64,000 bases of DNA from Craspedostauros australis (Eukaryota > Bacillariophyta > Bacillariophyceae > Mastogloiales > Achnanthaceae): the NCBI GenBank assembly GCA_026770025.1, contig JAMXDE010000052.1, positions 186,001-250,000 on the forward strand. The letters run 5' to 3'. Made by a program: the position numbers and the translations under genes. Position 1 is the first letter of the stretch. Each line of letters opens with the position of its first letter. Positions 1-64,000 of the stretch are shown here, one piece after another. The notes under the pieces were generated by a model. It was not told the origin of the DNA. It worked only from the letters and a program-made list of their open reading frames with translations, and did not search any database.

Positions 1-2874
1 TCACTCAAGCTCATCACTGAGATCTTGATTGATCCTTCCATTCGCAACCTTCTCATCATCGGATCATACCGATCCAACGAGGTGCACAACGATCCTCAGC
101 ATCAACTCACCACTGCCGTCTCGCAATGGAAGATCAGCGGAAAGGCCGTCCATGACATGCCGCTCAATGATCTCACGATACCTCAAACCGCGGAGCTCCT
201 CGCATCGTCACTTCGGTTAGATACTACCGAAACAACCCCTCTGGCCAAGTTGCTCCACGACAAGACCAAAGGCAACGTTCTCTACACCACGCAAGCGTTG
301 GAGGGATTGCGCCGTCGCAAGGCTCTGACTCGCAACATCCACACGCTGCAATGGGAATGGGATGAGCAGCGAGCAGCCGATGAGATCGACCTATCAGCGA
401 ACGTGGTCGACCTGATCACATCGAAGCTGCATTCGCTTCCGGAGGACCTGCAAAAGTGCCTGCAGATGGCTTCATTCCTACGATCGACGTTCCGTCAGTC
501 GTTGTTGGAAACGCTGATGGACTGGGAGATGGAACAGCATCAGATTCATCAGACAGATGGTGAAAACGCAATGCGCACCTTGGCAGTGACCGAGATGAGC
601 GTAGGTGAGGCACTGGACATGGCAGTGAAAGAGGAACTGCTCGAGAGGACCAGTGCCAATCCGGACGCAGGTCCAGCTGAAGCCGCTGTCGACTCGGGCG
701 CGACGTTCCGCTTCGCCCACGATCGAATCCAGCAGGCGGCCTTCTCGCTGTCTCCTCCGGGTGACGAGCTTGACCAGATGAAGTTTCGGGTGGGCAAGTA
801 TCTCATGGAGATCACATCTGATCCCATGCTGGGCGAAGACTGGATGTGGTTCATGGCTGCGGACCACCTCGAGAACGTGTCGTCACTCACGATATCCGAT
901 CACATCATTCCAACCATCGATCTCATCGATCTCATCAATCTCAACCTCAAGGCAGGACAGCTTGCAGTTGATGTGTCTGCCTTTGTTCCGGCAACGAAGT
1001 ACTTCAACCGAGCCTTAACGATCCTGAAGCTCAAGATCGCTGATCCTTGGGAGACGCAGTACAGGCTTTGCAGGGATGTGTATCACAGCCTCTCTGAGAC
1101 CGAGCTGATCCTCGGCAACTACGACAAGGGATTGATGCTGTGCGAGACCATCGTCAAGAGATCTGACAAGTTCGTTGAGGACAAGATCTTGGTGAACTTG
1201 TCGTTGGTAAAGGCATTGAATCGGATGGACCGATTCCAAGAAGCGCTGGATCTCCAGTTCGAATCGCTCAGGTTTTTAGGGACAGTCCCCGTGAGGAATC
1301 ATCTATTCCTGGCTCTCAGAGACAAACACAAGATCAACACCTACTTCTCCAAACACACCGACGAAGACGTAATGAAGCTCCCCATCCTGATGAACCCAAA
1401 GGTGAAGCTCACAATGGAGCTATTGGAGCAGGCAATCTTCACGGCCTATTGCGCCAACCAGATTGGAACATTAATCTTCATCGTGCTCCGACAAGTCAGG
1501 CTCGTGCTGAAACATGGTCTATCCGGAGGAGGTGGCTTCGCCGTTTGTTGCGGCGGAGTCCTTCTCATCAACACCCTCAACAACATAGATCTGGGCAAAC
1601 GGTTGTGTGCCTTGTCGAGACGCATCATGAATGCAACTGATTCCAAGCATATCTTCGGGAATTACATTGCCACAATGGGAGTCTTCATCGATGCATGGAC
1701 CGAGCCTATTCATACGTGTTTGGCCGACCTACGTCGAGGTCACCAACAGTCAATGGAGGCGGGTGACTTGGAGGCGGCGTACCGGTGCTGGGGAATGAGT
1801 TTGCTCCAAGCGTCCGTGGCTGGCTTACCTCTCGTCTCATTGTGTCGAGCGGGGGACTCATTTTATGCGCAAACACAACACTATGGTCTAAAATCTCAAG
1901 CAGAACACTACCTGCTTTCCTGCGGTATGTGGGGGATCTTACGTGGCACCAGCGACCCCACGGCACCATTTACACAAGGCAACTGGAGGAGTTCTGTGGA
2001 CTCGATATCGGTGAAAGATATCAATCCTTCAGAATGGATCACATGGACGTACATCTATTGGAGTTGCATACAACTGGCAACCTACTTTGGTGACCTGGAG
2101 GTTGGAAAGAAGTGCATCGCACCACTTTCGCATCTTTGCAAAGCAGAGAATTCAATGCTAATTCTAGCTCTCGAGGCATTCCATTGCGGGCTCACCATGT
2201 CCAGGCTGGCTCAACGGACCACCACCAATACTCGAAAGCGACGGAAGTATTATCGCCGCTCGAAGCAATATATACAAACCATGAAGGCTTTCATCGAGAA
2301 CATGGGCGGGAACCCACTTCATCGGTACATGATCATGCAAGCAGACGCCATGGCGGCATCCGGAAAGGAATCAGAAGAGACTGTGAGAGCGGCCTATGAC
2401 AAGGCCATCTCGTTCTCTGCCCGCTCTGGCCACATCCACGAGACAGCACTGGCGAATGAGCTTGCCGCCGAGTACTTTCTGAACAAGCAGCCGCGGGCGA
2501 GCATCAGACGCGAGTCGACTCGTGGTGACAGTAACCACAGTACAAAGGCTGAGCCTGGGAATGAAGGCAGCATGGCTCTCGAGAGCACAAGTATCTGGTA
2601 TGACGATACAGAATCCTACTGGCCGCGGCAGTATCTGGGGAATGCCATCTCGCTGTACAACGAGTGGGGAGCAAAGGCAAAGGTGGAACAGTTGGTGGAG
2701 AAATATCCGAACTTTTTTGACCGAAGCATGACGGAGGACGGTGTGGATGGGCATGGAAGAGGAGGTGCCGGCCGACCGCAAAACCGAACCATGATGAAAC
2801 ATACCGCGGACACTCGAATGTGTGTCGCCGCAGCCCACAAGATGATGACGGAGGTGAACGTTGATGCGTTGTGA
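1..2874 (+). CDS. ST1: STAND/AAA_16 ATPase-TPR paralogue, 3' exon only (5' cut by window)
   Basis: This is the second exon of an array member and is open from base 1. By comparison with ST3-ST7, about 23 nt of this exon, the intron and the whole P-loop exon lie outside the window. It begins S-L-K-L-I-T-E-I-L-I-D, just after the Walker B segment (D-L-Q-W-x-D-E-R in the paralogues). It then has the sensor-like strand LLIIGSYRSNEV, the family hallmark FRFAHDRIQQAAFSL and a long helical, probably TPR-like region. The ending (ALANELAAEYFL, then YNEWGAKAKVEQL) matches the end of the ATPase/TPR module in COG3899 hybrid kinases, but no GAF or kinase domain follows. The visible part encodes 957 aa. 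The block around DWEMEQHQIHQTDG is nearly identical to ST4, whereas the C-terminal tail is closer to ST3. The biological role is unknown; signalling is inferred from family membership. Confidence 0.85.
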   Translation, partial: SLKLITEILIDPSIRNLLIIGSYRSNEVHNDPQHQLTTAVSQWKISGKAVHDMPLNDLTIPQTAELLASSLRLDTTETTPLAKLLHDKTKGNVLYTTQALEGLRRRKALTRNIHTLQWEWDEQRAADEIDLSANVVDLITSKLHSLPEDLQKCLQMASFLRSTFRQSLLETLMDWEMEQHQIHQTDGENAMRTLAVTEMSVGEALDMAVKEELLERTSANPDAGPAEAAVDSGATFRFAHDRIQQAAFSLSPPGDELDQMKFRVGKYLMEITSDPMLGEDWMWFMAADHLENVSSLTISDHIIPTIDLIDLINLNLKAGQLAVDVSAFVPATKYFNRALTILKLKIADPWETQYRLCRDVYHSLSETELILGNYDKGLMLCETIVKRSDKFVEDKILVNLSLVKALNRMDRFQEALDLQFESLRFLGTVPVRNHLFLALRDKHKINTYFSKHTDEDVMKLPILMNPKVKLTMELLEQAIFTAYCANQIGTLIFIVLRQVRLVLKHGLSGGGGFAVCCGGVLLINTLNNIDLGKRLCALSRRIMNATDSKHIFGNYIATMGVFIDAWTEPIHTCLADLRRGHQQSMEAGDLEAAYRCWGMSLLQASVAGLPLVSLCRAGDSFYAQTQHYGLKSQAEHYLLSCGMWGILRGTSDPTAPFTQGNWRSSVDSISVKDINPSEWITWTYIYWSCIQLATYFGDLEVGKKCIAPLSHLCKAENSMLILALEAFHCGLTMSRLAQRTTTNTRKRRKYYRRSKQYIQTMKAFIENMGGNPLHRYMIMQADAMAASGKESEETVRAAYDKAISFSARSGHIHETALANELAAEYFLNKQPRASIRRESTRGDSNHSTKAEPGNEGSMALESTSIWYDDTESYWPRQYLGNAISLYNEWGAKAKVEQLVEKYPNFFDRSMTEDGVDGHGRGGAGRPQNRTMMKHTADTRMCVAAAHKMMTEVNVDAL

Positions 2875-3860
2875 ATGTGCATTTTCTATATCTTGGGATG
2901 AATCTAATCCTGTATTAGTCCAACTCGAAAAGTTCCAATATCCTTGCCTATGGCCCGTTCTTTCGGAACTTTGATCTATCCGTAAGATGTAGAGTAGTCG
3001 TATGTGGTCAGCCACTGTTTCCTACTCGAGTTTCTCACGTTACATACGTAGGAGGATGGAGACAGAGAGAGTTGAGAGTTACCACCCACAGGCTGAATGC
3101 AGGCATGACCAAGTACGTGTAGTCTTGGATTTGGCGTCGATGAAGTCTTCCTGCCTTTCGCGATCTTGTTTGAGCATTATGATGGGAACTTGGGCAGAGT
3201 TCGATTTAATGTTCTATAGCGAATTCTCTTCCGAAGTTACAAGAGTACATCACTTCCACTTTCTCATTCTGATAAAAGTACGATTAACGCAATGAAAGCG
3301 AGCGGCAAAGATCGGGTCTGATATGTCTTGCGAGTATTCGTCAAACGATGTTCGCGGATGTCGAAATGATCCACCACCACTCGCGAGATGATGAGCTGGT
3401 GGACCTAATAGTATGCGGGAAGCATCTACGAAAATGTCATGGGGACATGCATCATCGACAATAGAGCCTCAATGGCTCTCATGGGATGTTTTGGGATATC
3501 GCTGGTCTCACATTTCTAGTAACATGCACAATCGCAAATGACCTCCACGGATCGATTATTCCGATCGCGAAATAGCGAAATTCCGCAACAACTCGCGCTT
3601 GGGCTGGTACAAGACAGAGCTCATGAGTTGTCAAGAAGTAGCGTGGCCGAGCGACAGAACCTCGGCGACAGACACACAAAATCTCATCCTCTCGCATAAG
3701 TTCTCATCGCACGTCACTCCATCGTGCCATACCGCACATACCGCACATACCACACATACCATACATACCGCACATACCATATCATCACAATACACGTTGC
3801 ATTGTGCAGCACAAGCCATACCTTCCGTCTCACATACTACGCTATCGTGCGATTCCGACC
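2875..3860. other. Intergenic ST1-ST2
   Basis: There is no convincing gene here. The only structure noticed is the short tandem repeat listed separately at 3727-3781, just upstream of ST2. Confidence 0.6.
3727..3781 (+). repeat. Short tandem repeat, ~9 bp unit (cataccgca-like)
   Basis: About six imperfect copies of cataccgca/cataccaca lie 80-130 bp before the ST2 start. Related 'accata/ccgta' strings precede the ST4 start at about 16030-16070, so this could be promoter-proximal sequence. No function can be shown. Confidence 0.7.
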
Positions 3861-6800
3861 ATGACACCTGGAGTCATCCCATGCCACGCCATTGCCAACG
3901 ACGCTGGCATCTCCATGCAAGATGATGCGGCCAATAACGCGGCCAATGCAGCCGATACCATCCCATTGAAGCCAAAGCCACAGTTGCGACGGCAGTCCAC
4001 GCCAGAAGATGCCAGCGTGATCGACGATGCTTCGTCTGCCATCGCTCCCTTCGACTCGCAGAGCCTGCTACAACCACAGCAGAACGATCAGGAGCTCCCC
4101 TTCGGGACGGTGGGTCTCATCGGCAGGAGCAAAGAGATCCGCATGCTGCGACATGCATTCAGTATCACTTGCCTGCAACGCCAGAAGCGGTCCTCCAGCT
4201 GTATCAGCGAGACGAGCATCGCTCGTTTTCGTCACACCATCTCGGAGGAGTTCGTGAACGCAGCAATAGACTCGTCAACGGAGTCATCATCCAACATCGA
4301 CGATGAGATGATGTTGCAAACGGTACGATCATCCCAGAGAACACTTGTTCTCATCTCGGGACATTCGGGAAGTGGAAAGACTGCACTCGCCATGCAAGTC
4401 AAGAAGTTCGCAGCTGAGCACAATGCCAACTTGCCCAATACAACCAACAGCGACATGCGCCGTCCCTTCCACGGATTCTTCGTGTCCGGCAAGTGCGAGA
4501 TCTCCAAAATGAATGCGGAGCAACCGTATGCTGGGATCAAGTCCGCATTGACGGAGCTGTGCAACCAGATTCTCTGCTTACCTCGCGACGAACAAGACAT
4601 CCATGCCAACATGCTCATGTCATCCATGAACATGGGTGACAAGATCTTTTCCACGTCATCGGGAAGTGAGCATGGAGAGGACTTTTCCTCGCCCAACCAC
4701 CCCGGTCCTTCTTCGCGACACTCATCAGCAAGCCAACGCGCCTCGTTCGCCTTTGAGGATCCTCGAAGGCTTTCCACCCTCCGCAAGCTCCTGAGAAAGG
4801 GCTTGACCAGAGGTGAGATCAAAGTTCTGTCCGCTGTCATCCCGGACCTCCCTCAAGTAGTCTACGGCATTAACCACGCTATCGTGCTCGGCACAGCGAT
4901 CAGGGACGATGTTTCGGTCACCAGTCTATCCACATGCGCAACCGGTAGGCACAGCGTAGCCAGACCGTGGAATGATCGCATCGGATACCGCGCCCACGGT
5001 GATCGGCTCAAGTTCGCCCTCCGAAGGTTGATTCAGATCATCTGCAACTTCTGCCCCCTCATCTTTGTCATCGATGACATCCAATGGGCCGACAAGGCAT
5101 CGCTGGACATTCTCCAAGCGTGGATGCTGGACACCAAGAACTCTTCGCTGATGGTCATCGGATGTTACCGATCCAATCTGCTGGAAGAGAACCGCACCCT
5201 CAAGACGACGTTGCTGGCTCTGGATGAATCCAAACGCGAGCGGTCGCTCCGCATCGTCAAGCTCCCTATCCAGGACCTGGAGCTGGATCACGTCAAGGAG
5301 CTGCTGTGCTGCCTTTTGAGGCCCCAGGGCGATATCCCATACAGCAATACTGCTGACCACAGCAACCGAGACGATGGGACGAATGATGAACGCTACGAGG
5401 CTGTGACACACTTTGCAGACATTGTGTACAAGAAGACGGGTGGGAATCCCTTCTTCGTGCAACGTTTCCTCCATTCGTTAGTCGACGACCGGTTGCTCCA
5501 GTACAATCCATCGATGCTTCTGCCCGAGTCAGCCACAGCAATTTCATCAACACCGCCAACGCCTATGTGGGCATGGGTGTGGAACGATGATGAGATGCAG
5601 GCCAACTCACCGCTAACCAGCAACATCATCGAGCTCATGAAGGACAAGCTGCGACAAGTGCAGAATGCCCGACAGATCTTGCCAATCGCAGCATGCCTGG
5701 GCGCATCCTTCTCGTACTCAACCATCTGCGTCGTGATGCGCGGTCTCTCCATCCACTCAGCCCATTCCGCCTTCGTCAACAAGGTGTTTGGTATCAGCCG
5801 CTTCGTCTCCAACAGCGGGATCCGCAAGATGCTCTGCACCTGCGAACGCGAAGGTTTGGTGGAGAAATCAGCCAGTGCCAAGGTCGCCAGCGACTATGCG
5901 GTAGGAAATGATGCAGCCAACACATCCAGCAAGACGCATCCCAGCACGGGATCGAAGCCGAAGCCAAAATCGAAGGCGAAGACGAAGACGAAGACGAAGC
6001 AGTCCACCATCTACAACTTCAGCCACGACAAGGTGCAAGAGGCAGCGTTGGACATGGTGGAGCAGGAGCAGCTCTCGGAGCTGAAGTACCGGGTGGGCGA
6101 GATCCTCCTCTTCGGCCTTTCCCAAGACGAGCTTGATGAACGCATCTTCATGGTCACCAACCTCGTCAACACAAGACCGGACCTGATCCCGAACACCAAC
6201 AAGAGCGATCGCCGCAAGCGGGTGATGATGCTGAACTTCGATGCCGGCACCAAGGCTGTTGGCTGCTCGGCATTCCAGCTGGCTCTCGGGTACTTCCGAT
6301 GCGCGATCGAACTACTCCCAGCCAATCACTGGGAGGCGATGCAAGAAGAGACGTTGCAAGTTTATTCCTCCGCAGCAGAGTGCGCCTTCGTCACAGGCGA
6401 TCTTGACACGTCTCGCAGGTACTGCAACATCATCGTCGAATCCAGGTGTGACATCCTGGAGAAGGTCGATGCCTACCATACGCTGGCATACATCGCGGCG
6501 GCAGAGCACAAACAGGATGGCAAGGAATCCGCCGCAGTTCAGCTCTGCATGAACGTTCTATCAGAGCTGGGGTGCAACATTCCGAAGCCTGGGATGAAAC
6601 GAACGTTCGCGACCATCTCCGGACTCCTCAAGGTGAAGCGTGCCGCTCATTCAATGACATCGGAATCGATCGCCAAGCTCCCGCTGAATACGAACGAGAG
6701 GGAAGGCGCGGTGATGAGCACGTTGGGGAAGCTTATCAAATTTTCTTACCTCGCGGACCCAGAGCTCATTCCCATCCTTGTGTACAAGAGCTTCCAACGA

Positions 6801-7883
6801 ACGGTCAAGTATGGTATGTCCGAGCATTCTCCGGTCGCCTTCATCTTCCTGGGCCTCATAACAGGATCTGCCATGGGTGACGTCAAGGCGCGAGAGAATC
6901 TCGGACGTGCCTCGCTGCAAATGCTCGCCAGGCTAGATCACCCCGCCACCGAAGCTTCGATTATCTTCAATTTCTACTCGATGATTCAGCACTGGAATCA
7001 ACCATTGGAAGAGATCAAAGAGCCTCTAATGGAGGCATATCGCACAGGAATGGCAAGCGGCGATTTGGAAGCAGCGGCCTGGGGCATCTGCACTTATGTC
7101 GCCTGCTCCTTCTTCGATGGGACTCAGCTATCTCAGCTCGATGCCGATTGTGGTACGTACGCCAAGGTGCTCTTGGATTTCAATCAGACCCAGCAGCATT
7201 ACCTCATGTGCCTAGGATGGCAGAAGATTCTGAATCTTCACGGCGCATCCAGCAATACCATCCTCCTCATTGGCGATGCCTTCGATGAACGCAAGGACAG
7301 CTGCGATGAAAATGGTTCGATGGCCATCCTTTGGAAGAGATCGCTTGACATGAACAAAGCAGAGCTGTGTTTGTTTTTCGGTGAATACGAGATGGGAGCC
7401 AAACTCTCGGTTTCATCCGCCCTCGCGCTGGCCAAAGCGACGATAGGCTCGTTCGCTGGACCCCCAAACCTCTTCCGTGCAGCGATGAACTGTCTTGCTG
7501 CATCGCAACAAGGCGCCGAGTCGAACGGGAAGTATCAAAAGACGGCCCGTCAGTGCACGAAGCAGTTGAAGGCGTGGAAAAAGCAGGGCCATCCCAATTG
7601 TCCCCATTATCTCACAATTCTGGATGCTGAAGAGAAGTTTCTGCGTGGCAAGCACAGCTCCGCGATCGCGCTATACATGCAGAGCATTCAAACCACGTCG
7701 CAACGTGGATTCATTCATGACCAGGCACTGGCCAACGAGAGACTTGCAGATTGCTTGATGGATTGCGGTCGTCGCGATGACGCGAAGTATCGCTACGGAG
7801 AGTCATCGAGGCTGTATATGGAGTGGGGAGCGCTGAAGAAGGTGGAAGTGCTGGAGGCCAAGACACAGACTCTATTCGGGTAG
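3861..7883 (+). CDS. ST2: intronless, diverged STAND/AAA_16 ATPase-TPR protein
   Basis: A 1340 aa protein read from the first in-frame ATG (3861). The frame opens slightly earlier but without ATG. The order of parts is: an acidic/Ala-rich start; an AAA_16 entry motif GLIGRSKEIRML; Walker A HSGSGKTAL near residue 168; Walker B LIFVIDDIQWAD near residue 402; a sensor strand LMVIGCYRSN; a Lys-rich low-complexity run (KPKPKSKAKTKTKTK) near 700; the hallmark NFSHDKVQEAALDM near 720; and a long helical repeat region ending RLYMEWGALKKVEVLEA. The architecture is that of ST1 and ST3-ST7, but identity is clearly lower and the Walker B codons are uninterrupted, so this gene lacks the intron of its neighbours. 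It is an older branch or an intron-loss copy. ATP-dependent signalling is inferred; no effector domain is visible. Confidence 0.88.
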   Translation: MTPGVIPCHAIANDAGISMQDDAANNAANAADTIPLKPKPQLRRQSTPEDASVIDDASSAIAPFDSQSLLQPQQNDQELPFGTVGLIGRSKEIRMLRHAFSITCLQRQKRSSSCISETSIARFRHTISEEFVNAAIDSSTESSSNIDDEMMLQTVRSSQRTLVLISGHSGSGKTALAMQVKKFAAEHNANLPNTTNSDMRRPFHGFFVSGKCEISKMNAEQPYAGIKSALTELCNQILCLPRDEQDIHANMLMSSMNMGDKIFSTSSGSEHGEDFSSPNHPGPSSRHSSASQRASFAFEDPRRLSTLRKLLRKGLTRGEIKVLSAVIPDLPQVVYGINHAIVLGTAIRDDVSVTSLSTCATGRHSVARPWNDRIGYRAHGDRLKFALRRLIQIICNFCPLIFVIDDIQWADKASLDILQAWMLDTKNSSLMVIGCYRSNLLEENRTLKTTLLALDESKRERSLRIVKLPIQDLELDHVKELLCCLLRPQGDIPYSNTADHSNRDDGTNDERYEAVTHFADIVYKKTGGNPFFVQRFLHSLVDDRLLQYNPSMLLPESATAISSTPPTPMWAWVWNDDEMQANSPLTSNIIELMKDKLRQVQNARQILPIAACLGASFSYSTICVVMRGLSIHSAHSAFVNKVFGISRFVSNSGIRKMLCTCEREGLVEKSASAKVASDYAVGNDAANTSSKTHPSTGSKPKPKSKAKTKTKTKQSTIYNFSHDKVQEAALDMVEQEQLSELKYRVGEILLFGLSQDELDERIFMVTNLVNTRPDLIPNTNKSDRRKRVMMLNFDAGTKAVGCSAFQLALGYFRCAIELLPANHWEAMQEETLQVYSSAAECAFVTGDLDTSRRYCNIIVESRCDILEKVDAYHTLAYIAAAEHKQDGKESAAVQLCMNVLSELGCNIPKPGMKRTFATISGLLKVKRAAHSMTSESIAKLPLNTNEREGAVMSTLGKLIKFSYLADPELIPILVYKSFQRTVKYGMSEHSPVAFIFLGLITGSAMGDVKARENLGRASLQMLARLDHPATEASIIFNFYSMIQHWNQPLEEIKEPLMEAYRTGMASGDLEAAAWGICTYVACSFFDGTQLSQLDADCGTYAKVLLDFNQTQQHYLMCLGWQKILNLHGASSNTILLIGDAFDERKDSCDENGSMAILWKRSLDMNKAELCLFFGEYEMGAKLSVSSALALAKATIGSFAGPPNLFRAAMNCLAASQQGAESNGKYQKTARQCTKQLKAWKKQGHPNCPHYLTILDAEEKFLRGKHSSAIALYMQSIQTTSQRGFIHDQALANERLADCLMDCGRRDDAKYRYGESSRLYMEWGALKKVEVLEAKTQTLFG

Positions 7884-8826
7884 ATGGGGCGGATATCGGG
7901 GAGTACTTATATGTATGATGTAGCCATCGAAGTGTTTTGTATAATAGTATGCTGGTATGGTATGCCTTCATCCGTGGTGGTGCGGTGCTCTCAGGATCGC
8001 TGGTTCGTCCGAGAGAGTGAGCGCTCCCGGGAAGATAGAAGTTGCTGTCAAATACTATCACAAGTCCCATACTCGTAACTCGTACGATAGTATAGTATCC
8101 CATAACATTGTACAATCAAGCATCTGCGATCTGTAACAATGAGACCACCGCAAGGCAACGGTGTAGGTAGGCAACGAAAGTGATGATCTCTTTGTATCGG
8201 TCGCCGAGCTACCCTGTTCCACAGCTTCCATCTTCGTCGATACGCGATGTGGACCACGTACGAAACACTTCTGCTTCGTCGATCGTCTTGGCGTCGCTCC
8301 TGTCTTCATCATTTGGCGACAGTCTACCTACGTCACTTTCGTGTTGTTCTTTGTTGCTCTGTCGTTTTGGTTGAAAATGTGAGCGTGGGGTTTTGTCTGT
8401 TTGGATTTGGCGCGCCTGCGTTGAGGTTGTCATGACACATGTCGCACTGTAGATAGAATTAGCTGCGCCTTCATTAAGTGGTTCCCCCAAACTGTCGATG
8501 AAGGACTCGCAACACATGAATCCTGCCTGAGAAACCAGTAATAAGCGTTATAGTGTGCACCATGATAGGCGAAACGAACCGCAGAAAAAAGACCACGCGA
8601 AACAACGCAACAACCGATCACACAGGAGTATGAGGTACTTACTTACTCTGCGCATCACAACCTCTCTTAAGGTATTCATCCATTCTACTCAATGAGCATT
8701 GCTATACTTGAGTACAGAGCATTGATCCATACATCGTACTATATAATAGCTCTGTTATTCTCATTTTCCGTTGGCTCTGCCAGATCTGTTGGAGATGTAC
8801 TCTATGCATCAGGCTTTCTTCGAAAC
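7884..8826. other. Intergenic ST2 to pseudogene
   Basis: Only short frames with no recognisable protein features; no repeat or RNA gene was recognised. Confidence 0.55.
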
Positions 8827-9260
8827 ATGAGCCATCCCGCCAACAAGAGCGGCGTCACTGATCGTTCGTTCGAGAAAGACGGACAGCTCAACGCGCAAAC
8901 CGAAGTCCGGTGTTGACACCATGAAGGATAACAATTGCGATACCAACGGCGATCCTGATGAACGCGACGCCGTCGATCATCGAGATAATCCTGATGTCGT
9001 CAATATTAACCACAACACAAGTAGGGGACGGTGAGATTGGCTACAGTTCGATGACTTCATGGGATATGGAGATGACCTGGATCAATGGAAATCGATCGAC
9101 GCGAGCATTTGCCGCGGACCATACAGTATCGGACAGCAGCAGTCACGATGTCGCAGCCGGCGCAGGAAGGGGCAACAAGGAGCCGCAGCATGTTGTCGTC
9201 TGTGGGTGCCATAGAGGCCGATGCCGTTTCGGAAGGCAGCCGCAGCCAGGATAGCACCCT
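8827..9260 (+). pseudogene. Decayed exon-1 remnant of an ST-family gene
   Basis: Between ST2 and ST3 the DNA resembles exon 1 of ST3/ST4 in the same order. An ATG with a similar start lies at 8827, followed by a 'cgagataatcctgatg' block matching 'cgacgagaatcccgatgg' of ST3. Near 9028-9125 is the stretch encoding RWDRLRFDHFIGREDELERL-NSIYGRICRK in ST3, here shifted and substituted. Near 9168 'ggcaacaaggagccgcagcatgttgtcgt' matches the K-G-N-K-E-P-Q-V-V-L lead-in to Walker A. The glycine-rich loop itself is destroyed and the frame is broken by stops and shifts. No matching exon 2 follows. This is a dead partial copy from the same tandem expansion. Confidence 0.75.
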
Positions 9261-9949
9261 CATCAACGTGGACGATTCCCAGCGTTGCCGTCGGTGTACA
9301 TCTCCTTGTAGCACTCTATGCGCGTGCTATTACATTACGCAGTGAGGTGTGTGATGGTCTTTGGAATCATGTATTCTACCAGTGATTGTTGCAAGCTTGA
9401 ATCTCCATCTAACTTTGTGATGGCGATTATGTTCGCCGCACAGCGGATGAGAAGCGCTAAGAAATCCTAATGGTGGACTGCAAGGTGGCACAGCGAATCT
9501 GTCATCGCGAAGGGGCCACTTGTGACATCTCTTGTTGTTTAACGCAAGGTGTCTCTGTTCTGCGCCGACAATACTCTAGACTACTCATCGCGAACAGAGG
9601 ATGGATCGTTGCTTAATTGAATAGTTGCACAAAGTAGACAAGTGTGTCTCATGGGGAATGTCCAGCTGCCCTTTGTGGCAGAAACTGCATGGCCCTCGAG
9701 TCAAAGACACACCCATCACACCCATGACCAAATCCATTCGTGAAGACCGCCCATTGTGCGGCTCAACAAAAACCCAGTGGGGATGCACAAGTCGGGGACA
9801 GCTCAAAGCAACAGGCACCACACAAGAGGGCACACTTCCCGATGCCTGCATCACAAGAGGAGCCATAGAATCGGTATCCATGATGGGAGGAGAGGACGCG
9901 ATCGTCGTTACATTCGAATCACAATCACTACAGAAAGCACCAAGTCATC
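9261..9949. other. Intergenic before ST3
   Basis: Nothing gene-like was recognised; it presumably contains the ST3 promoter and 5' UTR. Confidence 0.5.
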
Positions 9950-10834
9950 ATGGCGACCCAAAGCTCTTCAAAGCACCTTGACGTCTCATCGTTCAAGCGC
10001 TCTTCTTCGCTCTCGCAAGGTCAACGGGTGAGTGGCGTGACTGCAATCACCAACCGTTCTGCTCACGAGAGCGGCATCGCCGTTTCCACCTCCAACACTG
10101 CGGAGGAAACAGCCAGCCCAACGATCGAATCCAAGATCGACATCTACAGCATCGACGATGATGATGCGCACAGCCAATCAGATTCTGATGATGAACACAA
10201 CGCCATGGATCGCGACGAGAATCCCGATGGCACCGATGATCAGCATGGCCAACGCACAAGCAGCGGACGGTGGGATCGCCTACGGTTCGATCACTTCATC
10301 GGGCGTGAAGATGAGTTGGAGCGACTGAATTCGATCTACGGACGCATCTGCCGCAAACCATCCAAGACATCCGACGCAACTAGCGCAGGCAAAGGCAACA
10401 AGGAACCGCAGGTTGTTCTCATACACGGATACTCTGGGACAGGAAAATCCGCACTAGTGGATCAATTCCTCGAGGGTTTGGGTGTCAAATCGGCTCCTTC
10501 GAGCACCGCGCCATCAACTGCAGGTGCAAATGATGTCACTGCGCAAACGATTTCCGAAAAAGGCAAAAGACAAGCCGATCGGCATCGATGCCACGTTGGC
10601 AAGGGAAAGTACGATCAGTTCAACAACGCGGGCAACTTGTCAGCTATCGTTGATGCTCTGTCTAGTTTCTTCGAGAATCTCGGGGAGGGTGACGAGCCTG
10701 ATTACGTTGCGGAGAGCAACCGCATACGCCACAGCATTCGCAGCAAGGTGGACGATGATCAGTGTGACCGCATGTGCAGAATCATTCCTGGTCTTTCCAA
10801 TGTGTTGGAGGGCGACTGCCAGAGCAATCTTCAC

Positions 10835-10868
<34 letters not shown>

Positions 10869-13800
10869 AACAAGACGTGGTCAGCAGACAGGAGCGGATT
10901 AAGATAGTTTCTCAACCATCTCGGATGATGAACCGCAACAAGTACAACGCCGGCTCGGAAGGAATGGAGCATGCGACACCGTTGATAGACCAACAGTCAG
11001 TTGGTGCAAAATCGATGACGACGATACCACTCTTCGATGCGGACCAACGCGGAGTTGTAGCTTCAAGAGAAAAAGAATGGCCTCGACTTGTGCACGGTTT
11101 CAAGGTCATTCTCAAGGCTATCTGCACCGACGATCATCCTCTCGTGCTCTATTTGGACGGTGAGTGAAACCGACGGCACCGTGGTTTGTACACGCGTATT
11201 GCTGCAGACTCGTTTGCGTGCTTGGACCGCCCATACGTTTTCTTCTATATGTACGAGTACGCTGGCACGTTGTGTCACGCCGCACAACGCCATCTCACAT
11301 GCTCTAACCTCGCTTGTGTCACATTGTCGCTCGCAATCTTTCGTATCCATAGACCTCCAATGGATCGACGAGCGATCTCTCAAGCTCATCACGGAGATCT
11401 TGATCGATCCTTCCATCTGCAACCTCCTCATCATCGGATCATACCGATCCAACGAGGTGCACAACGATCCTCAACATCAACTTACCACAGCGGTCTCACA
11501 GTGGAAAACCAACGGAAAGACCATCCACGACATTCCCCTCAATGATCTCACGGTCACCCAAACTGTGGAGCTTCTCGCATCGTCGCTTCGGTTGGATACC
11601 ACAAAAACAACCCCTCTTGCGAAGTTGCTCCATGACAAGACCAAAGGCAACGTACTATACACCATGCAAGCGTTGGAGGGGCTCCGCCGTCGCAAGGTCT
11701 TGACTCGCAACATCCATACGCTGCAATGGGAATGGAATGAGCAGCGAGCAGCCGATGAGATCGACCTATCAGCGAACGTGGTCGACCTGATCACGGCGAA
11801 GCTCCATTCGCTGCCAGAGGACCTGCAAAAGTGCTTGCAGATGGCTTCATTCCTGCGATCGACGTTCCGTCAGTCGTTGTTGGAGACGTTGATGGACTGG
11901 GAGATCGAAGAGCGTCAGTTGAATCTGGTAGATGGCATGGGTGCCACGAAAACCCTGTCGGTGACCGAGATGAGCGTAGGTGAGGCACTGGATATGGCCG
12001 TCAAGGAAGAGCTGTTGGAGAGAATCGAGACGGATGCAGGTCCGACCCAACACCTGGTCAACTCAGGCGCGATGTTCCGTTTTGTTCATGATCGAATCCA
12101 GCAGGCGGCCTTCTCGCTGTCACCCCCAGGCGACGAGCTCGACCGAATGAAATTTCGGGTGGGCAAGTATCTCATGGAGATCGCATCTGATCCCATGTTG
12201 GGCGAAGACTGGATGTGGTTCATGGCTGCGGACCATCTCGAGAACGTGTCGCCACTCACGGTATCTGATCACATCATTTCAACCATTGACTACACCAAGC
12301 TCAATCTCAAGGCAGGACAGCTCGCAGTTGGTGTTTCTGCTTTCGTTCCGGCAGCAAAGTACCTGAACCGAGCCTTGACGAATCTAGAGATCAAGATCGC
12401 TGATCCTTGGGAGGCGCAATATGAATTGTGCAGGGATGTCTATCACGGCCTCTCTGAGATCGAGCTGACCCTCGGCAACTACGACAAGGGATTGATGCTG
12501 TGCCAAACTATTGTGGAAAGATCCGATCACTTCATCGAGGACAAGATCTTGGTGAACTTGTCGCTAGTCAAGGCACTGAATCGTCTGGAACGATACAAAG
12601 AATCGGTAGTTCTCCAGCTCGAATCGCTCAAGCTTTTGAAGACCTTCCCTGTGAGGAATCATCTATTCCTGGCTCTCAGGGATTTCCAGAAGATCAATAC
12701 CTACTTCTCCAAGCACACCGACGACGAGGTAATCAAGATCTCCATCATGACGGACCCAAAGATGAAGCTGACAATGGAGCTACTGGAACACATGATTTTC
12801 TCAGCCCACTGCTCGAACCAGGTTGGAACATTGATGTTCATCCTGTTCCGACAAGTCAGACTCACACTGAAGCATGGTCTATGTGCAGAAGGAGCCTACG
12901 CCTTCTGTTGCGCCGGAGTCGTTCTCATCAATATCCTCAAGAAGATAGATCTGGGCAAGCGGCTCTGTGCCTTGGCAAGACGGATCATTGATGCGACTGA
13001 ATCCAAGCACATCTTTGGTGCTTACATTGCCTCGGCGGCGAGCTACGTCGATGCTTGGTCCCAGCCTGTTCACGTTTGCCTGGCCGACCTACGTCGAGGC
13101 CATCACGCTGCGATGGAAACAGGTGACTTGGAGCCGGCATACCGATGCTGGGCAACCAGTTTACTCATCGCATCCGTGGCTGGATTGCCTCTCGTCCCAC
13201 TGTGTCGGGCGGTAAAATCATTCCTTGCGCAAGCAGAGCACTACGGCCTGAATGCTCTGAAAGAGTTCCTTACAGTTCCCTGCGGCATGTGGATGACCAT
13301 GGCTGGCAAGAACGACCCCACCGCATCATTCACACAAGACACCTGGAGGAATTCCGTGGACTCGATATCGGTGAAAGATAGCAAGCCTTCAGAATGGATC
13401 AAAGGGATGTTCACCTGTTGGAGTTGTATACAACTGGCAGCATACTTTGGTGACCTCGAGGTGGGAAAGAAGTGCGTCGATCCACTTGAGCAAGTTTGCA
13501 AAGCAGAGCACTCAATGATGGTCCTATCTCTCAAGGCGTTCCATTCTGGACTCGTCATGTCCAGGCTGGCTCAACGAATAACCAACAACAACCGAAAGCG
13601 ACGGAAGTATTATCGCCGCTCGAAGCAATATATACAAACCATGAAGGGGTTCATCGAAACCAAGGGTGGAACCTCTCTCCATCGATACATGATCATGCAA
13701 GCAGATGCCATGGCGGCATCCGGAAAGGAATCGGAAGAGGCTGTGAAGGCAGCATACGACAAGGCCATCTCGTTCTCTGCCCGCTCTGGCCATATCCACG

Positions 13801-14243
13801 AGACAGCGCTGGCGAATGAGCTTGCCGCCGAGTATTTGTTGCACAAGCAGCCGCTGGTGAACACCGAGGGTGAGTCAAGCGATCGTGGCAACAGCAATCA
13901 CAGCCCAAACATGGAGATTGGGAAAGAAAATGCCAACAGCATGGCTTTCAAAAGCACAAGCATGTTGTATGACGATACAGAATCCTACTGGCCGCGGCAG
14001 TATCTGGGGAATGCCATCTCGCTGTACAACGAGTGGGGAGCAAAGGCAAAGGTGGAACATTTGCTGCAGAAATATCCAACCTTGCTCGATAGAGGCATGG
14101 TCGAGGACGGCGTCAATGGAGACGGAGGAGAGGGCACCAGACGGCGGCGGAAACGAAGCATGATGAAGCACACTGCGGATACGCGGATGTGCGTTGCCAC
14201 AGCCCACAAAATCATGGCGGAGGTGAACTTTGATGCGTTGTGA
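9950..14243 (+). CDS. ST3: STAND/AAA_16 ATPase-TPR protein, two exons
   Basis: Exons 9950-11159 and 11353-14243 join to 1366 aa; the 193 nt intron starts GTGAGT, ends AG and is phase 1. Splicing rebuilds Walker B as LVLYLD-DLQWIDER; without splicing the frame stops two codons past the donor (LDGE-stop). Exon 1 holds an acidic N-terminus (IDIYSIDDDD), the entry motif HFIGREDELERL near residue 115, Walker A GYSGTGKSAL near 160, a low-complexity linker with ten alanines, and the conserved block CHVGKGKYDQFNNAGNLS. Exon 2 holds the sensor strand LLIIGSYRSNEV, the hallmark FVHDRIQQAAFSL near 643, helical repeats, and the C-terminal ANELAAEYLL and YNEWGAKAKVEHL blocks. This resembles the ATPase/TPR module of COG3899 signalling kinases without the kinase. 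The exact role is unknown. Confidence 0.9.
10837..10869 (+). repeat. (GCT)n microsatellite coding poly-Ala in ST3
   Basis: About ten consecutive GCT codons sit in the linker between Walker A and Walker B of ST3. ST4, the closest full-length relative in exon 1, has no such run at the same place, so the tract is a recent expansion in a fast-changing loop. Confidence 0.9.
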
Positions 14244-16073
14244 ATCCGTGCAGAGTAATAGAGACGAATAGAGTGCTCTTATGACAGTACTGGCTGGAAC
14301 AACTACACGTTCATACTCGAGCATCTACTTTCAATGCAACAAATGTAGGACGCCATTTGTACAGGTGTTTCGAACGTGGATAATTCCGTCATATCTGTGG
14401 TTTTATCGAACGTGTTTGTTCGCGAATCGTTGCCCAATGTGAGAGTGTCCCGAATGACTGTATTTCTGGAACTTCGAAAGTGTGGTCAAGTTTGTGTTGG
14501 AGTTAGTTGCACGTAATACGATACGTTCCACAAGTACTTCAATTGTGTGCTTGACTTGTACAAATTACTTCATGGAAGATCCATGCTGATCTGTGGAGAT
14601 CTGTGAGAACTTACTTGATGAGAACATGAGTTGAACTAGTCTAGAATGTTGGAGGCGAGACAATACGTCAACACTCCGTCTTGCGTCTTGATTCAAGCGG
14701 CCGCGGTCAATTGCAAATTCCAAGTGCTGTCATGCGAGCCAACGATCGGTGTTGGTTTGATTTGTGAGGAGTATCGCACTTTTTGCGAGCTCAGCAGAAT
14801 TGTGGACGTGTCGCATCGCATCTCTCCGCATTTGTGATCGCTGCAGCTACGACTATGTTCGCTGAAGTCTACTCTCCTCTGCACCACAAGAATAGTCACG
14901 CTCACTGACATGGACGGTACACATTGCGTCCGATGGTGCACTGGCGGAGCGGATTATTTGAACTTTGTGGTGATGAACCTGTGGCAGTGTGTTGTTCCAT
15001 GTCACTTCGCGAGGTGTTGGCTGGACGCCAATAGCCCAAGTCCAACTTTCCATTTTGTGGCGCTGGTTTTGCTTGGGTTTTCTTTCCCCATGGCTATTTG
15101 CCATGTTGTGGCGGAGGGGTGACCACTTTCGTGCTGCAGTGTCTTGTCATTTGTCCTTCCCATAAATCGGAAGCAGGAAGAAGTGCTGGCGCTGATGATG
15201 TTTGTTGTGTCGCGCATCGAGACCAATACCGCTTGTGCACAGTCGTTCTTTCTGGTTCCATCCTTCGCGACCTTCGCGTTTGGCGGTTCTTTGTTTGCCA
15301 CCTGTCATGTTCCACGGTGGTTATTCTGGATACCAGCGAGCGAACATGCAACGGGATGACTTGGTTTGGCAACTCACAAGTTCCATTGCAGTTCGTGTGG
15401 AAAGACCACGTGGCATGTGAGAAACTTACCTTGTGTCTGTGTGAGAAAACCAAAGTGGAACCTCTCGTTCGCGCGCTTTTTCTGTGCAAGATTGCAGGTC
15501 CTGTTCGTGGAGCCGTCTGTACTCGTAGATCGTACTCTCGCCCTTGGGCGAATACAATCGTTTGACACACTTGTTTCCCTTTTGTCATCGTGGGTGGATG
15601 GATCGATTCGTTTGCCAGTTGGGACATTCTTGTCTTCGCGTTGGCTTCAGTTATGGTATCGTATTTTCGATCAACAAAGAATTACTCCCTTGACGATTGT
15701 CAACGAACCCCGACCAGCCAACGATCATCGCTCTTCACGCAATGGTGAGCGTGAATGTGTGGGCGTTTTGGTATGAGGTGCGCAAGATGCGTCCGAACTT
15801 GCAGGCACTCCCTTGCGGCATCGCTGTGGGCACTCCACGAACGCGACACTCAATCGCTCAGACAGACGCTTTTCATTGCATGTTGGCGTTAACCATCGAC
15901 CGGGAGAGCAGAGAGACAACATCAAAATCAAAGATTCGAATTGTGATCACATTCAGACAATCGCAACATCCACCCCGCAACAAGCTATCGTTGTGGCACA
16001 CTAACCGAACGTGTAACCGCCAAGCACTATACCATACGATACCGTACAATACCATACCATACACCAAGCAGCC
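14244..16073. other. Intergenic ST3-ST4 (1.8 kb)
   Basis: No gene with recognisable homology was seen on either strand; the short open frames present lack protein-like composition. The last ~50 bp carry 'accata/ccgta' strings before the ST4 ATG. Confidence 0.5.
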
Positions 16074-19000
16074 ATGGTGAACCGCCGCGCTTCCAAGGTC
16101 ATCCACGTTCCATCCTTCGATTCCGAGAAGCCGTCTTCGGTGTCGCATCTGCATTGCGGTGGCGATGCCAATGCCCAAGGCGCCTCTTCGAATGCCACCA
16201 ATCGATCTCTTCATGACGGAACGGCCATCAGCGATTGCACAGGCGGTTCAGCCAAAGACAGAGCCAGCGCGACGTTCGAATCCAAACTCGACATCTACAG
16301 CATCGACGACGATGAAGAGTACGAGCACTCAGATTCGGACGATGAACTCAACGGCGCCGATTGCGCCGAGAATCCTGATGACGCAGATGGCCAAGGCGCA
16401 AGCAGCGATCAGTGGGATCAGCTGCGATTCGATCACTTCATCGGACGCGAAGATGAACTGGAGCGCTTGAAATCGATCTACGCACGCATCTGCCGCAAAC
16501 CGTCCAAGACATCCGACGACAGCAACCGACTCGCAAATGGCATGGCAAAAGGCGCAGGCAAAGGCAACAAAGAACCGCAGGTTGTTCTCATCCATGGCTA
16601 TTCGGGGACAGGAAAGTCAGCCTTGGTGAATCGCTTCTTGGGGGACTTGGGTGTCACGATGTCACCTCCGAACACCACGCCATCAACATCAAACGAAGAT
16701 GGTGTTGTAGAACAGAAGAAGAGACAGGCTGATTTGCACCCGTGCCATGTCGGCAAGGGGAAGTACGACCAATTCAAGAATGCGGGCAACTTGTCCGCCA
16801 TCGTCGATGCCTTGTCCAGCCTCTTCGACCATCTCAAAGAAGCAGAAGACATTCTGGAAAGCAAACGAATCCGGGACACCCTGTGCAAGAAACTGAACAA
16901 GGCCCTGCGCAGCCGCATGTGCAAAATCATCCCTGGCCTCTCCAACATGTTGGAGTGGGATATTATGAGCTGTCGGCAGATCGATATTGGCGAAGAAGAT
17001 ATGGCCAGCAGGCAAGAACGCATGAAGATCTTTTCCAAGCCATCTCGGATGATGAACCGCAACAAGTACAATGCCGGCTCGGAAGGAATGGAGCATGCGG
17101 CACCGTCGATTGATGAGTATTCGGTCAGCGCGAAGTCGATGACGACGATCTCACTTTTCGACGCGGACCAACGCGGAGTTGTGGGTTCGAGAGAAAAAGA
17201 ATGGCCTCGGATCGTGCACGGTTTCAAGGTGATCCTCAAAGCCATCTGCACCGACGATCATCCGCTTGTTCTCTATTTGGACGGTGAGTGAAGCCAACGG
17301 CACCGTGTTTTGTGCACGCGTATTGTTATGTACTCGGATATGTTCTTGGACCGCCCATGCATTTTCTTCTATACGTTGAGTAGGCTGACACGTCGTGTTA
17401 CACCGCGCGACATCATCTCACGGAATCACCCTTGTACCACACTCCGACCTTTCCTTTTCCGCATTCGCACACCCGTATTCCACGCAAACAGATCTCCAAT
17501 GGGTTGATGAACGATCACTCAAGCTCATCACTGAGATCTTGATCGATCCTTCCATCCGCAACCTCCTCATCATCGGATCATACCGATCCAACGAGGTGCA
17601 CAACGATCCTCAACACCAACTCACCACTGCCGTCTCACAGTGGGAAACCAACGGAAAGACCATCCACGACATTCCTCTCAATGATCTCACGATCACCCAA
17701 ACCGCGGAGTTCCTCGCATCGTCACTTCGGTTAGATACTACCGAAGCAGCTCCTCTGGCCAAGTTGCTCCATGACAAGACCAAAGGCAACGTACTATACA
17801 CCATGCAAGCGTTGGAGGGACTGCGCCGTCGCAAGGCTCTGACTCGAAACATCCACACGCTGCAATGGGAATGGGATGAGCAGCGAGCAGCCGATGAGAT
17901 CGACCTATCAGCGAATGTCGTCGACCTGATCACATCCAAGCTGCATTCGCTTCCGGACGACCTGCAAAAGTGCTTGCAGATGGCTTCATTCCTACGATCG
18001 ACGTTCCGTCAGTCGTTGTTGGAGACGCTGATGGACTGGGAGATGGAACAGCATCAGATTCATCAGACAGATGGTGAAAACGCAATGCGCACCCTGTCGG
18101 TGACCGAGATGAGCGTAGGTGAGGCACTGGATATGGCAGTGAAAGAGGAACTGCTCGAGAGGACCAGTGCCAATCCGGACGCAGGTCCAGCTGAAGCCGC
18201 TGTCGACTCAGGCGCGACGTTCCGCTTCGCCCACGATCGAATCCAGCAGGCGGCCTTCTCGCTGTCTCCTCCAGGTGACGAGCTTGACCAAATGAAGTTT
18301 CGGGTGGGCAAGTATCTCATGGAGATCGGGTCTGATCCCATGCTGGGCGAAGACTGGATGTGGTTCATGGCTGCGGACCATCTCGAGAACGTGTCGTCGC
18401 TCACGGTATCCGATCACATCATTCCAACCATCGATCTCATCAATCTCAACCTCAAGGCAGGACAGCTTGCAGTTGGCGTTTCCGCCTTCGTTCCGGCAGC
18501 GAAGTACCTGAACCAAGCCCTGACGAATCTAGAGATCAAGATCGCTGATCCTTGGGAGACGCAGTACGGTCTGTGCAGGGATGTGTATCACAGCCTCTCC
18601 GAGATCGAACTGACCCTCGGTAACTACGAGACGGGGTCGATGCTATGTCAGACCATCGTCGAGAGGTCCGATCAGTACGTAGAGGACAAGATCTTGGTGA
18701 ACATGTCGTTGGTGAAGGCACTTAATCGCTTGGAACGTTTCAAAGAATCGTTGGATCTCCAACTCGAATCGCTCAAGCTTCTAAAGACTTTTCCTGTGAG
18801 AAATCATATCTTCTTGGCTCTCAGAGACAAACGCAAGATCAACACCTACTTCTCCAAACACACTGACGAAGACATAATGAAGCTCCCCGCCATGAAGGAC
18901 CCCAAGATCAAATTGACAATGGAGATATTGCATCGTGCCACTCACTCGGCCCATTGCTCGAGCCAGATTGGAACATTGATCTTCATTTTGTTCCGACAAG

Positions 19001-20382
19001 TCAGACTCATCCTGAAGCACGGCTTGTGCGCGGAAGGTGCGTATTCCTTCTGCGCTGCTGGGGTGATTCTCCTGAATACCTTCAAGGAGGTGGACCTCGG
19101 CAAACGGCTGTGTGCGTTATCGAGACGTATCCTCGATGCAACTGACTCCAAGCACATCTTTGGCAGTTACATCGCCGTGATGGGAATTTACATCGACGCA
19201 TGGTCCAAGCCTGTCCACGTGTGCTTGGCCGATCTGCGTCGAGGCCATCACGATGCAATGGAAACGGGTGACTTGGAGTCTGCATACAGATGCTGGGGAG
19301 GGAGTTTGCTCTTTGCATTCGTAGCTGGCTTACCTCTCGTCTCGCTGCATCGAGTGGGGAAGTCATACCTGGCTCAACTACGGCATTATGGCCTCAAGGC
19401 TATAGAAGAGATCTTTGTGTCCGCATTCGCAACGTGGGTGGTCTTGCTTGGCAAAAACGACCCCACGGCAGCCTTCGCAGAAGACAAGTGGCGTCATCTG
19501 GCCGACTCAATGTCGGTGAAGGATCCCAATCCTTCAGAATGGGCCAGTGCGCTGTATTCTTGTTGGGGTTCCATACAGCTGGCAACATTCTTCGGTGACC
19601 TGGAGGTTGCCAAGAAGTATGTTGCCCCACTTGAACGTCTTTGCAAAATAGAACACTCGATGGTGGCTCTGGCTCTCGAGGCGTTTCATTCTGGTCTCAC
19701 CATGTCGAGATTGGCTCAACGAATCACAAACAACAACCGGAAGCGACGAAAGTATTATCGCCGCTCGAAGCAACGAATGAGAACCTTGAAGGCTTTCATC
19801 GAAACGAAGGGCGGGAACTCTCTCCATCGGTACATGATTATGCAAGCAGATGCAATGGCGGCATCTGGAAAGCAACAGGAGGAGACTGTGAAGGCGGCTT
19901 ACGACAAGGCTATCTCGATCTCTGCTCGCTCTGGCCATATCCACGAGACAGCGCTGGCGAATGAGCTTGCCGCCGAGTACTTTCTCCTCAAGAGTTCGTC
20001 CTCACAACTGTCTGGTACAACTGCGAATGGCAACCGCAGAAGCAGTCGTGATTTCATGTTCGGAGAGCCCAGCACATCGATGTACGAAAACACGACCATT
20101 GTCGAAGACGATACGGAGTGGTACTGGCCACGACTGTATCTGAGGAATGCCATCTCATTGTACAACGAGTGGGGAGCAAAGGCGAAGGTGGAACAGCTCT
20201 TGAAGAAGTATCCGGACCTCCTCCATCGAAGCATGGTGGAGGGCTGCATTGATGGAAGCGACGGAGGGGAAATCAACGGCCGACGGCGGAACCGGAGAAT
20301 GACGAAGCACACAGCAGATACACGGATGTGCGTGACCACGGCACACAAGATGATGGCAGAGGTGAACTTTGATGCACTGTAA
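16074..20382 (+). CDS. ST4: STAND/AAA_16 ATPase-TPR protein, two exons
   Basis: Exons 16074-17283 and 17492-20382 give 1366 aa, the same total length as ST3. The 208 nt phase-1 intron (GTGAGT...CAG) splits Walker B: LVLYLD-DLQWVDER. Exon 1 has the acidic leader (LDIYSIDDDEE), HFIGREDELERL, Walker A GYSGTGKSAL and CHVGKGKYDQFKNAGNLS. Exon 2 has LLIIGSYRSNEV, FRFAHDRIQQAAFSL, the helical repeat region and ALANELAAEYFLL. Exon 1 is closest to ST3. The first third of exon 2 is nearly identical to ST1 (DWEMEQHQIHQTDG block), while the tail before YNEWGAKAKVEQL is unlike both. It is a P-loop ATPase with a probable TPR-type sensing half and no visible output domain; signalling is inferred from the family. 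Confidence 0.9.
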
Positions 20383-20915
20383 CTGTACGAGTTCATCAGA
20401 AGCAGACCATCATCATTGGGAAACTCCAGTTCCTCTGGAACAATATGTGTACAGTTGTGCTAGTCTATCACAGATAGAGATTAGGCACTCACACGCCTTC
20501 GATACACTCGGCAAAGTCGAAAGACGTGAACTTTGCAGTTGGCATACTGGAGGCAACTTGATTAGGTAGTATCAGAATACTAGCAAGTCATCGTTTTGCC
20601 TCTTCGTAGCCATCGATCACTCCCTTTGGTGATTTGTTTGTGGCTACACAGAATCTCCATGACATTCTCCACCATCGCAGATCGACCCACCAATTTATCA
20701 ATCGGGTCGACCCGACCACAATATTATCAATGAGAAATAGTTGTGTCTTTCGAACTTAACGGTTCGATATTCTTGTTCGTATCCGACATCTCGTTGCGTG
20801 TCCCTGAGGATACGGTTTTCGAAAGCCGACGACATTGACATGGCTGGGCAACATCGCTTGGATGGCCAGGGACAACCAATAATGTGTTTAGAATTCTGAA
20901 AATTACATGTTCTGG
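20383..20915. other. Intergenic downstream of ST4
   Basis: Nothing gene-like was recognised between the ST4 stop and the foldback element. Confidence 0.5.
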
Positions 20916-21326
20916 AGTCTTGCGGGACTACATCAAGAGAAAATCAGTGCGATGATCGAATTGTGCTTTGAATGTTCAAACACGACAACAAAGCGAGAAA
21001 TTCCTTGAACTGCGTAGTTTCCATTAACGGACAATCAATAGTCGGACATAGTTGAATATGAGGACAAATCCGGACAGTTCCTGACAAATCCGGACAAGCC
21101 TCCACACTAACTGGATAAAATATCGATTCCATGTAGTCGTAAATGTCCAGATCTGTCCGGATTTGTCAGATAATGTCCGTATTTGTCCTCAAGTTCAACG
21201 TTGTCCGATAGAATCCGTTAAGTCAATGCTCAACATTGCTGAATTTCTCTCAAATAGTCAACTTCGAAGAAAAATGACAAACTTGATCGATAACGTGGTT
21301 CTGTCCTTTTCTAGTCCCGCAAGACT
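20916..21326. mobile_element. ~410 bp foldback (MITE-like) inverted-repeat element
   Basis: The ends are inverted copies: agtcttgcgggacta at 20916-20930 and tagtcccgcaagact at 21312-21326. Further in, 'gagaaattc', 'ttaacgga' and 'gtcggacatagttgaatatgagg' on the left are mirrored by 'gtcctcaagttcaacgttgtccga', 'ccgttaa' and 'gaatttctc' on the right. The central arms carry repeated gacaaatccggac strings in opposite orientation (about 21063-21096 and 21155-21190). There is no coding capacity. The shape fits a non-autonomous DNA-transposon derivative or a long hairpin-forming repeat. Its right end lies ~47 bp from the left border of the tandem duplication. Confidence 0.65.
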
Positions 21327-21874
21327 AGAAAAGATGTCAACGCACGAATTCTGGACAAATTATTGGGTGTCCCAGAACTTCGCTTGTGTCCATCCATGAC
21401 CCATTCTCCATCCAAAGCACCAACGAAGAACACTGCGACATTCATTACCGTTTCCAAGTGTCTCTCGTGCCTCCTTCGCTGTCCACCTGGAGCCATTTCG
21501 GGTTGCTGGAACAGCAGTGTCCAAACTTGCGCGGCGCCATCGTGATGCCTTGAAGGCCGTGACCAGAAACGACATAGTGCTTGCGAACATCCCTGCCAAC
21601 AGTCTGTTGTCACGAAGGAGAGCACCAGCACTCACATCGCATTCCCCGGCTCTTCATCCTTGGAGCTGAACGTGCCTGCGTCCTCACTTCAGAGACAGAG
21701 ACAGAGAGAGAGAGAGAGCATTGGACTTCATTCATAATACACAAACACATCCACGTGCCAATACCAACACGCTCTTTCAAGACAGTGTCGGTATAATCCG
21801 TCGGGTCTCGCAACATCAGACCCCGCAATACTTCGCACCATTCGAAACCATCGATCGACAAGGCATCAAGCACC

Positions 21875-24800
21875 ATGGCAGACAAAACAACTCCCTGTGA
21901 GCAGACGGATGATCAAACGTACGCTTCATCACATCCAGGCACAGACACTACCGATGATCCCAAGCACAGTATCTACGACGACGACAACCACACCTTCGGT
22001 GACGACGACGATGGCAACGATGACGATGACGAACAGTGGGATCAACTGCGGCTCAACACCTTCGTGGGACGCGAAGATGAGCTGGAACGATTGAATTCGA
22101 TCTACGGCCGCATATGTCGCAAACCACTGACGAAGCCCACACGTGATGACAGCAGTAGTGCCGATAGCAACAAGGATGCACAGGTCGTTCTCATCCACGG
22201 CTATTCAGGGACGGGCAAATCAGCATTGGTGGACCGTTTCTTGCATAGATTGAATGATGGCGCAACCAAGTCACCATCGCCGCCCCCATCATCTCCGCCG
22301 TCTCAAACTGACACATCCGCAATTGCTCACTCTGTACAGAATGAATCACCCATGCCATCAAACAAGCGACGGGCTGACTCGCATCCATGTCACTATGGAA
22401 AGGGAAAGTACGACCAATTCAATGCAGGTGGCAATCTCTCGGCCATCGTGGATGCGCTGTCACATTTCTTTCGGAGCCTTGTTGCATCTGGCGACACCGA
22501 AGAATGCCACCGGATCAGGATGGGACTCAATCGGAGGATGGATGTCACACGCCGCATGCTTGCGTGCCGCGCCATTCCAGGGCTTGTGTCTTTGTTGAAG
22601 GAACATCGGGCAAGTCATGCAGGCAGTGTGGTCGATATCGCGACCTCAAACAGTTTCGGAAGCGGTCACTCAAGCGAGTTGCTTCGCGAAGAGCAGGCGT
22701 CGGTTTCTGCAGGTTCGATAGCTTCGGGGAGTGTGATGAACACAGGCGCGTTCTCTCATGCTGGATCCAAAACGAACGAGTGGGTTCAGTTGGTGTACAG
22801 CTTCAAGGTCGTTCTGAAGGCCATCTGCACTGACGGCCGTCCTCTCGTGCTCTATCTGGATGGTGAGTGATAGCGATGGGATCGTCTGCTTCATGTGTGC
22901 GATGTTCCTCCACGGTCTCGGCGTGGCATCGTACGAGTACGCTGTCGCAACGCACCACACTGAACCACCGTTGTATCTTTCGCGTTCCCAATCTCTCACA
23001 TTCGCACACCAAAACCCACGCAAACAGATCTTCAATGGATTGATGAACGATCCCTCAAGCTCATTACGGAGATCTTGATCGACCAATCCATCCGCAACCT
23101 TCTCATCATCGGATCATACCGATCCAACGAGGTGCACAACGATCCTCAGCATCAACTCACCACGGCCGTCTCACAGTGGAAAACCGACGGAAAGACCATC
23201 CACGACATTCCCCTCAATGATCTCACAGTCACCCAAACTGCGGAGTTGCTTGCATCGTCACTTCGGTTGGATGTAGTCAAAACAGCCCCTCTGGCCAAGC
23301 TGCTCCACGACAAGACCAAAGGCAACGTTCTCTACACCATGCAAGCGTTGGAGGGACTGCGCCGTCGCAAGGTTCTGACTCGCAACATCCACACAATGCA
23401 ATGGGAATGGGATGAGCAGCGAGCAGCCGATGAGATCGACCTATCAGCGAATGTCGTCGACCTGATCACATCGAAGCTGCAGTCACTGCCTGAGGATCTT
23501 CGGAGGTGCTTACAGATGGCTTCATTTCTGCGATCGACATTCCGTCAATCGTTGTTGGAGACGCTGATGGACATGGAGATTGAACACCAGCAGCAGAAGG
23601 CAGATGGTGGAGACACCATGCGTACCTTGGCAGTGGCCGATATGAGCGTAGGTGACGCATTGAATCTAGCAGTGAAGGAGGAACTGTTGGAGAGACTCGA
23701 TGTCGACACAGCAACCGCCGCAGAGATAGCTGAAGGCACAGTCACCTCAGGTGCGACGTTCCGCTTCGTTCATGACCGAATCCAACAGGCGGCCTTCTCG
23801 TTGACTCCTCCGGGTGACGAACTCGATCAAATGAAGTATCAGGTCGGGAAACACCTCATGGGGATCGCGTCTGATCCCATGCTGGGTGAAGATTGGATGT
23901 GGTTTGTGGCCGCAGATCATCTGGAGAATGCATCTTCGCTCACAACCACCAACACTATCATCCCGGAGCTTGATTTGATCAAGCTGAACCTTAAGGTTGG
24001 GCAGCTTGCCGTTGGCGTGGCTGCCTTTCTCCCAGCAATGAAATACTTGAACCGGGCATTGACGAATCTGGAGGTCAAGATAGCTGACCCTTGGAAGACG
24101 CAGCATGAGCTGTGTTTGGAGATCTACCATCGATTATCCGAGGTTGAGCTGACCCTCGGCAACTATGAGAAGGGATCGACCCTGTCCCAGACCATCATCG
24201 ACAACTGCAGCAATTCCATCGAAGATATCGTCAAAGTGAATTCATCCCTCGCGGTGGCTCTCGAACGGATGGAGAGACACGAGGAAGCTTGTGTCTTGCA
24301 CCTTCGGTCGCTCAAGTTGCTGGGGACGTTCCCAATGAGAAACCATCTATTCCTGGCACTGAGAGACTTCAGAAAGCTCAAGAAGTACTTCGCGAAGCAC
24401 ACGGATGAAGAGGTGCTGAACCTTCCCACCATGACCGATCCCAAGATGTTGATGACGATGAAGATCTTACAGTCTCTCGGGTCGACCTCCTTCCTGGCTG
24501 CCAGGGATGCGACGATGCTGCTTGCGGGATTTCGCCAGGTGACGTTGATGCTGAAGCATGGGCTGAATGGTGAAAGTGCCTATGGCGCTTATGTGACGCG
24601 ATCGGTCGCATTACATGTCATGAAGGATGTGAAATTCGCAAAACGGCTGCAAACGCTCCCGGCAAGGATTCTCGCTACGACGCACTCCAAATACGTGATG
24701 TGCCAGTTCTTCATGGCAGATACAGGATTTCTGGCTGCGTGGTCCGAGCCTGTACATGTATGTTTGGCAGCCTATCAAAAAGGTCATCAGGCTGGGATGG

Positions 24801-25927
24801 AGGCAGGTGATTTGTCTCATGCATATCGATGCTGGGGGATGTGCTTGATGCATGGCTTCTTGTGTGGGGTCCCGCTTGTGTCCTTGCACCGCACGGCGAA
24901 GATGCTTCTGGTGCAAGCCGACCATTACAACCTGAAAGAGATGTCCAACTCATATGGACAAGTCGCACGTTTCTTCGAGATCTTGCTGGGCATGTCGTCT
25001 TCTCGACTTCAAGGCGAAGTGATTCGGGAGCAACCAGGGGAACAATCAACCGGGCACTGGAAGGACCGGTCTGATGTCCCATCAACCAAAGACATGGACC
25101 GTGAGCAACACATTCGTTGGGGTATATGGTACTGGTGCTACGAGCAATTAACGATGTACTTCGGTGAATTGGAGCTGGGGAAGATCTGCATGGGGCCATC
25201 AAAAGCTATCGCTGGGCTCGACAATACCTTTGCTCGGCAGACCGTGAGAGTGTTTCAAGGTGGGCTCACCATGTCCAGGATGGCGCAAAAGACAGACAGC
25301 AAGAGAAAGCGGAGGAAGTACCACCGCCAGGCGGCAAGCTACACGGCAGAACTTCGTCGTCTGGTCGAGAGAAATGGTGGCAACAACCTCCATCGGTACC
25401 TCATCATGGAGGCAGACACGATGGCAGCCGGAGGGAAGCAATCCGAACAGAAGGTGAAGGCAGCGTACGACAAGGCCATTTCCTATTGCGCCAGATCGGG
25501 ACATGTCAATGACGCAGCGCTGGCAAATGAGCTTGCCGCTGAGTACTTTCTGAACAAGCACACAGGCACACTGGCACTGTCTGGGTCTTTGCGTCGCACA
25601 ACCTTGAGCGGTCCCTTACGAAGCTCCGATTTTGAGGGCACAGGTGTCCTGGATGGCGATGAAGACTTCTACTGGCCACGGCAGTATCTGGGAAACGCCA
25701 TCTCGTTGTACAACGAATGGGGAGCAAGGGCAAAGGTGGATCAGTTGCTGGAGAAGCATCCGAATCTTGTAGATCGATGCATGCTGGAGGGTGATGTTGA
25801 CGGTGGTGACGGAGAAACCAATGGTCAGCGACGGAAACGAAGAACTGCAAGGCATACAGCAGATACGCGGATGTGCGTGGCCACAGCCCACAAGATCATG
25901 GCAGAGGTGAACTTTGATGCGCTTTAA
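21875..25927 (+). CDS. ST5: STAND/AAA_16 ATPase-TPR protein, two exons (duplication copy A)
   Basis: Exons 21875-22862 and 23028-25927 give 1295 aa; the 165 nt phase-1 intron (GTGAGT...CAG) again splits Walker B (LVLYLD-DLQWIDER). Exon 1 has the acidic leader HSIYDDDNHTF, TFVGREDELERL, Walker A GYSGTGKSAL near residue 110, a Ser/Pro-rich linker and CHYGKGKYDQFNAGGNLS. Exon 2 has the sensor strand, FVHDRIQQAAFSLTP, helical repeats, ALANELAAEYFLN and YNEWGARAKVDQL. It is the tandem twin of ST6: the first ~780 nt of exon 1 appear identical and the rest diverges. The start of exon 2 (KTDGK, TAELL, DLSANVV) is more like ST3/ST4 than like ST6. The leader is shorter than in ST3/ST4. Role as for the family: unknown, probably ATP-dependent signalling. 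Confidence 0.9.
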
Positions 25928-27542
25928 CTGATCCTATCATTTTAGATGCGTAACTTTACAAGCAGACTGGCCTCAGAGCAGAACTTCGCCTTGTCCCCGT
26001 CAGCGATTGTGGAATCGCGATAATGCTCACGTTTGCGACCTCTCCTATCTCCAATGCTGCAGGCACTCATTGGATGGTGTCAGATATCAAGAGGCGCCGA
26101 GGAGAGCTGTCACGGTGAGGGTGGTGGTTGTTGGCGATCGTGGTGTGCTAGCATCTATTATGCCTCTCTGCGGAGAAGTATTCATGGAATGTCGTGTCTA
26201 CAGAACTCGCTTGTATTCGAACAGGTCGACGTCATTTGTTCTTTTGTGTTCGATCTCCTTCATTTCAGTCTTTCCAAGAATCATGTATTCAGTCGTGTAC
26301 ATGACCATCCAAACGTGTACCTACACTAAACACGTCTGAATCAACAAATCGTTCAACCACAAAACAACCCCAAACAACACGGAACAGGACAACGTTGTGC
26401 CTTGGTTGCGTTTTTGTGCTTCGTTCTCCATTTCGTTCCTCCATCTGCGTGCAGCGCGGAAAGCAGACAACGAACTGCGCCCATGGACTCCATGGTATTA
26501 TGAGTATCATCATAGCCTTGACAGACAACAGAAGCATCAATGTCAGAGCAGCGCGGCCTTCAAGTCCCCGTCGCTGTGACATGATTGCGCACTCTGTCCT
26601 TGATGAGCCACGACTCTGAGCAAACCCCTCGTCTGTACTTTGCGCGGTTGTTCTCCCGACGTCGCGACTCACACAGATGCTGTCCTTCTCGACAAGACTG
26701 AACGATACATCGCCCTCTGTCACCCTCCGACACTCATCTTTTTGCTCTCCTTCCTCATCCTCCCTTTTTTGCACAAATGGCATCTGCATGATCTTTGTTG
26801 TCCACGCAGAGTCCTCATCTCCACTGCTGTTGCTCCCGTTATTGTGGATGGCCTCCAGTACTGCCCTGTCTCACCTTGAACAGCTGATGGGGTGTGCGGT
26901 CCCTCTTTTTGATCCATCCCAACTGTAGGCACAGGAAAACAGGAGGCCCAGACTATTCGTTGTGTATTCTGCTCGCAGATCATGCGCTCAGCATCCTCGT
27001 ACGAACTATGTCGCTTGTTGGCTCTGGAAGAATGGCTGACAAGATGCGTAGGGCTGTTTCGCCATCGCGGAGAACTCCATGTTGCCAGGCAACGTCTGAT
27101 ACGGACGGCTGCAATGTCACGTGGCAGTGCTGGATTCTGGCAGTGACTCGATACAGTGTTCTGGGCTGCCTTGGTCGAACTTGATCATGTTGAACATACC
27201 TCTGGAGTTGCATTCCTGGAGTGATCCACAATTCGTTGGTATCGAATCCGAACGTCCATGTGGCGTGCACACCAGAAGACGTTGACAGCGATACAAGTGG
27301 TTGTGTTGTTTGAAGATTCTCAGTTGATGTGATTGGAATCGCAGTTATCTTTATGATGAGTTTGTTCAATGGACAGGTCTATGAGTGTCTGTGGGTGTCT
27401 ATTGGCGTCTATGAGTGTCTATCTATGTATTTGTATGGTGTCCAGAGTGTGAATGTTGTTCATGTTTGTGCCCGCAGTCGCGATTGATGTGCTCTGTTGC
27501 ATGATGTTGTACATCGTTGACCAATCACGGATGTGGTCTTCT
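25928..27542. other. Gap in copy A between ST5 and the minus-strand gene
   Basis: No gene could be established. A minus-strand frame around 27220-27369 reads protein-like (WTFGFDTNELWITPGMQLQR) and ends at a possible GTATGT donor, and it is kept in copy B. However, I found no ATG or partner exon. A frame near 26300-26790 differs by a frameshift at its start between copies, which argues against coding. Confidence 0.4.
27377..27427 (+). repeat. 10-bp minisatellite, ~5 units (copy A)
   Basis: Units of the type tctatgagtg / tctgtgggtg / tctattggcg. The corresponding array in copy B has ~7 units, so the number of units changed after the segmental duplication. Confidence 0.85.
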
Positions 27543-28220
27543 CTAAGCGGCACTTCCGGCGACGCTGCGGAACACCATGGATTGATGCTGCTGGTTCGTC
27601 TGCAGCACAACACTCTGCACTTGACGCGATGAGCACATCGCAGTGCTTGGGCTTGGGCTTGTTGTGGCTGTGTCCATGTCCATGTTCATGTCCATCGCTG
27701 TCTGCTTGTCGTCGGCGTGTTCTGTGTAATACACCACCTGATAATCCAACATCGCTTGCACGTTGGCTCTCATCTGTGCGTTGCGTGTGGTGTCGGCATA
27801 CACTGCCGAGATCATATCGGGACAGGAGGATCCTTCATGTTCCTGCAGATCCTGTTCATCGAGGACAGCGGAGATGGATTCATCGCGGTCCGCTCGTCTC
27901 TGTTGAGATCCTTGCTTGGTGCGGCATTCCAGGCCGCGAATGTCGAGATCGCTGTTGTTGGTACTACTGTTGCTGTTGCTGTTGTGCTGTCTGAGAGTGT
28001 TGGCGATGTCTTGTCTGGTGTGGATCTTGTCCTGCTTTGAGCACCAGCAAGCATCGATCTCATCGTTGGCGTAGTCGTTGATGTGGATGATCTCCTTGAC
28101 TCTGACAGTTTGATGGAAGGCGACGGACTTGCCATGGTTCTTCCTTGTGTTCTTTCTCTTGTTATTGTTGTTGGTTGTGGTGGTGGTGTTGGTTGGTTGC
28201 ATTGCGATTGAGGCTGGCAT
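27543..28220 (-). CDS. Unnamed diatom-type protein family member, copy A
   Basis: 225 aa from an ATG at 28220. After a Thr/Asn-rich start comes the pattern VRVKEIIHINDYANDEIDAC-W-CSKQDK, then an Asn/Ser-rich run, DIRGLECRTKQGSQQRRADR and AVLDEQDLQEHEG. The spacing (an Asp-Tyr-(x)2-Asp-Glu-Ile-x(3)-Trp segment, then Arg-Gly-Leu-Glu, then a Glu-rich helix) matches an unnamed family I associate with diatom genomes; no function is known to me. It lies convergent to ST5 in copy A and has a near-identical twin at 35746-36423 with two visible amino-acid differences. The third member at the right edge of the window shares DEIDACW and SKQDKIHTRQ. The gene is intronless as read. The Met- and Asp-rich tail (MDMNMDMDTAT) is low complexity. 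Confidence 0.75.
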   Translation of the reverse strand: MPASIAMQPTNTTTTTNNNNKRKNTRKNHGKSVAFHQTVRVKEIIHINDYANDEIDACWCSKQDKIHTRQDIANTLRQHNSNSNSSTNNSDLDIRGLECRTKQGSQQRRADRDESISAVLDEQDLQEHEGSSCPDMISAVYADTTRNAQMRANVQAMLDYQVVYYTEHADDKQTAMDMNMDMDTATTSPSPSTAMCSSRQVQSVVLQTNQQHQSMVFRSVAGSAA

Positions 28221-29506
28221 GGTTGTATTGTTGTGTCAAGTTGGGTTGATTCGAAGGAAGTTGGAGTGAGGTGGATGGTGATTTGGTTTTATGAGATGGA
28301 GTTGGCGGAATTCAGGAAGGTGCGGTTGGGACATCGTGTTGACTTCCGTGTTGATTTGTGGTCGTGTGGTTGTGTGGTGGCGTCATCGTGTTACCGTCAG
28401 CGCACACCATTACCACGTGTTTGCGTTCCCGTAATCGGTGAGTTACGCGAGGGAGAACAGACGGGAGAAGAAGATGTGCCGTTTTATCCGAAGGTCACGG
28501 AGGAGTTCCATTGCGATTATCCGATTGTGCGTAATTCTCCGTGGATGTGTGCGATACTGTTGTGTTTCTGCGCGTGCAGTTGCAGAAGTACGCAGCCTGT
28601 GTGTCGTTGACAAACGACGATTGCGGCACTTCGCAACCAAGACGGAGCGGAGGAAGAAGCCGGAACGGAGCATAAGTGAGGTGGTGTTGTGGTCATTCGG
28701 ACAGATTAAGTCTGGTTTGGTGTGTTGAAGGAGATTGTTGTTCTGTGTGGAAAAGGGGTGTTGTGGTATACGTGGCGTTGTATCAGATCGTGTCTGAATG
28801 GTTATTTGTGCCGTTGAATGGAGGTGCTGTGTTCTGTTGTGTTCTGTGTTCTTCTTCGCACGGAACAGGATGGGACTTAGTGTATTTTTCATGCTTCTCT
28901 GTGATTTGGGAAGGATCCGCGACCTCAATGGTAGCGATTGTGGAGCTACGGTATAATACAATTTATTCAACACTACTTCACCAACATAGCAAATCGTCTT
29001 GTGGTACTGGTTCGTTAGTGGTATCTTCTCTCTATCTTGGGTCGTGTTACTCCGTGAAATGGCTGATGATTCTTCTTGTTGGATCTGTTGCATGGCAATG
29101 TCGGAGGACTGCTTGTTCTGAACTCTTGTTGTGCAGAACATGAGCAAGATCAAGTGCTCAACATCAACAGGAGAACAACAGCAAAGACACCTGCAGTGCG
29201 GGCATGGGCTTCGAACACTGGGAGCCATGTTGTTCAGATTGACCTTAGCAGGATTGGATCACATCAGTCTCGCCATGTCGAACATTCTGTGTTGATGGCC
29301 AATCCGTGTTCGGTTCAGCGACGGACTTTTCCACGTCAACATGTTGTTGTCGTTGCGGGCATGCTGAATAACTCAAATACAACAAGCCAGTTTGTGCATT
29401 GGTTGGAACCTGTCTTGTTCTCGTAGGTCGCCGACATTCGCGAACACTCGGAACAAACGTTATGTGGCACATTGCCTAATCACCATAAATGTTCGCAATA
29501 GCCGTT
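28221..29506. other. Right end of copy A and unique spacer between copies
   Basis: About 28221-28890 is shared with copy B; 28891-29506 is unique to this junction. Long minus-strand frames cross this stretch but have no recognisable domain and run through the duplication border, so they are probably chance. Confidence 0.5.
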
Positions 29507-29992
29507 CAGAACTTCGCTTGTGTCCATCCATGACCCATTCTCCATCCAAAGCACCAACGAAGAACACTGCGACATTCATTACCGTTTCCAAGTGTCTCTC
29601 GTGCCTCCTTCGCTGTCCACCTGGAGCCATTTCGGGTTGCTGGAACAGCAGTGTCCAAACTTGCGCGGCGCCATCGTGATGCCTTGAAGGCCGTGACCAG
29701 AAACGACATAGTGCTTGCGAACATCCCTGCCAACAGTCTGTTGTCACGAAGGAGAGCACCAGCACTCACATCGCATTCCCCGGCTCTTCATCCTTGCAGC
29801 TGAACGTGCCAACGTCCTCGCTTCAGAGAGAGAGAGACCGTTGCCACTTCATTCATACACAAATACATCCACGTGCCAATACCAACACGCTCTTTCAAGA
29901 CAGTGTCGGTATAATCCGTCGGGTCTCGCAACATCAGACCCCGCAATACTTCGCACCATTCGAAACCATCGATCGACAAGGCATCAAGCACC

Positions 29993-32900
29993 ATGGCAGA
30001 CAAAACAACTCCCTGTGAGCAGACGGATGATCAAACGTACGCTTCATCACATCCAGGCACAGACACTACCGATGATCCCAAGCACAGTATCTACGACGAC
30101 GACAACCACACCTTCGGTGACGACGACGATGGCAACGATGACGATGACGAACAGTGGGATCAACTGCGGCTCAACACCTTCGTGGGACGCGAAGATGAGC
30201 TGGAACGATTGAATTCGATCTACGGCCGCATATGTCGCAAACCACTGACGAAGCCCACACGTGATGACAGCAGTAGTGCCGATAGCAACAAGGATGCACA
30301 GGTCGTTCTCATCCACGGCTATTCAGGGACGGGCAAATCAGCATTGGTGGACCGTTTCTTGCATAGATTGAATGATGGCGCAACCAAGTCACCATCGCCG
30401 CCCCCATCATCTCCGCCGTCTCAAACTGACACATCCGCAATTGCTCACTCTGTACAGAATGAATCACCCATGCCATCAAACAAGCGACGGGCTGACTCGC
30501 ATCCATGTCACTATGGAAAGGGAAAGTACGACCAATTCAATGCAGGTGGCAATCTCTCGGCCATCGTGGATGCGCTGTCACATTTCTTTCGGAGCCTTGT
30601 TGCATCTGGCGACACCGAAGAATGCCACCGGATCAGGATGGGACTCAATCGGAGGATGGATGTCACACGCCGCATGCTTGCGTGCCGCGCCATTCCAGGG
30701 CTTGTGTCTTTGTTGAAGGAACATCGGGCAAGTCATGCAGGCAGTGTGGTCGATATCGCGACCTCAAACAGTTTCCGAAGCGGTCGCTCAAGCGAGTTGC
30801 TTCGCGAAGACCAGGCGTCGGTTTCTGTAGGTTCGATAGCTTCGGGAAGTGTGATGAACACAGGCACGTTCTCCCATACGGGATCCAAAACGAACGAGTG
30901 GGTTCAGCTGGTGTACAGCTTCAAGATCATCCTGAAGGCCATCTGCACTGACGGCCGTCCTCTCGTGCTCTATCTGGATGGTGAGTGGTAGCAATGGCAT
31001 TGTCTGTTTCATGTGTGCGATGTTCCTCCACGGCTTCGGCGCGGCATCGACGGTTGCATACTTGCATGGAGCACCAGTGCGTGTGTGAATCGCCCATTCC
31101 TTCCAGCTCGTGTGTACGAGTACGCTGTCGCAACGCATGACACTGAACCACCGGTGTATGTTTCACGTTCCCAATCTCTCACATTCGCACACCTGTGCCC
31201 ACACGATCAGACCTTCAATGGGTTGATGAACGATCTCTCAAGCTCATCACTGAAGTCTTGATCGACCAATCCATCCGCAACCTTCTCATCATCGGATCAT
31301 ACCGATCCAACGAGGTGCACAACGATCCTCAGCATCAACTGACCACAGCGGTCTCACAGTGGAAAAACAACGGGAAGACCATCCACGACATTCCCCTCAA
31401 TGATCTCACAGTCACCCAAACTTCGGAGTTGCTTGCATCGTCACTTCGGTTGGACACCATGAAAACAACGCCGCTCGCCAAGTTGCTCCATGACAAGACC
31501 AAAGGCAACGTTCTCTACACCATGCAAGCGTTGGAGGGACTGCGCCGTCGCAAGGCTCTGACTCGCAACATCCACACAATGCAATGGGAATGGGATGAGC
31601 AGCGAGCAGCCGATGAGATCGACATGGCCGCCAACGTAGTCGACCTGATCACGTCGAAGCTGCATTCGTTGCCTGAGGATCTTCAGAGGTGCTTGCAGAT
31701 GGCTTCATTTCTGCGATCGACGTTCCGTCAATCGTTGTTGGAGACGCTTATGGATATGGAGATTGAACACCAGCAGCAGAAGGCAGATGGTGGAGGCGCC
31801 ATGCGTATCTTGGCAGTGACTGATATGAGCGTAGGTGACGCATTGAATCTAGCAGTGAAGGAGGAACTGCTGGAGAGACTCGATGTCGACACAGCAACCG
31901 CCGCAGAGATAGCTGAAGGCACAGTCACCTCTTGTGCGACGTTCCGCTTCGTTCATGACCGAATCCAACAGGCGGCCTTCTCGTTGACTCCTCCGGGTGA
32001 CGAACTCGATCAAATGAAGTATCAGGTCGGTAAACACCTCATGGAGATCGCGTCTGATCCCATGCTGGGTGAAGATTGGATGTGGTTTGTGGCCGCAGAT
32101 CATCTGGAGAATGCATCTTCGCTCACAACCACCAACACTATCATCCCGGAGCTTGATTTGATCAAGCTGAACCTTAAGGTTGGGCAGCTTGCCGTTGGCG
32201 TGGCTGCCTTTCTCCCAGCAATGAAATACTTGAACCGGGCATTGACGAATCTGGAGGTCAAGATAGCTGACCCTTGGAAGACGCAGCATGAGCTGTGTTT
32301 GGAGATCTACCATCGATTATCCGAGGTTGAGCTGACCCTCGGCAACTATGAGAAGGGGTCGATCCTGTGCCAGGCTATCGTTGACAACTGCAACAATTCC
32401 ATTGAAGACATTGTCAAGGCGAACATATCGCTCGCCGTGGCTCTCGAACGGATGGAGAGACACGGGGAAGCTTGTGATTTACACCTTCGGTCGCTCAAGT
32501 TGCTGGGGACGTTCCCAATGAGAAACCATCTATTCCTGGCACTGAGAGACTTCAGAAAGCTCAAGAAGTACTTCGCGAAGCACACGGATGAGGAGGTGCT
32601 GAACCTTCCCACCATGACCGATCCCAAGATGTTGATGACAATGAAGATCTTACAGTACCTCGGATCTGTTGCCTTCCTGGCTGCCAGGGATGCGACGTTG
32701 CTACTCGCGGGATTTCGCCAGGTGACGTTGATGCTGAAGCATGGGCTGAGTGGCGAAGGTGCCTATGGCGCTTATGTGACGCGATCGGTCGCATTACATG
32801 TCATGAAAGATGTGAAATTCGCAAAACGGCTGCAAACGCTCCCGGCAAGGATTCTCGCTACGACGGACTCCAAATACGTGATTTGCCAGTTCTTCGTGGC

Positions 32901-34110
32901 AGATACAGGATTCCTGGCTACATGGTCTGAGCCTGTACATGTATGTTTCGCGGCCTATCAAAAAGGCCATCGAGCTGGGATGGAGGCAGGTGATTTGTCT
33001 CATGCGTATCGATGCTGGGGGATGTGCTTGCTGCATGGCTTCATGTGCGGTGTCCCGCTTGTGTCCTTGTACCGCGCTGTGACGATGCTCCTGGTGCAAG
33101 CCAAGCATTACAACCTGAAAGAGATGTACAACTCGTATGGACAAGTCCAACGTTTCTTCGAGATCTTGCTGGGCATGTCGTCTTCTCGACTTCAAGGCGA
33201 AGTGATTCGGGAGCAATCAGGTGAACAATCAACCGGGCACTGGAAGGACCGGTCTGATGTCCCATCAGCCAAAGACATGGACCGTGAGCAACACATTCGT
33301 TGGGGTATATGGTACTGGTGCTACGAGCAATTAACGATGTACTTCGGTGAATTGGAGCTGGGAAAGATCTGCATGGGGCCATCAAAAGCTAGCGCTGGGC
33401 TCGACAATACCTTTGCTCGGCAGACCGTGAGAGTGTTTCAAGGTGGGCTCACCATGTCCAGGATGGCGCAAAAGACAGACAACAAGAGAAAGCGGAGGAA
33501 GTACCACCGCCAGGCGGCAAGCTACACGGCAGAACTTCGTCGTCTGGTCGAGAGAAATGGTGGCAACAACCTCCATCGGTACCTCATCATGGAGGCAGAC
33601 ACGATGTCAGCCGGAGGGAAGCAATCCGAACAGAAGGTGAAGGCAGCGTACGACAAGGCCATTTCCCATTGTGCCAGATCGGGGCATGTCAATGACGCAG
33701 CGCTGGCAAATGAGCTTGCCGCTGAGTACTTTCTGAACAAGCACACAGGCACACTGGCACTGTCTGGGTCTTTGCGTCGCACAACCTTGAGCGGTCCCTT
33801 ACGAAGCTCCGATTTTGAAAGCACAGGTGTCCTGGATGATGATAAAGACTTCTACTGGCCACGGCAGTATCTGGGAAATGCCATCTCGTTGTACAACGAA
33901 TGGGGAGCAAGGGCAAAGGTCGAACAGCTGTTGGAGAAGCATCCGAATCTTGTAGATCGATGCATGCTGGAGGGTGGTGTTGACGGTGGTGACGGAGAAA
34001 CCAATGGTCAGCGACGGAAACGAAGAACTGCAAGGCATACAGCAGATACGCGGATGTGCGTGGCCACAGCCCACAAGATCATGGCAGAGGTGAACTTTGA
34101 TGCGCTTTAA
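29993..34110 (+). CDS. ST6: STAND/AAA_16 ATPase-TPR protein, two exons (duplication copy B)
   Basis: Exons 29993-30980 and 31211-34110 give 1295 aa, equal to ST5; the intron is 230 nt, phase 1, GTGAGT...CAG. Walker B is rebuilt as LVLYLD-DLQWVDER. The unspliced frame ends LDGEW-stop. Motifs are as in ST5: TFVGREDELERL, GYSGTGKSAL, CHYGKGKYDQFNAGGNLS, LLIIGSYRSNEV, FVHDRIQQAAFSLTP, ALANELAAEYFLN and YNEWGARAKVEQL. Up to about 30773 exon 1 matches ST5 exactly as far as I can see; after that differences are frequent. The first ~300 nt of exon 2 (KNNGK, TSELL, DTMKTTPL, DMAANVV) match ST7 rather than ST5, which suggests a conversion tract. No output domain is visible; the function is unknown. Confidence 0.9.
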
Positions 34111-35559
34111 CTGATCCTATCATTTTAGATGCGTAACTTTACAAGCAGACTGGCCTCAGAGCAGAACTTCGCCTTGTCCCCGTCAGCGATTGTGGAATCG
34201 CGATAATGCTCGCGTTTGCGACCTCTCCTATCTCCAATGCTGCAGGCACTCATTGGATGGTGTCAGATATCAAGAGGCGCCGAGGAGAGCTGTCACGGTG
34301 AGGGTGGTGGTTGTTGGCGATCGTGGTGTGCTAGCATCTATTATGCCTCTCTGCGGAGAAGTATTCATGGAATGTCGTGTCTAGAGAACTCGCTTGTATT
34401 CGAACAGGTCGACGTCATTTGTTCTTTTGTGTTCGATCTCCTTCATTTCAGTCTTTCCAAGAATCATGTATTCAGTCGTGTACATGACCATCCAAACGTG
34501 TACCTACACTAAACACGTCTGAATCAACAAATCGTTCAACCACAAAACAACCCCAAACAACACGGAACAGGACAACGTTGTGCCTTGGTTGCGTTTTTGT
34601 GCTTCGTTCTCCATTTCGTTCTTCCATCTGCGCGCAGCGAGGAAAGCAGACAACGAACTGCGTCCATGGACTCCATGGCATTATGAGTATCATCATAGCC
34701 TTGACAGACAACAGAAGCATCAGTGTCAGAGCGGCGCGGCCTTCAAGTCCCCGTCGCTGTGACATGATTGCGCACTCTGTCCTTGATGAGCCACGACTCT
34801 GAGCAAACCCCTCGTCTGTACTTTGCGCGGTTGTTTCCCCGACACCGCGACTCACACAGATGCTGTCCTTCTCGACAAGACTGAACGATACATCGCCCTC
34901 TGTCACCCTCCGACACTCATCTTTTTGCTCTCCTTCATCATCCTCCTTTTTTGCACAAACGGCATCTGCGTGATCTTTGTTGTCCATGCAGAGTCCTCCA
35001 TCTCCACTGTTGTTGCTGTCATATTTGTGGATGGCCTCCAGTACTGCCCTGTCTCACCTCGAATAACTGATGGGGTGTGCGGTCCCTCTTTTTTATCCAT
35101 CCCAACTGTAGGCACAGGAAAACAGGAGGCCCATACTATTCGTTGTGTATTCTGCTCGCAGATCATTCGATCAGCATCCTCGTACGAGCTATGTCGCTTG
35201 TTGGCTCTGGAAGAATGGCTGACAAGATGCGTAGGGCTGTTTCGCCATCGCGGAGAACTCCATGTTGCCAGGCAACGTCTGATACGGACGGCTGCAATGT
35301 CACGTGGCAGTGCTGGATTCTGGCAGTGACTCGATACAGTGTTCTGGGCTGCCTTGGTCGAACTTGATCATGTTGAACATACCTCTGGAGTTGCATTCCT
35401 GGAGTGATCCACAATTCGTTGGTATCGAATCCGAACGTCCATGTGGCGTGCACACCAGAAGACGTTGACAGCGATACAAGTGGTTGTGTTGTTTGAAGAT
35501 TCTCAGTTGATGTGATTGGAATCGCAGTTATCTTTATGATGAGTTTGTTCAATGGACAG

Positions 35560-35630
35560 GTCTATGAGTGTCTGTGGGTGTCTATTGGCGTCTATGAGTG
35601 TCTATTGGCGTCTATGAGTGTCTATCTATG
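35560..35630 (+). repeat. 10-bp minisatellite, ~7 units (copy B)
   Basis: The same array as in copy A but two units (20 bp) longer; this accounts for the change in offset between the copies from 8183 to 8203. Confidence 0.85.
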
Positions 35631-35745
35631 TATTTGTATGGTGTCCAGAGTGTGAATGTTGTTCATGTTTGTGCCCGCAGTCGCGATTGATGTGCTCTGT
35701 TGCATGATGTTGTACATCGTTGACCAATCACGGATGTGGTCTTCT

Positions 35746-36423
35746 CTAAGCGGCACTTCCGGCGACGCTGCGGAACACCATGGATTGATGCTGCTGGTTC
35801 GTCTGCAGCACAACACTCTGCACTTGACGCGATGCGCACATCGCAGTGCTTGGGCTTGGGCTTGTTGTGGCTGTGTCCATGTCCATGTTCATGTCCATCG
35901 CTGTCTGCTTGTCGTCGGCGTGTTCTGTGTAATACACCACCTGATGATCCAGCATCGCTTGCACGTTGGCTCTCATCTGTGCGTTGCGTGTGGTGTCGGC
36001 ATAGACTGCTGAGATCATATCGGGACAGGAGGATCCTTCATGTTCCTGCAGATCCTGTTCATCGAGGACAGCGGAGATGGATTCATCGCGGTCCGCTCGT
36101 CTCTGTTGAGATCCTTGCTTGGTGCGGCATTCCAGGCCGCGAATGTCGAGATCGCTGTTGTTGGTACTACTGTTGCTGTTGCTGTTGTGCTGTCTGAGAG
36201 TGTTGGCGATGTCTTGTCTGGTGTGGATCTTGTCCTGCTTTGAGCACCAGCAAGCATCGATCTCATCGTTGGCGTAGTCGTTGATGTGGATGATCTCCTT
36301 GACTCTGACAGTTTGATGGAAGGCGACGGACTTGCCATGGTTCTTCCTTGTGTTCTTTCTCTTGTTATTGTTGTTGGTTGTGGTGGTGGTGTTGGTTGGT
36401 TGCATTGCGATTGAGGCTGGCAT
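35746..36423 (-). CDS. Unnamed diatom-type protein family member, copy B
   Basis: 225 aa from an ATG at 36423, the twin of 27543-28220. The visible changes are MLDHQ for MLDYQ and MCASRQ for MCSSRQ. All family segments (DYANDEIDACW, DIRGLECRTKQG, the Glu-rich stretch) are unchanged. The frame is intact in both copies while adjacent non-coding DNA is also nearly identical, so the low divergence reflects recent duplication as much as selection. Function unknown. Confidence 0.75.
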   Translation of the reverse strand: MPASIAMQPTNTTTTTNNNNKRKNTRKNHGKSVAFHQTVRVKEIIHINDYANDEIDACWCSKQDKIHTRQDIANTLRQHNSNSNSSTNNSDLDIRGLECRTKQGSQQRRADRDESISAVLDEQDLQEHEGSSCPDMISAVYADTTRNAQMRANVQAMLDHQVVYYTEHADDKQTAMDMNMDMDTATTSPSPSTAMCASRQVQSVVLQTNQQHQSMVFRSVAGSAA

Positions 36424-37922
36424 GGTTGTATTGTTGTGTCAAGTTGGGTTGATTCGAAGGAAGTTGGAGTGAGGTGGATGGTGATTTGGTTTTATGAGAT
36501 GGAGTTGGCGGAATTCAGGAAGGTGCGGTTGGGACATCGTGTTGACTTCCGTGTTGATTTGTGGTCGTGTGGTTGTGTGGTGGCGTCATCGTGTTACCGT
36601 CAGCGCACACCATTACCACGTGTTTGCGTTCCCGTAATCGGTGAGTTACGCGAGGGAGAACAGACGGGAGAAGAAGATGTGCCGTTTTATCCGAAGGTCA
36701 CGGAGGAGTTCCATTGCGATTATCCGATTGTGCGTAATTCTCCGTGGATGTGTGCGATACTGTTGTGTTTCTGCGCGTGCAGTTGCAGAAGTACGCAGCC
36801 TGTGTGTCGTTGACAAACGACGATTGCGGCACTTCGCAACCAAGACGGAGCGGAGGAAGAAGCCGGAACGGAGCATAAGTGAGATGGTGTTGTGGTCATT
36901 CGGACAGATTAAGTCTGGTTTGGTGTGTTGAAGGAGATTGTTGTTCTGTGTGGAAAAGGGATGTTGTGGTATACGTGGCGTTGTATCAGATCGTGTCTGA
37001 ATGGTTATTTGTGCCGTTGAATGGAGGTGCTGTGTTCTGTTGTGTTCTGTGTTCTTCTTCGCACGGAACAGTATGGGACTTCGTGTTTTTTATCATTCTG
37101 TTCTTGAAACTTCGAATTCACACCCGTGAATGAAATACAGGTGCGGTAAATTAATAAATACATTCATTTGGTACCAGCATATGTCACACGATACTATCGA
37201 TACTGTCAGTACCACGTTCGGAGTTTTGGCTCGATTGTATTCTAGTCATGTATATATCTTGATTCGACTGCGTAGGCAATTCCTCCAGGATGATACTGTT
37301 GGTGTCGAAACATCACCAAACTGAGCCCACATCACCAACATCACTAACTCCAACGACGTGAAGGGTTGGATAGAGGATGCAAGTCGCACAACGGATCGTG
37401 GCAAATTGTAGAAAGAGCAGTACCGAGGGTGGTATCTCTGCGCAACTGGTATGTGACGGAGACAGGCACGAGGGGGAGCGTTCATCGGCGGCGGTAGTTG
37501 CTGAGTCCTTGAGGAGGCTCTATGCGAGGTTGCCATGCTCCATGGTCTGCCGTCCAGCCATCTGTTGTTGGTGCCAGTCATCAATCGCAAGTTCGCGGTT
37601 TCAACAAAACAGGACACAAACCAGTTCAGCACTGATACGAACCGCGACTTCCGTGGGCTGCCCCTCTTTTCTTGGATGAAAAAGCGCGGCACACGTCAAC
37701 CTCTCCAATGCACAAACCGCCGCCACCGCAGCGGCCGAAACGATGGGGCGTGATGGCATTCGCCTCTCTGGCTCGTCGTGTTTCTTACTACTATACGACC
37801 GACGCCATTTTTCCTTTCGATGACCGACAATCACAGTCACCTGGATCAACGCTGACCCTGACCAATTAGATGTAATACCACACAATCACCATTTAGGAAC
37901 AAATCACATCACAATACTCGAC
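36424..37922. other. End of copy B and spacer before ST7
   Basis: The first ~670 bp repeat copy A; the rest (about 37091-37922) is unique, with no gene recognised. The ST7 promoter is presumably in the last few hundred bases. Confidence 0.5.
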
Positions 37923-40900
37923 ATGGCCAAGGATCGTTCCTCCAGACGGATTGCGGATCCGTCCCTCGACGCTGGGAACAGCCGATTCCTGGGTGTTGCT
38001 TCGCACAGCGCTTCATTCCGCTCAGAAAGAGCGATCGATCACCCAGCACGGAGCGCATCATTCAATTCGACTTCCCACAGCAACTCAAATGCCCACTCTT
38101 TGGCATCGTCACATCCAGCACCAGAAACAACCGATGATCCCAGACACAGCATCTACGACGACGATGACCACGACGACGACAGTCATGATGGCCAAAGTCA
38201 CGCAGGAGCTGGCTTGGACCACGCTGGCATCGCTGCATTCGATAACGATGGCAATGAGGACGAACGATGGGATCACCTGCGGTTCAATGCATTCGTGGGA
38301 CGCGAAGATGAGCTGGAACGATTGAACTCGATCTACGGTCGCATATGTCGCAAACCATTGACGAAGCCCTCTCGTAATGACAGCAGCAACAAGGACGCAC
38401 AGGTCGTCCTCATCCACGGCTACTCCGGGACGGGCAAGTCGGCATTGGTGGATCGTTTCTTGCATAGATTGAATGATGGCGCAATAAAGTCACCATCGCC
38501 ATCGTCTCCGCCATCTCAAACTGCAACATCCGCAATTGCGCACTCTGTGCAGGACGATGCATCCGCGCCATCAAAAAAGCGGCGAGCTGACTCGCATCCA
38601 TGTCACTATGGAAAGGGAAAGTACGACCAATTCAATGCAGGTAGCAATCTTTCGGCTATCGTGGATGCGCTGTCACATTTCTTTCAGAACATCTTTGCAT
38701 CTGGCGACACCGAAGAATGTGAACGTATCCGGACATGGATAAACGGAAGGATGGATGCCACACGCCGCAGGCTTGCATGCCGCGCCATTCCTGGGCTCGC
38801 AGAATTGCTGAGGGAGAATGAAGGCAACCACGCAGACAAAGGTGGAAGCGTAACCGGTATCGTGACCTCATGCGGCGTGGGAGGCGGAAATTCGAGCGAG
38901 TTCTTTAGCAAAGACGATGCATCGATATCTGCGCATTCGAAAGGCTCGAGGAGCGCCATCGGCGCAGGTGTATTATCCAATGCTCGATCCAAAGCCAACG
39001 AATGGACCCAACTCGTGTACAGCTTCAAGATTATGCTGAAAGCTATCTGCACAGACGATCGCCCGCTCGTGCTCTGTCTGGATGGTGAGTGATTGAGTGA
39101 GAGGAATGAGACTATCCACGAGTATTCTGTGAGCGCAACGCGCGATGGGCCCAGACGATAGCACATCAATGTCGCAACTGTGACGGTATGCATTTCCATG
39201 AATTGCCCGTGCCAACCTGCCCACGTCGCACCGCTTGATCGTATCTCATTGCATTGCCGCTGCTTTATCTCGCACTACCAATACTGAACAAACCACACCC
39301 AAACACATCCAGATCTCCAATGGATCGACGAGCGATCTCTCAAGCTCATTACTGAAATCTTGATCGATCCTTCCATCCGCAACCTACTCATCATTGGATC
39401 ATACCGATCCAACGAAGTGCACAACGATCCTCGACATCAACTCACCACTGCCGTCTCACAGTGGAAAAACAACGGGAAGACCATCCACGACATTCCCCTC
39501 AATGATCTCACAGTGACCCAAACTTCGGAGCTGCTTGCATCGTCACTTCGGTTGGACACCATGAAAACAACGCCGCTCGCCAAGCTGCTCCATGACAAGA
39601 CCAAAGGCAACGTACTATACACGATGCAAGCGTTGGAGGGACTGCGCCGTCGCAAGGTCCTGACTCGCAACATCCACACAATGCAATGGGAATGGGATGA
39701 GCAGCGGGCAGCCGATGAGATCGACATGGCCGCCAACGTAGTCGATCTGATCACGGCAAAGCTGCACTCGCTTCCAGAGGATCTGCAGAAGTGTTTGCAA
39801 ATGGCCTCATTTCTGCGATCGACGTTCCGCCAGTCGTTGCTGGAGACGCTGATGGACAGAGAGATAGAAGAACAGCAGCAGCAGCAGCAGGCAGATGATG
39901 GCGGCACAAGACAGACTCTCTCGTTGACCCAGATGAGCGTAAGTGATGCATTAAATCTAGCGGTCAAGGAGGAGCTGCTCGAGAGGCTCAATACCAGCAC
40001 ACCGGCAACTCCAGCAACTACACAGCACATGACTGGCTCAGGCGCGACATTCCGCTTCGTTCACGACCGAATTCAGCAGGCGGCCTTCTCGTTGACTCCT
40101 CCAGGCGATGAGCTGAACTGCCTGAAGTACCGAGTCGGCAAACGCCTCATGGAGATCGCGTCTGATCCCATGCTGGGCGAGGACTGGATGTGGTTCGTGG
40201 CTGCGGATCACCTCGAGAATGTGTCATCCCTTTCGGTTTCTGACAGCATCACCCCAGCCGTTGATCTGATCATCGTCAACCTCAAGGCGGGACAGCTCGC
40301 AGTTGGCGTCGCCGCCTTTGTCCCAGCAGTGAAGTATTTGAAGCGAGCATTGTCGAATCTTGAGTCCAAGATCACGAATCCTTGGGAGATGCATTATGAG
40401 CTGTGCTTGGAGATCCATCATAGCCTCTCCGAAGCTGAGCTGACGCTCGGTAACTATGACAAAGGAGCGATGCTGTGCCAGACCATCATCGACAAGTGCG
40501 GCAACTCCGTTGAAGATACCATCCAAGTAAATTCGGCACTGGCGACTGCCCTTGGACGTTCGCAGAAGTTCAGCGAGGCCTTGAAACTGCATCATCGGTC
40601 ACTCCAATTGCTGGGAACCTTTCCCATGAGAAATCACCTATTCCTGGCGCTGAGAGACTTCAGCAAGCTCAAGAGGTACTTCGCGAAGCACACCGATGAG
40701 GACGTTCTGAATCTTCCTCAGCTGACGAATCCGAACATCCAGAAGACGATGGCGATTTTGCCGGATTTCATCAACTTTGCCTACCATCTGAATCGAAACG
40801 GCACGCTGCTCTTGGCTGTCTTTCGTCAGGCAAGGCTGATGCTGAAGCATGGCCTCTCCGCAGGCGGAGCATACGCCGTCTGCTGCAGTGGGACGATCTC

Positions 40901-42191
40901 GATGAACGTGTTCAAGAACGTTGAGCTCTCCGATCGGCTGTGTTCATTATCGAAAAAGCTGATGCAAGCCACACCCTCCAAAAGCGTTGAGTGCCAGCAT
41001 GCACTCACGCTGACAGCATTTAAGACCGCGTGGTCGGAGCCTTTGCATGTGTGCTTGAATGCTTATCAAGGTGGTCAAAGGGCTGGGATGGAGACGGGCG
41101 ATTTGTCTCATGCTTACCGATGCTGGGGCATATCCTTGATGCATGCTTTCGTGACGGGCATGCCTCTTCGGCACCTGCTAACCAGCGGAAAGACATACAT
41201 CGCACAAACCATGCACTACAAGCTCGTGTCATTGCATGATACCTACGTCATCATCCAGGATATGATCGAGAATCTCATGGGAACAACAAATCACAGCTCG
41301 GGAGGTGGCTCCAAGCAGCAGCAGCATTGGAAAGATACTTTCCAGGTGCCATCGCGGAAAGAAATGGACGCCACTGAAACTTCGCAATGGTGCATCTACT
41401 ACTGGACCCGCATCATGCTGTCCACCTACTTTGGTGAACTGGAGCTCGGCAAAGAATACATCAAGCCATTCTATGCCATCGCGAGCATCGATCACACCTT
41501 CAATAACGAGTCCATGAAGATATTCCACAGCTCGCTGATGATGTCCAGACTGGCCAAGTCAATGAAGGGCAACAAGTCGAAGCGCAGGAATTACTGCCGC
41601 CAATCGCAGAAGTATATCGACACGTTGAAGACCATCATTGAGCAGAAGGGCGGGAACAACGTGCATCGGTACATGATCATGCAGGCCGATCTGATGGCGG
41701 CGTCCCGCAAGGACCCGGAGCACGCCGTGAAGGCAGCGTACGACAAAGCGATCTCATTATCGGCCCGCTCCGGGCACGTCCATGACACGGCGCTGGCCAA
41801 CGAGTTGGCGGCGGAATACTTCATTTCCAAGCTTCCCGACGCGCCCGTTTCTGAAAGCGCCACGGCAAGCGGGCGCGGTCGGACCTCATCGTTCGACCGA
41901 GACAGCATGCTGGAAGACGATTCCGACTCGTACTGGCCGCGGCAATATTTGGCGAACGCCCTGTCGCTGTATCACGAATGGGGCGCGAACGTGAAGGTTG
42001 ACAGCATGTTGAAGAAGCATTCCGCATACCTGGACCGGAGCATGCTGACGGTGGACGCTCCCGACATGGCAGATTCAGCGCACTCGAATGGACGCAGAAA
42101 GCGCAAGGGTGCCAAGCACACCGCAGCGACCCGAATGTGTCTGACAACGGCGCACAAGGTTCTGGCGGAGGTTGATTTTGATGCGCTGTAG
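37923..42191 (+). CDS. ST7: STAND/AAA_16 ATPase-TPR protein, two exons
   Basis: Exons 37923-39084 and 39313-42191 give 1346 aa; the intron is 228 nt, phase 1, GTGAGT...CAG. Walker B is LVLCLD-DLQWIDER, with Cys where the others have Tyr. Exon 1 carries a longer acidic leader (HSIYDDDDHDDDSHD), AFVGREDELERL, Walker A GYSGTGKSAL near residue 166 and CHYGKGKYDQFNAGSNLS. Exon 2 carries LLIIGSYRSNEV, a CAG-repeat Gln run (EEQQQQQQ), FVHDRIQQAAFSLTP, helical repeats, ALANELAAEYFIS and YHEWGANVKVDSM. Exon 1 groups with ST5/ST6; the second half of exon 2 is the most diverged of the spliced members. GC-rich codon use rises near the 3' end. This is the last member of the array in the window. Confidence 0.9.
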
Positions 42192-42530
42192 GTGCAAGCG
42201 CTGCAGGACTCGAGCCGGGGAAGGTTCGGTATGGTAGGCTCTGAGGGTTCAGATGCCTGCGTCAATCACGCACTCTAGATTAATGTCCGTATGATACATA
42301 GACTATTCTGTGACATTTTGTGACCAGTCACGATTAACTCATGATTCAGAGAGATGTGAAACGTCACAAAATGAATCCGCCGACACAACCGCCGAAGCCA
42401 CATGACACCAACCAACATGTAAGATCGCAACCCAACATCATCAACCAACCGACCATCTTCCTCTTCCATCTCGATCTGCCATAGCTTTTGCAATACGGCT
42501 AGGAACGAAGCCATAGTGACACATAGAAAT
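42192..42530. other. Gap between ST7 and the DUF1499 gene
   Basis: No separate gene was accepted. An antisense frame with a hydrophobic stretch covers this gap and the start of the next gene; see rejected items. Confidence 0.5.
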
Positions 42531-43340
42531 ATGAATGCGATGATTCCCACGGTTGCAAGGACGATGTCGCCACCAATGAAGCTCCGACTGATGCTGCTGG
42601 TGTGGCAGCTTTGCTGCGTCGCGGTGCTTGGCTGGAGCCAAGGCCATGACCCCGGCGCTCGGCGTGCCAAGACGGCAAGTTCCGATGATGCGACCGGCCA
42701 CACACCAACGCCGATCGTCACGTCACGCCGACAGGCCATGTTCGTTGGCCTCGCATGGACGAGCCTCGTGCCGATGGTTCACGCCGACGACGCCAAACCC
42801 CTGCCGACGGCCGCCGGACGACGCGGATGCAAGACCATGACGGATCCATCGCGCACCGTCGTGACGTGCACGGGCGAACTCGTGGCTAACAATGCCGACG
42901 GACGATTGTCGTCGATCGCGGCGACGCAGAACGGCGTCTCGACGTCGGCCGTCAAGAATCCGTCGCGATTCTCGCCGCCGTGGACCTACCTGACCGAGAC
43001 GAACGATGCGCGCGTGGCGTGGCAGTCGTTGGCCAACGCCGTCATGAAGGCCGATCCCAACATGCAGATCGTGGAGTTGACGGATCGGTATTTGCATGCG
43101 ACCGTGCCGACGATGTCACCGCCCGGTCTGTCGGGCGAGTTGGACGATCTGGAGTTCCTGCTGCGGCCCGATGATAACGTCGTGTTGTACCGCAGCGCGA
43201 GCAGGACGGCCGTCTTCGTGTATCCGCTGACGCAGCCGGTCAGCGATTCCAACTCGAACTTGAAGCGCCTGCAGAAGATCCGCTCCATCTTGGGTTGGGA
43301 GGAGCTGGGTTATGCCCAGCAAGGTTCCAAGAGGCTGTAG
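42531..43340 (+). CDS. DUF1499-family protein, possibly plastid/thylakoid-lumen targeted
   Basis: 269 aa from the first ATG (42531); a second ATG at 42576 would begin directly with the hydrophobic segment [20 protein letters not shown]. The mature part has a DUF1499 pattern: a cysteine near the start, [21 protein letters not shown], then [19 protein letters not shown], corresponding to the family's 'DDxEF ... RSASR ... N..R...lR' core. Upstream are two targeting-like segments. The first is a signal peptide, possibly followed by an aromatic residue at the cleavage site as diatom plastid presequences require. The second is [21 protein letters not shown], a twin-arginine type signal. Import into the thylakoid lumen is inferred from that. 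The biochemical role of DUF1499 proteins is not established. Confidence 0.8.
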
Positions 43341-43991
43341 CATTGCATTGCATTGTATCGTATTGCGGCATGCTCTATGGAAGAGTAGGTTTTAGAGTGG
43401 ATAACCCGAATAGCTATATGATTCTCGAAAAAGAGAGGAAGAGGACTCGCGTGGTGCGCCCTTTGACTGCCGTTCCTGTTAGCATTAGAGACGGAAGCGA
43501 AGTTGCAGTTTGGCGCATTTCGCGTCGTTTTTGGAACAACACGATGACAAGCGAACCCTTCCACGTGGAACCAAATCCGGGCTTTGAGCGGAATGAGAAC
43601 CGCGGAGGCTTTTGCATGCGTTGTTTGGCAATCTGCAACCCAACAAAGACACATCAACATTCCAAACACTTTCAAGAGTTGAGGATCACAAAGTCGAAGG
43701 TCCAAGTACCTATGACTATGTTGGAGTAAGGAGTTTGGAAGGAAGCTCCAAACACCAATCGTAACCATTGCAGCCATCACAACCATCACAACCATCATCA
43801 TAAAGATCGCTGCAGTCGAAACATCGTTCCGATCTCTCGTGGCTGTGAGCATCGTGACGATCCTCTTCTTTGCGCTGCTGCAATCATGCCATTCCACTCG
43901 CATCCGTGCTACTAGCACTAGCACTAGCACTCGTAATAGTGTTAGTGCAGCTGGAAGCAACGCGACGAGCAGCAGCGGAGAAGTCCACGCC
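43341..43991. other. Gap before the methyltransferase, with an open hydrophobic frame
   Basis: From about 43716 the methyltransferase frame is open but without ATG, and it encodes a strongly hydrophobic stretch (VAVSIVTILFFALLQ). This may be an N-terminal anchor supplied by an unrecognised upstream exon, or it may be chance from the ATC/ACC-rich repeat near 43770-43800. A short Ser/Thr microsatellite lies near 43905-43935. Confidence 0.45.
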
Positions 43992-45218
43992 ATGAAGGAT
44001 GAAGCAGAGCCGGGCAGAGAGTCCATCGACGCTGTCCCCTTCATTTCGATCCTCCCCAACGACCGTCCACCGCAGGCTCTGATCTACGCTGCTTTGGAGC
44101 AGTACCGTGCCGAAGCCGACAACATCCTGAAAGGACTTGGCAAGACGATCGAGATCGTGCGACGCCACGAACCCAAGACCTCCACCTACAGCTACGCGGA
44201 TGCCATACAAACGAAGATCAATAGGCTTGCCGCATGCTTTGATCATGATGAGGCGGTGCTGCACAATTTGACCATCACTGTGCCGATGCAACATGACGCA
44301 ATGATCACGTTGGCGTTGCCCACCGAAAGTGATCATGACAATGATGACAATGAGGATGCCGATGACGACGATTACGCCTTTGTCGGTCCATCCACGGTGT
44401 TTTCAAAGAAAGCAACATCGAACAACGGTGGCGACAACCACGCCTACGACTCCATCACGCAACTCGTCGCACACATCGCGCGTGATTGGTCCAGCATCGG
44501 CGAACCGATTCGTGAGAACCTGTATGGATGGTGCCGCGAACAGCTGCAGACGCACGGCGTCATCGCCGCGCCCGTCCTCGTGCCGGGTGCGGGACTGGGT
44601 CGATTGGCAGTGGAGCTGCTGCAGTGCGGTGCGCCCGTCGAAGCCAACGAGCTGTCCATCGTCATGGCCTCCGCGAGCTACACCATTCTGAATCAGCACA
44701 TCGCGCACGGCACGATCCATCCCTACGTCATGGATTACTTTCGCAACGAGGTCGATGCGCAGCGGCGGTACGACGTGGTCACCTTTCCCGATATATTCCC
44801 CAACAGCACGGCAGGCTTATCGTACACCATCGGAGATTTTGTCAGTTCGTACTATTCCATGACGCGCGCGCGGTCGTACGGTGCCGTCGTGACGTGCTTC
44901 TTTTTGGATACGGCAACGAACGTCTTGGAATATCTCGACGTCATCCATCGTCTCCTCGTCGACGGCGGCGTGTGGATCAACGTCGGTCCTGTGCAGTGGC
45001 ATCAGTACGCCACCGTGACGCCATCCGTGGATGAGCTCAAGCATCTCATACAACATACCTTCGGCTTTCGGATCGTGCACTTCAGCGTTGATAGCGATCC
45101 CATATCCTATCGTGACATGGATCTTCATGAACCTTCGCCACAGCAAGGAGATTCCTTCACTCGAACGACCAACTACGAAGGTTATCGGCCGCTGCGGTTT
45201 GTTGCCATTCGCGAATGA
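43992..45218 (+). CDS. N2227-family (carnosine N-methyltransferase-like) SAM methyltransferase
   Basis: 408 aa from the first in-frame ATG. The C-terminal ~260 residues show the N2227 family pattern: W-S-x-I-G-E-x-I-R-E-N-L-Y lead-in, SAM-binding glycine loop VLVPGAGLGRLAVELLQCG, acidic strand end VEANELSIVM, YVMDYFRNE, a core with FVSSYYSM, and LLVDGGVWINVGPVQWH. The closing NYEGYRPLRFVAIRE is also typical. Members methylate small histidine peptides such as carnosine in animals and yeast; the substrate in algae is not known to me. The Asp-rich stretch near residue 115 (DNDDNEDADDDDYAF) is an insertion. The start is uncertain because the frame is open upstream (see the preceding gap). The gene converges on the next one with 110 bp between stop codons. 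Confidence 0.85.
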   Translation: MKDEAEPGRESIDAVPFISILPNDRPPQALIYAALEQYRAEADNILKGLGKTIEIVRRHEPKTSTYSYADAIQTKINRLAACFDHDEAVLHNLTITVPMQHDAMITLALPTESDHDNDDNEDADDDDYAFVGPSTVFSKKATSNNGGDNHAYDSITQLVAHIARDWSSIGEPIRENLYGWCREQLQTHGVIAAPVLVPGAGLGRLAVELLQCGAPVEANELSIVMASASYTILNQHIAHGTIHPYVMDYFRNEVDAQRRYDVVTFPDIFPNSTAGLSYTIGDFVSSYYSMTRARSYGAVVTCFFLDTATNVLEYLDVIHRLLVDGGVWINVGPVQWHQYATVTPSVDELKHLIQHTFGFRIVHFSVDSDPISYRDMDLHEPSPQQGDSFTRTTNYEGYRPLRFVAIRE

Positions 45219-45328
45219 ATGGCATGATGTGGCCCTGGCTAATCCTCTACTATTGTACCAGTAGTGTCTAAAACCGTAAGAAACTCAGTCTTTCTATCTT
45301 TCGAACTTGCAATCATCCAGCCGCCGCT

Positions 45329-47436
45329 TCATGCGACGCTGCGGAATGCTGCTCCCCCATTTTGTTTGACGCATGGCCCTGCCTTTTCTGACGCGAGCTG
45401 TTCGCACTTCAAAAACACGATCTCATCGTCGTCATCATCATTGTCATCATCATTTCCGTTATCGTGGTTTTGCTTGTCGTGCCCCTCAGCCTTGCGTGCT
45501 TCGGCAGCTTGCAGGTAGATTCGGGGCACGCCACCTTGCTGCTCGGATAGCTTAAATAGCGCGCTGTTCAATTTCTCGCTTTCTTGCCGCACGCGATCCA
45601 TTAAGACGGACAATGTGGATTGCCTCGCCAGATCCTTGGACAGATCTTCAAAGTACGCACGCGGCAATTGGCAGTACCATTTCGCACTCTTCGCTTCGAC
45701 TTGCAGCAATTGCGTCAGAGCTTCTTTTGCGGAGGCATCCCAAAGCTGTTCCAAATGCGCGACGCAGGCATTGTCCTTGAGGATCCATGATTCGGTGAAC
45801 ATCGCACGATAATCCTGCATCGTCGAGATGCTCTGCAACTTCGTCTTGGCCGCCTCGGCCTGTTTCGCGGCATTGTCGGCACGAAATCGTTCGCTCTCCA
45901 GGCGTGCCATGTCCATCTTGCGCGCCTCTTGCAACTCTTCGCGTTGTGTGACGATCCACATCATGACTTGATCTGACGAGACGGGGTCTGTCGAGATGTC
46001 GTTGGTGAAGTGACGTATGCCGACAAGCATCTCGGACTTGTCGTCAAATCCCATCTGTTGCAGCTCTTGCAATATTTTAATTTCCATTGGATTCTGAGGT
46101 GCATCGTCCGAGTCTCCATTTGCTGCATCAGTAGCGGTGGTGTTTTCAGCAGTGTTAGCTGTGGTGTCGGCTGCAGTAGCGTTTTCAGTGGGAGTGTCTG
46201 TTGTTGCAGTTGCTGCCGGTGCTTGTTCTTCATCTTTTTCTTCTTCTGCTGGTGTCGTCAAACTTGCGGATACTTTTGCTGCTGCTTCTGCCAATCCTGC
46301 TGTCCTTGATCCTGTTGCCGCCGGCGCGGATGTTGCATGCGCTGCGTTCGGAGTTGCATTCCATGGCTGCACTGGGATCTGCGGTACATTACACATGATC
46401 CTTCGTCGTGCTGCATTGCCTGCGTGCGCATATCCGGCCATGGCGGATGCCGGCCGCTTTTTCGAATCCGGTTGCGTATATCCTGCCGTTCTCGCTATGG
46501 GTGGCGTGTAGGGTGGCACGGGGAGGAAGGGTTGACCGGCGGATTGGAAGTTGTACGCATATGGCGGGGCCTGCATTAGCGCATATGCTTGGGCTGCGAG
46601 TGATGGATTGCTGTGATAGGGCGAACTCGCGTGGGGATTTTGATTGTACGTTGGCAAGGATGCAATGGCGTTGCGTGATGCAGCAAGCAAGTCCGGTGAA
46701 TTGAGCGGTTGATTTGCGGGCATGAATGCCGCGTTGCCCGATTGCGGTGTCACGCGTTGAGGCGTCAGTCGTTTGAGCGTGTTCATCAGGTTCGTGTTGA
46801 TGTTCTGTCGAGCAGCGTCAGCGTAAAAGGCGACTTCGAGCTCGGCTACCCGCTGTGCTTTCTTCGTGTACGAGGTTGATTTCCGTATCTGGACGTTCTG
46901 GACGCCAACGCAGAGTGCTTCCAGTCGAGCATGCACGTCTTTTATCTGCTTCACTTTTTGTAGAGTATAGTATAATATGGTACAATGCGGATGCAGGGGT
47001 GATCATTGGATATCATTGGTTATCATTGGTTGCGTTCGGGAAGACCAATTGAAATGGGCAGCAATGCAAGGGTGAGAGGATGTTCGACCAGCCCAAATCG
47101 AGCAGGAGTGCATGGCGTACGATCTGGTTGATGGAATTGTTCCACTCTCATTTCGATCGAACGCATTCCGAGTGCTGGCATCTCCTCATGGACCATCGGC
47201 TGATCTGATTGTGTATTGCATCACATCATGCAATATCATGGATTATATTATATTATAGAATATAACATGAAAATAGCATGCAACGACACCATAAGACACT
47301 CACCAGTCAAGACTGCGCATCCATGTTTCTGCAAGTAAGGCCCAGTGACTTCTCCAGGATACAGACTCGCGATCCAATCGGCTGCCTCCACCGGCAATCT
47401 GTTGCCCTGCGCAGCGGCGGTTCCGGGCGTGCGCAT
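45329..47436 (-). CDS. UBA-like/coiled-coil protein, two exons
   Basis: The large minus-strand frame (45329-46953) has no ATG before an upstream stop. A short exon at 47304-47436 starts with ATG (MRTPGTAAAQGNRL), stays open and ends at a GTGAGT donor in phase 1. It joins in frame to an AG at 46954-46955, giving 585 aa; a second in-phase AG a few codons later is equally possible. After a Pro/Ala-rich middle comes EIKILQELQQMGFDD near residue 335, resembling the UBA helix-1/Met-Gly-Phe loop. A charged coiled coil follows (REELQEARKMDMARLESERF) and the tail ends with an Asp-rich run. Ubiquitin binding is inferred from the Met-Gly-Phe loop only. Product and pathway are unknown. Confidence 0.65.
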
Positions 47437-48335
47437 GGTGTTGCTGGATCCCTCTTTCTATAATACGAGTAATGTGCAGGTGGACCCCGTACGTACGAGC
47501 CAAGAGCGCGGCAGAGTCGATGATATGGAGAGGAGAGTAGAACCCGATGGGAGAATAGAGTAGAATAGATGGGAAGAATGATGCATTTGGTCAAGGGCCG
47601 CGGAGACTGTTCGTGTTCGGGCCTTGTCGTAGCACGTTTCTTGATGTCGTTGCAGTTGTTGCAGCTGTTATCGTTGTTTGTTTTCTCGCGTTGTTTCCGG
47701 AGGTTTGATTCCTTCGACCGTCGTGTTCGATTGAAACCATATCCTGAACATTGAGTCCCATGTGACGTCTCGTCACACATCAACGTGACAAGGGATTCGT
47801 GAATCAAGCAATCGCTGAGCTGCAGCAATTCAAAGACACCGCGTTCATCAATAACACCCACTGTGAATGCAATACGCCGGTCAATGATGGAAGGAACAAG
47901 AGAGATTGAGGCGTATAGTACAATATGGTATGTAAGTTGTTTTGACAAGCTGTGTTCATACTATATCTTGCTACACCATGGTGCTGCCTGGTACCGCCCG
48001 ATTTCTCGTGCAATACCTCCAAACCAAATGAAATCTGGAACGATCGATGTCTCAAGTTGCTGTTTCTTGGCGTCACCCTGCGTGCGAATGTTGTCGTATT
48101 GGGAAAGGGAAGGAAGACCAACATGCACATGGTGCGCGCTTCAACTTGATCCATGTTCAGGCTGCATTATGCCAATCACGAACGATGGCATCAATTTTGC
48201 AACCGTCATTCTGAATCGATCGCTTCAATCATATTCACAGAGGCTTTGTTTTTGCAACGATGACACGCCTGATGGCAACCGCTTGTCACTTGGTATGTCT
48301 GTTTCTGTTCGCGTGTGCAATCTAGATCCGCCACG
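47437..48335. other. Gap: 5' flank of UBA-like gene and 3' UTR region of the DsbA/FrnE gene
   Basis: There is no accepted gene. If the upstream minus-strand gene is a selenoprotein, its SECIS hairpin should lie here, on the minus strand below 48336. I looked for the ATGA...AA...GA core by eye and found no convincing fold. Confidence 0.5.
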
Positions 48336-49847
48336 TTACAGGCCAACGCGATCCTTGATGCGCTCGAAGACGGATAGGAATTGCTGCGTACTTCCGGAAC
48401 CATTCACGGTCAGCTCGCCGCTGCGTTCGCCATCCGTGCGGAATTTGCCGCCATTCGTGTCAGGACCATTAAAGGTGAAGAACGGGATGGAATGGATGTC
48501 GTGTTTGCCAACCGTATCGCGGTAGGATTGCCACACGTCTTCGGTGTACTCGTGGGTGTTGTTGAGCATGTGTTCCACATCCGCCACGTCGAGACCAGCT
48601 TCCGCCGCCGCATCGAGGATGGTGTGTCGGCTGTTGGAGGACATGCCGCGTGTGAAATGACGACGCGACAAGGCATCGGCGTAGGCTTCTTGGGATGCGA
48701 ACTTGGCGGCGTACAGCAGCACGCGCTGCGAATCGACGGGGTACCATGAGAAGTCGACGTGGAAATTGAAAGCAATGTCGACCGTCTTGCCGAGGTTGGA
48801 CAGGCCACGCTTGTAGTCCTGTCCGGCAATCACATCCAGCTCGCTGACCTGCTTGCCGCGCGGTTGGCCCAGTTGTTGTGGAGTGATGAGAGCGACCGCC
48901 TCCTTGAGGTTGTCGGCGGTCCAGCGAACGGGCATGCCTTTGGCCATCGAGATTTGGAGCAGAACTTGCAGGATTGCTTTTGCGCTGGACTTCAGGGCGC
49001 TGCCATCGCCATCATTGGCCTCCAACACGGCGCGGAGGCCACCTGGCGTGCGAAGTTGCCTGACTTGTTGATGCCGAAGTCCCATCTGCATCAGGTACTG
49101 CTCGATCTCATCGCCGGCATAGATGTTGAGATCGTCGTCCCATTTCCAGGTGAGATTATCCTCGCGTGTGGATGGAGATTGCCGTCCTCCACGAAAGGAG
49201 AATGGATGTCGCACCACGTTGACTCGCAGCGCGATATCCTTGTACTTCCCATGGAACGCATCGATTGCCGCAGCAATGTTGCGCTTCCCAATATACCCGT
49301 GTGGTCATTGCGTGCAAGTGACGAAGTCGGCCGTCACCATCAACTCCTTCACGCGGCCGTTGGTTGGATACAAGGATCCGTCCAGTAGATTTTCGACGCT
49401 GCGAGGACCGTCCCTGACGATGGCAGCTGAGGTGTCGTCGACATTGGTGGATGCATCGAAGATTGGGCGCAGATCCTGCAACGAGATGGACAGCGTCGTG
49501 TAAGGTTCCTTGAGCTGGCTGGCCAGCTTGGGGAGGCGGCATACGAACAGACCGCTCGCGATGGCCGTTGCTTCATCGCCATCGTTGTTGACGCAGGTCA
49601 TATCGTCCGCAGTTGTGGATGGACGAATGACATGTACAATGGTTTGAGATGGATTGGGATGCTTGGGGAGCAAGTCGGAGATGGTCTGTGTGCTCGCACC
49701 GATCACCTTCGCAGGCATACCTGCCTTCATGTTGATTTGATGTTGAAGCTGCTTGCCTGCGGCGGTGCTCATCGTCATCAGGGTTGTCGTTGCTGCTGCT
49801 GCTACGGTTGCTACCTTGGACAAGGACGAGAAGTTGGGCAGCCTCAT
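48336..49847 (-). CDS. DsbA/FrnE-like thioredoxin-fold protein with in-frame TGA (candidate selenoprotein)
   Basis: Reading from the first ATG (49847), one frame runs to TAA at 48336-48338 with a single TGA at codon 181, giving 503 residues if TGA is Sec. The TGA falls in MVTADFVTCTQ-[TGA]-PHGYIGKRN, the exact place of the CxxC motif after the first beta strand in DsbA/FrnE proteins, making a C-x-x-U motif. Downstream the family pattern continues: VVRHPFSFRGG, DSQRVLLYAAKFASQEAYAD, RRHFTRGMSSNS, DAAAEAGLDVADVEHML, and the cis-Pro strand HSIPFFTFNGP. Residues 1-165 form an extra N-terminal region with a hydrophobic start and no domain I recognise. The activity would be thiol-disulfide exchange. 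Alternatives are a sequencing error or a nonsense allele. The selenoprotein W gene 1.6 kb away on the same strand shows the genome decodes Sec. Confidence 0.75.
49305..49307 (-). other. In-frame TGA, candidate selenocysteine codon
   Basis: TGA follows TGC ACG CAA (C-T-Q). The reading frame and the DsbA/FrnE homology continue unbroken on both sides, and only a few codons separate the flanking motifs, too few for an intron. Confidence 0.7.
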
Positions 49848-51426
49848 TTGGCTCGCAGACACTGTCACGATCGATTGCCTTTTGTTCCTTGGGCTTTTCG
49901 CTCCAAGAGATTTATGACATGAAATCAAAGCGTCGCTCTGTGTGTGCGTCTTCTACTCTGTTGTATCGCTTTCAACGCGATGATTTGGGGGTGCGGTGCT
50001 TGTGTTTGGAATGCCTCGTTGCACTGCTTGTTGTTACAGAAGCCACGCTCGCTGGACGAGCTATCGTAGCGGTGCGGAGAAGGAAGTGGAGCAAGAGACT
50101 TCGAAAGAAGAGAGCGAGAGAGAGACGCGGCGTCTCTCGGGCTGGATGAGGCACGTTTCCCCAATGTGTGTACTCGTCCTCGTACAAGTGTGGATAGGAT
50201 GTAGAGGAAGTTGGGCACTTCTCTGTTTGTCCTCCTCTGACGAGTACAGCTGCAGGTGATGACGGAAAGTAGGACTTTGGATGAGAAGAGAGGCGGTCCC
50301 ACGTTCACGCCATCGTCCCGATGATGCACGCACGTGCCCGTACTTAGTGATGGAAGTCGATTCCTCCTTGTTGTGAGATTGACTTCAAGCGATGTGATCG
50401 CGATGTTGCATCCCAGTCACCATTTTGGTGTCAAAAGTGGTCTCGGAATGGTCTCGATTTGGTCTCAAAGTGGTCTCAGAATGGTCTCAGAATGGTCTCA
50501 AAGTGGTCTCAGAATGGTCTCGATGTGGTCCCGAAGTGGTCCCAAAGTGGTCTCGCGAAATTCTACTTTCTTTTGTATCGAATCTCCTTTGCCAACGTTT
50601 CCGATACGATGACGTCATGCCATCACAGACCTGACAACAAAGAACAGAATAGAACGGTGCAGATCCACCACGCTCCATACCTGCAACGTTGACAACCAAG
50701 GCAACCTTGATCTGGTGCGACTATCACCCGACTCGAAATAGAGTGATAGATCTCGACGGTACTCTGTCAAGCATCATGAGTATCGGAGAGAACGAGCATT
50801 GTTCTGTTGTGATTGAGTTTGGTGTACTGGGCAGGATTATCCTCCTCGTACTATATTTAATTGAATTGAAGATTGACTCCAACTGCTGTGCTCGTTGAGT
50901 CGATGTAAGAGGTGGATGTTGCATTGCGAAATCTGATACTGCTCCATCGGTAACACCCACGGCCTTTCGAGCATACATTTGCATACCGTGACATGGGACC
51001 GCAATTCGTTCATTTATCTCGTGCAGAGATGAACAACCATTTTATTGTCAGATCGAGCAGTGAAGTGAAGAAGTAGATGACATCCAAGCAAGTGCTTGCT
51101 GGGACCTCGCCATCTTCTCCACGCCGCTCCATCGTCATTCCAAACGGTCGCAAATGACGAGCATCAATTGTTGTCTCAAAGCAAATCCCCTCTCTCACCT
51201 GTGATCGTCAAGCGTTGTTTGGAGTGTTCGTGGTACATATTATATGTGCAGTCGCTGCAGTCTGCGTTCGATATCAGTGCGTATGGTTGCATCGATCGTC
51301 CTTGATTTGTCTCGTTCTTTTTGCTTGTTGCATGGTTTGTGTTCATTGCCACGGAAGGAAGGAAAGATAGCATAGCAAAGTCAGCCCTGTCTCTTGCTGC
51401 GGATGCGATCCAACGCCGATCACATT
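49848..51426. other. Gap between the DsbA/FrnE-like gene and the SelW stop
   Basis: No gene was recognised. It contains the 11-bp minisatellite at 50425-50556. The last few hundred bases before 51427 should be the 3' UTR of selenoprotein W and are where a SECIS is expected; none was convincing by eye. Confidence 0.5.
50425..50556 (+). repeat. 11-bp minisatellite, ~12 units (tggtctcagaa-like)
   Basis: Consecutive units of tggtctcNNNN (ggaa, gatt, aaag, agaa, gatg and similar), two with tggtcccNNNN. The unit length is constant at 11 bp apart from one 12-bp first unit. It lies in a gene-poor gap. Confidence 0.9.
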
Positions 51427-51929
51427 TTACATGTCATCTATGTATTCTTGGATCTGATCCACGATGAGCTGGCGTTCCTTTGGTGTTTGTGCACGGCCTT
51501 GACCACCACGCATCTTGGAATGAATGAGCACAGCATCCTGACCGTCCGGTGGATGGATGGTGATTTCGAAGTTTCCAGTGATGCCACGATCTTCCTTGCC
51601 AATCACCTTGATTTTGTTGGCGATGTGAAGCTGCTTCAAGAGGAAGTCCTTCAATGCTCGAAAGTATCTCCCGTAGCCTGAACGATGTTTGCATCAAGTG
51701 CGTGTGATGCCGTGGCATGTGCGTGTCGGTTCGAAAAGAAAGGGGATATCATGAGTGACAATGAATGATGCAAGTCAGGGACAACTCCTCAATACGAGGT
51801 TGCTCTCGCAATGACGGCCTGCCGCGCCAGAGCATCCTGTCATTGCAGCTCCAGCAAACACGAATGCGGAGCGCCATGATACGCACCTCACCCGCCACAG
51901 TACCGAACTTGAACGATGATCTTGCCCAT
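51427..51929 (-). CDS. SelW: Selenoprotein W (Rdx family), two exons with Sec
   Basis: Exon 1 is 51887-51929 and exon 2 is 51427-51677; the 209 nt phase-1 intron starts GTGCGT and ends TTCAG. The product is 97 aa: MGKIIVQVRYCGG-U-GYGRYFRALKD, then GITGNFEITIH, LIHSKMRGGQGRAQTP, and a C-terminal helix. Selenocysteine is codon 14 (TGA, 51888-51890), forming the C-x-x-U redox motif of SelW after the first beta strand. The intron begins one base into the next codon (Gly). The length and the LIHSK signature match the SelW/Rdx family. These are small thioredoxin-like-fold proteins, thought to take part in glutathione/thioredoxin-linked redox reactions. The TGA makes the gene easy to miss, since a normal reading ends after 13 residues. 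The SECIS was not identified by eye. Confidence 0.92.
51888..51890 (-). other. Selenocysteine codon (TGA) of SelW
   Basis: The TGA sits between TGT GGC GGG and a split glycine codon, giving C-G-G-U-G, the SelW active-site motif. Confidence 0.9.
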
Positions 51930-52326
51930 GATGTTGCTTTTGCTGTTGCTGTGTTCAATTTTCTGATTTTATGATTGTGGGAACAACAATCGATGGATGG
52001 CGTCCATTCTTTCCCCGCTCATTTCGGAGATGGGTTTTCTCGTCGCTTGTCTGTGTGTGTTGGTTTGGGATGGTCGTGCCGCTCGTGACGACGTTCTTCG
52101 AAGGACTTGGAAGAGCAAGCATGGTGTTGCGGTGAATTACATATAATACTTAAATACCCGCAATAGTTCCAGAGATTGCCAAATTCTCCAGACAACTCGT
52201 TCAACGCCGAAAGGGGTTGAGTTGCACGCCTTTAGCTACCTACCCCTTGATCGTGCTGCAACCATAGATGCGCAACCAACAATCACGATCACACCAAAGT
52301 CCCACAATTGTTCTAACTCAAATATT
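51930..52326. other. Gap between SelW and the next minus-strand gene
   Basis: Probably the SelW promoter and 5' UTR; nothing else was recognised. Confidence 0.5.
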
Positions 52327-54951
52327 CTATTGCTTCTTCCCCAGCGATTTGCGTAAATTCCCCATGATGCCCTTCCACCCCTTCTTGTTACTGTTGCTCT
52401 TCGTCCGCGGCGCCGCGCGCAAACTCGATGATTCTTCGACGATAAGGGCGGGCATCGACATTGGCTTGGACGGCACGACATCGGTCGATCGCACGGCTGG
52501 CTTCGTCGATGGCGCGGCACGGAACGACGTCCAGAGCTTGTTGGATTTGGTCTTTGGCGAGACGGCCAGCGATGGTTTCTTGTAATGCGCGTTATCGATG
52601 ATGTTGCCCGGCGGATCCGGCGCGTAATTGACGCTGCTGGACAGTTCCGAAATGACGGAGGTCTCCTCTCTGGACATGGAGGTGGTGGGATCCTCGCTGT
52701 GTTTCGAGACGGTATTGGGCGAGGTCGTGAGAGTCTTCTTCCTCGAGGTGTCCCAGTTATCCGGCGTTGACGATTGTGGTGGCGGCGGCGGCGCTGCCCC
52801 CCAACTGACAGATGTGGAGACGTGCTGCGAGGTGGAGAGACGCTCGCTCTTTGGCTTGCGCGTCGACGATCGATGGTGGTCCGATTTGGTATTCAACCCA
52901 CGCGACGAGGACCACTTGCTGGTTGATTTGGAGGAGCGCTTGCTGGACGATGACTTCCTGGATCGTTTGGACGAGGCGCTGATCTTGGAGGCTGCCGTGT
53001 GGGTCGTCGCACCCATGTCCTGGTTGGTATCGATCTCGTTCAATCCCTGCTTCGGTTGATCTGCCTTGGTGGACGGGACGGGAAGCGGATCGAGACCATC
53101 GTCGATTGACTTGCGACGCCGCGGCGGTGACTCCTTGGGTGGCGGTGACTCCTTGGAAGCTTCGCGACGATGTTCGATGCTGGCGCTGCGAGCCCGAGAG
53201 CGTCTGCGACCCGATCGCTTTGATTTGGAGGAAGCCTCATCTCCCGAGCGACGCTTGGAAACGCTGGCGGAGCGGGAACGTCGGTGCTTCTTGGACGATT
53301 TGTTGTGGAAGTTGGATGACGTCTTTGGTGGCTTGGAATCCTTCTTCTTGGATGATTTCTTTCGGGCGATTGCAGTCGGTGATAGGGCCGATGGTTGTTG
53401 GTTTGGAGGAGCAGGTGGCGTTGGGAGTTGCGGAAGAGGTGGTGGTGGTGGCACTGCTGCTGGTGGTGCCTGTTGTTGTTGTTGCTGATGCTGCTGCTTC
53501 TCCGGTGAAGGCCAAAGGGGCGGCGATTGCGATCGCGTGACAATCTTGGGAGCTGGTGGATCGCTGGATGGCGAAGTGACAATAGCGGCATCGTCGAGCG
53601 ACTCAACAGGCGGCAGAAGATGGGCGGGCGGTTCCTTGGACTTGCTGCGATGCTTGCGACTGCGCCTGCCTCCAGATGACGCATCGCTCTCATCGTTCTT
53701 GTGCTTCTTCTTGTTCTTTTTGGAGGACGGCTTCGATGTCGGCAAGGCCATCATGGACACCGGCTTGGACGGGACATCGTCCTTCTTCTTGCTCTTCTTG
53801 GCCTTGCGCTTCTTGCGTTTGGAAGTGCCGCGCTTGGAACCGAGCAGATCGCTGTCGCTCGATGGCTTGCGCCGCACGACTTCGTCATCAACCTTGACGA
53901 AGACCTCCTCGTCCGATTTGTAGGAATCGTGCGTCGTCGTGGCTCTCAGTTCATCCTCATTGTCGTCGCTGGAATGCCGTCGTTGCTGTTGCTGTTGCAG
54001 TCGTTTGTCAGGGTTGGAATCGACGCTGTCGCTGGAGGCAGGCACCGTGGCATCGTTGTCCTTCGACCGATTGCCGCTGGGTTTGGATGACGCCTTCTTC
54101 TTCGTGGCCGGCCGCTTCTTCTTGACATCGTCCGCTTGCTGCTGCTGCTGCTGTTCGACGGAACGCTTGGCCGCTTCGAGAACCTCATCGGTCGACGAAT
54201 GATGACGTTGCAAACCGCGCTTGGTGCGCCGGTTGTGCTTGCCACCGCTGTTGCTCCTGGATCGCTTGTGCTTATGCTTGCTCTTCTTGGTGCGCGCCTT
54301 CGCCGTGCGTCGCTGCGACAGATCGAGCGGCACGAGACCGGCCAGCTTCATGGCGTTGAACTGGACGCTCTCGTGGAAGGTGAGGGGGCTCACGGAGCGG
54401 TCCGATTTCGTCGGCAGGATGAGTTCGAAGGAGGACGAGCTGTGGCATGATTCCTCTTCGTCTGCCGCTGCGGGGTCAGCTGCGTCATCGCCTTCCACCA
54501 GCTCCATGAAGTACTCCTCGCCGTCCTCTTCGAAGTGATCGTCGACCACCTCTTCATCTTCATCCTCGCTGAGATCCTTGCCAATGCGGTTGGGATCGAG
54601 CGGTTCCAGGAACAGCCGCGAGTGGATCGTCGCGTTCTTCTCGTTGCTGCTGTGCTTGCTTTGGTTGGCGTTGCTGTTGATGCTGCTGTCATCATCGTTG
54701 TCATTGCCATCATTGTCATTGTCATCATTGCCATTGTCGCCATCATTGTCATCATCCATCGACCGCGATTGCCGCAGCGGCACGAAGTCCGTACTGTTGA
54801 AGATCTCGCTATCGCCCCCATTGTCCCAACTGCGTGACATGTTGCGTCCATACACCATGTTGCACATCTCGGGATCCAACGTCGCGTCGCTCTGTCGGGT
54901 GTTGCGAAAGGCCGCCGCCAGATTCGTCGCAGGTGATGACACCGTCGTCAT
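52327..54951 (-). CDS. Large basic low-complexity protein (paralogue 1)
   Basis: 874 aa from ATG 54951, with no catalytic domain recognised. An acidic N-terminus (DDDNDGDNGNDDNDND, SEDEDEEVVDDHFEEDGEEY) is followed by FELILPTKSDRSVSPLTFHE-SV, then a very long Lys/Arg/Ser-rich region (KKSKHKHKRSRSNSGG and similar) with poly-Gln, poly-Pro and Ser-Lys-Ser repeats. The C-terminus is NKKGWKGIMGNLRKSLGKKQ. It shares with the 60348-62333 product a SPL-x(2)-(H/K)ESV block, the K/R/S-rich body and Trp-Lys-Gly-containing basic segments, so the two are distant paralogues. Composition suggests a disordered, possibly nucleic-acid or membrane-surface binding protein; this is inference only. It points away from the fusion gene that follows. 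Confidence 0.75.
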   Translation of the reverse strand: MTTVSSPATNLAAAFRNTRQSDATLDPEMCNMVYGRNMSRSWDNGGDSEIFNSTDFVPLRQSRSMDDDNDGDNGNDDNDNDGNDNDDDSSINSNANQSKHSSNEKNATIHSRLFLEPLDPNRIGKDLSEDEDEEVVDDHFEEDGEEYFMELVEGDDAADPAAADEEESCHSSSSFELILPTKSDRSVSPLTFHESVQFNAMKLAGLVPLDLSQRRTAKARTKKSKHKHKRSRSNSGGKHNRRTKRGLQRHHSSTDEVLEAAKRSVEQQQQQQADDVKKKRPATKKKASSKPSGNRSKDNDATVPASSDSVDSNPDKRLQQQQQRRHSSDDNEDELRATTTHDSYKSDEEVFVKVDDEVVRRKPSSDSDLLGSKRGTSKRKKRKAKKSKKKDDVPSKPVSMMALPTSKPSSKKNKKKHKNDESDASSGGRRSRKHRSKSKEPPAHLLPPVESLDDAAIVTSPSSDPPAPKIVTRSQSPPLWPSPEKQQHQQQQQQAPPAAVPPPPPLPQLPTPPAPPNQQPSALSPTAIARKKSSKKKDSKPPKTSSNFHNKSSKKHRRSRSASVSKRRSGDEASSKSKRSGRRRSRARSASIEHRREASKESPPPKESPPRRRKSIDDGLDPLPVPSTKADQPKQGLNEIDTNQDMGATTHTAASKISASSKRSRKSSSSKRSSKSTSKWSSSRGLNTKSDHHRSSTRKPKSERLSTSQHVSTSVSWGAAPPPPPQSSTPDNWDTSRKKTLTTSPNTVSKHSEDPTTSMSREETSVISELSSSVNYAPDPPGNIIDNAHYKKPSLAVSPKTKSNKLWTSFRAAPSTKPAVRSTDVVPSKPMSMPALIVEESSSLRAAPRTKSNSNKKGWKGIMGNLRKSLGKKQ

Positions 54952-56229
54952 CTTGCTGTCGCCTTTTTTCTTGGCGGTGTTCTCTCTTGGTGATGTTCTC
55001 TCTTGGTCTATGAGTGTGTGTTGCGCCGTTGCAGTTACCAGTACTCTCTATTCTATTGCCACCACAGTGTTGTGATCGATTGTGTCGTGAAACAGCTTGG
55101 AGGTAAAATGCCTTCGATGCAGATGATGGTGACAGGTGAAGGGGTCTTCGGGAGCAGTCTCAACTGTGATGGGTCGTGTACGTAGTCGTATTGAACCAAC
55201 AAGTCAACCAACAAATGGTGATGTTGTCTCTTGTTGATGATGGTGCCTGTGCTGTTGTTGTCATCGACGTTCGTTTCCCCTTGGATTTTCACGAACAGAG
55301 CGTTATCCTTCCTTGCGTGCAGGCATGCCCACAAACAAACAAGGCACAACAACAACGAGAACAAACAAGATGACTGGAAGGACGCTTCGACTTTGAGTTG
55401 TCGCGACATTGCGCGCCACGTAGCGGGCGTCTACCACGCGCAATACATCGTTAATTGTTGCTGACAACATCGTGTGATTCGTATGTCGCGAATGACATGC
55501 GCGAGAAACGGAATGTGCCGTCTTGACCTCACGCCCAACAATTTTTCAAAAGTTTGTCTCCATCATTGGAATTACTTAGCCTAGTGCCTATCAACATTTA
55601 ATGTATGGTTCTTTTCGAGAAACGGAACAGATTTTACGGACTATTCGGCTTATCTCATGGATCACTTTTCAATATCCCGGCCCAATCGAAATCATCATTG
55701 AGTCTGGTGAATCGCTCTGGGGAAGCTCAATTTTTGGCGACCAATGAGAAACATTCAATACGGATGCATGTACAGACGCGTCGTTGTCAGATTCCATGGT
55801 ATCTTTCTGATTGACAGGATCCAAAAACAGTTCTATCGATCCATTCGATCCAAACGCATACGTCAGCCAACACAGATTTGTTCCAAGTTGGCGTCCACTC
55901 AGCACACATCATCATCACGTCTGGCGTCGTGGTGCACAACGTATCTGCAGAGCGACAACGATTGGAATGATTTGTTCCTTCCTTCTGATTGATGGTGTGT
56001 GGAGTCGTGTGCGAACTCGTCTGCGTTGGAGATGGATCCGTGGAGATGCATCAGCGGAAATAATGTAACATGGGCGCTAACCAAGTGAAGGACGTTGGAA
56101 TGACATCAACAGCAGCATTTGGACCGCAGGGTTTGGGGCAAAATCCTCGTACCATCTCCTTCCATTGCTGACAAATCGAACTCCGGAGACTCCACGACCT
56201 CTACCAACAGAGGCAAACCATCGTTCGCC
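54952..56229. other. Divergent intergenic region before the fusion gene
   Basis: Holds the promoters of two divergent genes. A minus-strand frame at 55053-55409 starts with ATG and has a hydrophobic segment (SCLFSLLLCLVCLWACL), so it could encode a small signal-anchored protein. There is no homology support, so it is left unannotated as a gene. Confidence 0.45.
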
Positions 56230-59200
56230 ATGACGGAATACAAGAAGCAACGGCACGACGTGCAACCGCCGCGTTCCAAATGCGATGCATCGCCCGTCGC
56301 GCACGTGGATCCCATCGTCCGAGCCGTCAACACCATCATTTACGGCGTCGTCGTGCATTGCGCGACGCTCCATTTCATCGCACCATCCCCTGCGAACACG
56401 TGCGAGCTCGATGCACACGCGTTTTGGCCCATCACGTTGCTGCTCCTGCATGAGTACTGGGTCTACCTGCAGCATTCCAACGTCTTGGGCAATCCGCTGT
56501 GCCAACGTCTGGATCGGCAGTACGGGATCGCGCTCTTGCGGTCCAACCAGCACTGGGCCATCGCAGGGACTCTGTCGGCCTACTGGTGCCGCGAGATGCT
56601 CTCCATGTTCCTCTGCCTGCCATTCCTGGCATCGTCCGACAGCGCCATCTCCAAGTACCTCATCCTCTACTCCTTGATCTACCACACCATCAAGAGCCGC
56701 GGCGTCAGGAAGGATGCGTACCAACGCCATTCCACGACATTCGGCATCATGCGCCAGGTCATCGACAAGTTCTACCATCATTCCAACACGGAGACGACCG
56801 TCACCTTCGTTCGCTTGTTCCTGCAAGGATCGGACACCTTCATCCACGCCATGATCCTCAAGGATCTGCTTCTGCGATACGACGCAACCGCATTGCCCCT
56901 CGTCACGTCCAGCATGAGCCAGCTCTTCATCGTTTGGGTCTTGCACGCCGCCATGAATCAATACTTCCGTTGCAGCACAGCGACGCTCATGGTCCAAGGT
57001 TGGAACGCCATCACGGCGCACACATCGACCATGACGACGGCCTTGGACGATATCAGCGCCGCCTCCACGTGCGACACGCGCAGCGACGCCTCCATCTCGT
57101 CGACAGATTCCGACGACGACGAATTCATCGTGCGCGTTCTGCTGCGGCCAGGACGTGTCTCCAACAAATTGAAAGGACATCAAGGTGCAGCTTCGGGCGG
57201 TGTCGACACGGCCGTGCGCATTGAGACGATCCTCACCATCGTGGCCACCGTTCATATCGTGGGTTTGGGTGATGTTCCGTTGCGCGGATTGTTGATGCGG
57301 CATGCTGGATCCATGCACAACGTCGTGTTGGCAATTCCATTCGCGTGGTTGCTGTACAACATCCTGTATTCCGTCACGTACGTCGCGCTGCGATCGGACT
57401 ATTCTCGTGGTGGCAAGTCGTCCAACCGCAGCAGCAGCAGCAGATCGTTGCTCAGTCCAAGTCGAAAGCTGTCCATCATCACTGCGATAGATGTCCTCGT
57501 TTTGACCACGATGATAACAACGCCAACAACAACGACTACGTTGTCGTTGACACCAATGTCGGACGACGGCACCACAGCCCTCCACCGCATGCGCTTGCTG
57601 CTGGCCGCAGGACTCGTCGCCAAATCTTTCCTCAAGGCGTCCAAGTGGCAAGCACCCAAGGCGTTTTGGATTGCATTCAATTTCACCGAGATGGCAGCAA
57701 AGCTGGTGCTGTGTCGGTGGTTGCCACGACAGCAGCAGTTGGACAAGCAGCATCAGGATGCATTCGCCCTGATCGGTGCCATCGTTTGCATGGTGCATTT
57801 CGTGCACACGTTGAGCTACACGTCGTCATCTTCGGCGGTGGCAACGTTCAAACCGTCATCGGAAGCAAGCAGCAGCAGCAGCAAGGGCAACACCAAGGCT
57901 CCGGATATGGTGTTCCTCGGTCACCCTGCCGAACTGGGCGATTGCTGGGCGTTGTGGTTGATTCCGTACGCGCTGGATACACGCTGGAAGCAGCCGTGGT
58001 GGTCCATCGTCCTTTGGCCAGTCCACTGGGCCATCGGGTACTACACGTGCAACTACCGACGCAAGCTATTCGGCGATGGTGCATCCTTCTTCAACTGCGA
58101 CGATGTGCGGTACGAGACGGTGCATGCGCAAACCTGGACGGCGGCCCACTTCGGACGGCATTTCTTCACATCCAAGAGAGCCGTGCAGGCCAACATTGAA
58201 GCGACCGCGCGGCATGCCAACGATACGGGCGTCAAGGTGCTGTGCCTCGGTGCGCTCAACAAGGCCGAGAGCATCAACGGTGGTGGCGTGGGCGTCGTGC
58301 GCGCATTGGGACCCAAGCGCAAGGTCTCCATCATCCATGGCAATCACCTGACAGCTGCCGCCGTCGTGGAGACGACGCATCAGGTCTTCGGATCGATCCA
58401 TGAGCCGACGAATGCGGAACGCCGTGTCAAGCTCTTCCTCACGGGCGCCAGTTCCAAGGTCGGTTGGGCCGTCGCACGTGCTCTCAAAGACAAGTACGGC
58501 TACGATGTCCTGTGCCACAGCACCGACCAATCCCGGCGCGATATCTTCGAGAAGAACGGATTCGCTGCCGCATCCACCCTCGAGGAGGGCATGGCATTCA
58601 GCAAATACTGGATCGTGGGCAAGTACGATCAGCAAGTCGCCAACCTCATCCCGCACGGCGCTGTGGCCATCGTCTTCGCCGTGCCGCATCCACTGCACAC
58701 GCGTCATGATGTTCGCGTCATCGAAGCGGGCACCATGCACATCGACCTCAGCCGGTTGGATCGACCGCGGCGATTCACTAACAAACTGAAGGAGGAGGAG
58801 ATGTTTGCATGCCACGCCGCAGGTATCGTCGCGGCCGATCGGCTAAAGAAGAAACGATATTTGGACGAGAACGGTCGAGTCGACGAGGTGGGGCCGGTTG
58901 ATCCCGTGGTCATGGAGACCTGGTTGGAGGATGCCAAACGGATGGGATTCCGCGTCCCAGCATTCGAGCCGCTGACCCGACAGCAGCAACAGCCCACGTC
59001 TCAGGATAATCCTCCCATCGTCGTCATCGGCGCAGGACCAAGCGGATTGGCGGCCGCTGCTTGCATCAAGCGTCACTGCAGCAGCAACAGCAACGACAAG
59101 ATTGGTGATGGCATCGCATCGAAGCCCAACATCGTCATCCTGGAATCCCGCATGGAAGGCTTTGGATCTTGGGATCAGCACTTTTCCGGCTTGGTCGTCA

Positions 59201-60180
59201 CTTCGCAGCGCAAGTGGTGCAGCCTGCCAGGCTTCGCCTGTCCTCAAACCAAGCAAACGTCCGAGGTCATTTCCGGCACGGATTACATCCAATATCTGCA
59301 ATCCTACGCCCAGCGGTACGATCTCGACATCCAACGTGGTGCCCGCGTTACCAAGGTGCGCAAGGGCGACACCCAAACTGCCTGGTACGTCGAATACACA
59401 ACCTCCGACGATAGTACCGTCCATACTCTGCCAGCCTGCGCCGTCATTGACGCCAGCGGCAAACATTGCATCCCACGTCGCGATACCACGGACGGCCTCG
59501 TCTCCAAACTGCAGAACGTGAAACACCTCCACAGTTCCGACATTCGCGATTGGACCGCCTTCGACAACAAGCGCATCTGCATCGTCGGATTCGGCAATTC
59601 GGCCGGCGACATTTGCTCCACGCTGCTGTCGCAACGACGTGCCCCCATCCACATCGCGGCCCGCACCGTGCCGCCCGTCTTTCCACGACGCAAGGGCGTG
59701 TTACGCGTCGATACGATCGCGTCGTACGTGCGGCGATTGCCGGTCGGACAGGATCTGGTCAACAAGTGGCTGTGGCGTTACGTGCTGCGCGATAGTCAGA
59801 TTTGCGACGCGGCCTTTCCGCAGGCTCTGCCACGTTGGTCACGTGTCGATGGACGTGTGCCCGTGATCGATAAGCATGGGTTGCTGACGCGGGGCTTTGA
59901 GACGGGTGCGTTGGTGGGGCATGGCCCCATCGCGTTGGTGGAAGCGGGTGGACGGATTCGGTTCGAGAATGATGACGCAGCCGTGCCGATCGACGTGGTG
60001 ATCCTGGCGACGGGGTATCATTCGAATCCCGTGTCGGGACGGCATCGAGATGAGCTGAATGGATTGTACCACATTGGATTTGACAACGACCGGTACCTGC
60101 CATTGAAGTCCATCGGTGAGCAGGCTGAGCGCGTATCCAAGGACGTCGTGCATCGATTGATGGGCAAGCACAGGAAGTGA
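56230..60180 (+). CDS. Fusion: membrane domain + CER1/WAX2 C-terminal domain + flavin monooxygenase
   Basis: 1316 aa from the first in-frame ATG. Residues 1-640 are polytopic-membrane-like (LLLLHEYWVYLQHSN, several further hydrophobic stretches); they occupy the position of the CER1 fatty-acid-hydroxylase-like domain, but I could not confirm its histidine boxes. Residues ~630-915 match the WAX2/CER1 C-terminal domain: GVKVLCLGALNKAESINGGG, VSIIHGNHLTAAAVVE, VKLFLTGASSKVGWAVA, FACHAAGIVAADR, VGPVDPVVMETW and GFRVPAF. Residues ~925-1310 are a flavin-containing monooxygenase: FAD loop VVIGAGPSGLAAAA, PGFACPQTKQTSEV, NADPH loop ICIVGFGNSAGDI near 1120, and VVILATGYHSNP near 1258. CER1/CER3 proteins act in very-long-chain aldehyde/alkane (wax) formation; FMOs oxidise organic substrates with NADPH and O2. 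A single frame spans all parts with no intron. Confidence 0.85.
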   Translation: MTEYKKQRHDVQPPRSKCDASPVAHVDPIVRAVNTIIYGVVVHCATLHFIAPSPANTCELDAHAFWPITLLLLHEYWVYLQHSNVLGNPLCQRLDRQYGIALLRSNQHWAIAGTLSAYWCREMLSMFLCLPFLASSDSAISKYLILYSLIYHTIKSRGVRKDAYQRHSTTFGIMRQVIDKFYHHSNTETTVTFVRLFLQGSDTFIHAMILKDLLLRYDATALPLVTSSMSQLFIVWVLHAAMNQYFRCSTATLMVQGWNAITAHTSTMTTALDDISAASTCDTRSDASISSTDSDDDEFIVRVLLRPGRVSNKLKGHQGAASGGVDTAVRIETILTIVATVHIVGLGDVPLRGLLMRHAGSMHNVVLAIPFAWLLYNILYSVTYVALRSDYSRGGKSSNRSSSSRSLLSPSRKLSIITAIDVLVLTTMITTPTTTTTLSLTPMSDDGTTALHRMRLLLAAGLVAKSFLKASKWQAPKAFWIAFNFTEMAAKLVLCRWLPRQQQLDKQHQDAFALIGAIVCMVHFVHTLSYTSSSSAVATFKPSSEASSSSSKGNTKAPDMVFLGHPAELGDCWALWLIPYALDTRWKQPWWSIVLWPVHWAIGYYTCNYRRKLFGDGASFFNCDDVRYETVHAQTWTAAHFGRHFFTSKRAVQANIEATARHANDTGVKVLCLGALNKAESINGGGVGVVRALGPKRKVSIIHGNHLTAAAVVETTHQVFGSIHEPTNAERRVKLFLTGASSKVGWAVARALKDKYGYDVLCHSTDQSRRDIFEKNGFAAASTLEEGMAFSKYWIVGKYDQQVANLIPHGAVAIVFAVPHPLHTRHDVRVIEAGTMHIDLSRLDRPRRFTNKLKEEEMFACHAAGIVAADRLKKKRYLDENGRVDEVGPVDPVVMETWLEDAKRMGFRVPAFEPLTRQQQQPTSQDNPPIVVIGAGPSGLAAAACIKRHCSSNSNDKIGDGIASKPNIVILESRMEGFGSWDQHFSGLVVTSQRKWCSLPGFACPQTKQTSEVISGTDYIQYLQSYAQRYDLDIQRGARVTKVRKGDTQTAWYVEYTTSDDSTVHTLPACAVIDASGKHCIPRRDTTDGLVSKLQNVKHLHSSDIRDWTAFDNKRICIVGFGNSAGDICSTLLSQRRAPIHIAARTVPPVFPRRKGVLRVDTIASYVRRLPVGQDLVNKWLWRYVLRDSQICDAAFPQALPRWSRVDGRVPVIDKHGLLTRGFETGALVGHGPIALVEAGGRIRFENDDAAVPIDVVILATGYHSNPVSGRHRDELNGLYHIGFDNDRYLPLKSIGEQAERVSKDVVHRLMGKHRK

Positions 60181-60347
60181 TCAAGTGGAGTAAGCATAGG
60201 AGCACCTATTCCACTCCATGTAACAGTCTCCAGCGAATCTACATACTCGTACTGTGGTAGGTATCAAAATAGTATGGTATAATATGGTATGCCAGCAGAG
60301 TCCCAAAATCATGTATTATTATAGTGTATTGTGTTGGTAATAGCATC
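60181..60347. other. Short convergent intergenic region
   Basis: Convergent 3' ends; nothing else was recognised. Confidence 0.5.
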
Positions 60348-62333
60348 TTAACCCACGATACTATGCAACGACGCATCGAGACCATCTCCACGACCGCGTC
60401 GTTGCGACTTCTGCCACGGCAACTCGTCGCTGGAACTGTGGTTGGTGGACTTTCCCAGATCGTATTCGTTGGTGGCCGTGACGGTGACAAACTGAGGTGC
60501 GGAGACGGGATCGGCCGACTTGGAACGTTGCTTCTTTTTCTTTTTGGACGTCTTCTGGATAAATTTCATGCTGTGTCGCAGACCGGACCATTTGGAGGGC
60601 GCCCGCGTGGGTGGCACGGCGATCTGCGAATCCCAGTTGGTGTTGTTGCTATTGCTATGATCGGTGTCCTTGTGCGACGGCTTGTCGCGCTTCTTCTTCT
60701 TCTTTGCGGATTGCGGCGTTTCCGCGTTGTGACTTGCCTTCTTGGACGCCTTCTTCTTGGTCCTGTGGATGAATTCCATGCCCTTCCTGAGTCCTTTCCA
60801 CTTGGACCGGTGCGTCTTGTTGTTGGTGTCTTCCTCGGTGTCGTGCGCCGTGGAATGCACGGAGAGTCCCTTGTTGCCGAGCAGATCCCAGGACGATTTT
60901 TGTGCCGCTTGCGTGTAGGCCGAACGCAGCGACATGACGGGTTGCTGTGGATTGTTGCGGAAGGATTGCGGCGGCGTCGTGTGCAAGGATTCGTCGTCCA
61001 TGAGATGCTGTCGGGAGCGGCTTTCGGCGGCACGCTGTTTCTTCTTTTGGATCATGGTGGTTGCCAGTCGGACCTTTTCCCATGATGCTTGCGGCGATGA
61101 CATGGGGGATGGCGGCGGTGGCGGTGGTTCGAGGTCAGCGTCCTTCGGGGTCTCATCTTTGTTGCTGGTCTCATCTTTGTTGCTGGTAGTCTCATTTTTG
61201 TTGTTTTCCACAGTGCTGACATCGGCCTTGACATCCCTGGCATCGTCAGCTTCTTTCTCAAGTCCCTTGTCCAGCCCAGCCGCAATGACATCGAAATCCT
61301 CACCAAAGAAGGACTGCTCATCATCATCATCGTCGTCGTCGCTATCTTGATAGGTGTGCTTGCTATGATGACCAAACTTCTGCTGCATCTTGATACGCAC
61401 AACGCTGCGACTCGAAGTGCGCTGCACGAGATCCTTGTTGGAAACCTGCTGAATCAAATCGAGATGCGGCACGGGCGTGAACCGCGATGCCGTTGAATGA
61501 TGTGACGAAGAGTTCAGTTTGGGCACACGACGACGCTGCGGCCTTGGCGGCAATCCCTTGGGTCGCAATTGCGTCGTGTCCGACTTGGTGCGCGCGACAG
61601 GATCGCTGCGTCTCTTGCGGGCCGCCTCCTGCGATCGCGATCGTTGGCGTGTCTTGTGGTTGCGTTTGCGTTCGTTGCTGCGGCTTCTGTGTCTTCTGTT
61701 GGCATTGCGGCTGCGGTTGTTGCTTTCATTGCGACTTTCGCTTCTGTTGCGACTATCATTTCTGTTGCGACTTTGACTTCTGCTTTGACTGCGACTCTTG
61801 CGATCCTCCCCACTGCGCGACTTGGAACGACGATTCGATGGCTTGCGTCCCGCACGTCGCTTGCGATCATCGCGACTGCGACCACGGCGTTTCTTCGGTT
61901 CTTCCAGCTGCGGCATCGATGGCGCTCGTTCCAAGGCATTGCGCTGCATCATGGCCGCGATCACGCTCTCCTTGCACGACAACGGACTCACATCAGCAGG
62001 TGGCGGCAGAGCGATCACGAAGGAGAAGGTGGAGCCCGACAATGATGGCGATAGCGATGCCGTCTTCTCCGTTGTGGAGTCTGGTTCGTCATTGTCAATG
62101 TTAATGTCAATGTTGTTCTCATTGTTGTCATTCTCATTGCTATTGTTCGTCCTATGCCTACGCCTGTGCTTGTGAGCCTTGCTGCTGGATCGCTTCTCCT
62201 TGCGTCTCGCATCTGTCTGAACATCCGTCTTGCTGCCTCGCTTGCGCAGCTGCTTGCTGCGTCGCTTCGTGGAGCTGCTTCCGCCAGCGCTGGCAGTCGG
62301 CGAGAACGACACGAGATCCTCCACTTTGGACAT
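60348..62333 (-). CDS. Large basic low-complexity protein (paralogue 2)
   Basis: 661 aa from ATG 62333. A Lys/Arg-rich start (KRRSKQLRKRGSK) and an Asn/Asp run precede FVIALPPPADVSPLSCKESV, which aligns with LILPTKSDRSVSPLTFHESV of the 52327-54951 product. A long Arg/Ser/Asn-rich body follows (SRSQSRSQSRNRNDSRNR), resembling SR-type repeats. The C-terminal third carries two copies of a basic Trp motif, KWKGLRKGMEFIHRTKKK and KWSGLRHSMKFIQKTSKKK, about 65 residues apart. No enzyme domain was recognised. The repeated amphipathic basic motif could bind membranes or nucleic acid; this is inference. It faces the fusion gene tail-to-tail, so the fusion gene lies between the two paralogues. Confidence 0.75.
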   Translation of the reverse strand: MSKVEDLVSFSPTASAGGSSSTKRRSKQLRKRGSKTDVQTDARRKEKRSSSKAHKHRRRHRTNNSNENDNNENNIDINIDNDEPDSTTEKTASLSPSLSGSTFSFVIALPPPADVSPLSCKESVIAAMMQRNALERAPSMPQLEEPKKRRGRSRDDRKRRAGRKPSNRRSKSRSGEDRKSRSQSRSQSRNRNDSRNRSESRNESNNRSRNANRRHRSRSNERKRNHKTRQRSRSQEAARKRRSDPVARTKSDTTQLRPKGLPPRPQRRRVPKLNSSSHHSTASRFTPVPHLDLIQQVSNKDLVQRTSSRSVVRIKMQQKFGHHSKHTYQDSDDDDDDDEQSFFGEDFDVIAAGLDKGLEKEADDARDVKADVSTVENNKNETTSNKDETSNKDETPKDADLEPPPPPPSPMSSPQASWEKVRLATTMIQKKKQRAAESRSRQHLMDDESLHTTPPQSFRNNPQQPVMSLRSAYTQAAQKSSWDLLGNKGLSVHSTAHDTEEDTNNKTHRSKWKGLRKGMEFIHRTKKKASKKASHNAETPQSAKKKKKRDKPSHKDTDHSNSNNTNWDSQIAVPPTRAPSKWSGLRHSMKFIQKTSKKKKKQRSKSADPVSAPQFVTVTATNEYDLGKSTNHSSSDELPWQKSQRRGRGDGLDASLHSIVG

Positions 62334-63835
62334 GTTCTTGTTCTTTGTCAGAGGATCTACTCGAGTTATGCTGGATTGATGCTATTCGAACAACCTATGA
62401 ATCGTTGGGATGCTGACAATGAACTTGGAGATGCTCTCTCAGCTCAACTCAACTCAACTCAATTGATGTCAATTCAGCTGATGTTGACGGAAGCTGGTAG
62501 TGCGATCTCCTCACGCCAACAAACTCAATCCACACACGCAAGAAGGGCAGAGGTGATGCCAACTCCACCTCGTTATTGCTGTCGCCACTGCCACTGCCAC
62601 CACTTCCTTGCTTGTCTTGTGCCCAGTCGCTCCGCTTCTTCTTGTGTTTTCGCTTCTGTTTCCTTGGTCCGTTCATCGCACTTTCTGCGCAACTTCACCC
62701 GACGGTCTCACCATTGCGCCCATCTTCACGTGTTCTACCTCACAACAACGGCACTTCTACTCGTGAAGCACATTGCGTCACGAACTGCCGCCACCACGAC
62801 ATACAACTCCCAGCACATTTTTTGGTTCCGTCGCTTCGCTGTCTACTCCCAACCAAGACGTGCAGCATAAATCGTCGCGATGCCACGAAGGAATGAGCAT
62901 CCAACATGCGCCCACCACTTAACTACTACAGCCTCCCTGTACCTTAAGCTAACGGAAACCCGTTGCAAGATTTATGACACCACATTCCCTGGAATCGTGT
63001 CCTCGAATGACCAGTCCCAAAGATACTACTGTAGTCTCTTATGCTTCAGTCATGTAAACCACTCAAAGTTCCTCCATTATAACGTTCGTCCACCGCATAC
63101 ATAACGTCCAACGAACAGCGCCTGTCGAACATGGGTTTTGCTTCGGGATTGATCGCGGAGGCGCTGCCATCGGCATTCTGACGACTCATCTGCACAGTCT
63201 CTGCAAATCGCAGGCTCTGTTTGTGCTCCTTCCTTGCGATGATGCCAACGAAGCAGGAACGCTATTTACGTAGAAGTATAATACATGGCATGGCATGGCA
63301 GCTGTGTGATGTTAGCCTGGCAGAGCGTTCTTGGATGGATTTTCCTGTACACATCTCAAATGAACAGCGCTGTGTTGCGTTGCAGTTCGCTTTGAAAGGC
63401 ACTGACATTCCTTTTGGGCGAGCTTTCACGAACATGAGTTCCATTGGCATCCTTTGTGCCCATCTCCAAATGTCCGACGTGACTTACCAACAGCATGCAC
63501 GCCGTAAATCGATCGTTGAGTCCAACCACGAGTTATTTTGTCGCAAGAAACTACACGCCAGTCACGACAACAAGAGGTCACAAACCAAAATGTCGGTCAC
63601 GGTGTCTCTTTTGAATCACCGATGCCGACCGTCTTACGTTCCAACTACACTTACCCAACGCGTTTGTGACATCGCGTCACAAATTCGCGCTTGGCCAGTG
63701 GCATGACCGATGTGAACATCGGAACGAGATCGGAGGAGTGTTTGCATCCTCCCTCTGTCATAAAAAAACTCAAGCAGCAACAACAACATTCGCAACGATA
63801 CCACATCCGCAAAAGCAACAGCCAACCGATACAAG
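62334..63835. other. Intergenic before the right-edge gene
   Basis: No gene was established. Plus-strand frames near 62576-62896 and 63221-63706 are open but without recognisable features. Confidence 0.45.
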
Positions 63836-64000
63836 ATGACGACGACGATGATGATGAACACCCAGCAGCAGCCTGCCAAGAAATCAGTCACCTTCTTCGG
63901 CTACGCCAAGCAGCATGCGACACTCCACATCAAAGACTACACCAACGATGAGATCGATGCCTGCTGGCTCTCAAAGCAGGACAAGATCCACACCAGACAG
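63836..64000 (+). CDS. Unnamed diatom-type protein family member, 5' part (cut by window end)
   Basis: 55 codons from ATG 63836 run open to the window edge. After a Thr/Met/Gln-rich start the product reads KKSVTFFGYAKQHATLHIKD then YTNDEIDACWLSKQDKIHTR-Q. The second half matches the duplicated genes at 27543-28220 and 35746-36423 (YANDEIDACWCSKQDKIHTR-Q) almost residue for residue. The upstream S-V-x-F segment also corresponds (KSVAFHQTVRVKEIIHIND). This is therefore a third, more diverged member of the family on the other strand, outside the ST array. The low-complexity N-terminus is typical of the local copies. Function unknown. Confidence 0.8.
   Translation, partial: MTTTMMMNTQQQPAKKSVTFFGYAKQHATLHIKDYTNDEIDACWLSKQDKIHTRQ

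Follow-up and report, generated by a model that had tools for sequence, protein, structure and literature searches.

The window, a stretch of 64,000 nucleotides from the diatom Craspedostauros australis (contig JAMXDE010000052.1, positions 186,001 to 250,000), carries on its minus strand a gene predicted to encode a selenoprotein of the DsbA/FrnE type, called the DsbA gene below (Table 1). Its frame has 503 codons, and codon 181, a TGA, is the sole internal stop between the ATG and the TAA. A preliminary description of this DNA had reported one uninterrupted frame on both sides of a single TGA, together with the motifs MVTADFVTC, YIGKRN and SIPFF. Both observations hold: there is no other stop, the two parts are coding by codon usage, and all three motifs are present.

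The selenoprotein W (SelW) gene, which that description had placed nearby on the same strand, lies upstream of the DsbA gene at a distance of about 1.6 kb, and the two predicted selenoprotein genes are neighbours. Its product begins with MGKIIVQVRYCGGUG (TGA at 51890..51888) and it has a SECIS-type element of its own. A Pfam Rdx search of the whole genome missed this gene, probably because its exon 1 has only about 14 codons; it was then confirmed by reading the sequence. A short tandem-like array of GAGACCA-type units (around 50440-50580) lies in the spacer that precedes the DsbA gene. Elsewhere in the window, at about 22.2-30.7 kb and 26.6-36.2 kb, the same six-frame peptide contexts return after about 8.1-8.2 kb (22333/30451, 26595/34778 and 27302/35485 are examples), which suggests a tandem or local duplication.

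Table 1. Features of the DsbA gene, the SelW gene and their 3' elements in the window.
Feature	Position	Strand	Basis or remarks
DsbA/FrnE-type selenoprotein coding frame (predicted)	48336..49847	(-)	503 codons, one in-frame TGA; ATG 49847, TAA 48338..48336
N-terminal ~165 residues	49353..49847	(-)	hydrophobic stretch from ~residue 12, signal-like by eye
First stretch with FrnE similarity: residues 172-218, with strand 1, the active site and the YIGKR helix	49194..49334	(-)	FrnE profile
Cys178, three residues before the Sec; Asp there in FrnE proteins	49314..49316	(-)	alignment
TGA codon 181, Sec very likely at the nucleophilic (first) position of CxxC	49305..49307	(-)	profile, phmmer, paralogue alignment
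Gly184, where the resolving cysteine would be expected	49296..49298	(-)	alignment
Region of ~residues 234-340, with insertion of ~70-100 residues	48828..49148	(-)	alignment
Second stretch with FrnE similarity: residues 345-461, reaching beyond the cis-Pro motif SIPFF	48465..48815	(-)	FrnE profile, Pfam
SECIS-type element of the DsbA gene	48148..48217	(-)	motif comparison and fold
DsbA-gene element: helix I	48217..48212/48153..48148	(-)	
DsbA-gene element: GAATGAC	ending at 48205	(-)	
DsbA-gene element: helix II	48204..48198/48166..48160	(-)	
DsbA-gene element: TGA	48159..48157	(-)	plus A-rich bulge and apical hairpin
SelW gene, two exons	51427..51929	(-)	ATG 51929, TAA 51429..51427; second exon read by eye
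SelW SECIS-type element	51048..51138	(-)	GAATGAC-type motif, one helix mismatch

Codon usage was modelled on 46 other loci of the genome, each represented by its longest open frame. By this measure the frame of the DsbA gene has 0.29 bits per codon over the 180 codons before the TGA and 0.32 bits per codon over the 322 after it. All five alternative frames score lower on both sides, and the signal is absent from every frame of the 5' flank and of the 3' region. The GC3 values of the two parts of the frame are 0.68 and 0.69, and the chance that 322 codons stay open, on base composition alone, is about 1e-5. The in-frame TGA has coding sequence on either side, as is expected of a eukaryotic selenoprotein gene. 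At the sensitivity used, the gene is single-copy in the genome (assembly of 74.8 Mb in 90 contigs).

The similarity to DsbA and FrnE noted in the preliminary description is borne out by profile searches. The Pfam family PF01323 (DSBA) matches residues 293-443, after the TGA (43.1 bits for a curated cut-off of 25.6, E 5e-11), and the FrnE profile, with Sec written as X, runs across the TGA (residues 172-218) and also matches residues 345-461 (37.3 bits). P455, in the presumed cis-Pro loop, is invariant in 53 sequences. The insertion of about 70-100 residues, whose limits vary with the alignment, is missing from the aligned FrnE proteins. The N-terminal part of ~165 residues is as unexplained as the description had it (Pfam gives no match to residues 1-162 at E values up to 10); its hydrophobic start possibly indicates a location in the secretory pathway. 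NCBIfam gives no match for the protein.

Three PF01323 genes were found in the genome, the DsbA gene included, each with an in-frame TGA. The TGA of the other two, referred to here as the paralogues, takes the place of the first Cys codon, which gives the motifs UPFC (C47, L001) and UPWC (C22, L002). No relative of the whole protein was found in genome_contigs or viral_contigs, and a search with the three-paralogue alignment found none in viral_contigs. The collections searched yielded no close relative of the protein and none that keeps the TGA at codon 181. The branches of a FrnE-core tree are long; the two paralogues group together at a support of 0.64 and the DsbA-type selenoprotein is unplaced. 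The UPWC protein (L002, C22:574007) has a hydrophobic leader and then AFLP-like residues, which we take as a possible plastid-targeting presequence of a secondary plastid.

The genome contains a tRNA-Sec with the anticodon TCA (76.6 bits for a cut-off of 47), a SecS gene and an SPS gene which itself has an in-frame TGA and reads KGUACK. These three components of the Sec machinery support the working Sec system for which the preliminary description had cited the SelW gene. In-frame TGA codons also stand within recognizable Sec motifs in a SelT-like Rdx protein (CISU), in two of the three glutathione peroxidases, in two Sep15/SelM proteins, in a PDI-like protein, of which there is also a degenerate copy, and in one of 12 MsrA matches (GUFW). 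Four of 43 thioredoxin matches contain an in-frame TGA. Two of these four are the PDI-like selenoprotein (UGYC; L059, C6:906548) and its copy, while the other two are unexplained. The copy, L061 (C6:1872832), is a close duplicate of L059 with an extra in-frame TAG, its SECIS-type element still being there, and looks degenerate. TGA is not generally a sense codon in this genome.

A SECIS within ~1.5 kb of the stop codon had been expected from the preliminary description, and a SECIS-type element, recognized by a lineage motif and by its fold, is indeed found: its ATGAC begins at 48209, about 127 nt beyond the stop. The motif derives from a pattern common to the selenoprotein 3' regions of the genome, which consists of GAATGAC, directly followed by 7-10 pairs of helix whose two strands are separated by a loop of 14-63 bases, and then by NGA. 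The final rule (GAATGAC, a helix of 7 or more pairs in which a single mismatch is tolerated, and NGA, no farther than 1000 nt from the stop) was tuned across successive scans that contained the DsbA gene itself. It is satisfied in 9 of 12 selenoprotein 3' regions, those of the DsbA gene, SelW, SPS, L054, L055, L056, L059, L063 and L064, the match of L063 (+890) being uncertain, as is the last exon of this locus. The motif is missing within 1000 nt of the stop in L057, L058 and L062, which are both GPx and one Sep15/SelM. Two loci stand outside these 12: L060, which has no match, and L061, the degenerate PDI-like copy, which scored 14. The 3' region of SPS gave no match with the TGA form and fitted once the last triplet was relaxed to NGA.

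In a background of 43 other loci and both window strands (409,854 strand-bases), made up of loci fetched for other purposes and the window rather than of a random sample, the motif occurs only at the DsbA gene and SelW. Among 2000 simulated 3' regions of the DsbA gene, six had any match and one reached the score of the gene. A looser motif (any ATGA, any GA) matches 12 times across 128 kb of window strand; the specificity therefore comes from the AATGAC context. An early scan that required AA in the apical loop returned mixed candidates at the loci of known selenoproteins, and the GAATGAC motif took its place. With a stricter scoring and a free quartet, 3 of 10 regions reached a score of at least 18, and the DsbA gene was not among them.

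The minimum-energy fold of the element shows helix I, a GAAUGA/UGAA internal loop, helix II, an A-rich bulge and a small apical hairpin. This is the order of the textbook SECIS, in which, however, helix II is longer and the A-rich bulge is farther from the core. The fold energy is unremarkable (z of -0.54; 55 of 200 shuffles are equally good). Rfam detects no SECIS at the gathering level in the window and none genome-wide, and the four hits that it gives for 46300..49310 at E values up to 10 include no SECIS either. This silence says little about the window, since RF00031 also misses the other selenoprotein elements of the genome. The SECIS-type element of the 3' untranslated region is recognized by the lineage motif, RF00031 being negative, and this pattern, undetected by the Rfam model, could serve to find the remaining selenoprotein genes of the lineage.

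The presence of a TGA that interrupts a coding frame, of a SECIS-type hairpin and of the Sec machinery genes leads us to infer that UGA 181 is almost certainly read as selenocysteine. If the TGA were an ordinary stop, the gene would be a copy in decay or cut short, unless the codon itself were a sequencing error. This might be suspected from the failure to find a relative which keeps the codon-181 TGA in the collections searched, but the 503 codons are otherwise undisrupted, with a coding signal that is intact past the TGA, the SECIS-type element sits where it is expected, and the TGA falls exactly at a catalytic Cys codon, as it does in both paralogues. An ordinary stop is therefore very unlikely. 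The locus might also give two products, a 180-residue protein ending at the TGA and a separate downstream protein starting from an internal Met. There is an in-frame Met after the TGA, the first being at residue 253, and the N-terminal part has no recognized domain, but a start at 253 would leave out the active site together with strand 1 and helix 1, which makes such an arrangement hardly credible. That TGA encodes an ordinary amino acid in this organism, by a variant genetic code, is a possibility so slight as to be negligible: several genes do have an in-frame TGA, but the ordinary members of the same families are mostly without it, as the thioredoxin (4/43) and MsrA (1/12) counts illustrate, and tRNA-Sec(TCA) is present.

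With UGA 181 read as Sec, the active site of the protein would be C-T-Q-U-P-H-G. The preliminary description had put the TGA at the second redox position of the CxxC motif, with a Pro-His-Gly insertion after the U. The alignments point to the first position instead. The comparison was made with a profile of 76 bacterial FrnE proteins, which are the best 80 of at least 571 relatives found in genome_contigs with the three-paralogue alignment, minus four loci for which frame extension yielded 12-38 residues only. With residue 181 as X, this profile aligns without a gap, UPHG over CPWC, and the alignment is the same when residues 178 and 181 are both masked: of the two cysteines of CPWC, residue 181 meets the first and Gly184 the second, and residue 178 falls on the Asp at -3. 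When Sec is written as Cys, phmmer pairs UPHGYIGKR with the CPWCYIGKR of the FrnE structures 5cp1/5cnw, and the alignment with the UPFC and UPWC paralogues also has the Sec in the column of the first Cys. Alone, the first FrnE stretch scores weakly (7.3 bits with the masked profile and 5.7 bits with phmmer). The TGA is aligned to the catalytic Cys of the homologues, as in other selenoprotein genes, and the Pro which follows it is invariant in the 53-sequence alignment.

The position at -3 is an Asp in 76/76 bacterial FrnE proteins, a count that is partly built in, as one of the two search patterns admitted only D or C there; it is also an Asp in both paralogues and in the PDB FrnE. The DsbA-type selenoprotein has only three cysteines, at positions 85, 103 and 178, and none after the Sec. 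The two redox residues of canonical DsbA/FrnE proteins, [CU]-x-x-C, are not both found, since Gly184 occupies the second position. The Pro-His dipeptide is the same as in E. coli DsbA, whose active site is CPHC.

In the arrangement put forward by the preliminary description, Cys178 would be the nucleophile and Sec181 the second, resolving residue, Pro-His-Gly being inserted before YIGKR. The C-T-Q-U spacing does fit the motif of other thioredoxin-fold selenoproteins, and DFV stands before Cys178, but a gap of three residues is needed where the masked 76-protein profile puts the Sec over the first Cys with none. The phmmer comparison with the FrnE structures and the paralogue alignment agree on the first position, and an invariant Pro follows the Sec. 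A Sec at the second position of the motif, as in CxxU proteins of the Rdx type, is not what these alignments give. Because the profile, phmmer and paralogue alignments all place residue 181 on the first Cys, both the second-position assignment and the insertion lose their support, and this arrangement is unlikely. The Sec is very likely at the first, nucleophilic position, and the gene as a whole quite probably encodes a thioredoxin-fold selenoprotein of the DsbA/FrnE type with an altered active site and the Sec as the nucleophile.

A mechanism can be proposed for such a site. UGA 181 would be read by tRNA-Sec, and the Sec would stand where helix 1 begins, in place of the nucleophilic cysteine, and act as the nucleophile. 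It would attack a disulfide, or become oxidized, and the resulting bond would then need to be released. Since the residue at +3 is Gly184, release requires another thiol. This may be Cys178 at -3, the thiol nearest to the Sec in sequence, standing in the place of the Asp, which would form a C-T-Q-U selenosulfide, or an outside thiol such as glutathione. The chances of Cys178 and of an outside thiol are about even. A role as a thiol-disulfide reductase or isomerase is favoured. It is tentatively suggested, at somewhat less than even chances, that the redox pair is reversed: the Sec would have kept the seat of the nucleophile, the +3 cysteine would have been lost and its role moved to the Cys at -3, giving a CxxU independent of the Rdx type. 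The genome shows how Sec may let the site of an oxidoreductase change, with two paralogues that are U-x-x-C and a third protein without a resolving Cys and with a Cys on the other side.

The preliminary description had presented the gene as a candidate new selenoprotein. A selenoprotein is supported by the above, but novelty as a family was overstated, since Sec-containing DsbA/FrnE proteins have been reported in algae, bacteria and invertebrates, according to PMC7539508, PMC6627142, PMC2398784, PMC2874816 and PMC3473315. They are counted among the algal selenoproteins with the widest distribution (PMC7539508), and Sec-FrnE is reported in Mamiellophyceae and Mesostigma viride (PMC6627142). The algal proteins are likewise Sec-containing members of the family from eukaryotic algae; the passages on them in these two papers mention neither a Gly at the resolving place with a Cys at -3 nor a long N-terminal region. 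In searches of open papers, no DsbA active site of the C-T-Q-U-P-H-G type was found described, and one paper ties UxxG to families other than DsbA.

Sec-DsbA has been reported in invertebrates (PMC2874816, PMC3473315). In the Ciona and amphioxus proteins, as presented in PMC2874816, the Sec is likewise at the upstream Cys of CxxC, but the site is U-x-x-C, unlike the UPHG found here. A DsbA with only the upstream Cys is still able to catalyse thiol-disulfide exchange, as cited in that paper. The DsbA selenoproteins of marine metagenomes are UxxC and rarely UxxV (PMC2398784). The UxxV form, GOS DsbA 3, is a PF01323 protein with Sec in which the resolving Cys is also missing, but it is prokaryotic and no Cys at -3 is listed for it in the passages on it in that study. 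Prokaryotic DsbA selenoproteins are elsewhere classified as UxxC or DxxUP (PMC13188914); the DxxUP proteins (DsbA-like form 2), also PF01323 with Sec, have the same spacing with an Asp where Cys178 stands, and the passages on them in that paper list no Cys at -3.

The FrnE structures 5cnw/5cp1 align with the DsbA-type selenoprotein at the start of the YIGKR helix and in the cis-Pro region. The similarity is weak (E 0.0014), and they differ in having CPWC instead of UPHG and a 260-residue chain without the extension. Like the DsbA gene, the UPFC and UPWC paralogues have a TGA at the same alignment column and a GAATGAC-type 3' element, but unlike it they still have a resolving Cys as well as an Asp at -3, and the DsbA-type selenoprotein is 15% and 20% identical to them. 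The DsbA gene is very likely a real selenoprotein gene of an already known family, within which UPHG with a Cys at -3 would be an unusual active site.
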